A stretch of 42,994 nt of DNA from Muribaculaceae bacterium Isolate-013 (NCI) (GTDB lineage Bacteria > Bacteroidota > Bacteroidia > Bacteroidales > Muribaculaceae). The number at the start of each line of letters is the position of its first letter. Positions within the stretch are counted from its first letter, which is position 1. The position numbers and the translations under genes were made by a program. The DNA is taken from the NCBI GenBank assembly GCA_004102785.1, contig SCEJ01000024.1, positions 1 through 42,994 on the forward strand. Reading direction: 5' to 3'. The notes under the pieces are model-generated. The model saw only the letters and a program-made list of their open reading frames with translations. It was not told where the DNA came from and ran no database searches. Below, one piece after another: positions 1 through 42,994 of this stretch.

Positions 1-255
1 ATACCACTTATTTTATTGAAAATCAGAGAAATGAATGCGAAAATCACCCTTTCCCATTCAGACTTCCCCCGCTATAAAATAACAGGCTTTTCGGAAGCAC
101 AAGACTTTTTTAAATGAAAGAGCCGTGCATACAGCCACACTCTAACGTGAAAAGTTACGTAAATCTCAAAAATTATTCGTAACTTTGCATTCCGAAACCG
201 TGCAGTTTCAATCAACCATATTATCTCCGCCCACAGGCGGAAACGCACAATATCG
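1..255. other. Left-edge region without a recognised gene
   Basis: No gene is supported here. A plus-strand frame is open from the window edge to a TGA at 115-117, with an ATG at 31-33 giving 28 residues; I recognise nothing in it, and it could be the tail of a gene cut by the edge or chance. No divergent gene start was found on the minus strand in this stretch. The right half carries a probable promoter for the GT5-like gene. Confidence 0.4.
180..187 (+). promoter_or_regulatory. Bacteroidetes-type -7 box upstream of the GT5-like gene
   Basis: The octamer TAACTTTG matches the Bacteroidetes sigma-ABfr -7 consensus TAnnTTTG. It lies about 70 bp before the ATG at 256 in AT-rich sequence. No convincing TTTG -33 element was seen at the expected distance, so the call rests on the -7 box and its position. 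It would drive the GT5-like/DUF4270 pair. Confidence 0.5.
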
Positions 256-1068
256 ATGACTACAAAAAAGAAAGCCCTCTACATCTCACAGGAAGTTACA
301 CCCTACCTCCGCGAATCCTTTCAAGGCCACATATGCCAGGAACTGCCCGCACGTGTGCAGGAAAACGGCTACGAAGCCCGTACGTTCATGCCCAAATACG
401 GCTGCATCAACGAGCGCCGCAACCAGTTGCATGAAGTGATACGCCTGTCGGGGCTGAACATACCTGTCGACGACGCCGACCATCCTCTGATCATCAAAGT
501 GGCCACACTCCAGTCCTCGAAGATGCAGGTCTACTTCATCGATAACGACGACTACTTCCAGCACCACGCCGTAACCGACCTTGAAATACGCGAGACTCCC
601 GACGACAACGACGAGCGCGTGATTTTCTTCACCCGCGGCGTTATGGAGACCGTAAAGAAACTGCGCTGGGAGCCGGCAGTGATACACTGCTCCGGATGGG
701 TGACAGCCCTCGCGCCCCTCTACCTCAAGAAAGCATACAACGAAGATCCCACGGTGGGAAAAGCCAAAGTGGTCTACTCCATTTTCAACGACCCCTTCGA
801 CGGAACTCTTGACCAGCGTTTCCGCGAAAAACTGACACTCGACGGATTCGATGCCGAAGCCACAGCGACTCTCGGCGACGCCCCCGCCGACTGGCTCACT
901 CTCAACCGCCTGGCAATCGACTACGCCGACGGCGTGGTGGCAGCTTCGGAGGACGTGCCCGCCGAACTCCTTGAATACGCACGCCTCAAAGGAAAAAAAG
1001 TGCTGGAATTCCAGCCCGACGCCGACAAGGACGCCACCGCCGTAGTGGAGTTCTACAACAGCTTATAA
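256..1068 (+). CDS. Short GT5 glycogen/starch-synthase-like protein (N-terminal domain only)
   Basis: The 270-residue protein resembles the N-terminal Rossmann half of GT5 glycogen synthases: a start of the type ISQEVTPY, then ELPARVQENGYEARTFMPKYG, which parallels the family's LPxxLxxxGHxVxxxxPxY stretch, and a VIHCSGW segment near residue 145. Full glycogen synthases are about 480 residues, so the C-terminal nucleotide-sugar-binding GT-B domain is absent. The KTGGL loop that contacts ADP-glucose is replaced by RESFQGHI (about residues 19-26). Seen in sequence: the missing half and the altered loop. Inference: it is unlikely to make glycogen and may be a structural, sugar-binding or regulatory relative. 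Similar short proteins are, to my knowledge, common in Bacteroidales beside DUF4270 genes. The DUF4270 gene starts 10 bp downstream, implying one transcript. Confidence 0.8.
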   Translation: MTTKKKALYISQEVTPYLRESFQGHICQELPARVQENGYEARTFMPKYGCINERRNQLHEVIRLSGLNIPVDDADHPLIIKVATLQSSKMQVYFIDNDDYFQHHAVTDLEIRETPDDNDERVIFFTRGVMETVKKLRWEPAVIHCSGWVTALAPLYLKKAYNEDPTVGKAKVVYSIFNDPFDGTLDQRFREKLTLDGFDAEATATLGDAPADWLTLNRLAIDYADGVVAASEDVPAELLEYARLKGKKVLEFQPDADKDATAVVEFYNSL

Positions 1069-1078
1069 CGACCTCACA

Positions 1079-2488
1079 ATGAATATCCGCAATAAAACAG
1101 CACGTCTGGCTCCCGTGGCAGCGATAGCGGCCACAGCGTTGCTTGCCGCCTGCTCCGACACAACCGGCACTATCGGTTCCTCACTGGTAGAGGACGAGAC
1201 CGAGGTTGTGGTGGAAACCGGCTTCAAGGTTACCGGACACTCGTCAGCAACGAACCTGCCGGTGCAGTCGCGCACCATATCACAGCTACTGGGCTCTATC
1301 GAGGCCGACGGCTACGGAAGCTTCTCGTCCGAATTCGTCACACAGTTCCTCCCGGCAACAGAGCTGATTACGGAAGGCGTGCTTCCGGAGTATATCGACT
1401 CGATGAAACTCACCATGCAGATCCCCCTCGGCTCGGGATGCATCGGCGACTCAATCGTGCCGATGGGGCTCAACGTGTACCGCCTCAACAGGCAGCTTCC
1501 AAATCCGATTTACAGCGACTTCGACGCATCGGAATATTACGACGCCTCTTCCGGGCTGCTCGCATCGAAAATCTATTCCTACAACACCATCGCCGCCAGC
1601 GACTCAATCAAGAAACTCACTTACAGAGAGATTAACGTCGATATGCCCGTGTCTCTCGCACGCGAGCTATTCACACTCTATCAGGAAAACCCCTCGGCAT
1701 TCGCCACCCCGATGGCATTCGCCAGGCATTTCCCCGGCATAGCAGTGACCAACTCGTTCGGCTCTGGGCGTGTGGTCGACATCCTCTCCACCACAATGCG
1801 GATGTACTACCACACCATGGATACCGACACCCTCGGCAACCCGGTGAAAGTGCCCCACTCAAACATATACTTCGCGGTAACGCCCGAGATTGTATCAAAC
1901 AACTGCATTACCTACAACATGGCTCCCGCGCTGCAGCAGCGCATCAACGCCGGCGAGAACATCATTGTGACCCCGGCCGGACGCGATGTGGAGATGGAAT
2001 TCCCGATACGCGAGGTAGTTGACTACTATTATGCCAATTGCGGCACCGTATCGGCAATAAACACCCTAACCTTCAAAATTCCCGCACAGGCCATAATCAA
2101 CACTTACGGCATCGAGCCTCCGGCACAGCTCCTGCTCGTGCTCAAAGACAAAAAGGATGAATTCTTCCTCAACAACTCGGTGACCAACAACGTCAATTCG
2201 TTCTATGCCGAATATGACTCGGCCAACGGATGCTACACATTCTCGGCACTGCGCACCTATCTGATGGATATAATCGACCAGTACGGCGCCAAAGGCACTA
2301 TTCCGGCCGAAGCATACACCTTCTCGATTGTGCCAGTGACCGTGGAGACCGAAACCATTACCTCCTACGGCACAAGCCAGGTAGTGGTAAGCGCCGTGAC
2401 ACCCTACGTGCAGAAGCCGGCGATGGCCAGACTCGACCTGGACAACGCCGAAGTCAAGCTCACATTCTCCAAACAGACTATGAAATAA
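1079..2488 (+). CDS. DUF4270 family lipoprotein
   Basis: This 469-residue protein begins with a lipoprotein signal peptide: basic start (MNIRNKTAR), a hydrophobic run and a lipobox LLAAC with the acylated Cys near residue 25. The mature region, with the early segment TGTIGSSLVEDETEVVVETG and a long beta-rich body ending in KLTFSK, matches the DUF4270 family of Bacteroidetes envelope lipoproteins. The family's function is not established. It follows the GT5-like gene by 10 bp and probably shares its transcript. A periplasmic or outer-membrane location follows from the lipobox; surface exposure cannot be decided. Confidence is high for family and localisation, and no biochemical role is claimed. 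Confidence 0.85.
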   Translation: MNIRNKTARLAPVAAIAATALLAACSDTTGTIGSSLVEDETEVVVETGFKVTGHSSATNLPVQSRTISQLLGSIEADGYGSFSSEFVTQFLPATELITEGVLPEYIDSMKLTMQIPLGSGCIGDSIVPMGLNVYRLNRQLPNPIYSDFDASEYYDASSGLLASKIYSYNTIAASDSIKKLTYREINVDMPVSLARELFTLYQENPSAFATPMAFARHFPGIAVTNSFGSGRVVDILSTTMRMYYHTMDTDTLGNPVKVPHSNIYFAVTPEIVSNNCITYNMAPALQQRINAGENIIVTPAGRDVEMEFPIREVVDYYYANCGTVSAINTLTFKIPAQAIINTYGIEPPAQLLLVLKDKKDEFFLNNSVTNNVNSFYAEYDSANGCYTFSALRTYLMDIIDQYGAKGTIPAEAYTFSIVPVTVETETITSYGTSQVVVSAVTPYVQKPAMARLDLDNAEVKLTFSKQTMK

Positions 2489-2503
2489 TCCTCCATACCT
2501 CCC

Positions 2504-2540
2504 TCTCTCTTCCTCTCTTCCTCTCTTCCTCTCTTCCTCT
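2504..2540 (+). repeat. Polypyrimidine tandem repeat, 8-bp unit
   Basis: About 4.6 copies of the octamer CCTCTCTT run head to tail; the first copy has one mismatch and the last is partial. The tract lies 16 bp after the DUF4270 stop and about 195 bp before the next start codon. One strand is all pyrimidine. It is intergenic and could change copy number by slippage. Confidence 0.85.
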
Positions 2541-2734
2541 ATCTCCCCTGTATTCACGCCTAAGCCTCTGTTGCTTCCGCCCCCCTCTGACCTCTGACAA
2601 CATCCCTTACCCAGGCCTACGGCCTGCCCCTCCCCAATATTCCTAAATTTTGAAGACTCACAATCTCCTTAATTTCTGCAATATTTTCTACTCGTATTAT
2701 ATTAAAATTAGTAATAACCAATCTTCTTTACTGC

Positions 2735-5700
2735 ATGAAAAAAATCGTTTTCACTCTTGCTCTCGCAGCAGGTCTGTCAGTAAGCGCACATGCACAGAAA
2801 AAAGTGCTTCTCAACGAAGACTTCTCTTCTGTTGAAGTGAACTATGAGGCCCATTATGCGCCTCTGTCGCTGCCCGGATGGCAGATAAACTCATCAATTG
2901 AGAATCCGGTAAATCCGATGAAATGGTGCGTATATGCTTCCGGCACAACCACCAACGTCAACAACGTGGCCTACATCGACCGCCTTTACAGCGCCGGAAT
3001 CACAAAATTCTCAGGCGAGCTCTACACCCCGCTTCTTGACCTGGACGACACCTACCAGCTTTCATACCAATGGGAAGCATCGCCCGTAGGACTTGACTCG
3101 TCGCATCCCTATGATTTCCAGGTAAAAGTAGTTGAAGACGGCACCGACATCGCCGATGCCGCCGTGATATGGGACTTCACCGACCCCGAAATGCTCCTCG
3201 AAAGCGGCATGGCACCCAACGCCCAAGGACAGCTCTGGAGCGGATGGCAGTTCCATACCTCGAAAATCGACCTTACTCCCTGGAAAGGGAAAAAAGTACG
3301 TGTGGCTTTCCTTTACAAAGCCAACACCGACCGTGCAAACTGCATAATGCTCGACAACGTGAAAGTTGAGCAGTTCGACGCCGCCACAACCCCGTTGGCA
3401 CAGTTCTCTCAGAATAGCTGGAACTTCGGCGATGTCTACATCGGCTCGAAAATGTACTCGCAGGTGCTAACTCTCACCAACACCGGAACAAACGGTCTAT
3501 CCATCACATCGGTGGATGTGCCCGACGGATTCGGAGTGCAGTCCGACCGCGACCTCTCGGCCATCAGCCTCAAGAAAAACGAGGAAGCCAAAATACAAAT
3601 CTACTACGCCCCGCAACTGACCTCGGCGGCTCAAGGCAATATCGTGTTCCACGGCAACTTCCCCGATGTGTCAATTGCCGTGTCGGCCACAAAGAAACAG
3701 GTGCCTGCCGGCGGCCTCTTTGAAGGTTTTGAAAGCGATGCATTCCCGCCAGCCGGCTGGACCGCAAGCAAATGGCGCACCACCGCTGCCGGCATCGAAG
3801 GCGACCGCGCTGCAATCCCCAACGCCTATTATCAGGAACCCAACTACCTCCAGTCGCCGCGCATCGACGGTACTGCCGGCCCGGTCACTATCGAATTCTC
3901 ATATGCCGACCTTTACGGCGGTGAACAGGAAGGCGGTGCCGACACAAGCGTGCGCCTGAAGTTCTCCTCTGACGGCGGCGCGACCTGGAGCGTGGTCGAC
4001 ACCTACGACTACAATGACCCCTACAACGAAATCATCCGCAAATCATACACCCGCTCGGCAAACTCCGACAACTGCTACTGGCGTTTTGACTGGAGCCTCG
4101 ACTACTATGACTCCGAAACCGGAGCTGAGGCCGGGCAGTTCTACCTCGATGCCATAGTGCTCAACAACGTCTACGGAGCAAACGGAGCACCCTCGCAGGC
4201 AAATGCCGTGTCGCCCGCCGACGGCGCAACCGGCATTTTCAACCGTGGAGTCACCCTCCAGTGGGAGCCTGCCCAGTTCGCCTCCGGCTATAAACTCTAC
4301 GCCGGAACCGATGCCGCCGCCACAAACCTGGTTAACGGCAAGGACCTCGGTAACGCTCTCTCATACGAGCTTCCCGCTCTCGACTACAACACCACATATT
4401 ACTGGAAAGTGGAGCCCTACAACAGCAAAGGCACCCCCGGCAACATAGCGGTCTGGCGGTTCACAACCATCGCCGACCCGACTGTCAGCACCCTCCCCTG
4501 GCGCGAAAGCTTTGACAACGCTGTGCCCCCCGCCGGATGGAACATGACCTCCGACGGCACAAGCTACTGGGCCAAGAACGAAATATCGCCCTACGACGGC
4601 GCCGCATCTGCCATGGCGAATCCCCGCTCAGAAGGCAATACAACCATCCTTGAGACCCCCGATGTGCTCCTCCCTGCCGATACTCCCGCATTCCTTACCT
4701 TCTACTGGGGCGACGGCGTGGCAGTGTCGCTGCTTAAACCCGATACCGGCGTGGCCGAAAACACCACCAACGGCTCCGACGGCATCTCCGACCTCTCGTT
4801 TGAAATCTACGACAACGGCACATGGACTCAGCTTGCCCTACTCTCCGACAAGAACAACCCCTACTGGATACGCGAGCGCATCGACCTGGCTCCCTATGCC
4901 GGCAAGCGTGTGGCCTTCCGCTGGGTCTACAAGTACTACGACTACATGAACGCCCGCGGAGCTTGCATCGACAACCTCACGGTAGAGCTCCAGGCTGATG
5001 AGAAACTCTCATTCAACATCGACGGATGGGATGCCGGAAAGATGAACTACAACGATGTGTTCACCACCTCAGAGACAATCTCCGTAATCAACGACGGCGC
5101 CACCGACGCCGAAATAGCATCCGTGACATTCGCCAATCCCAACTTCTCGACATCGCTCCGTCCCGGCGACATCATCGCCTCTGGCAAGGCTCTGACTTTC
5201 ACCGTGACAGCCGACGCCGCAGATGCCGGAAAGAATCTTGACGACAATCTCACCATAACCACCAAAGCCGGAAGCACCGCCTCATTCCCCGTAAAGGCTC
5301 AGGTGCTCGCCAAGGATGTCAGATTCTTCGGTTTCGAGGACGGTAAAAACGGCGACCTCTCCGTGAAAGACCTCACATTCATCGACGCCGACAACAAGCC
5401 GGCTATCTCGCTCGCATTCGTTGACTACCCCCACCGAGGCGACAAAATCGCCTTCATGGTGATCAACTACACCCTCACCGACTGGCCAAACCCCTACCCG
5501 CGCACCGGCAAACAGTGCCTCGTCACCTTCGGCCCCTACGACAGCTCCACCCAGGAAGACTGGATTGTGTCGCCCCGCATGACCGCCACAACCAACTCTT
5601 CGTTCGACTTCTGCGGACGCAACTACGAGCATAAGGACAACATTGGCGGAGGCGAAGTGTTCGGCCCCGGCAAAGCCACCGTGCTCGTGAGCGAAAGCAC

Positions 5701-6142
5701 CGACCCCACCGACCGCAACGCCTATACGGCGGTAGAGGATTTCACACTCCCCTATCCCGTAAAAGAGGAATACGGCGAATTCTCCGCCGACCTCTCGGCA
5801 TATGCCGGCAAGAAGATCTACGTGGCTCTGCGCCATACCTCAGCCGACGGCCTGGCATATCTCTACGATGACTTCCAGTACAACCACTTCAACGACATCG
5901 AACTCTCAGGCATCGAGAACGTTGCCGCCGACGGAGAGGCTATTGAAGTTTCCGTGACCGACAATGCCATCACCGTGGCAGGCACCACTTCTGCCTCGAT
6001 TTCGGTTGTTGCACTCTCCGGAGCCACCGTGGCCTCCGCCGAAGGCAATGTGATGGATATTTCCGGTATCGCAAGCGGCGTGTATGTGGCCGTGGTAAAA
6101 GCCGCCAACGGCTCCAAAGCCATCAAGTTCATCAAGCGATAA
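2735..6142 (+). CDS. Large secreted multidomain protein, choice-of-anchor-J modules, T9SS-like tail
   Basis: The 1135-residue product starts with a classical signal peptide (MKKIVFTLALAAGLSVSAHA, cleavage near residue 20). Four choice-of-anchor-J-like jelly-roll segments can be traced from xxFE/SFD...PPAGW openings and DNV/DNL endings: about 24-214, 328-480, 587-755 and 865-1050. Between them are ASH-like Ig modules (about 220-320, with NFGDVYIGSK, and 757-860) and a fibronectin type III domain (about 485-578). The last 75 residues, ending SGVYVAVVKAANGSKAIKFI plus KR, resemble a type A T9SS sorting domain (G-x-Y followed by a basic tail). Inference: it is exported through the T9SS and attached to the surface or released. 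No catalytic motif was recognised, so adhesion or glycan/protein binding is only a guess. The following gene encodes a protein of the same build. Confidence 0.85.
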   Translation: MKKIVFTLALAAGLSVSAHAQKKVLLNEDFSSVEVNYEAHYAPLSLPGWQINSSIENPVNPMKWCVYASGTTTNVNNVAYIDRLYSAGITKFSGELYTPLLDLDDTYQLSYQWEASPVGLDSSHPYDFQVKVVEDGTDIADAAVIWDFTDPEMLLESGMAPNAQGQLWSGWQFHTSKIDLTPWKGKKVRVAFLYKANTDRANCIMLDNVKVEQFDAATTPLAQFSQNSWNFGDVYIGSKMYSQVLTLTNTGTNGLSITSVDVPDGFGVQSDRDLSAISLKKNEEAKIQIYYAPQLTSAAQGNIVFHGNFPDVSIAVSATKKQVPAGGLFEGFESDAFPPAGWTASKWRTTAAGIEGDRAAIPNAYYQEPNYLQSPRIDGTAGPVTIEFSYADLYGGEQEGGADTSVRLKFSSDGGATWSVVDTYDYNDPYNEIIRKSYTRSANSDNCYWRFDWSLDYYDSETGAEAGQFYLDAIVLNNVYGANGAPSQANAVSPADGATGIFNRGVTLQWEPAQFASGYKLYAGTDAAATNLVNGKDLGNALSYELPALDYNTTYYWKVEPYNSKGTPGNIAVWRFTTIADPTVSTLPWRESFDNAVPPAGWNMTSDGTSYWAKNEISPYDGAASAMANPRSEGNTTILETPDVLLPADTPAFLTFYWGDGVAVSLLKPDTGVAENTTNGSDGISDLSFEIYDNGTWTQLALLSDKNNPYWIRERIDLAPYAGKRVAFRWVYKYYDYMNARGACIDNLTVELQADEKLSFNIDGWDAGKMNYNDVFTTSETISVINDGATDAEIASVTFANPNFSTSLRPGDIIASGKALTFTVTADAADAGKNLDDNLTITTKAGSTASFPVKAQVLAKDVRFFGFEDGKNGDLSVKDLTFIDADNKPAISLAFVDYPHRGDKIAFMVINYTLTDWPNPYPRTGKQCLVTFGPYDSSTQEDWIVSPRMTATTNSSFDFCGRNYEHKDNIGGGEVFGPGKATVLVSESTDPTDRNAYTAVEDFTLPYPVKEEYGEFSADLSAYAGKKIYVALRHTSADGLAYLYDDFQYNHFNDIELSGIENVAADGEAIEVSVTDNAITVAGTTSASISVVALSGATVASAEGNVMDISGIASGVYVAVVKAANGSKAIKFIKR

Positions 6143-6201
6143 GAGGGGATTCCCTGAATAACAGAATATTAAAGTATTCTGAAAGGCTGCCGCAAGGCGG
6201 G

Positions 6202-6245
6202 TGCGTCAAAATTGCCGAATATCATCAAACGGCGGTTTTGATGCA
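6202..6245 (+). terminator. Hairpin between the two large secreted-protein genes
   Basis: Left arm TGCGTCAAAATTGCCG (6202-6217) pairs with CGGCGGTTTTGATGCA (6230-6245), giving 16 pairs of which three are G-U wobbles, around a 12-base loop. No T-run follows directly, so it may be a weak terminator, an mRNA-stabilising end or an attenuator rather than a strong stop. Confidence 0.5.
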
Positions 6246-6305
6246 TCCTCCTCCGGCATCCTTCCTACAATTCATCATCCGATAACCGGAATTCAATGAT
6301 TAATC

Positions 6306-9300
6306 ATGAATAAAACACTGAAATACACAGTGCTGGCGAGCTGTATGCTGACAGCATATCAGGCCGAGGCAGCAAGAGGACTGGCCATATCAGCCACCTC
6401 GCACGGGTCGAAAGACTCTTTCTATGCCGATGCCCAAGGCAACATCAGCGGCATCGTATCCACCCTTAAAATAGAAAACACAGGTGACGAGACTCTATCG
6501 CCCGGCGACCCCGATTATACCCTCACACTCTACAAATACGTTTATTCAAAGCCGGGTGTAGACCTCGTGACCTACGACATCCCGCAGCAACTCGCACCTG
6601 GTGAATCCGCCCAGCTCACCGTAGCGTGGCCCGGATTCAACATATCGCAGATTATCGAAGAGGGGGATGAGAACAAGGCCTCGTGGCGCGACCGTTACGA
6701 CATCCGCGAGAACGTATCGGCACACACCGCCAGCACTACTCCCTGGCTCGAGATATTTCCCTACAAGGCTTCCTTTACCCTTGTGCCGGAAAACTCAGGC
6801 ATAGCCGTAACCAATCCCATAAACTTCGGCTTTGTCGAGAGCGCATCCTCGATAAACCTGCGCATACGCAACACAGGTGCCGCCGACCTCAACGTCACCT
6901 CCATCTCAGTGCCGGAGGGATTCTCTGTAACCCCGGCGGCACCCTTCACAATGGCCGGACTCGCCTCCGAAAACCCGCAGGAATATCAGCCGATAACAAT
7001 CACTTTCAATCCTGCGGTATCGGGCGCCTATGCCGGCGAAATGACAATCACAGCCGAAGGTGCCAACCCGGTTACACTACCCGTCTCGGGCGCGATGATC
7101 GGTGAAGATGACTTCTTTGAAGGATTCGAGCTCCCCTCCGGAGCCTCTGAAAACACATATGTGCCCGACGGCTGGATCTTCGGCGACCGCTGGAGATGCT
7201 CGTACCTCAACACCGCGCCCGATGACAAATATGTGCTCGACCACTCGTCGGCCGACGACAGCTATTACTCATTCGCAATCACCCCGCGCCTTGACTTCGG
7301 CCAGGGAGGGGCACTCATGTTCCAGACCCGCAAGAAATCAGCATATTCACGCCTGGAAGTGATGATTTCAACCGACCGCGCCAACTGGCAGCCGCTGGCT
7401 CTCTACACCGCCAACGGCACCGAGGAAGGCGCCACCGCTTTCCCCACTCTGATGAACTCGCTGGGCGACTACACGCTGACAGTGCCCGCCGGCGAATGGT
7501 ATGTAGGCTTCAAAGGGATGTACACTTCGGTCAACAACGTGTTCGGCGGCAAAATCGCTGCCGTTGACCACGATGTATATGCCGTGTCGCAGGAATTCCC
7601 GGCGAAGATGACCGTCAACAACGCCGCCACATTCTCCGCCACCTTCCGCAACCTCTCCTCTGCCGACGAAGCAGCCGGAAGCTACACCGTCGAACTCCTC
7701 TCCGACGGAAAACCGGTGGCCAACGCCCAGGCGCCCGAATGGGAAGCAGGCTCCGCCGCCACCTTCTCAGCCGTATATACCCCCCATGCCGAAGGGGAGG
7801 AGAGCATTTCGTTCCGCGTCACTCTCGGCTCTACCGTAGTGTGCTCACCCGCCACGATGATTGCCGTGGAGCCCGAGACATCAAGCAACGAGATTGTTGT
7901 GGGCGAATACAAGTTCACAGGCAACTACACCCCGGCACAGCTCAACTACGAGAACGCCACTTCGCAGATGATTCTCCCGCAGAGCTACCTGGAGAAATAC
8001 GGCATCACTCCCGGCGCCGAAATCACGGCTGTGACTTTCACCGGCGAACCGTCGAAAAATGTCGACCTCCACAAAAAAGTGAAATTCTGGATTGAGAACG
8101 AACCTGACCAGAACACGATAACAACCTCGCAGGTACGCGACCTTTCAGGCATCACCCCGGCTTACAGCAACGACTCGCAGACCATCTCGCTGGTAAGCGG
8201 CGACAAGAATTTCAGCGTCACCATCCCCTTTGACGAGCCTTTCGTCTACGCCGGAGGGAATATCTTCATGAGCTGGCTTTCAGAGGAGATTGAAAACAGC
8301 CAATGGGGGACAGTAAAATGGCATTCGTCAAGCGAGATCAGCGCAAACTCTATCTACAAATATGACGATAACGACGCCTCATTCCCCAACAAGTCATGGA
8401 GTGCCGACTCGAATTTCCCCGTTATACGTTTCTCTGTATTCAAAGCTGCGACAACCCTCTCCGGCACACTTACCGGAGGTGGCGCGCCGGTGGGCGGCAC
8501 CGACATCACAGCCCGTGCAGGCGATGTGATCTACTCGGCCACTACCGACAGCGAAGGGCATTACTCCATCGAGGTATTCCAGCCTGAACACACCTACACC
8601 GTAACGGTCGACAACCCCGCTTTCCCGGTCTACACCACCGAGGTGTCGTTTGAAACAGGCTCCCGGACCCTCGACATCGACCTCCCCGACTTCTCGCAGG
8701 AACGCGAGTTCAGCCTCACAATCAATGTGACTGACAACGCCGGATGCAACTACGCCGGTGTGCCCGTGAAACTTGTATCCGACCGCTTCTCGCTCGAATA
8801 CGATGCCTCCGAGACAACCCTCGACTCCAACGGCTCGGTAACTCTCGATGTGTATGGCGGAGCACATACGGCCACCGTATCGCTCCCGGGCATGAAGACC
8901 GCCTCCGTATCGTTCTCTGTCAACAAGAACAGCACTATCGGCATCACCCTCGAAGAGGATGTAAACACTCCCTATGCGCTGACAGCCACTGTTGAGCACG
9001 ACATCTACACCGGCAAAAACAATGTGCTGCTCACATGGAACGGCGACGAAGCTGTCTTCGCCGACAACTTCGAGAGCTATTCTCCCTTCACCATCGACCC
9101 GGCACCCTGGACCGGCATCGACGGCGACCTCCTCGCACCCGCCAACCTCGAGGGTGAATACGCCAACAAAGGAAAGCCCAATTACGGCCAGATCATCAAC
9201 CCGTCGGCTGTCGACCCGGCTTGGGACCTCACCAACTTCTACACCCTGGCTCCCCGCTCGGGCAAGCAGTATGCCGGATTCATCACGCCGGCCGACGCAG

Positions 9301-11156
9301 GCAAATCGCTCAACGACTGGCTCATCACCCCGGCAGTGACACTCACCGACAACAACGTGCTTCGATTCTATGCAAAAGGCTCCGACAGAGTGCCCGCCCT
9401 CTTCTCGGTAGGCATCACCGAAGCAGAGAACCCGACGGCTGCCGACTTCACAATCATTTCCGAAGGGAATGCCATAGAATGTTCGTTCGCCGACTGGACC
9501 CCCGTCCTCATCCCGCTTGACCGCTATGCCGGCAAACAGGTGAAAATCGGCATCAGATGCACATCGGCAAGCGGCTCGTTCATATCGATGATCGACGATG
9601 TTTTCATCGGACGCCTATCCCCCGCCGCCGCCAAATCCAAGGCTCTGCGCGTGATGAAATCAGCCGCAAATCCCAACGAGCGGTTTGAAATCTACGTCGA
9701 CGGCGTGAAAGCCGGCGAGACCGACGACTATGCCTACACTATCGAAGATATGGCCGACGGCGTGCATCAGATTGCCGTAAAAGCCATGTACGTGGCCGAG
9801 GAATCGGACTATGCCGAAACCTCCGTCACCATCGACTCGAGCGTATATGCCCCGGTTGACTTCACCGTGACAACCAACAACAACGAGATGCCTGCCGCCA
9901 CAGCAATCACCCTCTCGGGCGAGGAGACTTTCGACCTCACCGCCACCGGCGGCTCACTCTCCGTGGCATCGCTGCCAAAAGGCACCTACTCACTCAAGGC
10001 ATCAGCTCCCGACTACGATGAATTCACCTCGACAATCACCGTTGCCGAAAACAACTCCGTGGCAATCGCCCTTGTAGAGACACTCGTGAGACCCTTCAAC
10101 ATCACCGCCGACACCGAGCAGGACGGCAATCTCTTCAACGTAACCCTGAAGTGGAACCAGGACCTCGGTTTCACTGACTCCTTCGAGGACTACGACGATT
10201 TCGCCACCGGCTCGTTCGGCACGTGGACTACGCTGAACCTCAACACCCAGCCCTCCTATCCCATAGGACTCGGCTCGCAGACAAATATCGTAAGATTCCC
10301 CGGCTGCTCCACACCTGAGGCTCCAGCATCGGTGAATCCGGTGGTGTTCAACCCCTTCGCCACAACTCCGTCAATGGAAAGCGACTATGCCATCCATGCG
10401 CCCGACGGCGTGAAGAGCATCGCCTTCTTCGGTCCGCAGCAGGCCATCGCCGACAAATGGCTCATATCGCCGGCTCTTACCGTGGGCGACGGCTATGAAC
10501 TCAAGTTCATGGCGAAAGCATATGCCATGTATCCCGAAGCTCTTCAGATATGCGTATCAACCACCGGCACCGATAAAGATGACTTTGAGATTCTTGACCA
10601 GGTGGCTCCCGCCGCAGCAAACTGGACCCAGTACATACTCCCGCTCGACGACTATGCCGGCAAAGAGGTGCATATAGGCATCCGCTGCGTGTCGCAGGAC
10701 GGCTTCCTCGTGCAGGTCGACAAATTTGAAGTAGCCCCCGCAGAGGCTGACCGTGTGGTGCCCGCAGGTAAAGTACTCGGCTATAACGTGGCTCTCAACG
10801 GCTCGCTCCACGGCACTACCTCTGCCACCACCTACACCTTCAGCGGCCTCGCTCCCGGCAAACACCGCATGGCAGTGACCGCAAACTACACCTCCGGCTC
10901 ATCAGCCCCCGGCGAATACGAACTGGAACTCATCGACACCTCCATTGACGGGACTCTCTCCGGAGCCGACATGGCCATGGGACTCGAAGGCGCCATACTC
11001 GTAGGCACCTCCGCCGAAAAGACCGTGGAAATCTTCACCACCTCCGGCGTGGCTGTGGCTTCCGCCTCCGTAAACGGCAGCCATACATTCGCCGTAGAGC
11101 CCGGTGTCTACATCGTGCGCGCAGGCAGCTCCACCTTCAAGGTGGCCGCCCGCTGA
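6306..11156 (+). CDS. Very large secreted multidomain protein, choice-of-anchor-J modules, T9SS-like tail
   Basis: The 1616-residue product has a signal peptide (MNKTLKYTVLASCMLTAYQA, cleavage near residue 22). In order: an N-terminal CARDB-like beta domain (about 25-155); an ASH-like Ig module with NFGFVESASSINLRIRNTGA (about 165-265); a first anchor-J-like domain (FFEGFELPSG); a carboxypeptidase-regulatory-like repeat (TLTGGGAPVGGTDITARAG, then TTDSEGHYSIEV); two further anchor-J-like modules opening ADNFESYSPF and TDSFEDYDDF and containing WLITPAVTL or WLISPALTV; linking fibronectin-like strands; and a C-terminal tail VEIFTTSGVAVASA...PGVYIVRAGSSTFKVAAR like a T9SS sorting domain. No protease or glycosidase motif was recognised. 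It follows a relative encoded 163 bp upstream. A cell-surface adhesin or matrix-like role is inference only. Confidence 0.83.
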   Translation: MNKTLKYTVLASCMLTAYQAEAARGLAISATSHGSKDSFYADAQGNISGIVSTLKIENTGDETLSPGDPDYTLTLYKYVYSKPGVDLVTYDIPQQLAPGESAQLTVAWPGFNISQIIEEGDENKASWRDRYDIRENVSAHTASTTPWLEIFPYKASFTLVPENSGIAVTNPINFGFVESASSINLRIRNTGAADLNVTSISVPEGFSVTPAAPFTMAGLASENPQEYQPITITFNPAVSGAYAGEMTITAEGANPVTLPVSGAMIGEDDFFEGFELPSGASENTYVPDGWIFGDRWRCSYLNTAPDDKYVLDHSSADDSYYSFAITPRLDFGQGGALMFQTRKKSAYSRLEVMISTDRANWQPLALYTANGTEEGATAFPTLMNSLGDYTLTVPAGEWYVGFKGMYTSVNNVFGGKIAAVDHDVYAVSQEFPAKMTVNNAATFSATFRNLSSADEAAGSYTVELLSDGKPVANAQAPEWEAGSAATFSAVYTPHAEGEESISFRVTLGSTVVCSPATMIAVEPETSSNEIVVGEYKFTGNYTPAQLNYENATSQMILPQSYLEKYGITPGAEITAVTFTGEPSKNVDLHKKVKFWIENEPDQNTITTSQVRDLSGITPAYSNDSQTISLVSGDKNFSVTIPFDEPFVYAGGNIFMSWLSEEIENSQWGTVKWHSSSEISANSIYKYDDNDASFPNKSWSADSNFPVIRFSVFKAATTLSGTLTGGGAPVGGTDITARAGDVIYSATTDSEGHYSIEVFQPEHTYTVTVDNPAFPVYTTEVSFETGSRTLDIDLPDFSQEREFSLTINVTDNAGCNYAGVPVKLVSDRFSLEYDASETTLDSNGSVTLDVYGGAHTATVSLPGMKTASVSFSVNKNSTIGITLEEDVNTPYALTATVEHDIYTGKNNVLLTWNGDEAVFADNFESYSPFTIDPAPWTGIDGDLLAPANLEGEYANKGKPNYGQIINPSAVDPAWDLTNFYTLAPRSGKQYAGFITPADAGKSLNDWLITPAVTLTDNNVLRFYAKGSDRVPALFSVGITEAENPTAADFTIISEGNAIECSFADWTPVLIPLDRYAGKQVKIGIRCTSASGSFISMIDDVFIGRLSPAAAKSKALRVMKSAANPNERFEIYVDGVKAGETDDYAYTIEDMADGVHQIAVKAMYVAEESDYAETSVTIDSSVYAPVDFTVTTNNNEMPAATAITLSGEETFDLTATGGSLSVASLPKGTYSLKASAPDYDEFTSTITVAENNSVAIALVETLVRPFNITADTEQDGNLFNVTLKWNQDLGFTDSFEDYDDFATGSFGTWTTLNLNTQPSYPIGLGSQTNIVRFPGCSTPEAPASVNPVVFNPFATTPSMESDYAIHAPDGVKSIAFFGPQQAIADKWLISPALTVGDGYELKFMAKAYAMYPEALQICVSTTGTDKDDFEILDQVAPAAANWTQYILPLDDYAGKEVHIGIRCVSQDGFLVQVDKFEVAPAEADRVVPAGKVLGYNVALNGSLHGTTSATTYTFSGLAPGKHRMAVTANYTSGSSAPGEYELELIDTSIDGTLSGADMAMGLEGAILVGTSAEKTVEIFTTSGVAVASASVNGSHTFAVEPGVYIVRAGSSTFKVAAR

Positions 11157-11197
11157 TACAGTTCTCTTAGAAAGCGCCCGCCGGCGCCACTAATCAC

Positions 11198-11248
11198 AAA
11201 CCCCGCCGGGGAGGTATCAAATTCCTGATACACACCCCGGCGGGGTTT
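11198..11248 (+). terminator. Two-part palindromic terminator after the large secreted protein
   Basis: A 14-bp perfect GC-rich stem (AAACCCCGCCGGGG, 11198-11211, with CCCCGGCGGGGTTT, 11235-11248) encloses a second perfect 6-bp stem (GTATCA 11214-11219, TGATAC 11226-11231). The stem ends in TTT and is followed by pyrimidines. It starts 42 bp after the preceding stop codon, as expected for an intrinsic terminator. Confidence 0.8.
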
Positions 11249-11369
11249 CTCTCGTTCATGAACCTACATCCTCGTTTTGTTGTTAAACGCAATAGATGGA
11301 GTGTTTGAAACAGATATGATGCTCACTCCGCTGACACGTATTTAAACTCAAATCAAAAAATCAGACATC

Positions 11370-11624
11370 ATGGCTTTTATCTGGTACATAATCATCGGAA
11401 TCATAGCCGGATTCGTTGCCGGCAAACTCATGCGCGGAGGTGGCTTCGGCCTTATAGTGAATCTCGTGGTAGGGATAATCGGCGGCGTGCTCGGCGGCTG
11501 GCTCTTCGGCCTCATAGGCATCTCCACGAGCAGCATCATCGGCAACCTCATCACCTCCGTTGTCGGCGCCATAGTGCTTCTGTGGATAGTCGGCATTATA
11601 AGCCGCACCTCTTCTCCCCGATGA
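11370..11624 (+). CDS. GlsB/YeaQ/YmgE family small stress-response membrane protein
   Basis: This 84-residue, very hydrophobic protein opens MAFIWYIIIGIIAGFVAGKL and has two further glycine-rich membrane segments (about 28-52 and 56-78), ending in a short basic tail (SRTSSPR). This is the layout of the transglycosylase-associated/GlsB family, whose members are often induced by stress; the biochemical role is unclear. Glycine-packed helices (GFVAGKLMRGGGFG; IIGGVLGGWLFGLIG) are typical. It stands alone between two hairpins, suggesting a monocistronic unit. No promoter motif was confidently identified. Confidence 0.88.
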   Translation: MAFIWYIIIGIIAGFVAGKLMRGGGFGLIVNLVVGIIGGVLGGWLFGLIGISTSSIIGNLITSVVGAIVLLWIVGIISRTSSPR

Positions 11625-11678
11625 ACCTGTGAACATTCCTGCTCCCGCATCAGCTCCACATTCCGTTGTAAAACAAAC

Positions 11679-11712
11679 AAAGCGCTGAAAATCATTGGAT
11701 TTTCAGCGCTTT
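11679..11712. terminator. Bidirectional hairpin between the GlsB-like gene and tRNA-Arg
   Basis: AAAGCGCTGAAAATC (11679-11693) and GATTTTCAGCGCTTT (11698-11712) form a 15-bp perfect stem with a 4-base loop. A-runs on one side and T-runs on the other let it serve the GlsB-like gene on the plus strand and the tRNA on the minus strand. Confidence 0.8.
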
Positions 11713-11735
11713 TAGCAGAATCTCTGTTCTGCCTG

Positions 11736-11809
11736 TGATCCGGTTGGGATTCGAACCCAAGACCCACAGCTTAGAAGGCTGTTGCTCTATCCAGCTGAGC
11801 TACCGGACC
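11736..11809 (-). tRNA. tRNA-Arg, anticodon TCT
   Basis: Read on the minus strand, the 74-nt sequence folds as a cloverleaf: acceptor GGTCCGG/CCGGATC (one G-U), D arm GCTC...GAGC, anticodon stem ACAGC/GCTGT around loop CTTCTAA with TCT in the anticodon position, and T arm TTGGG-TTCGAAT-CCCAA. The discriminator is A. CCA is not encoded after it. It would read AGA codons. Confidence 0.95.
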
Positions 11810-11936
11810 CGGAAACTGTTGCCGCTACAAACTGTCAGCGGCTTTCCGTTGCAAAGTTACAATATTTTTATGAAACAACCAACTGCTTGATGATTGTGCC
11901 GATGGCTGTGACAACAGATTTGCGATAAAACGACGG

Positions 11937-12836
11937 TCAGTCCACACTGTCGACGGCTGCCAGCGATGCTGCGAGCGCCTCGCGGGTAGGAGCCGAGACG
12001 GGCACCAGAGGTAGCCGCAGCACATCCCCGGCAAGCCCCATGATATTGAGCAGAGCCTTTATTCCGGAGGGGTTGCCGTCGGTGAACAGGTAGCGGTAGA
12101 GCGGCTGCAGCGGGCGGTCGATGCGGCCGGCCTCGGCAAAGCGCCCTTCAAGCGCCAGGCGTACCATTGTGCTGAACCGCTCAGGCAGTGCATTGGCTAT
12201 CACCGATATCACACCTTCGGCTCCCATTGCCACAAGCGGGAGCGTAAGGGCGTCATCGCCCGATATAACCCTGAAACCCTGAGGCTTCTTTTCAATTATC
12301 TCGCGTATCTGCCCGATGCGTCCCGAAGCCTCCTTGATGCCTATTATCTTGCCTGGATAACGGCGGGCAAGGCTCAGTGTGGTGGCAGCCTCAAGATTGG
12401 CGCCGGTGCGCGACGGCACATTGTAGAGTATCACCGGCAGCGGAGAGGCCTCGGCGATGGCGGAAAAATGGCGCGACAGCCCCTCCTGCGACGGACGGTT
12501 GTAGAACGGCACAACCGAAAGTATCGCCGAATATCCCGAGAGATCGAATGTGCGGAGCTGCTCCACCAGGAATGTGGTGGCGTTCGAGCTCATGCCGAGT
12601 ACCAGCGGGATACGCCCGGCGGCATGCTCCACCACGAAGCGGGCCACCTCCACGCGCTCCTGCCATGTCATTGTCACGGCCTCGCCGGTGGTACCCAGCA
12701 CCACGATATAGTCCACGCCATTTTCAATCTGGTAGTCCACCAGGCGCCCCAGTGAATCATAATCTATGGTGAAATCGGCATTGAAAGGAGTGGCCAGGGC
12801 CACTCCGGTGCCTTTTATATCAATCAGAGAATTCAT
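11937..12836 (-). CDS. dapA: 4-Hydroxy-tetrahydrodipicolinate synthase
   Basis: DapA condenses pyruvate with aspartate semialdehyde, the first committed step of the diaminopimelate/lysine pathway, in the cytoplasm. From the ATG at 12834-12836 the protein has 299 residues, the usual length. Family signatures are present: the LGTTGEA loop (about 47-53), YNVPSRTG with Tyr138, and IIGIKEASG with the Schiff-base Lys168. The frame is open further upstream to 13076, but that extension crosses the divergent thioredoxin gene and promoter region and has no family match, so the internal ATG is chosen. It stands alone, divergent from the thioredoxin gene. Confidence 0.97.
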   Translation of the reverse strand: MNSLIDIKGTGVALATPFNADFTIDYDSLGRLVDYQIENGVDYIVVLGTTGEAVTMTWQERVEVARFVVEHAAGRIPLVLGMSSNATTFLVEQLRTFDLSGYSAILSVVPFYNRPSQEGLSRHFSAIAEASPLPVILYNVPSRTGANLEAATTLSLARRYPGKIIGIKEASGRIGQIREIIEKKPQGFRVISGDDALTLPLVAMGAEGVISVIANALPERFSTMVRLALEGRFAEAGRIDRPLQPLYRYLFTDGNPSGIKALLNIMGLAGDVLRLPLVPVSAPTREALAASLAAVDSVD

Positions 12837-12874
12837 AAGAAATTGTTCAACACATATTAAATTCGTTGACGGAG

Positions 12875-12882
12875 CAAAGTTA
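12875..12882 (-). promoter_or_regulatory. Probable -7 box for dapA
   Basis: On the minus strand the octamer reads TAACTTTG, matching TAnnTTTG, about 40 bp upstream of the dapA ATG. A clear -33 TTTG was not seen. It lies in the 112-bp dapA/thioredoxin divergent gap. Confidence 0.5.
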
Positions 12883-12948
12883 CGAAATTTCCACGAACAT
12901 AACGCATAGTAACGGCGTTGTATTGTCAGAAACCAAAAAATAAAGACT

Positions 12949-13275
12949 ATGGAGGATTTCAACAAAATAATCAATGGCTCACGACCCACACTGGTCGACT
13001 TCTTCGCCACATGGTGCGGTCCATGCAAAATGCAGTCACCCATCCTCGAGGAGGTAAAGAACAAGGTCGGCGACAAAGGAACTATCGTGAAAGTGGATAT
13101 TGACCGTAACGCCGAGCTCGCCGCTCGTTACCACGTGCAGTCGGTGCCTACGCTCATACTGTTCAAGAACGGCGAACCAGTATGGCGCGCAGTGGGGCTG
13201 CAGCAGGAATCACTCCTTACCGCCAAGATTTTCGAGTATGTGCCCGAAAAGAGCGACGAGGATTTCAACAAGTAA
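12949..13275 (+). CDS. Thioredoxin
   Basis: A 108-residue single thioredoxin fold: VDFFATWCGPCK with redox cysteines Cys23 and Cys26, the conserved Asp17, and the cis-proline at Pro67 in QSVPTL. There is no signal peptide, so it is a cytoplasmic disulfide reductase that would be recycled by thioredoxin reductase (not in the window). The C-terminus is slightly acidic (PEKSDEDFNK). It is transcribed away from dapA and followed by a strong terminator. Whether it is the main cellular thioredoxin or a paralogue cannot be decided here. Confidence 0.95.
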   Translation: MEDFNKIINGSRPTLVDFFATWCGPCKMQSPILEEVKNKVGDKGTIVKVDIDRNAELAARYHVQSVPTLILFKNGEPVWRAVGLQQESLLTAKIFEYVPEKSDEDFNK

Positions 13276-13399
13276 CGCGACAAAGCACTGACAAATACTC
13301 CGACGGGAGCATATCTGAAATTGAGCACAGACTCCTTCAGAGCCCGATGTACCCGTGAGGGTAAGCTCCCGCATTCCCGTTTTTCCTGTAAAGACGAGC

Positions 13400-13442
13400 A
13401 TCCGGTCCACCTGCACCGCGCAGGCATGGGCCGGATTTTTTT
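13400..13442 (+). terminator. Intrinsic terminator downstream of the thioredoxin gene
   Basis: ATCCGGTCC (13400-13408) pairs with GGGCCGGAT (13428-13436), with one wobble, and encloses a second stem CCTGC/GCAGG (13410-13414, 13420-13424). A run of T follows (13434-13442 is mostly T). It sits between the convergent thioredoxin and ruvC genes. Confidence 0.8.
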
Positions 13443-13446
13443 GCGC

Positions 13447-14055
13447 CTACTTCACCCTGCCGGGATTCTTGGCGATAAATTCCTTCCATGAGCGCGGCCC
13501 TGCGGCCACCTGCGGCCGCGACTGCTCATAGTGGTGGCACAATGCCGCCCCGAGGGCGTCGGTGGCATCGAGCTCGGGCATTATCATGTCGGCCGGAATG
13601 GAAAGGATGCGCCGCAGCATCTGCTGCACCTGCTCCTTGGAGGCTGCGCCGTTGCCGGTAATAGCCATCTTGATTTTCCGCGGCTCATACTCGGCAATCG
13701 GTATGTCGCGCTCCAGGGCGGCCGACATGGCCACCCCCTGCGCACGCCCGAGCTTGAGCATCGACTGCACGTTCTTGCCGAAGAATGGCGCCTCTATGGC
13801 CATCTCGTCAGGCAGATACTGCCCCACCAGGGCCGACACCCGCTCATGGATATGGCGCAGACGGAGGTAATGGCTGTCGAAGCGCGACAGCTTTATCACC
13901 CCCATTGCAATCATCGACGGATTGCGTCCCTTTATGCCAAGAATGCCGTAGCCCATCACACTGGTGCCTGGGTCGATGCCGATATACACCTTATCCCACT
14001 CGGCGCCGGAGCGGGCCGCACCCACTCCCAGCACTTCCGACCTCCCCTGTTTCAT
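13447..14055 (-). CDS. ruvC: Crossover junction endodeoxyribonuclease RuvC
   Basis: RuvC resolves Holliday junctions with RuvAB during recombination and repair. The 202-residue protein carries the acidic metal-binding residues of the family in order: Asp28 in IGIDPGT, Glu88 in MAIEAPFF, and Asp163/Asp166 in ELDATDALGAALCHH. The first 20 residues precede the usual start of homology, but the ATG overlaps the DUF4286 stop (ATGA at 14052-14055), which supports this start. It is the last gene of a GT2-DUF4286-ruvC run. Confidence 0.96.
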   Translation of the reverse strand: MKQGRSEVLGVGAARSGAEWDKVYIGIDPGTSVMGYGILGIKGRNPSMIAMGVIKLSRFDSHYLRLRHIHERVSALVGQYLPDEMAIEAPFFGKNVQSMLKLGRAQGVAMSAALERDIPIAEYEPRKIKMAITGNGAASKEQVQQMLRRILSIPADMIMPELDATDALGAALCHHYEQSRPQVAAGPRSWKEFIAKNPGRVK

Positions 14056-14354
14056 AGGCGCTCCATGTATGTGGAGAACCAGAGCACTCGCTGACCCCAG
14101 CGCTGCTTAAGTTCATCCCTGACCAGCACGGCCGAGGAATCATGCCAGGAACGTGCGGCATCAAGCGAGCCGCATCCGCAACGGCAGGCGAAACTTACGG
14201 CTCCGGGCTCCGACGGCTCAAGCACACGCACCAGTTCTACACCGGTGAAAAGTCCGGCGGCCTCCACCGCCTTCTCATATACATTGCGGAGCCACGCCAG
14301 CAGCTCCGGAGCAACAGCCTCTTCGGCAAAAAATGTGGTGTTGAGTATTATCAT
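14052..14354 (-). CDS. DUF4286 family protein
   Basis: A 100-residue protein opening MIILNTTFFAEEAVAPELLAW and ending VLWFSTYMERL, the conserved ends of the DUF4286 family of Bacteroidetes, in which this gene commonly sits before ruvC. It has no signal peptide. Two cysteines form a CRCGCG cluster near residues 57-62; whether they bind metal is unknown. It is translationally coupled to ruvC by a 4-bp overlap and follows the GT2 gene by 12 bp. No function is established. Confidence 0.85.
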   Translation of the reverse strand: MIILNTTFFAEEAVAPELLAWLRNVYEKAVEAAGLFTGVELVRVLEPSEPGAVSFACRCGCGSLDAARSWHDSSAVLVRDELKQRWGQRVLWFSTYMERL

Positions 14355-14366
14355 TTCAGAAAACGT

Positions 14367-15161
14367 TCAAGAAAAAGCCTTCTCCTGCCGGCGGCGCCGC
14401 AGGAAACGGGGTATGAATCTCAGATGGCGCCACACCGTGGGGAGCACGCCGTAATAACGGCACATGATGCGGAAGCGCTCGCGCAGCGAGGCCGTGCGGT
14501 TGCGTGTGGTGACCCCTTCGGCGAGATAGTCTACGATAGTCTCCGGAATCAGCACGTTATGGCGAGAATGCTGCAACACGCGGATACACCACTCATAGTC
14601 GGCCGAAAATCTGTAACCGGTATCGAAATGCCCGGCTATGCGCCTGAGCGCCACAAACGCCTGGTGACACACCACCATCCCTTCGGCAAAACTCTTCAGC
14701 GAGAGTTTTTCAGGAGCCATCAGATGCCGGTCGGCCACTTTGTGCCGCGCCGCGTCAACGATATCGGTCTGGCCGTAGACCACCCCGGGATAGTTTTCGG
14801 AGATGATGGTGTTGGCGATTTTCTGGAGCGTGGACGAAGAATGGAATGTGTCGCCGGCATTAAGGAAAATCAGATATTTTCCGGCCGACCGCACTATCCC
14901 CTTGTTCATCGCATCATACAGCCCGCGGTCAGGCTCTGAAAAAAGGCGCTGACGCTCCGTGGCGCCGTCGCGGCAAAGAGCGAGAGTGGAATCGGTGGAG
15001 GCGCCGTCGATTATCAGGTGCTCGTAGAGGGTACAGGTCTGCGAACGCACACTGGCGAGCGTGACCCCCACTGTATCCTCCGCGTTGAAAGTTACGGTAA
15101 TAATCGAGAAAAGCGGCTTGGCGGCCTTTCCTTCGGCCGGGTTATTGTCAGTCTTTGCCAT
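14367..15161 (-). CDS. Family 2 glycosyltransferase
   Basis: The 264-residue protein has a GT-A core: FSIITVTFNAEDTVGVTLAS (about 17-36), nucleotide-binding DGASTDST, the EPDRGLYDAMNKGI segment and a FLNAGDTF motif in the place of the DxD metal-binding site. There are no transmembrane segments beyond the core, so it is probably a cytoplasmic or membrane-associated transferase. The EPD-xG-YDA pattern is common in colanic-acid/WcaA-like and O-antigen-type transferases. Donor and acceptor cannot be read from sequence. It leads the DUF4286-ruvC run behind its own promoter. Confidence 0.92.
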   Translation of the reverse strand: MAKTDNNPAEGKAAKPLFSIITVTFNAEDTVGVTLASVRSQTCTLYEHLIIDGASTDSTLALCRDGATERQRLFSEPDRGLYDAMNKGIVRSAGKYLIFLNAGDTFHSSSTLQKIANTIISENYPGVVYGQTDIVDAARHKVADRHLMAPEKLSLKSFAEGMVVCHQAFVALRRIAGHFDTGYRFSADYEWCIRVLQHSRHNVLIPETIVDYLAEGVTTRNRTASLRERFRIMCRYYGVLPTVWRHLRFIPRFLRRRRQEKAFS

Positions 15162-15180
15162 TTGCGTAATCGGTGAAATG

Positions 15181-15210
15181 CAAAATTACGAATTTCAGCG
15201 TAAAATCAAA
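15181..15210 (-). promoter_or_regulatory. Probable promoter for GT2-DUF4286-ruvC
   Basis: On the minus strand TTTG (15207-15210) is followed after 18 bases by TAATTTTG (15181-15188), a good TTTG-N18-TAnnTTTG arrangement. It overlaps the birA stop codon and lies 20 bp before the GT2 ATG, suggesting that GT2-DUF4286-ruvC is separated from the porW-birA transcript. Confidence 0.65.
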
Positions 15211-16009
15211 GCACAAACGCAACCTCTTTGAAATAAAAATGGCGAGCCACCCCGTCGCGGTCAACAAGAGTAAGACGTCCGTCGGGGGCTACCGATGCCA
15301 CCGACGCCATGAAAACCTCACCGGAAGGGAGCCGGAAGGGGTGCATCGCGCCGTCGTTACGCCACATTCGCGCCATAAACCGGCGGTGCAGGGCCTCAGC
15401 CGCAGCGGCGTCGGTGGTGTCGGCCCCCTCAAACTCGCCGATGATGTTGTCGGCAAACTCACTCAGCAGCGTGTCAAGCTCATATTCCACACCGGTAATC
15501 TGGCGGAGCGATACCGGGTTGGGTGCATCGGAGCAGAAACGTTCCTGATTGATATTCACTCCGGCGCCGGCCACCGTGTATGTGATGCCGGAGCAGGTGC
15601 CGAGCGTGTGCTCTATGAGGATGCCGCAGATTTTCCGGTCGCCGGCATAAATATCGTTAGGCCACTTTATCGCCGTCGTCATCCCCTGCGGAAGGTAACG
15701 GTCAATCACCCCGGCGATGCCGAGCGCCACAGCCTCCGATATAACAAACTGCCGCGCCGGAGCGATATGCTCCGGCCGCAGAAGGATGGAGAATGTAAGG
15801 TTACGCCCGGGCAACGACTCCCAGCTATTGCCGCGCTGTCCGCGTCCGGCCGTCTGGCTTCTGGCCGCAAGCGTATAGCCGTGAGGCAACGTGGCGGCAC
15901 GCTCCTTCATCACAGTGTTGGTCGAGGTCAGCGAGGCGGCAATCTCCACCGGGTGAGGCTCACCGCGGAGCATACATCCTCCGGCCGCAGAATCATTCAT
16001 CGGCGGCAT
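15206..16009 (-). CDS. birA: Biotin--[acetyl-CoA-carboxylase] ligase, non-regulatory form
   Basis: The enzyme adenylates biotin and transfers it to biotin carboxyl carrier proteins. Motifs visible in the 267-residue protein: [18 protein letters not shown] (biotinyl-AMP binding loop, about 47-64), [20 protein letters not shown] (catalytic Lys in WPND...KICGIL), and a short C-terminal SH3-like domain ending [12 protein letters not shown]. There is no N-terminal helix-turn-helix, so it is the ligase-only type and not a repressor. The start overlaps the tsaE 3' end by 17 bp; an ATG at 16000 is an alternative start. Confidence 0.95.
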
Positions 16010-16433
16010 TGCGCAGAGTGAGTGTGCGCGATTCGTCGGGATTCACCGCGATATCCACAATCACAGTATCATCGGGCAGAAGCGCCTCTATCCGTTCGGG
16101 CCATTCCAGCAGACACAGGGCGCCCGAATCGAAGTAATCCTCCACACCGATTTCAAGAGCCTCCTCCACACTCTCCAGCCGGTAGAGATCGAAATGATAT
16201 ATCAGTTCGGCGGTGGTGTCGGAGCGGTATTCGTTGATGATTGAAAACGACGGCGAACTGGCCTCGTCGTCGTTTACGCCGAGGGCACGCACCAGAGCCC
16301 GGATAAACGTGGTTTTGCCGGCGCCCATGGGGCCGTTGAAGGCATATACGGTCTCGTCGCCCATGAGCGACACAAATTCTCCGGCCGCACGCTCAAGGTC
16401 GGCCTCGGATGCTATGGTAATGGTTCGGTTCAT
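15993..16433 (-). CDS. tsaE: tRNA threonylcarbamoyladenosine biosynthesis ATPase TsaE
   Basis: TsaE is the small ATPase that works with TsaB and TsaD to make t6A37 in ANN-decoding tRNAs. The 146-residue protein has a Walker A motif GPMGAGKTT (about 36-44), the [10 protein letters not shown] segment and a [10 protein letters not shown] Walker B-like stretch, with the late motif CLLEWPERI, all diagnostic. It overlaps birA and follows porX by 70 bp on the same strand. The mtaB gene elsewhere in the window acts on the product of this t6A pathway. Confidence 0.96.
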
Positions 16434-16503
16434 AAGTAACTGTTCAATATATTTTTAGAGGGTGTTTAATGACCTGGCAACTTCGCTGATGTTTCTCTTC
16501 CGG

Positions 16504-18054
16504 TCATTTCGGAGAGAGGGTAACCAGAGGCACCAGCATCTCCTCGAGCGAGATACCGCCGTGCTGGAAGGTGTCGGTGTAATACTGCACGTAATAGTTA
16601 TAGTTGTTGGGATAGGCGAAGAAATCATTGTTGCCGGCAAAGATATATGCCGAAGATACATTGGGCGCCGGAAGCCCCAGAGCCTGCGGACGCTTCACCT
16701 CATACACCTGCCGGGCATTGTAGCCGAGATTCTTCCCGACCTTATACCGCAGGTTGGTGTTGGTATTCTTGTCGCCCACCACCTTCACCGGATTGTCAAC
16801 CCGCACAGTGCCGTGGTCGGTGGTCACTATCACCTTGGCTCCGGAGCGGGCCATACGGCGGAAAAGCTCCAGGGCGGTGGAATGGCGGAACCACGACTCG
16901 GCCAGCGACCGGTAGGCGGCATCGGTGCGCGCCAGCTCGCGAATCATACGGCTCTCCGTACGCGCGTGCGACAGCATATCGATAAAGTTGACCACCACCA
17001 CATTAAGCTGGTTCTTGTCGAGATTCGAGAATTCTCGCAGCAGACGCTCGCCCCCGGTGGAGTCATTGATTTTATTATATGAGAACTTGCACTGGCGGCG
17101 GTAGCGGCTGAAAAGTGATGATATCAGCTCGCTTTCGTTGAGGTTCTTCCCCTCGTCCTCATCCTCGTCGACCCACAGATGCGGAAACATCCTCGCTATC
17201 TCCTGCGGCATCAGCCCCGAGAAGATGGCGTTGCGGGCATACTGGGTGGCAGTGGGGAGTATCGACGTGTAGAGCTTCTCCTCCACGGTAAAAAACTCCG
17301 AAAGCATATGTTTTACCGAAAGCCACAGGTCAAGACGGAAATTGTCGATGAGCACAAAGTATACCTTCTCGCCTGCGTCAAGGAGCGGAAATACCTCATT
17401 TCTGAAAATCTCGTGACTCATCACAGGCCTTGAGTCGTCGGAAGGGTCTGTGATCCAGTCCTCGTAGTTGCGGCGCACGAACTTGAAAAACTCCGTATCG
17501 GCCTCGGCCTTCTGCTGGCGCAGCATCTCGTCCATATTCGTATCGGTCTGTGCCAGGCGCAGCTCCCATGCCACGAGTTTCTCATATAGATGATACCAGT
17601 CATCGATGCACGCCGCCGAGTTTATCATCTGCGAAATATTCATGAACTCCTGGCGGTAGTCCTGCGCGGTGGTTTCCGACACAAGTTTCTCGCTATGCAG
17701 ATTCTTTTTAATCGACATTAGAATCTGCATCGGATTCACCGGCTTTATGAGATAGTCGGCGATATTGTTGCCCACAGCCTGGTCCATGATATTCTCCTCC
17801 TCGCTCTTGGTAATCATTATCACCGGGGTCTGCGGTGCGATTTCCTTGATACGCTGGAGAGTCTCCAGGCCGGTGAGCCCGGGCATGTTCTCGTCAAGAA
17901 TCACCAGGTCGAAATGGCGGTTCTCCACAAGCTCGAGCGCGTCACGGCCATTGTTGACCGTCACCGGTTCATACCCTTTTGAGCGTAGGAACAGTATGTG
18001 GGGCTTCAGTAGATCAATCTCATCGTCGGCCCAGAGTATCGAATATTCACTCAT
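16504..18054 (-). CDS. porX: T9SS response regulator / PglZ-domain protein PorX
   Basis: PorX controls T9SS gene expression and contacts the secretion motor; family members have a receiver domain plus an alkaline-phosphatase-superfamily (PglZ) domain. Here the receiver domain occupies about 1-125, with acidic pocket Asp10/Asp11, phospho-acceptor Asp54 in VILDENMPG, Thr in MITKSEEE and Lys in YLIKP. A helical linker follows. The PglZ domain (about 205-510) shows FVLIDNFRLDLW, VVVVNFIDMLSHAR and VIVTTDHGTVRV, consistent with metal-binding Asp/His residues. The length of 516 is normal. It begins 26 bp after porW and is followed by tsaE. The cognate sensor PorY is not in the window. Confidence 0.95.
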   Translation of the reverse strand: MSEYSILWADDEIDLLKPHILFLRSKGYEPVTVNNGRDALELVENRHFDLVILDENMPGLTGLETLQRIKEIAPQTPVIMITKSEEENIMDQAVGNNIADYLIKPVNPMQILMSIKKNLHSEKLVSETTAQDYRQEFMNISQMINSAACIDDWYHLYEKLVAWELRLAQTDTNMDEMLRQQKAEADTEFFKFVRRNYEDWITDPSDDSRPVMSHEIFRNEVFPLLDAGEKVYFVLIDNFRLDLWLSVKHMLSEFFTVEEKLYTSILPTATQYARNAIFSGLMPQEIARMFPHLWVDEDEDEGKNLNESELISSLFSRYRRQCKFSYNKINDSTGGERLLREFSNLDKNQLNVVVVNFIDMLSHARTESRMIRELARTDAAYRSLAESWFRHSTALELFRRMARSGAKVIVTTDHGTVRVDNPVKVVGDKNTNTNLRYKVGKNLGYNARQVYEVKRPQALGLPAPNVSSAYIFAGNNDFFAYPNNYNYYVQYYTDTFQHGGISLEEMLVPLVTLSPK

Positions 18055-18080
18055 GGCAAAAATTTTTACGGTTGGCAGGT

Positions 18081-21000
18081 TCAGTCGAGCAGAGGGTCGT
18101 CACCTTCCGAGCCTTCGGGGTAGTCGGGTAACACCGGCTGAGGGGCGGCAGGGTGAGGGGCGGCAACAGGTTCGGAGGGCTCGGATTTCTCTGAGGGCTC
18201 AGAGATCTCGGAGTGCTCAGAGTGCTCTGAGCTCTCTGAGCTTTCTGATGGCTTCGCGGCAGCCTCGGCCTCCTCGGCCTCGCGCAGGGACTCGATGAGT
18301 TCTTCCGGCAGAACGCTCTGCTGGGTTTCCTCGTAGGTCTTGTCGCGCATATAGTTGAAGTAGTCGTCAAACGACCGCCCCGACTGCAGCATCTTGTCGA
18401 AGTTCGCCTTTGAAATAACCACCGGACGCACCTCGGCAGGGAGTCTGAGCTGACTGCTCTCGTTGAGTACTTTCAGGTAATGGTTGATTTCATCGATATT
18501 GTCGAATCCTTTTATTATAAGGAGTCCGAGGCGTCCGAAGTTCATTTGCTCCAGATCAAAATCCTTCACCATGAAGGATGTGAAGTTATGGCGGGCTATA
18601 TTATATAGCAGCGCGTTCTGCGAAATCACATCCGTTGGGAAGAGGAGCACCAGGAGCTGCTCTTCACGCGGATTGATTGTGAACTCCACAGGCTCGCCGG
18701 AGGGAGACACCGAGTCGGTTCCCAGTTTTATATCCCACAGCATCCCGCGCATGTTGCCCAGCCCCTGCTGCAGCTCGCGCCCCTGCGCCATACCCTTTAG
18801 ATATGAGGAGGCATACGGAGCCAGGTCGGTGTCGGGATAGCGTTCAAGCATCTCGCGGAGAGTGGCGTTGAACTCGTCGGGCTTGCGGTCACTGACATAA
18901 GTCAGCGCTTCAAGGAACATGAACCTGGGCATAAGCTTTGTCAGCGGATAATCGCGTGCCACAGTGGAGTAAATGGCGTGCACATCGCGGTTGCGGTTGT
19001 CGAGGTAAGCTTCGAGAGCCTGGTCGTAATACTGGTTCTCCACCTGCTGCATACGTCGCAACTGCTCGATATAGTCGGGGTCCTGCATCGCTATGCCGTA
19101 ACCCGATTCGGGGAAGTCGGTGAGTATGAGCTGACGGTATTTCTCGGCCTTCGCACGGTTGCCGGCGCGCATGTACATCAGATACATGTTATAGTAGGCG
19201 TCGAGGCGGTAGATATTGTCGGGATACCGGCGCAACAGCTCCTCGAATTCCTGTTCCGATGCAGGGAAATCCTCCATCTTGTCCTTGAGAATCACACCCA
19301 TGTTGTAGAGCCCCTCCTGTATGATATCATTAGAGGTCTGTTTCTCGAGGTCTGTCTTCGGAATCTGCCGGAGATAGTACTCGGGGTAGTGGGGGTCCTG
19401 CTCACGCTTGGCCAGCTCGGGATTCTCGGCTACGGTGTCGGCCGGGGCTTCGTCCCCCTCAGTCTCGCCGTCAGTCTCATCACCGTCGGCCGGAGAGTCG
19501 AAATCGTTGAAATTGAACGAGGATTTGTTGCGGCGGCGCCAGTCGTCCTCAAGTTTGCGGTTACCCCAGCGGCGCTGAAACTCGGTGCGGCCGGAATTCT
19601 TGGCGGCGGTATTGTAGAAATACCATGAATCGTCGCCGTTATTCATTGTAAAAGTCTGTGTCTTGTTGTCCTGAAGGCCGTTCTGATCGTTCTGCGCCAG
19701 GAACTCCTCGCGGGCGGCGGCATCGGCTTCCTCCTTTTCTTTCTTCTTGAGTTCGTCGATAATCCTGTTGACAACCTGGAGCTGCTGCTCCGGAGTCATG
19801 GCTGCAAGCCTCAGCAGGGAGTCCTGCAGCTCCACATTCTGCGAATACACGGCAAGCTCATCGAGCACGTCGGAGCGACGTTTCAGCGTGCGGTAGTCGG
19901 GCCATGTTTCCGGAATCTGCGACATCGCCTCCGAATAACATGGCTGGGCCTTGGCATAGAGGTGCCGGTCGTAGTAAAGTCCGCCGAGGGTGAGCTGCGC
20001 TATGGCTTTGTCAATCCCCGAGCGGGTCGATTTCTCCACTGCAAGCTCATAGTTCTCAATGGCCTGAGTGGTGTCGCCGCGGCTGAGATAGAGGTTGCCG
20101 ATGGCATAATACACCTGGTCGAGATACTCCTTGTTGCGGTCATAGCGCACCATGCGCCGCAAAGCCTTCACCTCCGGCTCTATGTCGGAGCCGGTGTAGA
20201 CCTCGCTCTGTTTGATGCGGGCATTGAATTTGGTGCGGTATCCGGCCGAGTTCGACGCTCCTGCCCTGGCGTATGCCTTGTAGGCCCCGGCGTTGTCGCC
20301 GGTGCGCTGGAGGAGTTGCCCAAGGAGGAAATTCAGGCGTGTTTTCTGGCTCCCCGATGTGAGCGGTATGGCCTGCCGCAGCATCTCTATGGCTTTGGTC
20401 CACTCCTGGCTCTTGACGTAGAAGTCGGTGTATGCAGTGTAATAGAGCATCCTTACCTCCTTGTTCACAAGCTGGTCGGGCTTTATGCGTGTGAGGATTG
20501 ACTCGGCCTCGAAGAGCCAGTCGAGAGCGCAATAAGAGCGTGCCTCCCACAGCCGCGACTCGGTGACGGTGGCAGGCAGCCATGTGAAATGCTTCGACAC
20601 GTAGAAGAATGTGGATGCCGCGCCGAGAAAATCGCCGTTCATATACTGGCTGCGCCCCATCATCATCCAGGCGTTGTGCAGAAAAGGATTGTATTCATCG
20701 CGCTTGAGCCACTCCTTCTGCCTGGGGTCGGATGCCTTCCCCTGTTTCTTTTTCGGCTTCTTCTTTATGGAACGCAACTGTATGGCTTTCTGAGCCTTCT
20801 CTATCGAGCGGTCGAAGTTGCCGCTTGGCTGGGGAGCGCGCTCGTCAGCTTTCGCGGCCGCCGGATGGATAAACATCAGGCGCGAGTAATCGTCCTCGTA
20901 TGCCGACTCCATCTCCTTCAAGGTCTCCTTGTAATGTGTGTCGCCGTTATAATATATGTTGTAGCGGGTTATGAATGCCTGATAATTGCGGGTGGCGGCA

Positions 21001-21101
21001 TTGTTCTTCTTCGGAGAACAGCCCGCGAACACAGCGGCGAGGGCTACGAAAGCCACCGCCGCAGCCAAAAAGCGCGACATTCCACCGTTTTTTCTTTCCA
21101 T
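18081..21101 (-). CDS. porW: T9SS lipoprotein PorW/SprE, TPR-containing
   Basis: PorW (SprE in Flavobacterium) is a tetratricopeptide lipoprotein required for type IX secretion, linked to the PorK/N ring. The 1006-residue product has a lipoprotein signal with lipobox VFAGC (Cys28 from the first ATG, Cys22 from the ATG at 21080, which gives a more usual signal length). It opens NYQAFITRYNIYYNGDTHYK, a family hallmark, followed by TPR-like helical pairs through about residue 700, an acidic insert (about 540-570) and a C-terminal YMRDKTYEETQ segment. The last 60 residues are a Ser-Glu-Pro-rich low-complexity tail (SEHSEHSEISEPSEKSEPSE). It heads porW-porX-tsaE-birA. Confidence 0.92.
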   Translation of the reverse strand: MERKNGGMSRFLAAAVAFVALAAVFAGCSPKKNNAATRNYQAFITRYNIYYNGDTHYKETLKEMESAYEDDYSRLMFIHPAAAKADERAPQPSGNFDRSIEKAQKAIQLRSIKKKPKKKQGKASDPRQKEWLKRDEYNPFLHNAWMMMGRSQYMNGDFLGAASTFFYVSKHFTWLPATVTESRLWEARSYCALDWLFEAESILTRIKPDQLVNKEVRMLYYTAYTDFYVKSQEWTKAIEMLRQAIPLTSGSQKTRLNFLLGQLLQRTGDNAGAYKAYARAGASNSAGYRTKFNARIKQSEVYTGSDIEPEVKALRRMVRYDRNKEYLDQVYYAIGNLYLSRGDTTQAIENYELAVEKSTRSGIDKAIAQLTLGGLYYDRHLYAKAQPCYSEAMSQIPETWPDYRTLKRRSDVLDELAVYSQNVELQDSLLRLAAMTPEQQLQVVNRIIDELKKKEKEEADAAAREEFLAQNDQNGLQDNKTQTFTMNNGDDSWYFYNTAAKNSGRTEFQRRWGNRKLEDDWRRRNKSSFNFNDFDSPADGDETDGETEGDEAPADTVAENPELAKREQDPHYPEYYLRQIPKTDLEKQTSNDIIQEGLYNMGVILKDKMEDFPASEQEFEELLRRYPDNIYRLDAYYNMYLMYMRAGNRAKAEKYRQLILTDFPESGYGIAMQDPDYIEQLRRMQQVENQYYDQALEAYLDNRNRDVHAIYSTVARDYPLTKLMPRFMFLEALTYVSDRKPDEFNATLREMLERYPDTDLAPYASSYLKGMAQGRELQQGLGNMRGMLWDIKLGTDSVSPSGEPVEFTINPREEQLLVLLFPTDVISQNALLYNIARHNFTSFMVKDFDLEQMNFGRLGLLIIKGFDNIDEINHYLKVLNESSQLRLPAEVRPVVISKANFDKMLQSGRSFDDYFNYMRDKTYEETQQSVLPEELIESLREAEEAEAAAKPSESSESSEHSEHSEISEPSEKSEPSEPVAAPHPAAPQPVLPDYPEGSEGDDPLLD

Positions 21102-21132
21102 ACTTTACTTTTTCAATAACGTCGCGATGCTA

Positions 21133-21162
21133 TTGAATATTGCCCGGAAGTTCGTAACTTTG
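21133..21162 (+). promoter_or_regulatory. Probable apbE promoter
   Basis: TTG (21133-21135) is separated by 19 bases from TAACTTTG (21155-21162), fitting the Bacteroidetes -33/-7 arrangement. It ends 27 bp before the preferred apbE ATG, which supports that start over the upstream ATG codons at 20986 and 21130. It sits in the divergent porW/apbE gap. Confidence 0.6.
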
Positions 21163-21189
21163 TCCACATATCACCGACTTAAGCAACTT

Positions 21190-22194
21190 ATGAATCGTTT
21201 GCTCCACTTACTTGTCATCATAGCGGCCGTGGCGGCCGGCACTTCCTGCTCCCGCAAGGATGAATGGCGCAAAAACAGCGGCGCCGTATGGGCCACACAA
21301 TACAACATCACATATTTTTCCGACCGTGACCTGGGCGATTCCATCCAGGAGGTATTCCGAAAGGTGGAGATGTCGCTGTCACCGTTCAATCCGCAGTCGC
21401 GTATATCACTGATAAACAGAAATGAGGATAACACCACCGACCCTATGATTGACCGTGTGACGGCCATATCGCAGGAAATCTGCCGCGAAAGCCGGGGCGC
21501 GTTCGACCCCACGGTGTCGCCGCTGGTAAACCTCTGGGGATTCGGCTACACAGGCCACCCGGCCGACGGACGTCTCCCCTCCCCCACACAGGCTCAGATC
21601 GATTCGGCGCTCGCCGCCACAGGCATCGGCGACTGCCGCATCGACAACGGCAGGATGATAAAGAAATCACCGGCCACAACCTTCAACTTCTCGGCAGTGA
21701 CAAAAGGGCTCGGATGCGACCTAATCGGTGAGATGCTCCGCCGCAACGGGTGCACGGACTATATGGTGGAAATCGGCGGCGAGATGGCTCTCTCAGGCAA
21801 TAACCCTCGCGCCGGCATGTGGCGAGTGCAGGTCGACGCCCCCGTGCCGGAAAACGATGCCATGCACCGGGCCATGTGTGTGGCCGAATTCACCGGATGC
21901 GGCATAGCCACCTCAGGCAACTACCGCAATTTTCTCACCGACTCTGCCGGAGTGCGCCGCGGCCACACCATATCGCCGGTAACCGGCCGGCCCGTACAGA
22001 CGCCTCTTGTATCCGCCACAATTGCCGCCCCCGACTGCGCCACCGCCGACGCTATCGCAACTGCATGCATGGCCTCAGACCATGCCGCGGCCGAAGCTCT
22101 TATCCGCAACCGCCCCGACGTGCGCGCACTCCTGGTGGTGGCCGAAGCCGACTCGCTCCGCCTCGTCGCCATACGGTTTCCCGAACTGCAGTGA
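21190..22194 (+). CDS. apbE: FAD:protein FMN transferase (ApbE family lipoprotein)
   Basis: ApbE covalently attaches FMN to Thr/Ser of target flavoproteins such as RnfG/NqrC, on the outer side of the inner membrane. From the ATG at 21190 the protein has 334 residues and a lipoprotein signal (MNRLLHLLVIIAAVAAGTSC). Family features: the early beta strand TQYNITYF, SLINRNE, FDPTVSPLVNLWGFG, FNFSAVTKGLGCDLI, VEIGGEMALSG, and SGNYRNF followed by a GHTISPVTGRP motif near 260. An in-frame upstream ATG at 20986 would place coding sequence across the porW promoter and is rejected. It is apparently monocistronic. Confidence 0.94.
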   Translation: MNRLLHLLVIIAAVAAGTSCSRKDEWRKNSGAVWATQYNITYFSDRDLGDSIQEVFRKVEMSLSPFNPQSRISLINRNEDNTTDPMIDRVTAISQEICRESRGAFDPTVSPLVNLWGFGYTGHPADGRLPSPTQAQIDSALAATGIGDCRIDNGRMIKKSPATTFNFSAVTKGLGCDLIGEMLRRNGCTDYMVEIGGEMALSGNNPRAGMWRVQVDAPVPENDAMHRAMCVAEFTGCGIATSGNYRNFLTDSAGVRRGHTISPVTGRPVQTPLVSATIAAPDCATADAIATACMASDHAAAEALIRNRPDVRALLVVAEADSLRLVAIRFPELQ

Positions 22195-22276
22195 GCAATG
22201 GATTGTAACTATTCAGCGAAAACGGATTTCAATAGATTTAAAAAATGTTAGAGGAGCCGCCACCCGGGCGCGGCGG

Positions 22277-22308
22277 TTTGCAGGGGTGGTGAAAATTTGC
22301 TAAATTTG
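22277..22308 (+). promoter_or_regulatory. Probable promoter for DUF5683-mltD
   Basis: TTTG (22277-22280) lies 20 bases upstream of TAAATTTG (22301-22308), one of the best matches in the window to the Bacteroidetes consensus. It is about 70 bp before the DUF5683 start and downstream of apbE. Confidence 0.7.
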
Positions 22309-22375
22309 CGCCATACAAGCGGCCGCCGCAGCCACGGAATAACATCCGGGCAAAGGGCGCCGAGCTGAAGTGCCA

Positions 22376-23278
22376 ATGAATTTCCAGCGCATCCCATCCT
22401 TGCGAAAACGCTATATATCAATAATCCCGCACAGCGCATCAGCCATCACAGCCTTTAAAGCGGCAGTGGTGGTGCTGTTTGTATTGCTGTGCGGGCAGGC
22501 AGCAGCAGCGCAGCGCAGCGCGGCGCGCGGAGTGGCACGCCCGGCCAAAGGGGTGCCGCACTCGCCGGTGGAGATGCCCGACACCATCCTTGCCCCGGCT
22601 CCGCTGGGCCAGGGCGCCGAGGTAATCACCGATGAATTCTCGGCCGCGGGCGACTCGTTGCGCATCATCGCCGCCGACTCAGTGCCGGTGCTTACCGCGG
22701 GGGAAGCCCTCGGTGCTCTCGAGCCTGACTCGATAGCGCCTTTCCCAAAAGCCAAAGCCGACGAATGGGAGCCGCGCGAAGTCGAATTCACTCCCGACCC
22801 GACAAGAGCGGTATGGATGTCGGCTCTCTTCCCCGGACTCGGGCAGATTTACAACCGCCGTTACTGGAAACTGCCGATTATCGTGGGGGGATACCTCGGC
22901 CTGGCATATGCCACCGACTGGAACAACACCATGCTCACCGACTACACCAACGCCTACCGCGACCTGCTCGACAACGACCCGTCGACAAAAAGCTATATGG
23001 ACCTCTTCGCCCCGAACGTCAACGAAGACGACATCGACAAAACATGGCTGCAGAGCGTGCTCCGTTCGCGACGCAACTACTTCCGCCGCAACCGCGACCT
23101 GTGCATTATCGGCATGGTGGGCGTGTACCTGCTGGCGATGGTCGATGCCTACGTCGACGCCTCGCTGAGCCATTTCGACATATCGCCCGACTTGTCGATG
23201 GACGTGGTTCCGTCGCTGATTCAGGACGGGCGCAACACCCTCCCGTCGGTGGGAATGACCTGGGCCCTCAACTTCTGA
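22376..23278 (+). CDS. DUF5683 family protein
   Basis: The protein of about 300 residues has an N-terminal hydrophobic segment (AVVVLFVLLCGQAAAA, cleavable signal or anchor), a variable low-complexity stretch (about 45-135), and a conserved C-terminal domain with AVWMSALFPGLGQIYNRRYW, KLPIIVGGYLGLAYATDWNN and IIGMVGVYLLAMVDAYVDA, the hallmark of DUF5683. The hydrophobic stretches suggest two or three membrane segments. A GTG at 22370 adds two residues; the ATG at 22376 is preferred. The gene precedes the lytic transglycosylase by 28 bp. In Bacteroides a comparable run follows parA-parB, from memory, but no par genes are in this window. The function is unknown. Confidence 0.85.
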   Translation: MNFQRIPSLRKRYISIIPHSASAITAFKAAVVVLFVLLCGQAAAAQRSAARGVARPAKGVPHSPVEMPDTILAPAPLGQGAEVITDEFSAAGDSLRIIAADSVPVLTAGEALGALEPDSIAPFPKAKADEWEPREVEFTPDPTRAVWMSALFPGLGQIYNRRYWKLPIIVGGYLGLAYATDWNNTMLTDYTNAYRDLLDNDPSTKSYMDLFAPNVNEDDIDKTWLQSVLRSRRNYFRRNRDLCIIGMVGVYLLAMVDAYVDASLSHFDISPDLSMDVVPSLIQDGRNTLPSVGMTWALNF

Positions 23279-23306
23279 GCGCCATCAAAAATGTTTTTCG
23301 ATTAGT

Positions 23307-25076
23307 ATGAACTGTTTCAAAAAAATACTGGCAGGAGCCGCCGTAGCCGCAGCAGCATTCACCGCGTCGGCCAAACCCTCGGTGCTCCAGATTGCGCAGC
23401 ACATCAACGACTCCACCATCGTTTTTCCGGAAAGCGTGGAGACCGACACCCACAAAATGATGCAGAACTGGTACATCCAGACCTACACCGCTCTCGACCA
23501 GAACGCCGACTCGCGTCCGGATGTGGAGGTTTCCGACGAAGAACTGATAAAGCGTCTCGGAGCCATACCCACCACCATCGAGATGCCCTATAACTCGGTG
23601 GTGCGCCAGTACATCGACCTCTACACCCAGCGGCGCCGCTCGCTTGTGGAGACCATGCTCGGCATGAGCCTCTACTACATGCCGATTTTTGAAGAGGCTC
23701 TCGAGCGCCAGGGGCTTCCACACGAACTGAAATATCTTCCCATCATAGAGTCGGCCCTCGACCCCGACGCCGTGTCGCGCGCCGGCGCCACAGGTCTGTG
23801 GCAGCTCATGCTCCCCACCGCACGCGGACTCGGAATGGAAGTGAACACCCTCGTTGACGAGCGCCGCGACCCTATCCGCTCCACCGAGGCCGCAACCCGC
23901 TTCCTGCGCCAGCTCTACGACATCTACGGCGACTGGTCGCTGGCCATCGCCGCCTACAACTGCGGCCCGGGCAACGTGAACAAAGCACTCCGCCGCGCAG
24001 GCGCATCCGAAAACAATCCCGAAAAGAAAGACTTCTGGGCCATCTACCCCTATCTGCCGCGCGAGACCCGCGGCTATGTGCCCGGCTTCATCGCGGCCAC
24101 CTACGTGATGACCTACTACAACAAGCACAACATCTCGCCCGCCCTGGCAAAACGTCCCATTCTTACCGACTCGGTGCATGTGAACCGCCGCGTGCATTTC
24201 CAGCAGATTGCCGATGTGCTGCAGATTCCGGTCGAGCAGCTCAAAATCCTCAACCCGCAATACCGCCAGCAGGTGATACCGGGCGACATCCGCGAATACT
24301 CGCTTGTGCTCCCCGCCAACCAGATTTACTCCTATATAATAAGCGAGGACGCCATTGTAGGACATGACTCCGACCGCTATGCGCGCCGCGAAATCGTAGA
24401 ACCGGCCTCCGAGACATCGCCCGCCACCGTCAGCGATGCCTCCTCGCAGCAGGGCGAATGGGTGACAACCGAGCAGGTGCGTTACCACACCGTGAAAAAG
24501 GGTGAGACAATGGCATCGATTGCCCAGCGCTACGGCGTGACACTCTGGAGCCTCAAGCAGGCCAACGGAAACATCTCCAAGCCGCGCCGCGGCCAGAAGC
24601 TCAAGGTTGTGACCTCAAAGCGTGTGTTCAAGCCCTCCGAAACCCCGGCTCAGCCCGCCCCTGATGACCAGCTTCTTGTAAAGAACGACGCCTCGGCACC
24701 GGTGCCCTGCGGAAACACCGAGGCTGCTGTCGCAGAGACACCCGGAGCTTCAGAGGCCACACAGCCGGCCGCAACAGAGCCGGCCTCGGCAAAGAGTGCC
24801 GCCTCCGACAATGTGGCATCCTCTTTCCAGACCTCACGCAGCAAACAGCAACAGGCCCAGACCGCCAAAGCCGCCACAACAAAGAAAGCTCAGGCTGCCA
24901 AGAAAAAAAAGAACACCAAGAAAAAAAAGAATACAACAAAAACAGTCACCGTAAAGCCCGGCGACTCCCTCTCGCGTATCGCCAAGCGTAACGGCACAAC
25001 AGTCAAGGAGCTGCAACGCCTCAACGGAAAGAAAGGCAACAACCTGCAGCCCGGCGACAAAATCCGCGTGAAATGA
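23307..25076 (+). CDS. mltD: Membrane-bound lytic murein transglycosylase D-like, two LysM domains
   Basis: The enzyme cleaves peptidoglycan glycan strands to 1,6-anhydro-muropeptides. The 589-residue protein has a signal peptide (MNCFKKILAGAAVAAAAFTA), an SLT domain (about 110-270) with catalytic Glu in LKYLPIIESALDP, GATGLWQLMLPTARGLG and AIAAYNCGPGNVNKA, a C-terminal extension typical of MltD, LysM1 (about 392-435, YHTVKKGETMASIAQRYGV) and LysM2 at the extreme C-terminus (VTVKPGDSLSRIAKRNG). Between the LysMs is an Ala/Thr-rich linker ending in a Lys-rich stretch (KKKKNTKKKKNT) coded by two A8 runs. The stop overlaps the serB start (ATGA). Confidence 0.94.
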   Translation: MNCFKKILAGAAVAAAAFTASAKPSVLQIAQHINDSTIVFPESVETDTHKMMQNWYIQTYTALDQNADSRPDVEVSDEELIKRLGAIPTTIEMPYNSVVRQYIDLYTQRRRSLVETMLGMSLYYMPIFEEALERQGLPHELKYLPIIESALDPDAVSRAGATGLWQLMLPTARGLGMEVNTLVDERRDPIRSTEAATRFLRQLYDIYGDWSLAIAAYNCGPGNVNKALRRAGASENNPEKKDFWAIYPYLPRETRGYVPGFIAATYVMTYYNKHNISPALAKRPILTDSVHVNRRVHFQQIADVLQIPVEQLKILNPQYRQQVIPGDIREYSLVLPANQIYSYIISEDAIVGHDSDRYARREIVEPASETSPATVSDASSQQGEWVTTEQVRYHTVKKGETMASIAQRYGVTLWSLKQANGNISKPRRGQKLKVVTSKRVFKPSETPAQPAPDDQLLVKNDASAPVPCGNTEAAVAETPGASEATQPAATEPASAKSAASDNVASSFQTSRSKQQQAQTAKAATTKKAQAAKKKKNTKKKKNTTKTVTVKPGDSLSRIAKRNGTTVKELQRLNGKKGNNLQPGDKIRVK

Positions 25077-26335
25077 CCGAATCACTCAAGCCGGATCTCG
25101 AACTGATCCTCATCAATATATCCGGGCACGACCGCCCGGGTGTCACTGCCGCACTGACATCAATCCTGGCAAAATACGACGCCACCGTGCTCGACATAGG
25201 CCAGGCCGACATACACCACAACCTCTCGCTGGGCATACTCTTCCGCACCACCTCGGATGTGTCGGGCGAGATTATGAAGGACCTCCTTTTCAAAGCCTAC
25301 GACCTCCAGGTGAAAATACGCTTCACCCCCGTCACAATCGAGGCTTACGAATCATGGGTCAACCGCCAGGGGAAAAACCGCTGGATCATAACCCTGCTCG
25401 GACGGCAGCTAACCGCGCGGCACATTGCCCTCGTGGCCGAGGTCATAGCCGAACAGGGGCTGAACATCGACGCCATACAGCGCCTCACCGGCCGCCCGCC
25501 GCTGAACGTCGGAACCGACCAGACCGACAGCGCCGACGACCACTCCGCAAAAGCATGCATTGAATTTTCCGTGCGAGGCACTCCGCTCGACCGCGAGGAG
25601 ATGCAGAGCCGCTTCATGCGCATCGCCGCCGACGAGGCGTTCGACATATCGCTCCAGGAGGATACAATGTACCGCCGCTGCCGCCGCCTGATATGCTTCG
25701 ACATGGACTCCACTCTCATCCAGACCGAATGCATCGACCAGCTCGCCGAGTGCGCGGGCGTGGGTGAAAAAGTGCGCGAGATAACCGAGCGCGCCATGCG
25801 TGGCGAAATCGATTTCACCGAGAGTTTCCGCGAACGCGTGGCTCTGCTCAAGGGGCTTGATGTCAACGTGATGGAAGGAATAGCCGAGCGGCTCCCTATC
25901 ACTGAAGGCGTAGGACGCATGATGGAGGTGCTCAAACGCACCGGCTACAAGACGGCAATCCTTTCCGGCGGATTCACATTCTTCGGAGAATATCTCAAAC
26001 GCAAGTTCGGCTTCGACTATATGTATGCCAACGAGCTGGAAGTCATGGATGGCAAGCTGACCGGCCGCTATGTCGGCGAGGTGGTCGACGGCCGCCGCAA
26101 GGCCGAGCTGCTCAGACTGATAGCACAGGTGGAGAACGTAGACATGGCTCAGACAATTGCCGTGGGCGACGGTGCCAACGACCTCCCCATGCTCTCGGCC
26201 GCTGGCCTGGGCATAGCTTTCCACGCCAAACCCAAGGTCAAGGAATCGGCCCGCCAGTCAATCTCGACCATCGGCATCGACGGAGTGCTCTACTTCCTCG
26301 GCTTCAAGGACTCATATATTTCCCCGTCAAAATGA
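25073..26335 (+). CDS. serB: Phosphoserine phosphatase with N-terminal ACT domains
   Basis: SerB dephosphorylates phosphoserine, the last step of serine synthesis. The 420-residue protein has two ACT-like regulatory regions (about 8-90, starting LILINISGHDRPGVTAAL, and 100-190, WIITLLGRQLTARH) and a HAD phosphatase domain (about 198-415). HAD motifs: nucleophile Asp in CFDMDSTLIQTE, SGG in AILSGGFTFF, and metal-binding VGDGANDLPML. ACT domains suggest feedback control by serine. It is translationally coupled by 4-bp overlaps to mltD upstream and mtaB downstream, so it is the middle gene of that run. Confidence 0.96.
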   Translation: MTESLKPDLELILINISGHDRPGVTAALTSILAKYDATVLDIGQADIHHNLSLGILFRTTSDVSGEIMKDLLFKAYDLQVKIRFTPVTIEAYESWVNRQGKNRWIITLLGRQLTARHIALVAEVIAEQGLNIDAIQRLTGRPPLNVGTDQTDSADDHSAKACIEFSVRGTPLDREEMQSRFMRIAADEAFDISLQEDTMYRRCRRLICFDMDSTLIQTECIDQLAECAGVGEKVREITERAMRGEIDFTESFRERVALLKGLDVNVMEGIAERLPITEGVGRMMEVLKRTGYKTAILSGGFTFFGEYLKRKFGFDYMYANELEVMDGKLTGRYVGEVVDGRRKAELLRLIAQVENVDMAQTIAVGDGANDLPMLSAAGLGIAFHAKPKVKESARQSISTIGIDGVLYFLGFKDSYISPSK

Positions 26336-27669
26336 TCAGCGACTCCACATTCGGCACGCTCAAAGCCCTCTACCACACCTTCGGCTGCAAGCTGAATTTC
26401 TCGGAAACCTCAACGGTGGCCTGCGAATTCGCCGCGCGCGGCATACGTCGTGTGAGTCTGGGCGAACAACCCGACATTGTGGTGGTCAACACATGCTCCG
26501 TCACCGAGATGGCCGATAAAAAATGCCGACAGACAATCCGCTCGCTGCACCGACGCTATCCCAAGGCTGCAATCGTGGTGACAGGATGCTACGCACAGCT
26601 CAAGCCCTCGGAGGTGGCATCCCTTGATGGCGTGGCCGTAGTGGCCGGCAACGACCGCAAAGGTGAGCTTGGAGCGCTCCTTGACTGTTTCATCGCCGAG
26701 CGCAAGCCCCAGACGGCCGTTGTGCCCTCACGCGAAATCAACACCTTCACCCCATCCTGCTCGCGCGGCGAGCGCACACGGTTTTTCCTGAAAGTGCAAG
26801 ACGGATGCGACAACTGGTGCACCTACTGCACCATCCCCGCCGCACGAGGCCGAAGCCGCTCTGCCACCATAGAGTCGCTCGTGGAGCAGGCAAGCGCGGC
26901 AGCCGCCGAAGGGGGCCGGGAGATAGTGCTCACCGGCGTGAATATAGGCGACTTCGGCAAACGAAGCGACGCCCCGCAACGCGAGACATTCCTTGACCTT
27001 ATCCGCGCCCTCGACTCTGTGGAGGGCATCGACCGCTACCGCATCTCATCAATCGAACCCGACCTCCTGACCGATGAGATAATCGACTTCTGCGCCTCCT
27101 CGCGCGCTTTCATGCCGCACTTCCACATACCGCTCCAAAGCGGCTCAGACACAGTGCTGCGCCTGATGCACCGGCACTACGACACCGCGCTCTTCCGCTC
27201 GCGCATCGAGCGGATAGCCCGCGTGATGCCCGACGCATTCATCGGCATCGACCTCATTGTGGGCGCGCGCGGCGAGACCGAAGAGGAATTCCTGCGCTCG
27301 CTCGAGTTCGTCAGATCGCTGCCCATCACAAGGCTGCACGTATTCCCCTACTCCGAACGTCCGGGCACCAAAGCACTGGAAATCGACCACATAGTGTCCC
27401 AGCAGGAGAAACATCGGCGCACTAACACAATGCTCCGTTTCTCCGAAGAACGCGCCGGAGAATATGCCCGCCGTTTTATCGGCACTGTACGCCCGGTGCT
27501 GATAGAGACCGTAGATGACAAAGGTATGGCGACAGGTCACACCGACAACTATCTCAAAGTGCGATTCACATCCGACGGTGCGGCATCAAACAGCATCGTG
27601 GATGTGGAACTGCTGGAAATCAGCGACTACGACGGCGAAGACCCACTGATATCCGGAAAAATCATATAA
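26332..27669 (+). CDS. mtaB: tRNA (t6A37) methylthiotransferase MtaB
   Basis: MtaB adds a methylthio group to t6A37, giving ms2t6A in tRNAs that read ANN codons. The 445-residue protein shows an MTTase N-terminal domain with cluster cysteines (TFGCKLNFSE, VNTCSVTEMAD, VTGCYAQ), the radical SAM CxxxCxxC (QDGCDNWCTYCTIPAARGRS, about 155-175), FHIPLQSGSD and a C-terminal TRAM-like domain (about 385-440, ETVDDKGMATGHTDNYLKV). The YCTIPAARG form distinguishes MtaB-type from RimO and MiaB. It overlaps serB by 4 bp. It functionally depends on t6A made with TsaE, encoded elsewhere in the window. Confidence 0.93.
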   Translation: MISDSTFGTLKALYHTFGCKLNFSETSTVACEFAARGIRRVSLGEQPDIVVVNTCSVTEMADKKCRQTIRSLHRRYPKAAIVVTGCYAQLKPSEVASLDGVAVVAGNDRKGELGALLDCFIAERKPQTAVVPSREINTFTPSCSRGERTRFFLKVQDGCDNWCTYCTIPAARGRSRSATIESLVEQASAAAAEGGREIVLTGVNIGDFGKRSDAPQRETFLDLIRALDSVEGIDRYRISSIEPDLLTDEIIDFCASSRAFMPHFHIPLQSGSDTVLRLMHRHYDTALFRSRIERIARVMPDAFIGIDLIVGARGETEEEFLRSLEFVRSLPITRLHVFPYSERPGTKALEIDHIVSQQEKHRRTNTMLRFSEERAGEYARRFIGTVRPVLIETVDDKGMATGHTDNYLKVRFTSDGAASNSIVDVELLEISDYDGEDPLISGKII

Positions 27670-27674
27670 CTCTG

Positions 27675-28598
27675 ATGGATGCCTCGCGCCTGAAATATCT
27701 CCCCGTCGACGGCCTGCTGCACCTGGCCGCCCTGCTGCCGCTATGGCTCCTTTACGGCCTGGCCGACGTGGTATTCGTTATAATGTACTACCTGTGGGGC
27801 TACCGCAAGAAAACAGTTCTTTGCAACCTGCGCGAATCATTTCCGGACCGCACCGACAGAGAGCTCAATGCAATAGCCCGCCGGTTTTACCACAACCTGG
27901 CCGACCAGATTGTAGAGACGGTGAAACTGCTCCATATCTCCGACCGGCAGATGAAGCGCCGCATGACCTATAACCCTGCCGACATCGCACTCGTGGACTC
28001 ATGGCTTAGCCGGGGGCGCCCCGTTGTGGCATACTTCTCGCATTGCTTCAACTGGGAATGGGCGCCGTCGATAACACTCTGGAGCAGCATGGCTCGGAGC
28101 CACTCCACGGCTTTCTGCCAGATTTACCGGCCGTTGCGCAACGGCTGGGCCGACGCTCTGATGCTGCGCCTGCGCAGCCGATTCGGCGCGGTTTCCATCC
28201 CTAAAAAAGTAGCCTTCCTCGATCTGCTGCGCTACCGTAAAAAAGGGATTGCCACCATCACAGGCTTCATGAGCGACCAACACCCCTCGGCCGGCGACCC
28301 GGGATATATCACACGGTTTCTCAACCACCCCACAGCCATGATTACAGGCACGGAGACAGTGGCACGCCGACTTGACGCCGCCGTTGTATACTGGGACATG
28401 CACAAAACCCGCCGCGGGCACTATCACATTGACATGCGGCTGATTGCCGATTCGCCTGCCTCCCTGCCCGAAAGTGAAATCACCTCACGGTATGCCGCCA
28501 TGCTCCAGACCACCATAGAGCGCGAACCCGCCGGATGGCTGTGGTCGCACAAACGATGGAAAAACCCCGTAACGACTCCCCAAGATGAAAACCGATGA
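27675..28598 (+). CDS. LpxL/HtrB-family acyltransferase
   Basis: This 307-residue inner-membrane-type protein begins with hydrophobic stretches (LLHLAALLPLWLLYGLADVV) and matches late acyltransferases of lipid A synthesis. The HX4(D/E) catalytic motif reads HCFNWEW (about residues 120-126), followed by the family-typical SIP-KK-AF and MSDQHP-GDPG segments. It would transfer an acyl chain to a lipid A precursor from acyl-ACP; Bacteroidetes have variant lipid A, so the exact acceptor is uncertain. It starts 5 bp after mtaB and overlaps the next gene by 14 bp. Confidence 0.9.
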   Translation: MDASRLKYLPVDGLLHLAALLPLWLLYGLADVVFVIMYYLWGYRKKTVLCNLRESFPDRTDRELNAIARRFYHNLADQIVETVKLLHISDRQMKRRMTYNPADIALVDSWLSRGRPVVAYFSHCFNWEWAPSITLWSSMARSHSTAFCQIYRPLRNGWADALMLRLRSRFGAVSIPKKVAFLDLLRYRKKGIATITGFMSDQHPSAGDPGYITRFLNHPTAMITGTETVARRLDAAVVYWDMHKTRRGHYHIDMRLIADSPASLPESEITSRYAAMLQTTIEREPAGWLWSHKRWKNPVTTPQDENR

Positions 28599-29619
28599 CT
28601 CCCGCAGGCCTATATGTGCCGTCATAATCCTTAACTGGAACGGCAAGAAACTCCTTCCGAAATACCTCCCCTCGGTGGCTGAGGGCACCAATCCGGCATT
28701 TGGCCGGGTGATAGTGGCCGACAACGGCTCCACCGACAGTTCGGTGCAATTGCTTGAGCGGGACTTCCCTGGGGTGGAACTTCTGCGCTTCACTGAAAAC
28801 CACGGATTTGCCGAGGGCTACAACAAAGCCCTCCGGTGGGCCATGGAGCAGGGTTACAAATACACCGTGCTCCTCAACTCCGACGTGCGCACACCTGCCG
28901 GATGGCTTGAGCCGCTGGTGGAATACATGGAACGTCACCCCGGATGCGGAGCCTGCCAGCCAAAGCTGCTGAGTGACGCCGAGCCGGGCAAATTTGAATA
29001 TGCCGGAGCGTCGGGGGGATTCATCGACCGCAACGGCTACCCCTTCTGCCGCGGCCGCATATTCGCCGAAGTGGAAGCCGACAACGGTCAGTACGACGAT
29101 GTGCGCCCCGTGTTCTGGGCCTCAGGCGCCGCCCTGATGGTGCCCACCGCATTATATCTTGAGGCCGGCGGCCTTGACGCCGGATTCTTCGCACACATGG
29201 AGGAAATAGACCTCTGCTGGCGCATACACCTTAAGGGCAAAGAGATAGCCGTAGTGCCGCAGTCGCACGTATATCACCTCGGCGGAGGCTCGTTGCCGGC
29301 CTCCAATCCCCGCAAGACCTACCTTAATTTCCGTAACAACCTGCTGCTGCTCCACAAGAACCTCCCCGCCGCCGACCTGCGCGCCACGCTGCTGCGCCGC
29401 CGCCTGCTCGACACTGTGGCATGGCTGAAATTCACGGCATCATTCGATTTCGCCAACGCCGCGGCGATACTCCGCGCCCACCGCGATTTCCGACGCATGC
29501 GCCGCGACTACACGGCACACCCCTCGCGCAACCTGCTTCGCGAACCGATGCAGCGCCGCAACATTCTCATCGACCACTATCTGCGCCGCATAAAACGCTT
29601 CTCGCAACTCTCCATCTGA
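28585..29619 (+). CDS. Family 2 glycosyltransferase (rhamnosyl/galactofuranosyl-type)
   Basis: The 344-residue GT-A protein shows CAVIILNWNGKKLLPKYLPS (about 10-29), VIVADNGSTDSS, FTENHGFAEGYNKAL, LLNSDVR as the DxD-like metal site, FWASGAALMVPTALY and the EEIDLCWRIHLKG motif, then a basic C-terminal region with an amphipathic helix. This arrangement is typical of dTDP-rhamnosyl- and related transferases. No transmembrane span is obvious. It overlaps the acyltransferase gene by 14 bp and ends the mltD run. The acceptor (LPS or O-glycan) is unknown. Confidence 0.92.
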   Translation: MKTDDSRRPICAVIILNWNGKKLLPKYLPSVAEGTNPAFGRVIVADNGSTDSSVQLLERDFPGVELLRFTENHGFAEGYNKALRWAMEQGYKYTVLLNSDVRTPAGWLEPLVEYMERHPGCGACQPKLLSDAEPGKFEYAGASGGFIDRNGYPFCRGRIFAEVEADNGQYDDVRPVFWASGAALMVPTALYLEAGGLDAGFFAHMEEIDLCWRIHLKGKEIAVVPQSHVYHLGGGSLPASNPRKTYLNFRNNLLLLHKNLPAADLRATLLRRRLLDTVAWLKFTASFDFANAAAILRAHRDFRRMRRDYTAHPSRNLLREPMQRRNILIDHYLRRIKRFSQLSI

Positions 29620-29633
29620 CATCGCGAAAAAAC

Positions 29634-29676
29634 TTCAGCGTGTGGCATCCATAGCCACAAACCAACTGCCGCTGAA
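29634..29676 (+). terminator. Nested hairpin in the GT2-tamB gap
   Basis: TTCAGCG (29634-29640) pairs with CGCTGAA (29670-29676), and inside it TGTGGC (29641-29646) pairs with GCCACA (29654-29659). No T-run follows directly. It could end the upstream run or lie in the tamB leader; the call is tentative. Confidence 0.35.
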
Positions 29677-29754
29677 ATGTGTTAATATGACATATCGGCT
29701 TGCAAGGCCGTTTCATCACACGTTTATCAACTGTTTATTTCGAGGCAACATCAC

Positions 29755-32700
29755 ATGGCGCAGACTCATAACGACAATACCACTCCCCCGACCCCCTCTC
29801 CAGGCGAAAATGCGAAAAAACGCAGGAGCACAGGGGCTAAAATCGCACGCGGAGTGCTATGGTGCATCGCCGGACTTATCGGTCTGGTGGTGCTTCTGTT
29901 CGCGCTGATATATGTGCCGCCGGTGCAGGACCTCGCTCTGAAAATCGCCCTTAAGCAAATCAACAAAGGGAGCGACATGCAGTTGAGCGTCAAGCAGGCA
30001 CGTCTCACATTCCCCCTCACACTCACGGTCGACTCCGTGGCGATGCAGACCCCGGGGATGGGAATCGAGGCCGCATATGCCCGGATTGAAATCGATCCAA
30101 GCCCCATACTTCGCGGCGAAATATACGGCCGGAGCATACAGGCACGCGGAGCCGACATCCGCATCGGCACCCCCGACTCCACAATGTACCTCACGGCGGC
30201 ACTCCGCGACGCCGTCATCGACGGTGCCGGAATCCGCCTCCAGTCGCAGCGAATCGACATATCGAAAATCACCGCCGCCGGAGCCAAAGTGAAAATCCTC
30301 ATGAAGCCCGACAGCGTGCCTCCGCCGGCCACAGCCGACAGTGTGCCGGTCAACTGGCACATAACCCTCGGCGAAGCGTCACTTACGGAAGTCGACTACA
30401 TGATGCAGCTCGAGCCGATGATTGACCGGCTTAGCTGCACCGTGGCGGCGGCCTCGCTCTCAGGGGCGGAGGTCGACATGCGTCACAACACTGTGAAAGC
30501 CGACAGCATCGAAGTGAGCCGCGCCGATGCCGAATACATCTATAACTCACCGGAATACATCGCCTCATACCCCGTAAAAGCCTATGTGGTACCCGACACC
30601 GCCGCCACGACACCATGGACCGTCACCGCCACAAAAGTGCGCCTTACCGGCAGCCGGGCTCTCTATGCCCTGCGCGGCCACACACCGCCGTCGCAGGCTT
30701 TCGACCCCGAATACATACAGGCCTCGGAGATTGAAATCGAGGTAGATTCGTTCCGCAACCGCGCAACGGAGGTACATGCCCCTGTGCGCCGCATTTCAGC
30801 GCGCGAGCGTTGCGGCGTGCCCCTGCAGGCCGCCGGGCTTTTCGACATGGACTCGGTGAAGATGCAGGTCAGCGACTTCATCGTCACCACCCCCTCTTCG
30901 CGCATCGCCGTCGACGGCATGATGGGGATGGCAGCCCCAGGCGATACAATGCTTATTACGGACACTCCGGTGGCGCTGCGCCTTACCGCAGGCATCAGTA
31001 ACGACGACCTGCGCCGACTCGTGCCATACCCAATGACTTCGACTGTGGCCCAGCTACCGCCGTACAGCGGCATAGAGGCGGCAGTCGACATTGACGGCGT
31101 GGCCTCGCGCGACATCAACGTGCGGCAACTGCTGGTGCGCATCCCCGGCCACATTGAGGTGTCGGCACGCGGCAAAGCATCCGGTCTCACGGCAGGAATA
31201 GACCGCATGAGCGCCGGCCTCACGCTTTCAGGTACCATGCGAAACGGCAACTTCCTGAAGCCCATGCTGCTTGACGCAAAAACAGGCCATGACGTGAACT
31301 TTCCGCCACTGGCCATAAATGGCGAGGTGCACGCCGTAAGAGGGCTGATTGACGGCTCAATGAAAGCCACCCTGCCCGGAGGCGGTGTGGCGCTGACAGC
31401 CTCGTGGAACAACCGCAACGAGGGCTACGACATCGACCTTGAAGCCAACACCTTCCCCGTGCAGAGCATAATGCCCGGCCTCGGCATACGCGATATAGAC
31501 GCCACAGTGAAGGTCGATGGCAACGGCTTCGATCCGTTCGCTCCAGGCACCCGCATCGATGCCGGAATAGACCTCCGCAAAGTAACATACCGGGGCAACA
31601 CCCTGGCCGACGCTACCCTCAGCGCCACCCTGGCCGACGGCAACGCATCGCTGACCGCCACCTCGGCCAACCGCGACGCCAACCTCACTCTCTCGGCCGA
31701 CGGCAACCTGTTGGGCGACTCGCTGCGATGGAACATCGACGGCGACATACGCAACCTCAACCTCCATGCCCTCGGGCTGTCGCCCGAAATTTCCGAAGGT
31801 AGCATACGCTTCAGCGGCCACGCCACAGTAGCCGCCGACGGCGCATACCCTCTGCTCAGGGAATTCCTGGCGCCGGAGCCTGTTTCAAAAAAGAAAGGGG
31901 GCCGCACGGCAAAAAGCGCATCATCCGCATCGATGCCCGACCGCATCTCGGCCATCAGCGCCGGCCTCAACGTCAGCGAATTCTACTGGCGTATGCCGGC
32001 CATGACAATCAACGGCAACGACGTGCTCCTTGACATCGGAGCCGACCGCAACGCCACGGCAGTGACACTACGCAACCACGACCTTGATGCTGAATTCCGC
32101 TCCTCCGCACCGGCCGGCACTCTCGCCAGAGGATTCACCGACGCCTCTGCGATAATCGACCGCTGCATCGCCGACCGCATAGTGCGGGTTGACTCAATAC
32201 AGCGCGCCCTGCCACCGTTCACACTCAACGTTTCGGCCGGCGACGACAACCTGCTGCACAACTATCTGCTCGACCTCGACATGAGTTTCTCCGGCATGCA
32301 GCTCCACGCCGCCAACGACTCCCTCATCACCGCCCGTGCCTCTCTGCTTGATTTCCGCACCGGCGAGACAAGGCTCGACTCTCTAAGCTTCAACCTCTTC
32401 CAGCGCGGACGCTTCCTCATCTACGAGGCGAACATCGACAACCGCCCGGGCACCCTCGACGCCTTTGCCCGCATCAACGGAAAAGGGTTCGTAGGCCCTG
32501 AGAAATTCGGCCTCATGCTCAAACAGCAGAATATACAGGGCGAGACCGGATTCTCATTCGGTACGACAATCAACATGCCCGACGAAAACACCGTGGCTCT
32601 CCGCTTCGTGCCCTACCACCCCATCATCGGCTACAAGGAGTGGGAGGTGAACCGCGACAACATCATAACCTACAACCTGCTCACACGCCATATCGACGCC

Positions 32701-34797
32701 AACCTCAACCTCCACAACGACAAGAGCACGGTTGAGATTCTCACACATCACAACGAGTCAGACTCCACGCAGGAGGCGCTCACCGTTAATCTCAAGGATA
32801 TACAACTGGCCGACTGGGTGGCTCTATACCCCTTCGCCCCCCCGGTGAAAGGGAATCTGTCGGCGCAGATGGATATTACCCTCGACGGCAAAGACATCAA
32901 CGGAAAAGGCACAGTGGCGCTGGCCGACCTCTTCTACGACCGGCAGCGCGTGGGCGATTTCAACATTGACCTCGACGTGCTCACACGCCCCAACGGCGCG
33001 CTCCATGCCGACGCCTCGCTGAGCATCGACGGCAAGAAAGCGATGACTCTCTCCGGAGCGCTCAACGACTCTACCCTCGCAAATCCCTTAATGCTTGACC
33101 TCCGGGTAATCGACCTGCCGCTCACCGTGGCCAATCCATTCCTCCCGCCGGGTGTAGCCACCCTCGCCGGACGCCTCCAGGGGCAGATGGATGTCGACGG
33201 CAAAATGACCGCCCCCGTGCTCAACGGATGGCTCGCCTTCGACAGCGCCGGCGTGACCCCCACAATGCTCGGCACACAGCTCACCCTCCCCTCCGACAGC
33301 ATACCGGTGGTGAACTCAATGGTGCGGTTCAACAGCTTCGCCATCAAGGCCGTCAACGAGAATCCCCTCACCATAAACGGATGGGTGGATCTCTCCGACC
33401 TGGCCCTGATGAAGATGGACCTCGCCATGGCGGCGCGCAACATGCAGCTCACAGGCAGCAAACGCATACGCTCGGCCGACGTCTACGGCAAATCGTTCGT
33501 TGACCTCGACGCCCGCGTCAAAGGCGACATGCGCTATCTCAACGTCACAGCCGAGGCCGACATACTCCCCGGCACCAACGTCACCTACATTGTGCCAGGC
33601 CTCACCAACGAAATCGCACGCCAAAGCAACCAGGATATGGTGAAATTCGTCAACTTCAACGACACCACCGCCGTGACGGCAGCCGACAGCATCAACGAGA
33701 CGGCCATGCGCATGAATATCGACGCTCGCCTGAAAATATCGCAAGGCTCCACAATAGGCGTGGATCTCTCCACCGACGGCAAGAACCGCGTGCAGCTCCA
33801 GGCCGACGGCTCGGTGACCTACTCCATGGACTATATGAACGACGAGAGCTTCACCGGACGCATAAACATCAACCAGGGATTCGCACGCTACACCCCGCCG
33901 CTGATGGGCGAGAAACTCTTTAACTTCGAGGAAGGCTCCTATGTGGCCTTCAACGGCGAGATGATGAATCCGGTGCTCAACATAAAAGCCAACGACGAAA
34001 TCAAGGCCAACGTGAGCCAGTCGGGGGCCGATACCCGCCAGGTGACTTTCAACGTGGCACTCACAGTGACCGGCACCCTCGAAAGCATGAACGTAGTCTT
34101 CGACCTCTCGACCCCCGACGACCTCACCGTGGAGAACGAGCTGAAAGCGATGAGCCCCGAGCAGCGCGCCAACGCCGCCATGAACCTGCTCGTAACCGGC
34201 ACCTACACCGGGCCAGGCACAAAAGCCACTTCGGGCGGCAACCCCCTATTCTCCCTCCTCGAATCACAGCTCAACTCACTGGCGGCAAAAACCATCAAAG
34301 GGGTCGACCTCTCGTTCGGCATCAACCAGCTCGACAGGGTAGGAAGCGCCTCGGCGATGAATTACAGCTACAAGGTGTCGAAATCACTCTTCGACGACCG
34401 GTTCAAGATTGTGGTCGGCGGCAACTACACCACCGATGCCGACGCCGACGAGAACTTCTCGCAGAACCTCATCGCCGACATCTCGTTCGAGTACCTGCTC
34501 AACAAGCAGGGCACGATGTACGTGAAACTCTTCCGCCACACCGGCTATGAGTCAATCCTCGAAGGGGAAATAACCCAGACGGGCGTAGGTTTCGTCTACA
34601 AGAAGAGAATACGCCGCATCGGCGACATCTTCAAGTTCCTCCGTCCCCGCAAAAAAGACACCGGGCAACAACCATCACAGCAACTGCAGCCTCAGGAGGC
34701 ACCCCACTCCCAGGCGCCTGCCGCCCCTCCGGCAGAAAGCGCCGACCGCCCCAAGGCAACTACCGTGACCCAACCTGAAAACTCCCCTGAAAAATGA
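29755..34797 (+). CDS. tamB: Translocation and assembly module inner component TamB
   Basis: TamB is a long periplasm-spanning beta-groove protein anchored in the inner membrane that works with an Omp85 partner in outer-membrane protein insertion and possibly lipid transfer. The 1680-residue protein has a Pro/Lys-rich cytoplasmic tail, one membrane helix (about 38-60, GLIGLVVLLFALIYV), the typical early stretch LALKIALKQINKGS, long beta-repeat sequence, and the C-terminal DUF490 domain (about 1300-1620) with NVSQSGADTRQVTFNVALTV and LEYLLNKQGTMYVKLFR-like strands. A Pro/Gln-rich tail ends the protein. Family length is about 1250-1700. Its stop overlaps the tamL start (ATGA). Confidence 0.92.
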   Translation: MAQTHNDNTTPPTPSPGENAKKRRSTGAKIARGVLWCIAGLIGLVVLLFALIYVPPVQDLALKIALKQINKGSDMQLSVKQARLTFPLTLTVDSVAMQTPGMGIEAAYARIEIDPSPILRGEIYGRSIQARGADIRIGTPDSTMYLTAALRDAVIDGAGIRLQSQRIDISKITAAGAKVKILMKPDSVPPPATADSVPVNWHITLGEASLTEVDYMMQLEPMIDRLSCTVAAASLSGAEVDMRHNTVKADSIEVSRADAEYIYNSPEYIASYPVKAYVVPDTAATTPWTVTATKVRLTGSRALYALRGHTPPSQAFDPEYIQASEIEIEVDSFRNRATEVHAPVRRISARERCGVPLQAAGLFDMDSVKMQVSDFIVTTPSSRIAVDGMMGMAAPGDTMLITDTPVALRLTAGISNDDLRRLVPYPMTSTVAQLPPYSGIEAAVDIDGVASRDINVRQLLVRIPGHIEVSARGKASGLTAGIDRMSAGLTLSGTMRNGNFLKPMLLDAKTGHDVNFPPLAINGEVHAVRGLIDGSMKATLPGGGVALTASWNNRNEGYDIDLEANTFPVQSIMPGLGIRDIDATVKVDGNGFDPFAPGTRIDAGIDLRKVTYRGNTLADATLSATLADGNASLTATSANRDANLTLSADGNLLGDSLRWNIDGDIRNLNLHALGLSPEISEGSIRFSGHATVAADGAYPLLREFLAPEPVSKKKGGRTAKSASSASMPDRISAISAGLNVSEFYWRMPAMTINGNDVLLDIGADRNATAVTLRNHDLDAEFRSSAPAGTLARGFTDASAIIDRCIADRIVRVDSIQRALPPFTLNVSAGDDNLLHNYLLDLDMSFSGMQLHAANDSLITARASLLDFRTGETRLDSLSFNLFQRGRFLIYEANIDNRPGTLDAFARINGKGFVGPEKFGLMLKQQNIQGETGFSFGTTINMPDENTVALRFVPYHPIIGYKEWEVNRDNIITYNLLTRHIDANLNLHNDKSTVEILTHHNESDSTQEALTVNLKDIQLADWVALYPFAPPVKGNLSAQMDITLDGKDINGKGTVALADLFYDRQRVGDFNIDLDVLTRPNGALHADASLSIDGKKAMTLSGALNDSTLANPLMLDLRVIDLPLTVANPFLPPGVATLAGRLQGQMDVDGKMTAPVLNGWLAFDSAGVTPTMLGTQLTLPSDSIPVVNSMVRFNSFAIKAVNENPLTINGWVDLSDLALMKMDLAMAARNMQLTGSKRIRSADVYGKSFVDLDARVKGDMRYLNVTAEADILPGTNVTYIVPGLTNEIARQSNQDMVKFVNFNDTTAVTAADSINETAMRMNIDARLKISQGSTIGVDLSTDGKNRVQLQADGSVTYSMDYMNDESFTGRININQGFARYTPPLMGEKLFNFEEGSYVAFNGEMMNPVLNIKANDEIKANVSQSGADTRQVTFNVALTVTGTLESMNVVFDLSTPDDLTVENELKAMSPEQRANAAMNLLVTGTYTGPGTKATSGGNPLFSLLESQLNSLAAKTIKGVDLSFGINQLDRVGSASAMNYSYKVSKSLFDDRFKIVVGGNYTTDADADENFSQNLIADISFEYLLNKQGTMYVKLFRHTGYESILEGEITQTGVGFVYKKRIRRIGDIFKFLRPRKKDTGQQPSQQLQPQEAPHSQAPAAPPAESADRPKATTVTQPENSPEK

Positions 34798-37079
34798 AAC
34801 ACATCATCCGACTTCTGCTGTGTGCCGCGGCCATCCTGATGCTCCAGGGTTGCTCCACCACCAGGCGCATCCCCGAGGGGGAGATGCTCTACACCGGCAT
34901 CAAAAAGGTAAAAATCATCCCCCCCGCCGGCGAAAAGACCCCGGCCGGAGTGGCATCCGGCATAAACGATGCGGTGGCATATCCCCCGAACTATGCCATT
35001 TTCGGCTCATCGTCGCTTAAATTCCCGCTACCCTACGGACTCTGGGTGTGGAACAACTGGCCCAACCCCGAAAAAGGGTTCAAACACTGGATTTTCGAGA
35101 AACTCGCCACCGAGCCGGTACTCGTTTCCGACGTAAGACCCCAGCAGCGCGTGAAATCAGTCGACGACCTGCTCGACGACAACGGATATTTCCGCGGCAA
35201 AGCCTCCTATGAACTGGTGCAGGGGAAGAATCCCAAGAAAGCCGCCCTCCTCTACAAAGTGGAGACAGGTCCGGCCTACCGTCTCGACTCCATTGAGCTG
35301 CTCCCCGACACCTGCCACCTATACCACTCAATCGACTCGCTGGCTCGACTCGACCCATATCTGCGTACGGGCGAGCGCTACTGCGTCGACTCACTCTCGG
35401 CGGCGCGCACACGCATCACCAACGCCCTGCGCAACCAGGGATACTACTTCTTCCGTCCCGACTATATAGAATACCTCGCCGACTCGGTGCAGAAACCGAT
35501 GCGGATAGCCCTCCGCATGATGCTCGCGGCAAACATACCGCAGCAGATGCTCTGGCGCTACAAAACGGGCGATGTGACAGTCTATGCCTTCCGCAACCGC
35601 GGCGGAGGCACCCCCGACACCATACCCACATCGCGCGCCACACTCATCCAGATGCAGCCCTCGCGCCTGCGCAAAGAGCTGATACCCGAGTGTGTCACCT
35701 TCCGCAAAGGGCGCTACTTCTCGGTGCGGCGCATGAACTCCACCCAGACCCGCTTCGCACGCCTGGGGATTTTCAACTCAATCGACATAAACGTATTCCC
35801 CGACACGACGGCCACCGAACCCACCCTCGATGTTGAGGTATCGTGCACATTCGACACCCCCCTTGAGGCCACAATCGAGCTCAACGCCTCATCGAAGTCA
35901 AACTCCTATATCGGCCCCGGAGTGCTGCTGGGCATCACCAACCACAACCTCTTCGGCGGCGGCGAGCAGTTCGGCGTGACGCTCACCGGCAGCTACGAAT
36001 GGCAGACCGGCCGCCACGCCTCGTCGGTGTTCAACTCCTACGAAGTGGGAATCTCCACCTCGCTGGCCTTCCCGCGAATGATAGCCCCGGGATTCATACG
36101 CCGGCGCAACCGCAACCTCAACTGGACGCGGCTGCAGCTCGACGCCGACCTGCTCAACCGTCCCCACTACTTCAAGATGGCGCAGTTCAACTTCTCGTTC
36201 AATTACGACTGGCAGTCGTCGCGCCACTCCTCCCACACTCTCACCCCCTTCAAGCTCACCTACACCAAACTGATGAAAACCACCGCCGAATTCGACTCCA
36301 TCATAAACGTCAATCCGGCCATAGCGCAGTCGTTCAAGTCGCAGTTCATCCCGCAGCTCGCCTATGCCTATACCTACGACACCAGTTTCGGCCCCGACAA
36401 CACATTCAACTGGCAGCTAACCCTCCAGGAAGCGGGCAACCTCTTCTGGAGCATCTATGAGCTGGCAGGCAAAAAGGGTGAGAAGAAGCTTTTCGGCACC
36501 CCCTTCTCGCAGTTCATCAAAGGCACGACGCAGTTTATCTACGGCCGCCGCCTCAGCGGCGACCAATGGCTGGTGACGCGCGCCATGGTAGGTGCAGCCT
36601 ATGCCTACGGCAACTCGTCGGAGGTGCCCTACGCCGAGCAGTTCTACGTCGGCGGCGCCAACTCCATCCGCGCCTTCACCGTGCGTTCAATCGGCCCCGG
36701 CAGCTACAAAGCCCCCGACTGGATAAGCAACTCATACTTCGACCAGACCGGTACGTTCAAGTTCGAGTTCAACGTTGAATACCGCTTCCCCATCATCGGC
36801 CCGCTTCACGGCGCACTGTTTATCGACGCCGGCAACGTGTGGCTGCTTAAAAAAGACCCATTGCGCCCCGGCGGCGAATTGCGCGCGAAGACCTTCCTGC
36901 GCGACATTGCCCTGGGCACCGGCGCCGGCCTGCGTTTCGACATCGGTATGCTCGTGCTCCGCGGCGACCTCGGCATCGGCATCCACGCTCCCTACAACAC
37001 CGGCCACGGCGGATACTACAACATGGAATCGTTCTGGAAATCGCTCAACTTCCACCTCGCCATAGGCTACCCCTTCTGA
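34794..37079 (+). CDS. tamL: TamL: Omp85-family outer-membrane protein with lipoprotein signal
   Basis: The partner of TamB, a BamA/TamA-type 16-strand barrel. The 761-residue product differs from TamA in starting with a lipobox (MLQGC, Cys near residue 22), which defines the Bacteroidetes TamL variant. POTRA-like segments occupy about 30-330; the barrel follows, with GVLLGITNHNLFGGGEQFGV, the EQFYVGGANSIRAF motif of Omp85 L6 region (usually VRGF/Y), FKFEFNVEYRFPI, ALFIDAGNVW and a terminal strand FHLAIGYPF ending in Phe. Here the L6 arginine is present in SIRAF. It overlaps tamB by 4 bp and is followed by a terminator. It would sit in the outer membrane, possibly lipid-anchored. Confidence 0.9.
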   Translation: MKHIIRLLLCAAAILMLQGCSTTRRIPEGEMLYTGIKKVKIIPPAGEKTPAGVASGINDAVAYPPNYAIFGSSSLKFPLPYGLWVWNNWPNPEKGFKHWIFEKLATEPVLVSDVRPQQRVKSVDDLLDDNGYFRGKASYELVQGKNPKKAALLYKVETGPAYRLDSIELLPDTCHLYHSIDSLARLDPYLRTGERYCVDSLSAARTRITNALRNQGYYFFRPDYIEYLADSVQKPMRIALRMMLAANIPQQMLWRYKTGDVTVYAFRNRGGGTPDTIPTSRATLIQMQPSRLRKELIPECVTFRKGRYFSVRRMNSTQTRFARLGIFNSIDINVFPDTTATEPTLDVEVSCTFDTPLEATIELNASSKSNSYIGPGVLLGITNHNLFGGGEQFGVTLTGSYEWQTGRHASSVFNSYEVGISTSLAFPRMIAPGFIRRRNRNLNWTRLQLDADLLNRPHYFKMAQFNFSFNYDWQSSRHSSHTLTPFKLTYTKLMKTTAEFDSIINVNPAIAQSFKSQFIPQLAYAYTYDTSFGPDNTFNWQLTLQEAGNLFWSIYELAGKKGEKKLFGTPFSQFIKGTTQFIYGRRLSGDQWLVTRAMVGAAYAYGNSSEVPYAEQFYVGGANSIRAFTVRSIGPGSYKAPDWISNSYFDQTGTFKFEFNVEYRFPIIGPLHGALFIDAGNVWLLKKDPLRPGGELRAKTFLRDIALGTGAGLRFDIGMLVLRGDLGIGIHAPYNTGHGGYYNMESFWKSLNFHLAIGYPF

Positions 37080-37111
37080 TTCCGCCCGCACCGCAACTAC
37101 CTGACACCTGT

Positions 37112-37163
37112 ATATTACAAACGGGGCAATGCCGCACTTGCGGCATTGCCCCGTTTGTAATAT
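37112..37163. terminator. 24-bp perfect palindromic terminator
   Basis: Arms 37112-37135 and 37140-37163 are perfect complements with a 4-base loop ACTT, with AT-rich outer ends and a GC-rich core (ACGGGGCAATGCCGC). It lies between tamL and the convergent transporter remnant and could stop both directions. Confidence 0.88.
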
Positions 37164-37178
37164 GCAATCAGAAGCGTA

Positions 37179-37490
37179 TCAACTCATCATCAGCACAATG
37201 ACCACGCCCCAGAGAATGAGCAGGATATTGCCGACGGCATACGTCACGGTATAACCCATGGCCGGGATGGAGCTGCCGATTGCATCCTGCACGGCACCGA
37301 GCGAGGCTGTGGTGGTGCGGCTGCCGGCGCAGCATCCCAAGGTTATGGCCGCCGGGAACCTGAATATCCTGCGCCCGATTATCATGCCGAGAATAAGAGG
37401 CAGCGATGTGGCCACAACGCCCATCAGGAAAAGCACTATGCCTACATCCTTGAGACCGCTGACAAAAGAGGGACCGGCCGAAAATCTATT
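37179..37490 (-). pseudogene. C-terminal remnant of an AspT/YidE-type transporter
   Basis: The minus-strand frame reads [20 protein letters not shown], then [20 protein letters not shown] and [20 protein letters not shown], the last third of the aspartate:alanine-exchanger/YidE-YbjL family. Only about 100 residues remain of a family usually around 550. The frame meets an in-frame TGA at 37491-37493, and similarity stops at about 37480, where recombinase-like plus-strand sequence begins. Three hydrophobic segments are visible. Inference: the 5' part was lost in an island insertion or deletion. The 3' end is intact up to the terminator. Confidence 0.72.
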
Positions 37491-37497
37491 TCAGAAT

Positions 37498-37715
37498 ATT
37501 GCTGTCCGGTAAAACTTTGACATGATAGGAAATGGACTATTTTTATCTCATACAGCATGAAACAGACTCGTATAGATGTCTTTTAAGGGCTTTTTGATGC
37601 TTAATGCTACCAATTTCACATCGCCTCAAATGACAAGCCCTTTTTCGTAAAACAGGTGTAACTTATTATATTTGTAGAGAATATATGATTTTGTCTTTTT
37701 TTACCGGACAGCAAT
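37498..37715. mobile_element. 218-bp MITE-like element with 17-bp terminal inverted repeats
   Basis: The left end ATTGCTGTCCGGTAAAA (37498-37514) and right end TTTTACCGGACAGCAAT (37699-37715) are perfect inverted repeats. Identical 10-bp direct repeats ATTTCAGAAT flank it (37488-37497 and 37717-37726, one base beyond the right end), as expected of a target-site duplication. The interior is AT-rich and codes for nothing recognisable; it contains TATATTTG (37667-37674), which resembles a -7 box reading outward to the right. Ends plus a 10-bp duplication would suit an internally deleted IS4-group element, but the family is inference. It interrupts the recombinase remnant near its YF-x-x-FK motif. 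Confidence 0.75.
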
Positions 37716-37724
37716 AATTTCAGA

Positions 37725-38312
37725 ATGTTCAAACGCATGGTCACGGCTGCCGTTGACAAAGACCTCATCAAGAAAAATCCGTGTCGCGGGTTTGTGCTGA
37801 AAAACGACAACATGACACTGCAAAAGGTGATTCTTCTGCGGGAGGAAATACAGCAGCTTGTGGCTACACATTTTGAAGGCGAAAAGGGAGATATTCACCA
37901 AGCCTTCATCTTTGGTCTATATACCGGGGTGCGCTGGTGTGATACAAGCCAGCTCACATATCGCAATGTCGATTACACCACAAAGACGCTACGTTTCCAA
38001 CAGCAAAAGACGAAAGACCATAGTAGTCGTAGCTGGGTAATCGTCCCGCTGAATGACACCCTTATCCGTCTGATTGGCGAGCCGAGCGATGATGACTTTG
38101 ATGAACGTATATTCAAGCTGCCGCATTACAATATCTGCAACCTGTATCTTCGGAAATGGATAAAGGAGGCTGGCATCAAGAAGAAAATCACATGGCACTG
38201 CGCCCGGCATAGCTTTGCAGTAAATGTTCTCACCAAAGGTGCGAACATCAAAACGGTGTCGAGTCTGCTCGGACACACCTCCATAAAGATGACGGAGAGA
38301 ATGACCGAGTAA
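37725..38312 (+). pseudogene. Tyrosine recombinase/integrase remnant lacking the catalytic tyrosine
   Basis: The 195-residue frame covers the end of the core-binding domain (MFKRMVTAAVDKDLIKKNPC) and the catalytic domain of a Bacteroidetes phage-type integrase. Catalytic residues Arg70 (YTGVRWCD), His158 and Arg161 (HCARHSFA) and His184 (LLGHTS) are present. The nucleophile, nine residues after His184 in the family, is Met193 (TERMTE), and a stop follows two codons later. The N-terminal SAM-like domain is missing: upstream sequence is the MITE and then the transporter remnant, with only a trace of homology (Y-F-R) left of the MITE. It should be inactive. It probably marks the end of a former integrative element. 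Confidence 0.85.
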
Positions 38313-38348
38313 TTGAATGGCTGATTAGCCTGTATGCCATTTTACTTA

Positions 38349-39452
38349 TTAGTCATACGACACTTCGTCATAAGTATCTATGACGTTCTGCAATTCAGCC
38401 TCGGAAGGGAGCAACTTTGCAGCTTTCTCTGAAATGAACTCTTTAAGCTGATACTCGGCAACTCCGAGTGGCTGATTCATTCCTCGGAATGACCATTCGA
38501 CAACAGTATCATCTTTCGATTTACAAATCAGTAATCCTATTGTCGGATTATCATCAGGCTGTTTCATCAGTTCATCCACCGCCGAAACATAGAAATTCAG
38601 TTTTCCTGCAAAATCTGGAATGAACGGTACTACCTTCAACTCGCACACGATATATGATTTGAGCCTAGTGTGATAGAATATCATATCGGGAATGAATGTC
38701 TGTCCTCCAGGCATCTTCAATTCCATCTGACGACCCACATATGCGAACCCCTGCCCCAATTCAAGAAGGAATCGGGTGATGTTGGTCGCAAGCTCATCCT
38801 CCAACTGTTTTTCAGTGGTAATCTTCTTGTCGATAAACCTGAAATCGTAAGGACTTTTCAATATAGCCTTTGCGAGACCGCTATATGGAGCGGGCAACTT
38901 TTCATCGAAGTTGGTGATGGCGTGACCTTGTTTCTCATATAGGTTGTCATCTATCTCTGCATCAAGTTCAGGACGGCTCCAATCATTTCTTATCGTTTCA
39001 TCGATATAGAAAAGAGCCTCCTCAACCGACTTGCTGCGAGTAAAGATATCTATGTGATGTCCCCACGGAACCATGCCAAAATCCGTAGGCATCTCAAATT
39101 CGTCAACGAGTCGTTGACGAATTACATTCTGTTGATTATAAAACTCATACCAACGCTTAGCATACTTAATATTGGTGACGGAAAAGCCTGTCTGACCGGG
39201 AAAGGCCGTCTTGAGGTCAAGACTGAGGCAATCGAAGAATGCGCTTCCCCATTTGGCTGCCCCATGAAGTCTTGAAATATCCCGCCCCATGTACCAATAA
39301 TATTCCAGCATGGATGTGTTGACTTTAACCGCAGCCTTTATCTGTGACCTACGGAAACGCTCTTTCAACGTGCTTAAAAGTTGCGCATACTCTTTGCCCG
39401 CAATAATGGTATCACGTTTCACAAACGCCGGTTTATTGTCTGCCTTTGCCAT
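38349..39452 (-). CDS. YhcG/DUF1016 family PDDEXK nuclease
   Basis: The 367-residue protein has the DUF1016 N-terminal domain (about 20-165; SMLEYYWYMGRDISRL, NIKYAKRWYEFY) and a C-terminal PD-(D/E)xK nuclease domain (about 190-345). The catalytic signature reads IPDMIFYH with Asp256 and VCELKV with Glu271 and Lys273. Such proteins are frequent in defence islands, often next to Type I restriction genes; their role is not settled. No signal peptide is present. It lies 174 bp downstream of the single-chain methyltransferase/specificity gene on the same strand, apparently with its own promoter. All catalytic residues are present, so activity is plausible. Confidence 0.9.
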   Translation of the reverse strand: MAKADNKPAFVKRDTIIAGKEYAQLLSTLKERFRRSQIKAAVKVNTSMLEYYWYMGRDISRLHGAAKWGSAFFDCLSLDLKTAFPGQTGFSVTNIKYAKRWYEFYNQQNVIRQRLVDEFEMPTDFGMVPWGHHIDIFTRSKSVEEALFYIDETIRNDWSRPELDAEIDDNLYEKQGHAITNFDEKLPAPYSGLAKAILKSPYDFRFIDKKITTEKQLEDELATNITRFLLELGQGFAYVGRQMELKMPGGQTFIPDMIFYHTRLKSYIVCELKVVPFIPDFAGKLNFYVSAVDELMKQPDDNPTIGLLICKSKDDTVVEWSFRGMNQPLGVAEYQLKEFISEKAAKLLPSEAELQNVIDTYDEVSYD

Positions 39453-39579
39453 GACTTTAATTTGTATTGGTTAATATTATCAGAATGCAAATCGATTCAT
39501 AATGGCTTGGCCTTCTGTGTCATGAATACGCTCAAATAATATTCACAATTAGATGAAACGATGGACTGCATATTAAATT

Positions 39580-39607
39580 CAAAATTAAATCTAAAAATTG
39601 ACAGCAA
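39580..39607 (-). promoter_or_regulatory. Possible promoter for the YhcG-type nuclease gene
   Basis: On the minus strand TTG (39605-39607) precedes TAATTTTG (39580-39587) by 17 bases. The spacing is slightly short, and the surrounding sequence is AT-rich, so chance matches are likely. Confidence 0.35.
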
Positions 39608-39626
39608 CTTAACACTTCTAAAATAT

Positions 39627-42600
39627 CTATTTTAGATATTTATCAAGAATGGCTTGTTTCTTAGACGGAATCTGTTCCTGTATACCCCGAAGCTTTGCAA
39701 TTTTAGTATCAATAGCTATAAACTCGGATGCGATTTTTCGCTGTTCCTCTATGTCTTTTGGTAAGACAATCTCAAATTTTTCAATTGTATCTTTACGACC
39801 GCGAGGCATCTTCATACCGGAAACATCCTGCATGATATAGTCGAAAAACTCGTTCCGGCGGAGAGCGTAATACACAAATGCTGAATCAACCTTTTGTGGA
39901 TTGAGATTGTGTAGAACTAAGACATCAGGGTTGCATCCGCCCTCTCTATCGGCAAGCCAAAGTTTCTTAAGGTAGGGTCTAATATTTGACAATAATATAT
40001 CCCCCGGATAATAGGCTATCACGTTTGTGATTTCAGGCAAACCATTATACTGTCTTACACCTGCACATTCTGGAAGCATGTTATCCGTACTCACAAATGA
40101 GTCCGCTTCAATTTGAGAATATGGAATTCTCTTCTTGGCGAAAGGCATTATTCCTGCCAAAGATATGTTATTCCCTTTAATGTTGTTCTGCAATGAAAGT
40201 ATCCTTGCGTTCAATTCTTGTATTTCATCTTCAATTATACGGTATTCCCTATCTAATTGAGAACATTCTTTCACAATTTTGTTCTGGATTGCCGTGTTTG
40301 GTTTAGGGATGAAATAGTTTTTCAGATATTTAAAATGACGTTCATATTTCCCGTGATTAATTATATCAAGGGAACTTAGGTAAAAATACAAATATTTGAG
40401 CGAAATAGAAGAATCTGAAATTTTTATAAGTTGGGTTCCATCAGCTCCTCTTACAAAAGGCTCATCCAAATATTTAAAGGTGCATGAGTGATCGCCGAAT
40501 ACAATCAATGGCACATCTGTGATTGGTTTATCATCATAATATCCTGACACCACGATACCTTTTTCTTGGGTAATGACCGGATACCTGCCTGTTTCCTGAA
40601 TCTTATTCGTGTCGATTTTTGTGGTTTCGCCATTAATTCCATCTAAAATATCACCTAATTTTACGATTGGATACTTTGTTTTCGGTCTGAATGAGAAAGC
40701 AAAGTTGGTTTTGAATTCCTTCTTAAACCCTACGGACTTGAAGTCAAGCATATCCACTAAATTCCCAAAAGTGCAATACTCTCCGCAATCATCAGGGATA
40801 ATATAATCCTCCCCTATAAAATTACAGCGAATCAGCGAATTGATTTTATTTGTATCCGTGAGATTCTCAGGGTTAAAGAGAGGTGTTACAATACCGTTAA
40901 TACCTCGAATCTGCTGCATTGTGTCATCGTCAGCCTCATTATCCGAATTATTATCATCGGTTGAATTTGTGGATGTGCCAATATGCAGGTATTTAATTCC
41001 TTCATTTCCTTTTGTATTACTCCATTCATATCCAAGGAATCTTTTTCCTTCAGATGTACCTGAGGGCATCTTTACGATAAGTACAGGACAAGGAGCATTA
41101 TAGGCCAACATGAAAAAGAACAATTTATCTTGTTCGATGGCTTTTACAAAAGAATGAAATGTCTCACGTCTGATTTTATCCTGTTCTTCTGCCGTCTTGT
41201 TTTTGAATGCCTTTGATTTCTCCTGTGATTTGAAACGGGTGCGGATTTTCTTAGCTGCTTCAAGTACGCCCGACATTGCATTTCTACCGTTACCGAAGAA
41301 AGCACGATGGTACGACTTAAACATTTCAGTATACTGGAGGGAGTCCTCTATATAGCCTTTTAAAAAGTGCATGTAGTCATCCACATTGTATCCCATATGA
41401 CAGCAATAGGCCGCGAGTAAATGGGAATCTTTATAAATAGAATCGGATTCAGCCCGTCCGCTGAACCAATCTTCCACTCGGCACCAATAATGCTCGGATT
41501 CGGATGTATTGGTTTCCTTGCGACGAAGGAACAGCACAACTGTATTCGTACTAGTTTTCCCAAATGTGCCTTTATCAAACTTCACCAAAGATATCAAATC
41601 AAACGATTTAAGAATAACCTCTCGTGCACGACTATAAATTCCATCTTTAGTGAGCACTGATACGGGCAATACAATACCTGCTACCCCGCCAGATTTCAGT
41701 AGTTGTGCAGCACGCTCAATGAAGAATGTCTCGATGGCGTTGTTCTTATCAACATTTATGTCATCGTTGAAAATTGAATAACGTTTGCGTTGTTTCTCCG
41801 ACAAAGTTTCTAAGAATCCTGAAACCGAATATGGCGGATTCGCAACAAGGACACTAAACGTGCCATCTCTTAGTTCTTTGATTTCGTCAAGTGCATCCGC
41901 ATATATAATGTTTGTATCATCATGTCCATACATAAACGCAGATACTTTGGAAACTTTTGATAGACGGTATTCCTTTTCGATGCCGTATATATTGGCATAA
42001 TAATCTTTCAGCCTACTATTTCCGTAATATTTCTCTACAAATTCTTTGATACGAAAGGCGTATTCAGTAAGGAAATGGCCTGCTCCACAAGCATAATCTA
42101 TGGCTAATGGTGGCTCCTGACTGTTCTTGATAATGTCTTCAAGAGGCAAAGAAGAAACAATGAAACGGACAATCGGCATCGGAGTGAAGAACTGTCCTTC
42201 ACTTTGTTTTACACCCTTGTTAAGAAAACCCTCAAACAGGTCTCCAAGAAGCTGGTTTTGGTAGTTCTCACTTGTGCGAAGGCGTATGTCTTGGAGCATT
42301 TTCACAATCTTTCGCAATACAATGGCATTCTGCTTGAACAACCTTTCGTTATGCACACTGATAAAAGCAAAATCGTTGTCAGAAAAGAACTTCAACGCGC
42401 GGAAATATTCTTTGATTGTCTTTTTGGTAGCATCAAGGTCATTTACCACCCATCGGAATGCTTTATCAATTTCGCTATTCTCAATATATGTCACATCCTC
42501 TCCAAGGAATTTCTTCATACCGTCACGATAGAGCCTTTGCAAACGGTCCTGAAGAGAGAAATCATCATCATAAGAAGTGCCTTTCCAATAGAAATGTAAG

Positions 42601-42994
42601 TCATTTGGATTGTTGGTCTCGTCAACTACTTTCGCTAAAAACAGATTGACAAGTTTATCAAATGCGTTCTCATGGCTACCAACATTGTGTTGACGCAAGA
42701 TAACGGCAAATTCATTATACTTTTTCTTAATTTCTTCGGAGTCAACTTCCCTTAAATCACTGCTTGCATCGTAAGAATTTTCTCTGACATCAAATTTTTT
42801 GTCAAAAGCACCTCGCGTTAAATAATCATATTCATAAGTGTCTTTCCAAACATTGAAATATTCCCGGTAAGTATGTTTTATTAAAGAATTAATGCAATGA
42901 AATCCATTTTCAAACGTTATTGTCTTACATATACTTATCTCTCCAATTATGTCAAGACAAGCAACGAAGATAAATATAAGCGAGGAGCAACGAA
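39627..42994 (-). CDS. Single-chain Type I-like N6-adenine methyltransferase/specificity protein, 5' end outside window
   Basis: The frame is open from the TAG at 39627 to the window edge, giving at least 1121 residues without the true start; a TTG at 42696-42698 is in frame but 98 well-formed codons precede it. HsdM-like part: NAFDKLVNLFLAKVVDE, GQFFTPMPIVRFIV, SAM motif I DYACGAGHFL, and catalytic motif IV NPPYSVSG (41829-41840). The C-terminal third is HsdS-like, with two target-recognition domains (starting PIVKLGDILDG and AGIMPFAKKRIPY), each followed by a coiled-coil-like helix (ECSQLDREYRIIEDEIQELN; EEQRKIASEFIAIDTKIAK). The region upstream of the TTG (EYFNVWKDTYEYDYLTRGAF) suggests a further N-terminal domain. 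No helicase motifs were seen. An AT-rich 9-bp hairpin overlaps the stop. Confidence 0.88.
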   Translation of the reverse strand, partial: RCSSLIFIFVACLDIIGEISICKTITFENGFHCINSLIKHTYREYFNVWKDTYEYDYLTRGAFDKKFDVRENSYDASSDLREVDSEEIKKKYNEFAVILRQHNVGSHENAFDKLVNLFLAKVVDETNNPNDLHFYWKGTSYDDDFSLQDRLQRLYRDGMKKFLGEDVTYIENSEIDKAFRWVVNDLDATKKTIKEYFRALKFFSDNDFAFISVHNERLFKQNAIVLRKIVKMLQDIRLRTSENYQNQLLGDLFEGFLNKGVKQSEGQFFTPMPIVRFIVSSLPLEDIIKNSQEPPLAIDYACGAGHFLTEYAFRIKEFVEKYYGNSRLKDYYANIYGIEKEYRLSKVSKVSAFMYGHDDTNIIYADALDEIKELRDGTFSVLVANPPYSVSGFLETLSEKQRKRYSIFNDDINVDKNNAIETFFIERAAQLLKSGGVAGIVLPVSVLTKDGIYSRAREVILKSFDLISLVKFDKGTFGKTSTNTVVLFLRRKETNTSESEHYWCRVEDWFSGRAESDSIYKDSHLLAAYCCHMGYNVDDYMHFLKGYIEDSLQYTEMFKSYHRAFFGNGRNAMSGVLEAAKKIRTRFKSQEKSKAFKNKTAEEQDKIRRETFHSFVKAIEQDKLFFFMLAYNAPCPVLIVKMPSGTSEGKRFLGYEWSNTKGNEGIKYLHIGTSTNSTDDNNSDNEADDDTMQQIRGINGIVTPLFNPENLTDTNKINSLIRCNFIGEDYIIPDDCGEYCTFGNLVDMLDFKSVGFKKEFKTNFAFSFRPKTKYPIVKLGDILDGINGETTKIDTNKIQETGRYPVITQEKGIVVSGYYDDKPITDVPLIVFGDHSCTFKYLDEPFVRGADGTQLIKISDSSISLKYLYFYLSSLDIINHGKYERHFKYLKNYFIPKPNTAIQNKIVKECSQLDREYRIIEDEIQELNARILSLQNNIKGNNISLAGIMPFAKKRIPYSQIEADSFVSTDNMLPECAGVRQYNGLPEITNVIAYYPGDILLSNIRPYLKKLWLADREGGCNPDVLVLHNLNPQKVDSAFVYYALRRNEFFDYIMQDVSGMKMPRGRKDTIEKFEIVLPKDIEEQRKIASEFIAIDTKIAKLRGIQEQIPSKKQAILDKYLK

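Follow-up and report, generated by a model that had tools for sequence, protein, structure and literature searches.

A reading frame that runs off the end of a draft contig raised the question of whether a DNA methyltransferase and a specificity module fused in one chain also carried a nuclease of their own. The window analysed here corresponds to contig C149 over its full length (42994 bp), from a 3.3-Mb draft genome assembled into 385 contigs. Its minus-strand frame 39627-42992 encodes 1121 aa and is open to the contig end, and it cannot be extended past 42994 in the assembly because the contig stops there. The first listed start of this frame is a TTG that would give a protein of 1023 aa, and the initial annotation assigned the 98 residues upstream of it to a further domain which, if it were a PDDEXK nuclease, would make the protein a Type IIG-like single-chain restriction system. 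The answer to the nuclease question is yes for the family and, most likely, for the ancestral gene before it was broken, but no for this contig. We conclude, with a probability of about 0.92, that the frame encodes the C-terminal portion of an AloI/TstI-like single-chain R-M-S enzyme, which an IS630-type element has split from a nuclease half that lies on contig C242 of the same genome.

Fused methyltransferase and specificity domains

The fusion of M and S functions in one chain, with a full two-TRD specificity module, was borne out by profile searches. The Pfam model N6_Mtase matched residues 246-495 of the frame (E 3.6e-28), placing the N6-adenine methyltransferase domain at 41508..42257 on the minus strand. 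The motifs ACGAG and NPPY read in the initial annotation were both present, and every row of a 7-row alignment had NPPY as well as the D, A and G of ACGAG. Within the same 1121-aa frame, Pfam Methylase_S matched in two stretches, the best at residues 776-928, and the Type I specificity profiles (PADLOC Specificity_I) matched residues 778-928 and 946-1116, corresponding to a first target-recognition domain at 40209..40667 and a second at 39645..40157, both on the minus strand. RM.BsaXI was the best solved match to the M-S part, with E 8.9e-26 for the single sequence and E 2.5e-65 for the profile, and was likewise the best PDB sequence match for the methyltransferase domain.

The PADLOC profile PDLC03624 (REase_MTase_IIG) aligned residues 42-1121 of the frame to its positions 195-1270 of 1271 with an E-value printed as 0, and an uninterrupted frame of 1121 residues with such a match cannot be attributed to chance. 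From this profile and an alignment with relatives, we placed the methylation-specificity part of a single-chain Type IIG/IIB enzyme at 39627..42869 on the minus strand, containing a connector, the N6-adenine methyltransferase and the two TRDs, without the N-terminal nuclease. M and S share one open frame and are not the separate HsdM and HsdS proteins of a classical Type I system; no separate motor-domain HsdR was found nearby, there being no other frame longer than 367 aa from 37100 to the contig end. An N6-adenine methyltransferase core with two C-terminally fused TRDs agrees with single-chain Type IIG/IIB enzymes, and the nuclease, which is part of the one chain in the relatives, is here a separate piece on C242, the chain being broken by the element. 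An Rfam scan of 36800-42994 returned no family at its gathering score, and a plasmid search added little, its 853 records all having <60% identity and none covering 80% of the query.

An insertion sequence at the contig end

The length of the 98-residue upstream extension was correct, but its interpretation as a domain of the protein was rejected, as residues 1-41 of the frame are insertion sequence DNA read antisense to the transposase of the element. The chain of the gene itself starts at residue 42, at position 195 of the family profile. The final 127 bp of the window (42868..42994), the end of the element that interrupts the gene, matched 16 places in the genome, and the opposite end of the element was found at 14 places, all of these being contig ends, as judged from the fetched loci, each of which had flanking sequence on just one side. 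Such a pattern would be expected for repeats no shorter than the assembler overlap, so that the identity among the element ends is partly built in.

Both element ends are present ∼1.14 kb apart at L115, a locus from a different genome of the same family, with 95.3% identity to the ends in this genome over 127 bp for the window end and 90.4% over 114 bp for the other end. The transposase pieces of the L115 element matched HTH_29 and DDE_3, and the element was named from these pieces because the L115 copy is frameshifted. IS630 elements have a preference for TA, and a TA was found beside inverted ends at both junctions, in the window and on C242. Given the HTH and DDE_3 transposase, the TA at both junctions and the inverted ends, we take the interrupting element to be of the IS630 type. 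In the window copy, which lies on the plus strand, the transposase ATG is at 42949, leaving 15 codons to the contig end that read MSRQATKINISEEQR. A switch cassette made for this gene was also considered and rejected, as the element ends, 14 left and 16 right, differed from one another in the flanks printed for them. A reading frame left open at the edge of a contig may, as here, include a mobile element.

The nuclease half on a second contig

Using PDLC03624, we searched the genome and obtained three matches, namely the window, C242:31059-31667 and a weak one on contig C337 (E 0.0015); this search revealed no unbroken copy of the gene anywhere in the assembly. The C242 match covers profile positions 1-196 (E 7.4e-54), and the frame located there, 205 aa long from its ATG, matches positions 1-194 (E 7.3e-55) and ends at a stop codon that the opposite element end supplies with its first bases (L025 7675-7677). 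While the window runs into the element end seen at 16 contig ends, C242 runs into the opposite end seen at 14, and the two pieces together span profile positions 1-1270 of 1271.

In pairwise comparisons with five relatives, the C242 piece aligned up to their residues 171-201, and the window piece resumed at residues 204-216 in three of the five; in the other two, its best segment started at 161 and 170, running into the insertion sequence residues. For the relative with the highest identity among the five, residues 1-182 of the N-terminal piece corresponded to residues 3-185 and residue 43 of the C-terminal piece to residue 210, where the remaining 23 residues of the N-terminal piece about bridge the gap from 185 to 210. 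Judging from these alignments, nothing sizeable seems to have been lost between the two pieces. C242 and C149 are unjoined in the assembly and are linked by the matching halves and the matching element ends, from which we infer that the two halves were one gene and flank one insertion; an exchange involving different copies of the element could also have separated them.

The weak third match was set aside, since M and specificity functions are encoded there by two distinct, adjacent genes. This locus on C337 (L030:1380-3993) contains an M gene of 518 aa, with best matches to Type IIG and Type I methyltransferases, and an adjoining specificity gene of 356 aa with Type II specificity matches. 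No nuclease-only profile matched any of the four frames scanned there at E <= 1e-10.

The nuclease domain

The 205-aa piece on C242 is a PD-(D/E)XK nuclease domain, and the N-terminal nuclease considered in the initial annotation lies in the genome on C242 and not in the visible extension. The HSDR_N models named there for this part stayed below their curated cut-offs against the C242 piece (Pfam HSDR_N_2 E 0.0038, HSDR_N E 0.045), and the piece alone had no meaningful match in the PDB (best E 0.97). We then aligned it with family members in 24 rows, in which E91, D106, E121, C122 and K123 were invariant. L092 was dropped from this alignment for a stop codon in its stretch, and L007, L087, L088, L090, L101, L112, L120, L130 and L132 were also absent from it; all of these, L092 included, were read in the survey of 36 family places described below. 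Among the 33 family loci with a match to the N-terminal piece, E91, D106 and K123 were kept in all 33 and E121 in 32, being replaced by D in L088.

The 24-row profile had a single match in the PDB at E up to 10, which was RM.BsaXI at residues 6-164 (E 2.6e-15). Counted along the printed profile alignment, the positions of E91, D106, E121 and K123 fall on E73, D90, E105 and K107 of BsaXI. Mutation of these four endonuclease-domain residues is described as having abolished BsaXI cleavage, as did changing two residues of its paddle region (PMC11997821). The C242 piece retains the four residues equivalent to those nuclease-domain residues essential for cleavage.

A structure predicted for the nuclease domain of the relative L117 from an 11-row alignment (mean pLDDT 85.6, pTM 0.84) had helices at 64-78, 125-137 and 139-147 and strands at 86-92, 101-108, 114-120 and 153-162. 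The PD-(D/E)XK core has this order of strands and helices, and the predicted model thus fits that fold.

Relatives and their distribution

Uninterrupted single-chain relatives of 1256-1357 aa were found at five other places, and a further one of 1324 aa on a contig of a viral collection. Of 393 genomes sampled from the order, 21 had a match at E <= 1e-100, one of them the genome studied here and the other 20 belonging to other families. The family to which the window belongs is represented by an uninterrupted member of 1256 aa in genome G024, and within the genus, from which 13 relatives were present among 148 genomes, matches were confined to G008, none of them better than E 1.4e-10. This seemingly patchy distribution would suit a gene that is transferred horizontally.

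We collected 36 distinct places with a clear family member, leaving out two weak methyltransferase-only matches (L133 and L134); three of the places (L129, L130 and L132) were indistinguishable in their match figures and may represent a single sequence. A match to the N-terminal piece was located beside the M part in 33 of the 36, and was not shown in L108, L109 and L110, where the sequence starts or ends within ∼900 bp on at least one side.

Several observations were made along with this survey. A family member in G095:C23 (L092/L106) has an in-frame stop in its nuclease stretch, reflecting either a broken copy or a sequencing error. Twelve of the clear family places (L117-L123 and L128-L132) were on viral-collection contigs; the enzyme may travel on prophages, or these contigs may hold host DNA. 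A 128-aa frame at L002:5240-5626, named by eye as helix-turn-helix-like, overlaps the start of the gene of a relative and is possibly a controller protein.

Neighbouring genes and elements

On the side of the window downstream of the M-S frame, a 195-aa frame at 37725..38312 on the plus strand encodes a tyrosine-integrase C-terminal domain (Pfam Phage_integrase, E 3.7e-17). The 5' part of this integrase gene seems to be missing, with a small element and a transporter fragment located directly upstream. The small element (37497..37716) is 220 bp long, has 18-bp perfect inverted ends and an identical second copy on C307, and is flanked on both sides by the 9-bp direct repeat ATTTCAGAA. The transporter fragment (37149..37483, minus strand) is a 335-bp copy, 97.3% identical by blastn, of the 3' end of a gene for an Asp-Al_Ex transporter (Pfam Asp-Al_Ex), and the full transporter gene lies directly upstream of the nuclease piece on C242, where the 335-bp counterpart is at L025:6084-6418. 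Both pieces of the enzyme gene may thus come from one integrated island flanked by a duplicated transporter end. An empty integration site was not shown in the seven same-genus genomes with both the transporter and the outer-membrane protein gene matched (six clear transporter matches and one weak, of 13 relatives), where the two genes are on different contigs, and the neighbours differed in the seven stretches examined.

An inverted repeat of 28 nt with 96% complementarity and 2 nt between its arms was also observed at 37109-37166. It may be a bidirectional terminator separating the gene for the outer-membrane protein from the transporter fragment.

Alternative explanations

A YhcG-type PD-(D/E)XK protein, whole at 367 aa (38349..39452, minus strand; YhcG_C E 3.7e-48, DUF1016_N E 5.1e-33, PDC-S02), lies directly downstream of the M-S frame and was considered in the initial annotation as a partner for restriction. 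Its position would suit a natural M-S fusion that never had a nuclease of its own and obtained cleavage from a separate partner, either YhcG or a Type I HsdR encoded elsewhere. However, none of the 36 loci with a clear family member contained a YhcG relative in a search that recovered YhcG in the window as a positive control, with flanks of at least 1 kb on both sides in 20 of the loci and on at least one side in 32, so that a partner located farther away could be missed; these flanks were measured from the aligned part and may include unaligned parts of the gene. The protein was also sought in 56 fetched loci. YhcG is a neighbour and not a conserved partner. A fusion dependent on a separate partner is further and largely contradicted by the nuclease half of the same family that complements the window piece in this genome, and by the presence of the nuclease half beside the M part in nearly all of the surveyed family loci; we consider it scarcely credible.

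Two other explanations are compatible with the split of a single-chain enzyme by the element. One of these, that the M-S half works as a stand-alone methyltransferase-specificity protein started in the element or internally, with restriction lost, is favoured by the uninterrupted frame, methyltransferase motifs and TRD stretches of this half, but we regard it as unlikely. Neither an ATG nor a GTG is located near the start of the half, the earliest of ATG, GTG and TTG being a TTG 57 residues into the part that belongs to the gene, and the partial loss of the connector may cost activity because connector residues in BsaXI are described as holding the flipped methylated base (PMC11997821). A more specific form, in which the M-S half alone would be a two-TRD methyltransferase started within the element and the free nuclease domain would be made separately, with restriction switched off and methylation persisting, seems very improbable. 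If it is true that the M-S half methylates, the locus would be a natural test of whether methylation survives nuclease loss in single-chain Type IIB enzymes. The other is a mixed population with an uninterrupted gene in some cells and the insertion in others, where restriction would be switched by gain and loss of the element. The absence of internal stops from the M-S half would fit a recent or reversible break, and the element is multicopy; on the other hand, no unsplit copy turned up in the assembly search, and the element ends (14 left, 16 right) have differing flanks, with nothing marking this site as special. We regard such a population as improbable.

The proposed enzyme and comparison with known systems

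With both pieces added, the ancestral enzyme would have been roughly 1,280 aa long and of Type IIB, which is a subset of Type IIG. Its chain would have run from a PD-(D/E)XK nuclease through a helical connector and an N6-adenine methyltransferase to two target-recognition domains, predicted to recognise a bipartite site. If the enzyme acted like TstI, it would probably have methylated this site and, where the site was unmethylated, cut on both sides of it. The IS630-type element would then have landed between the nuclease domain and the connector and broken the gene, leaving a nuclease half that terminates early on C242, where the element end supplies the stop codon, and an M-S half that begins inside the element at the window end. 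A gene broken by a frameshift was named in the initial annotation as a finding that would count against its reading; the gene is in substance broken, although by a mobile element and not by a frameshift. Restriction by the enzyme as a whole has most likely been lost.

This is a known kind of enzyme, of which the present gene is one more member and a broken copy. AloI-type enzymes are described as having ∼1250 aa and two TRDs (PMC3874165), and TstI as a single-chain enzyme of 1251 aa that is tetrameric (PMC4027205). The gene studied here resembles both in joining nuclease, methyltransferase and two-part recognition in one chain (PMC4027205, PMC3874165) and differs from them in being interrupted by an insertion sequence, where the closeness to AloI and TstI is one of architecture, size and published descriptions and not of compared sequences. 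In the models presented in PMC11997821, the single-RMS-chain Type IIB enzymes, all but one, have TRD1-CR1-TRD2-CR2 at the C-terminus.

Among solved structures, BsaXI (PDB 8w0p) gave the best sequence match to the methyltransferase as well as to the nuclease profile. It shares the four catalytic positions of the nuclease domain and has the same order of nuclease, helical connector and methyltransferase, as far as described in PMC11997821; unlike in the present gene, where the S part is fused, that of BsaXI is a separate protein. Since residues 1-192 of BsaXI are assigned there to the nuclease and 193-348 to the helical connector (PMC11997821), the element lies near the nuclease/connector boundary, and the chain differs from the PDLC03624 profile in being split by the element at about profile position 194/195. 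A comparable event is described for a Type IIG methyltransferase of E. coli O111:H-, where an insertion sequence is held to inactivate the enzyme (PMC6602927). While its authors inferred a loss of transcription and presented methylome data (PMC6602927), here the coding frame itself is split, a further instance of a restriction enzyme gene disrupted by an insertion sequence.
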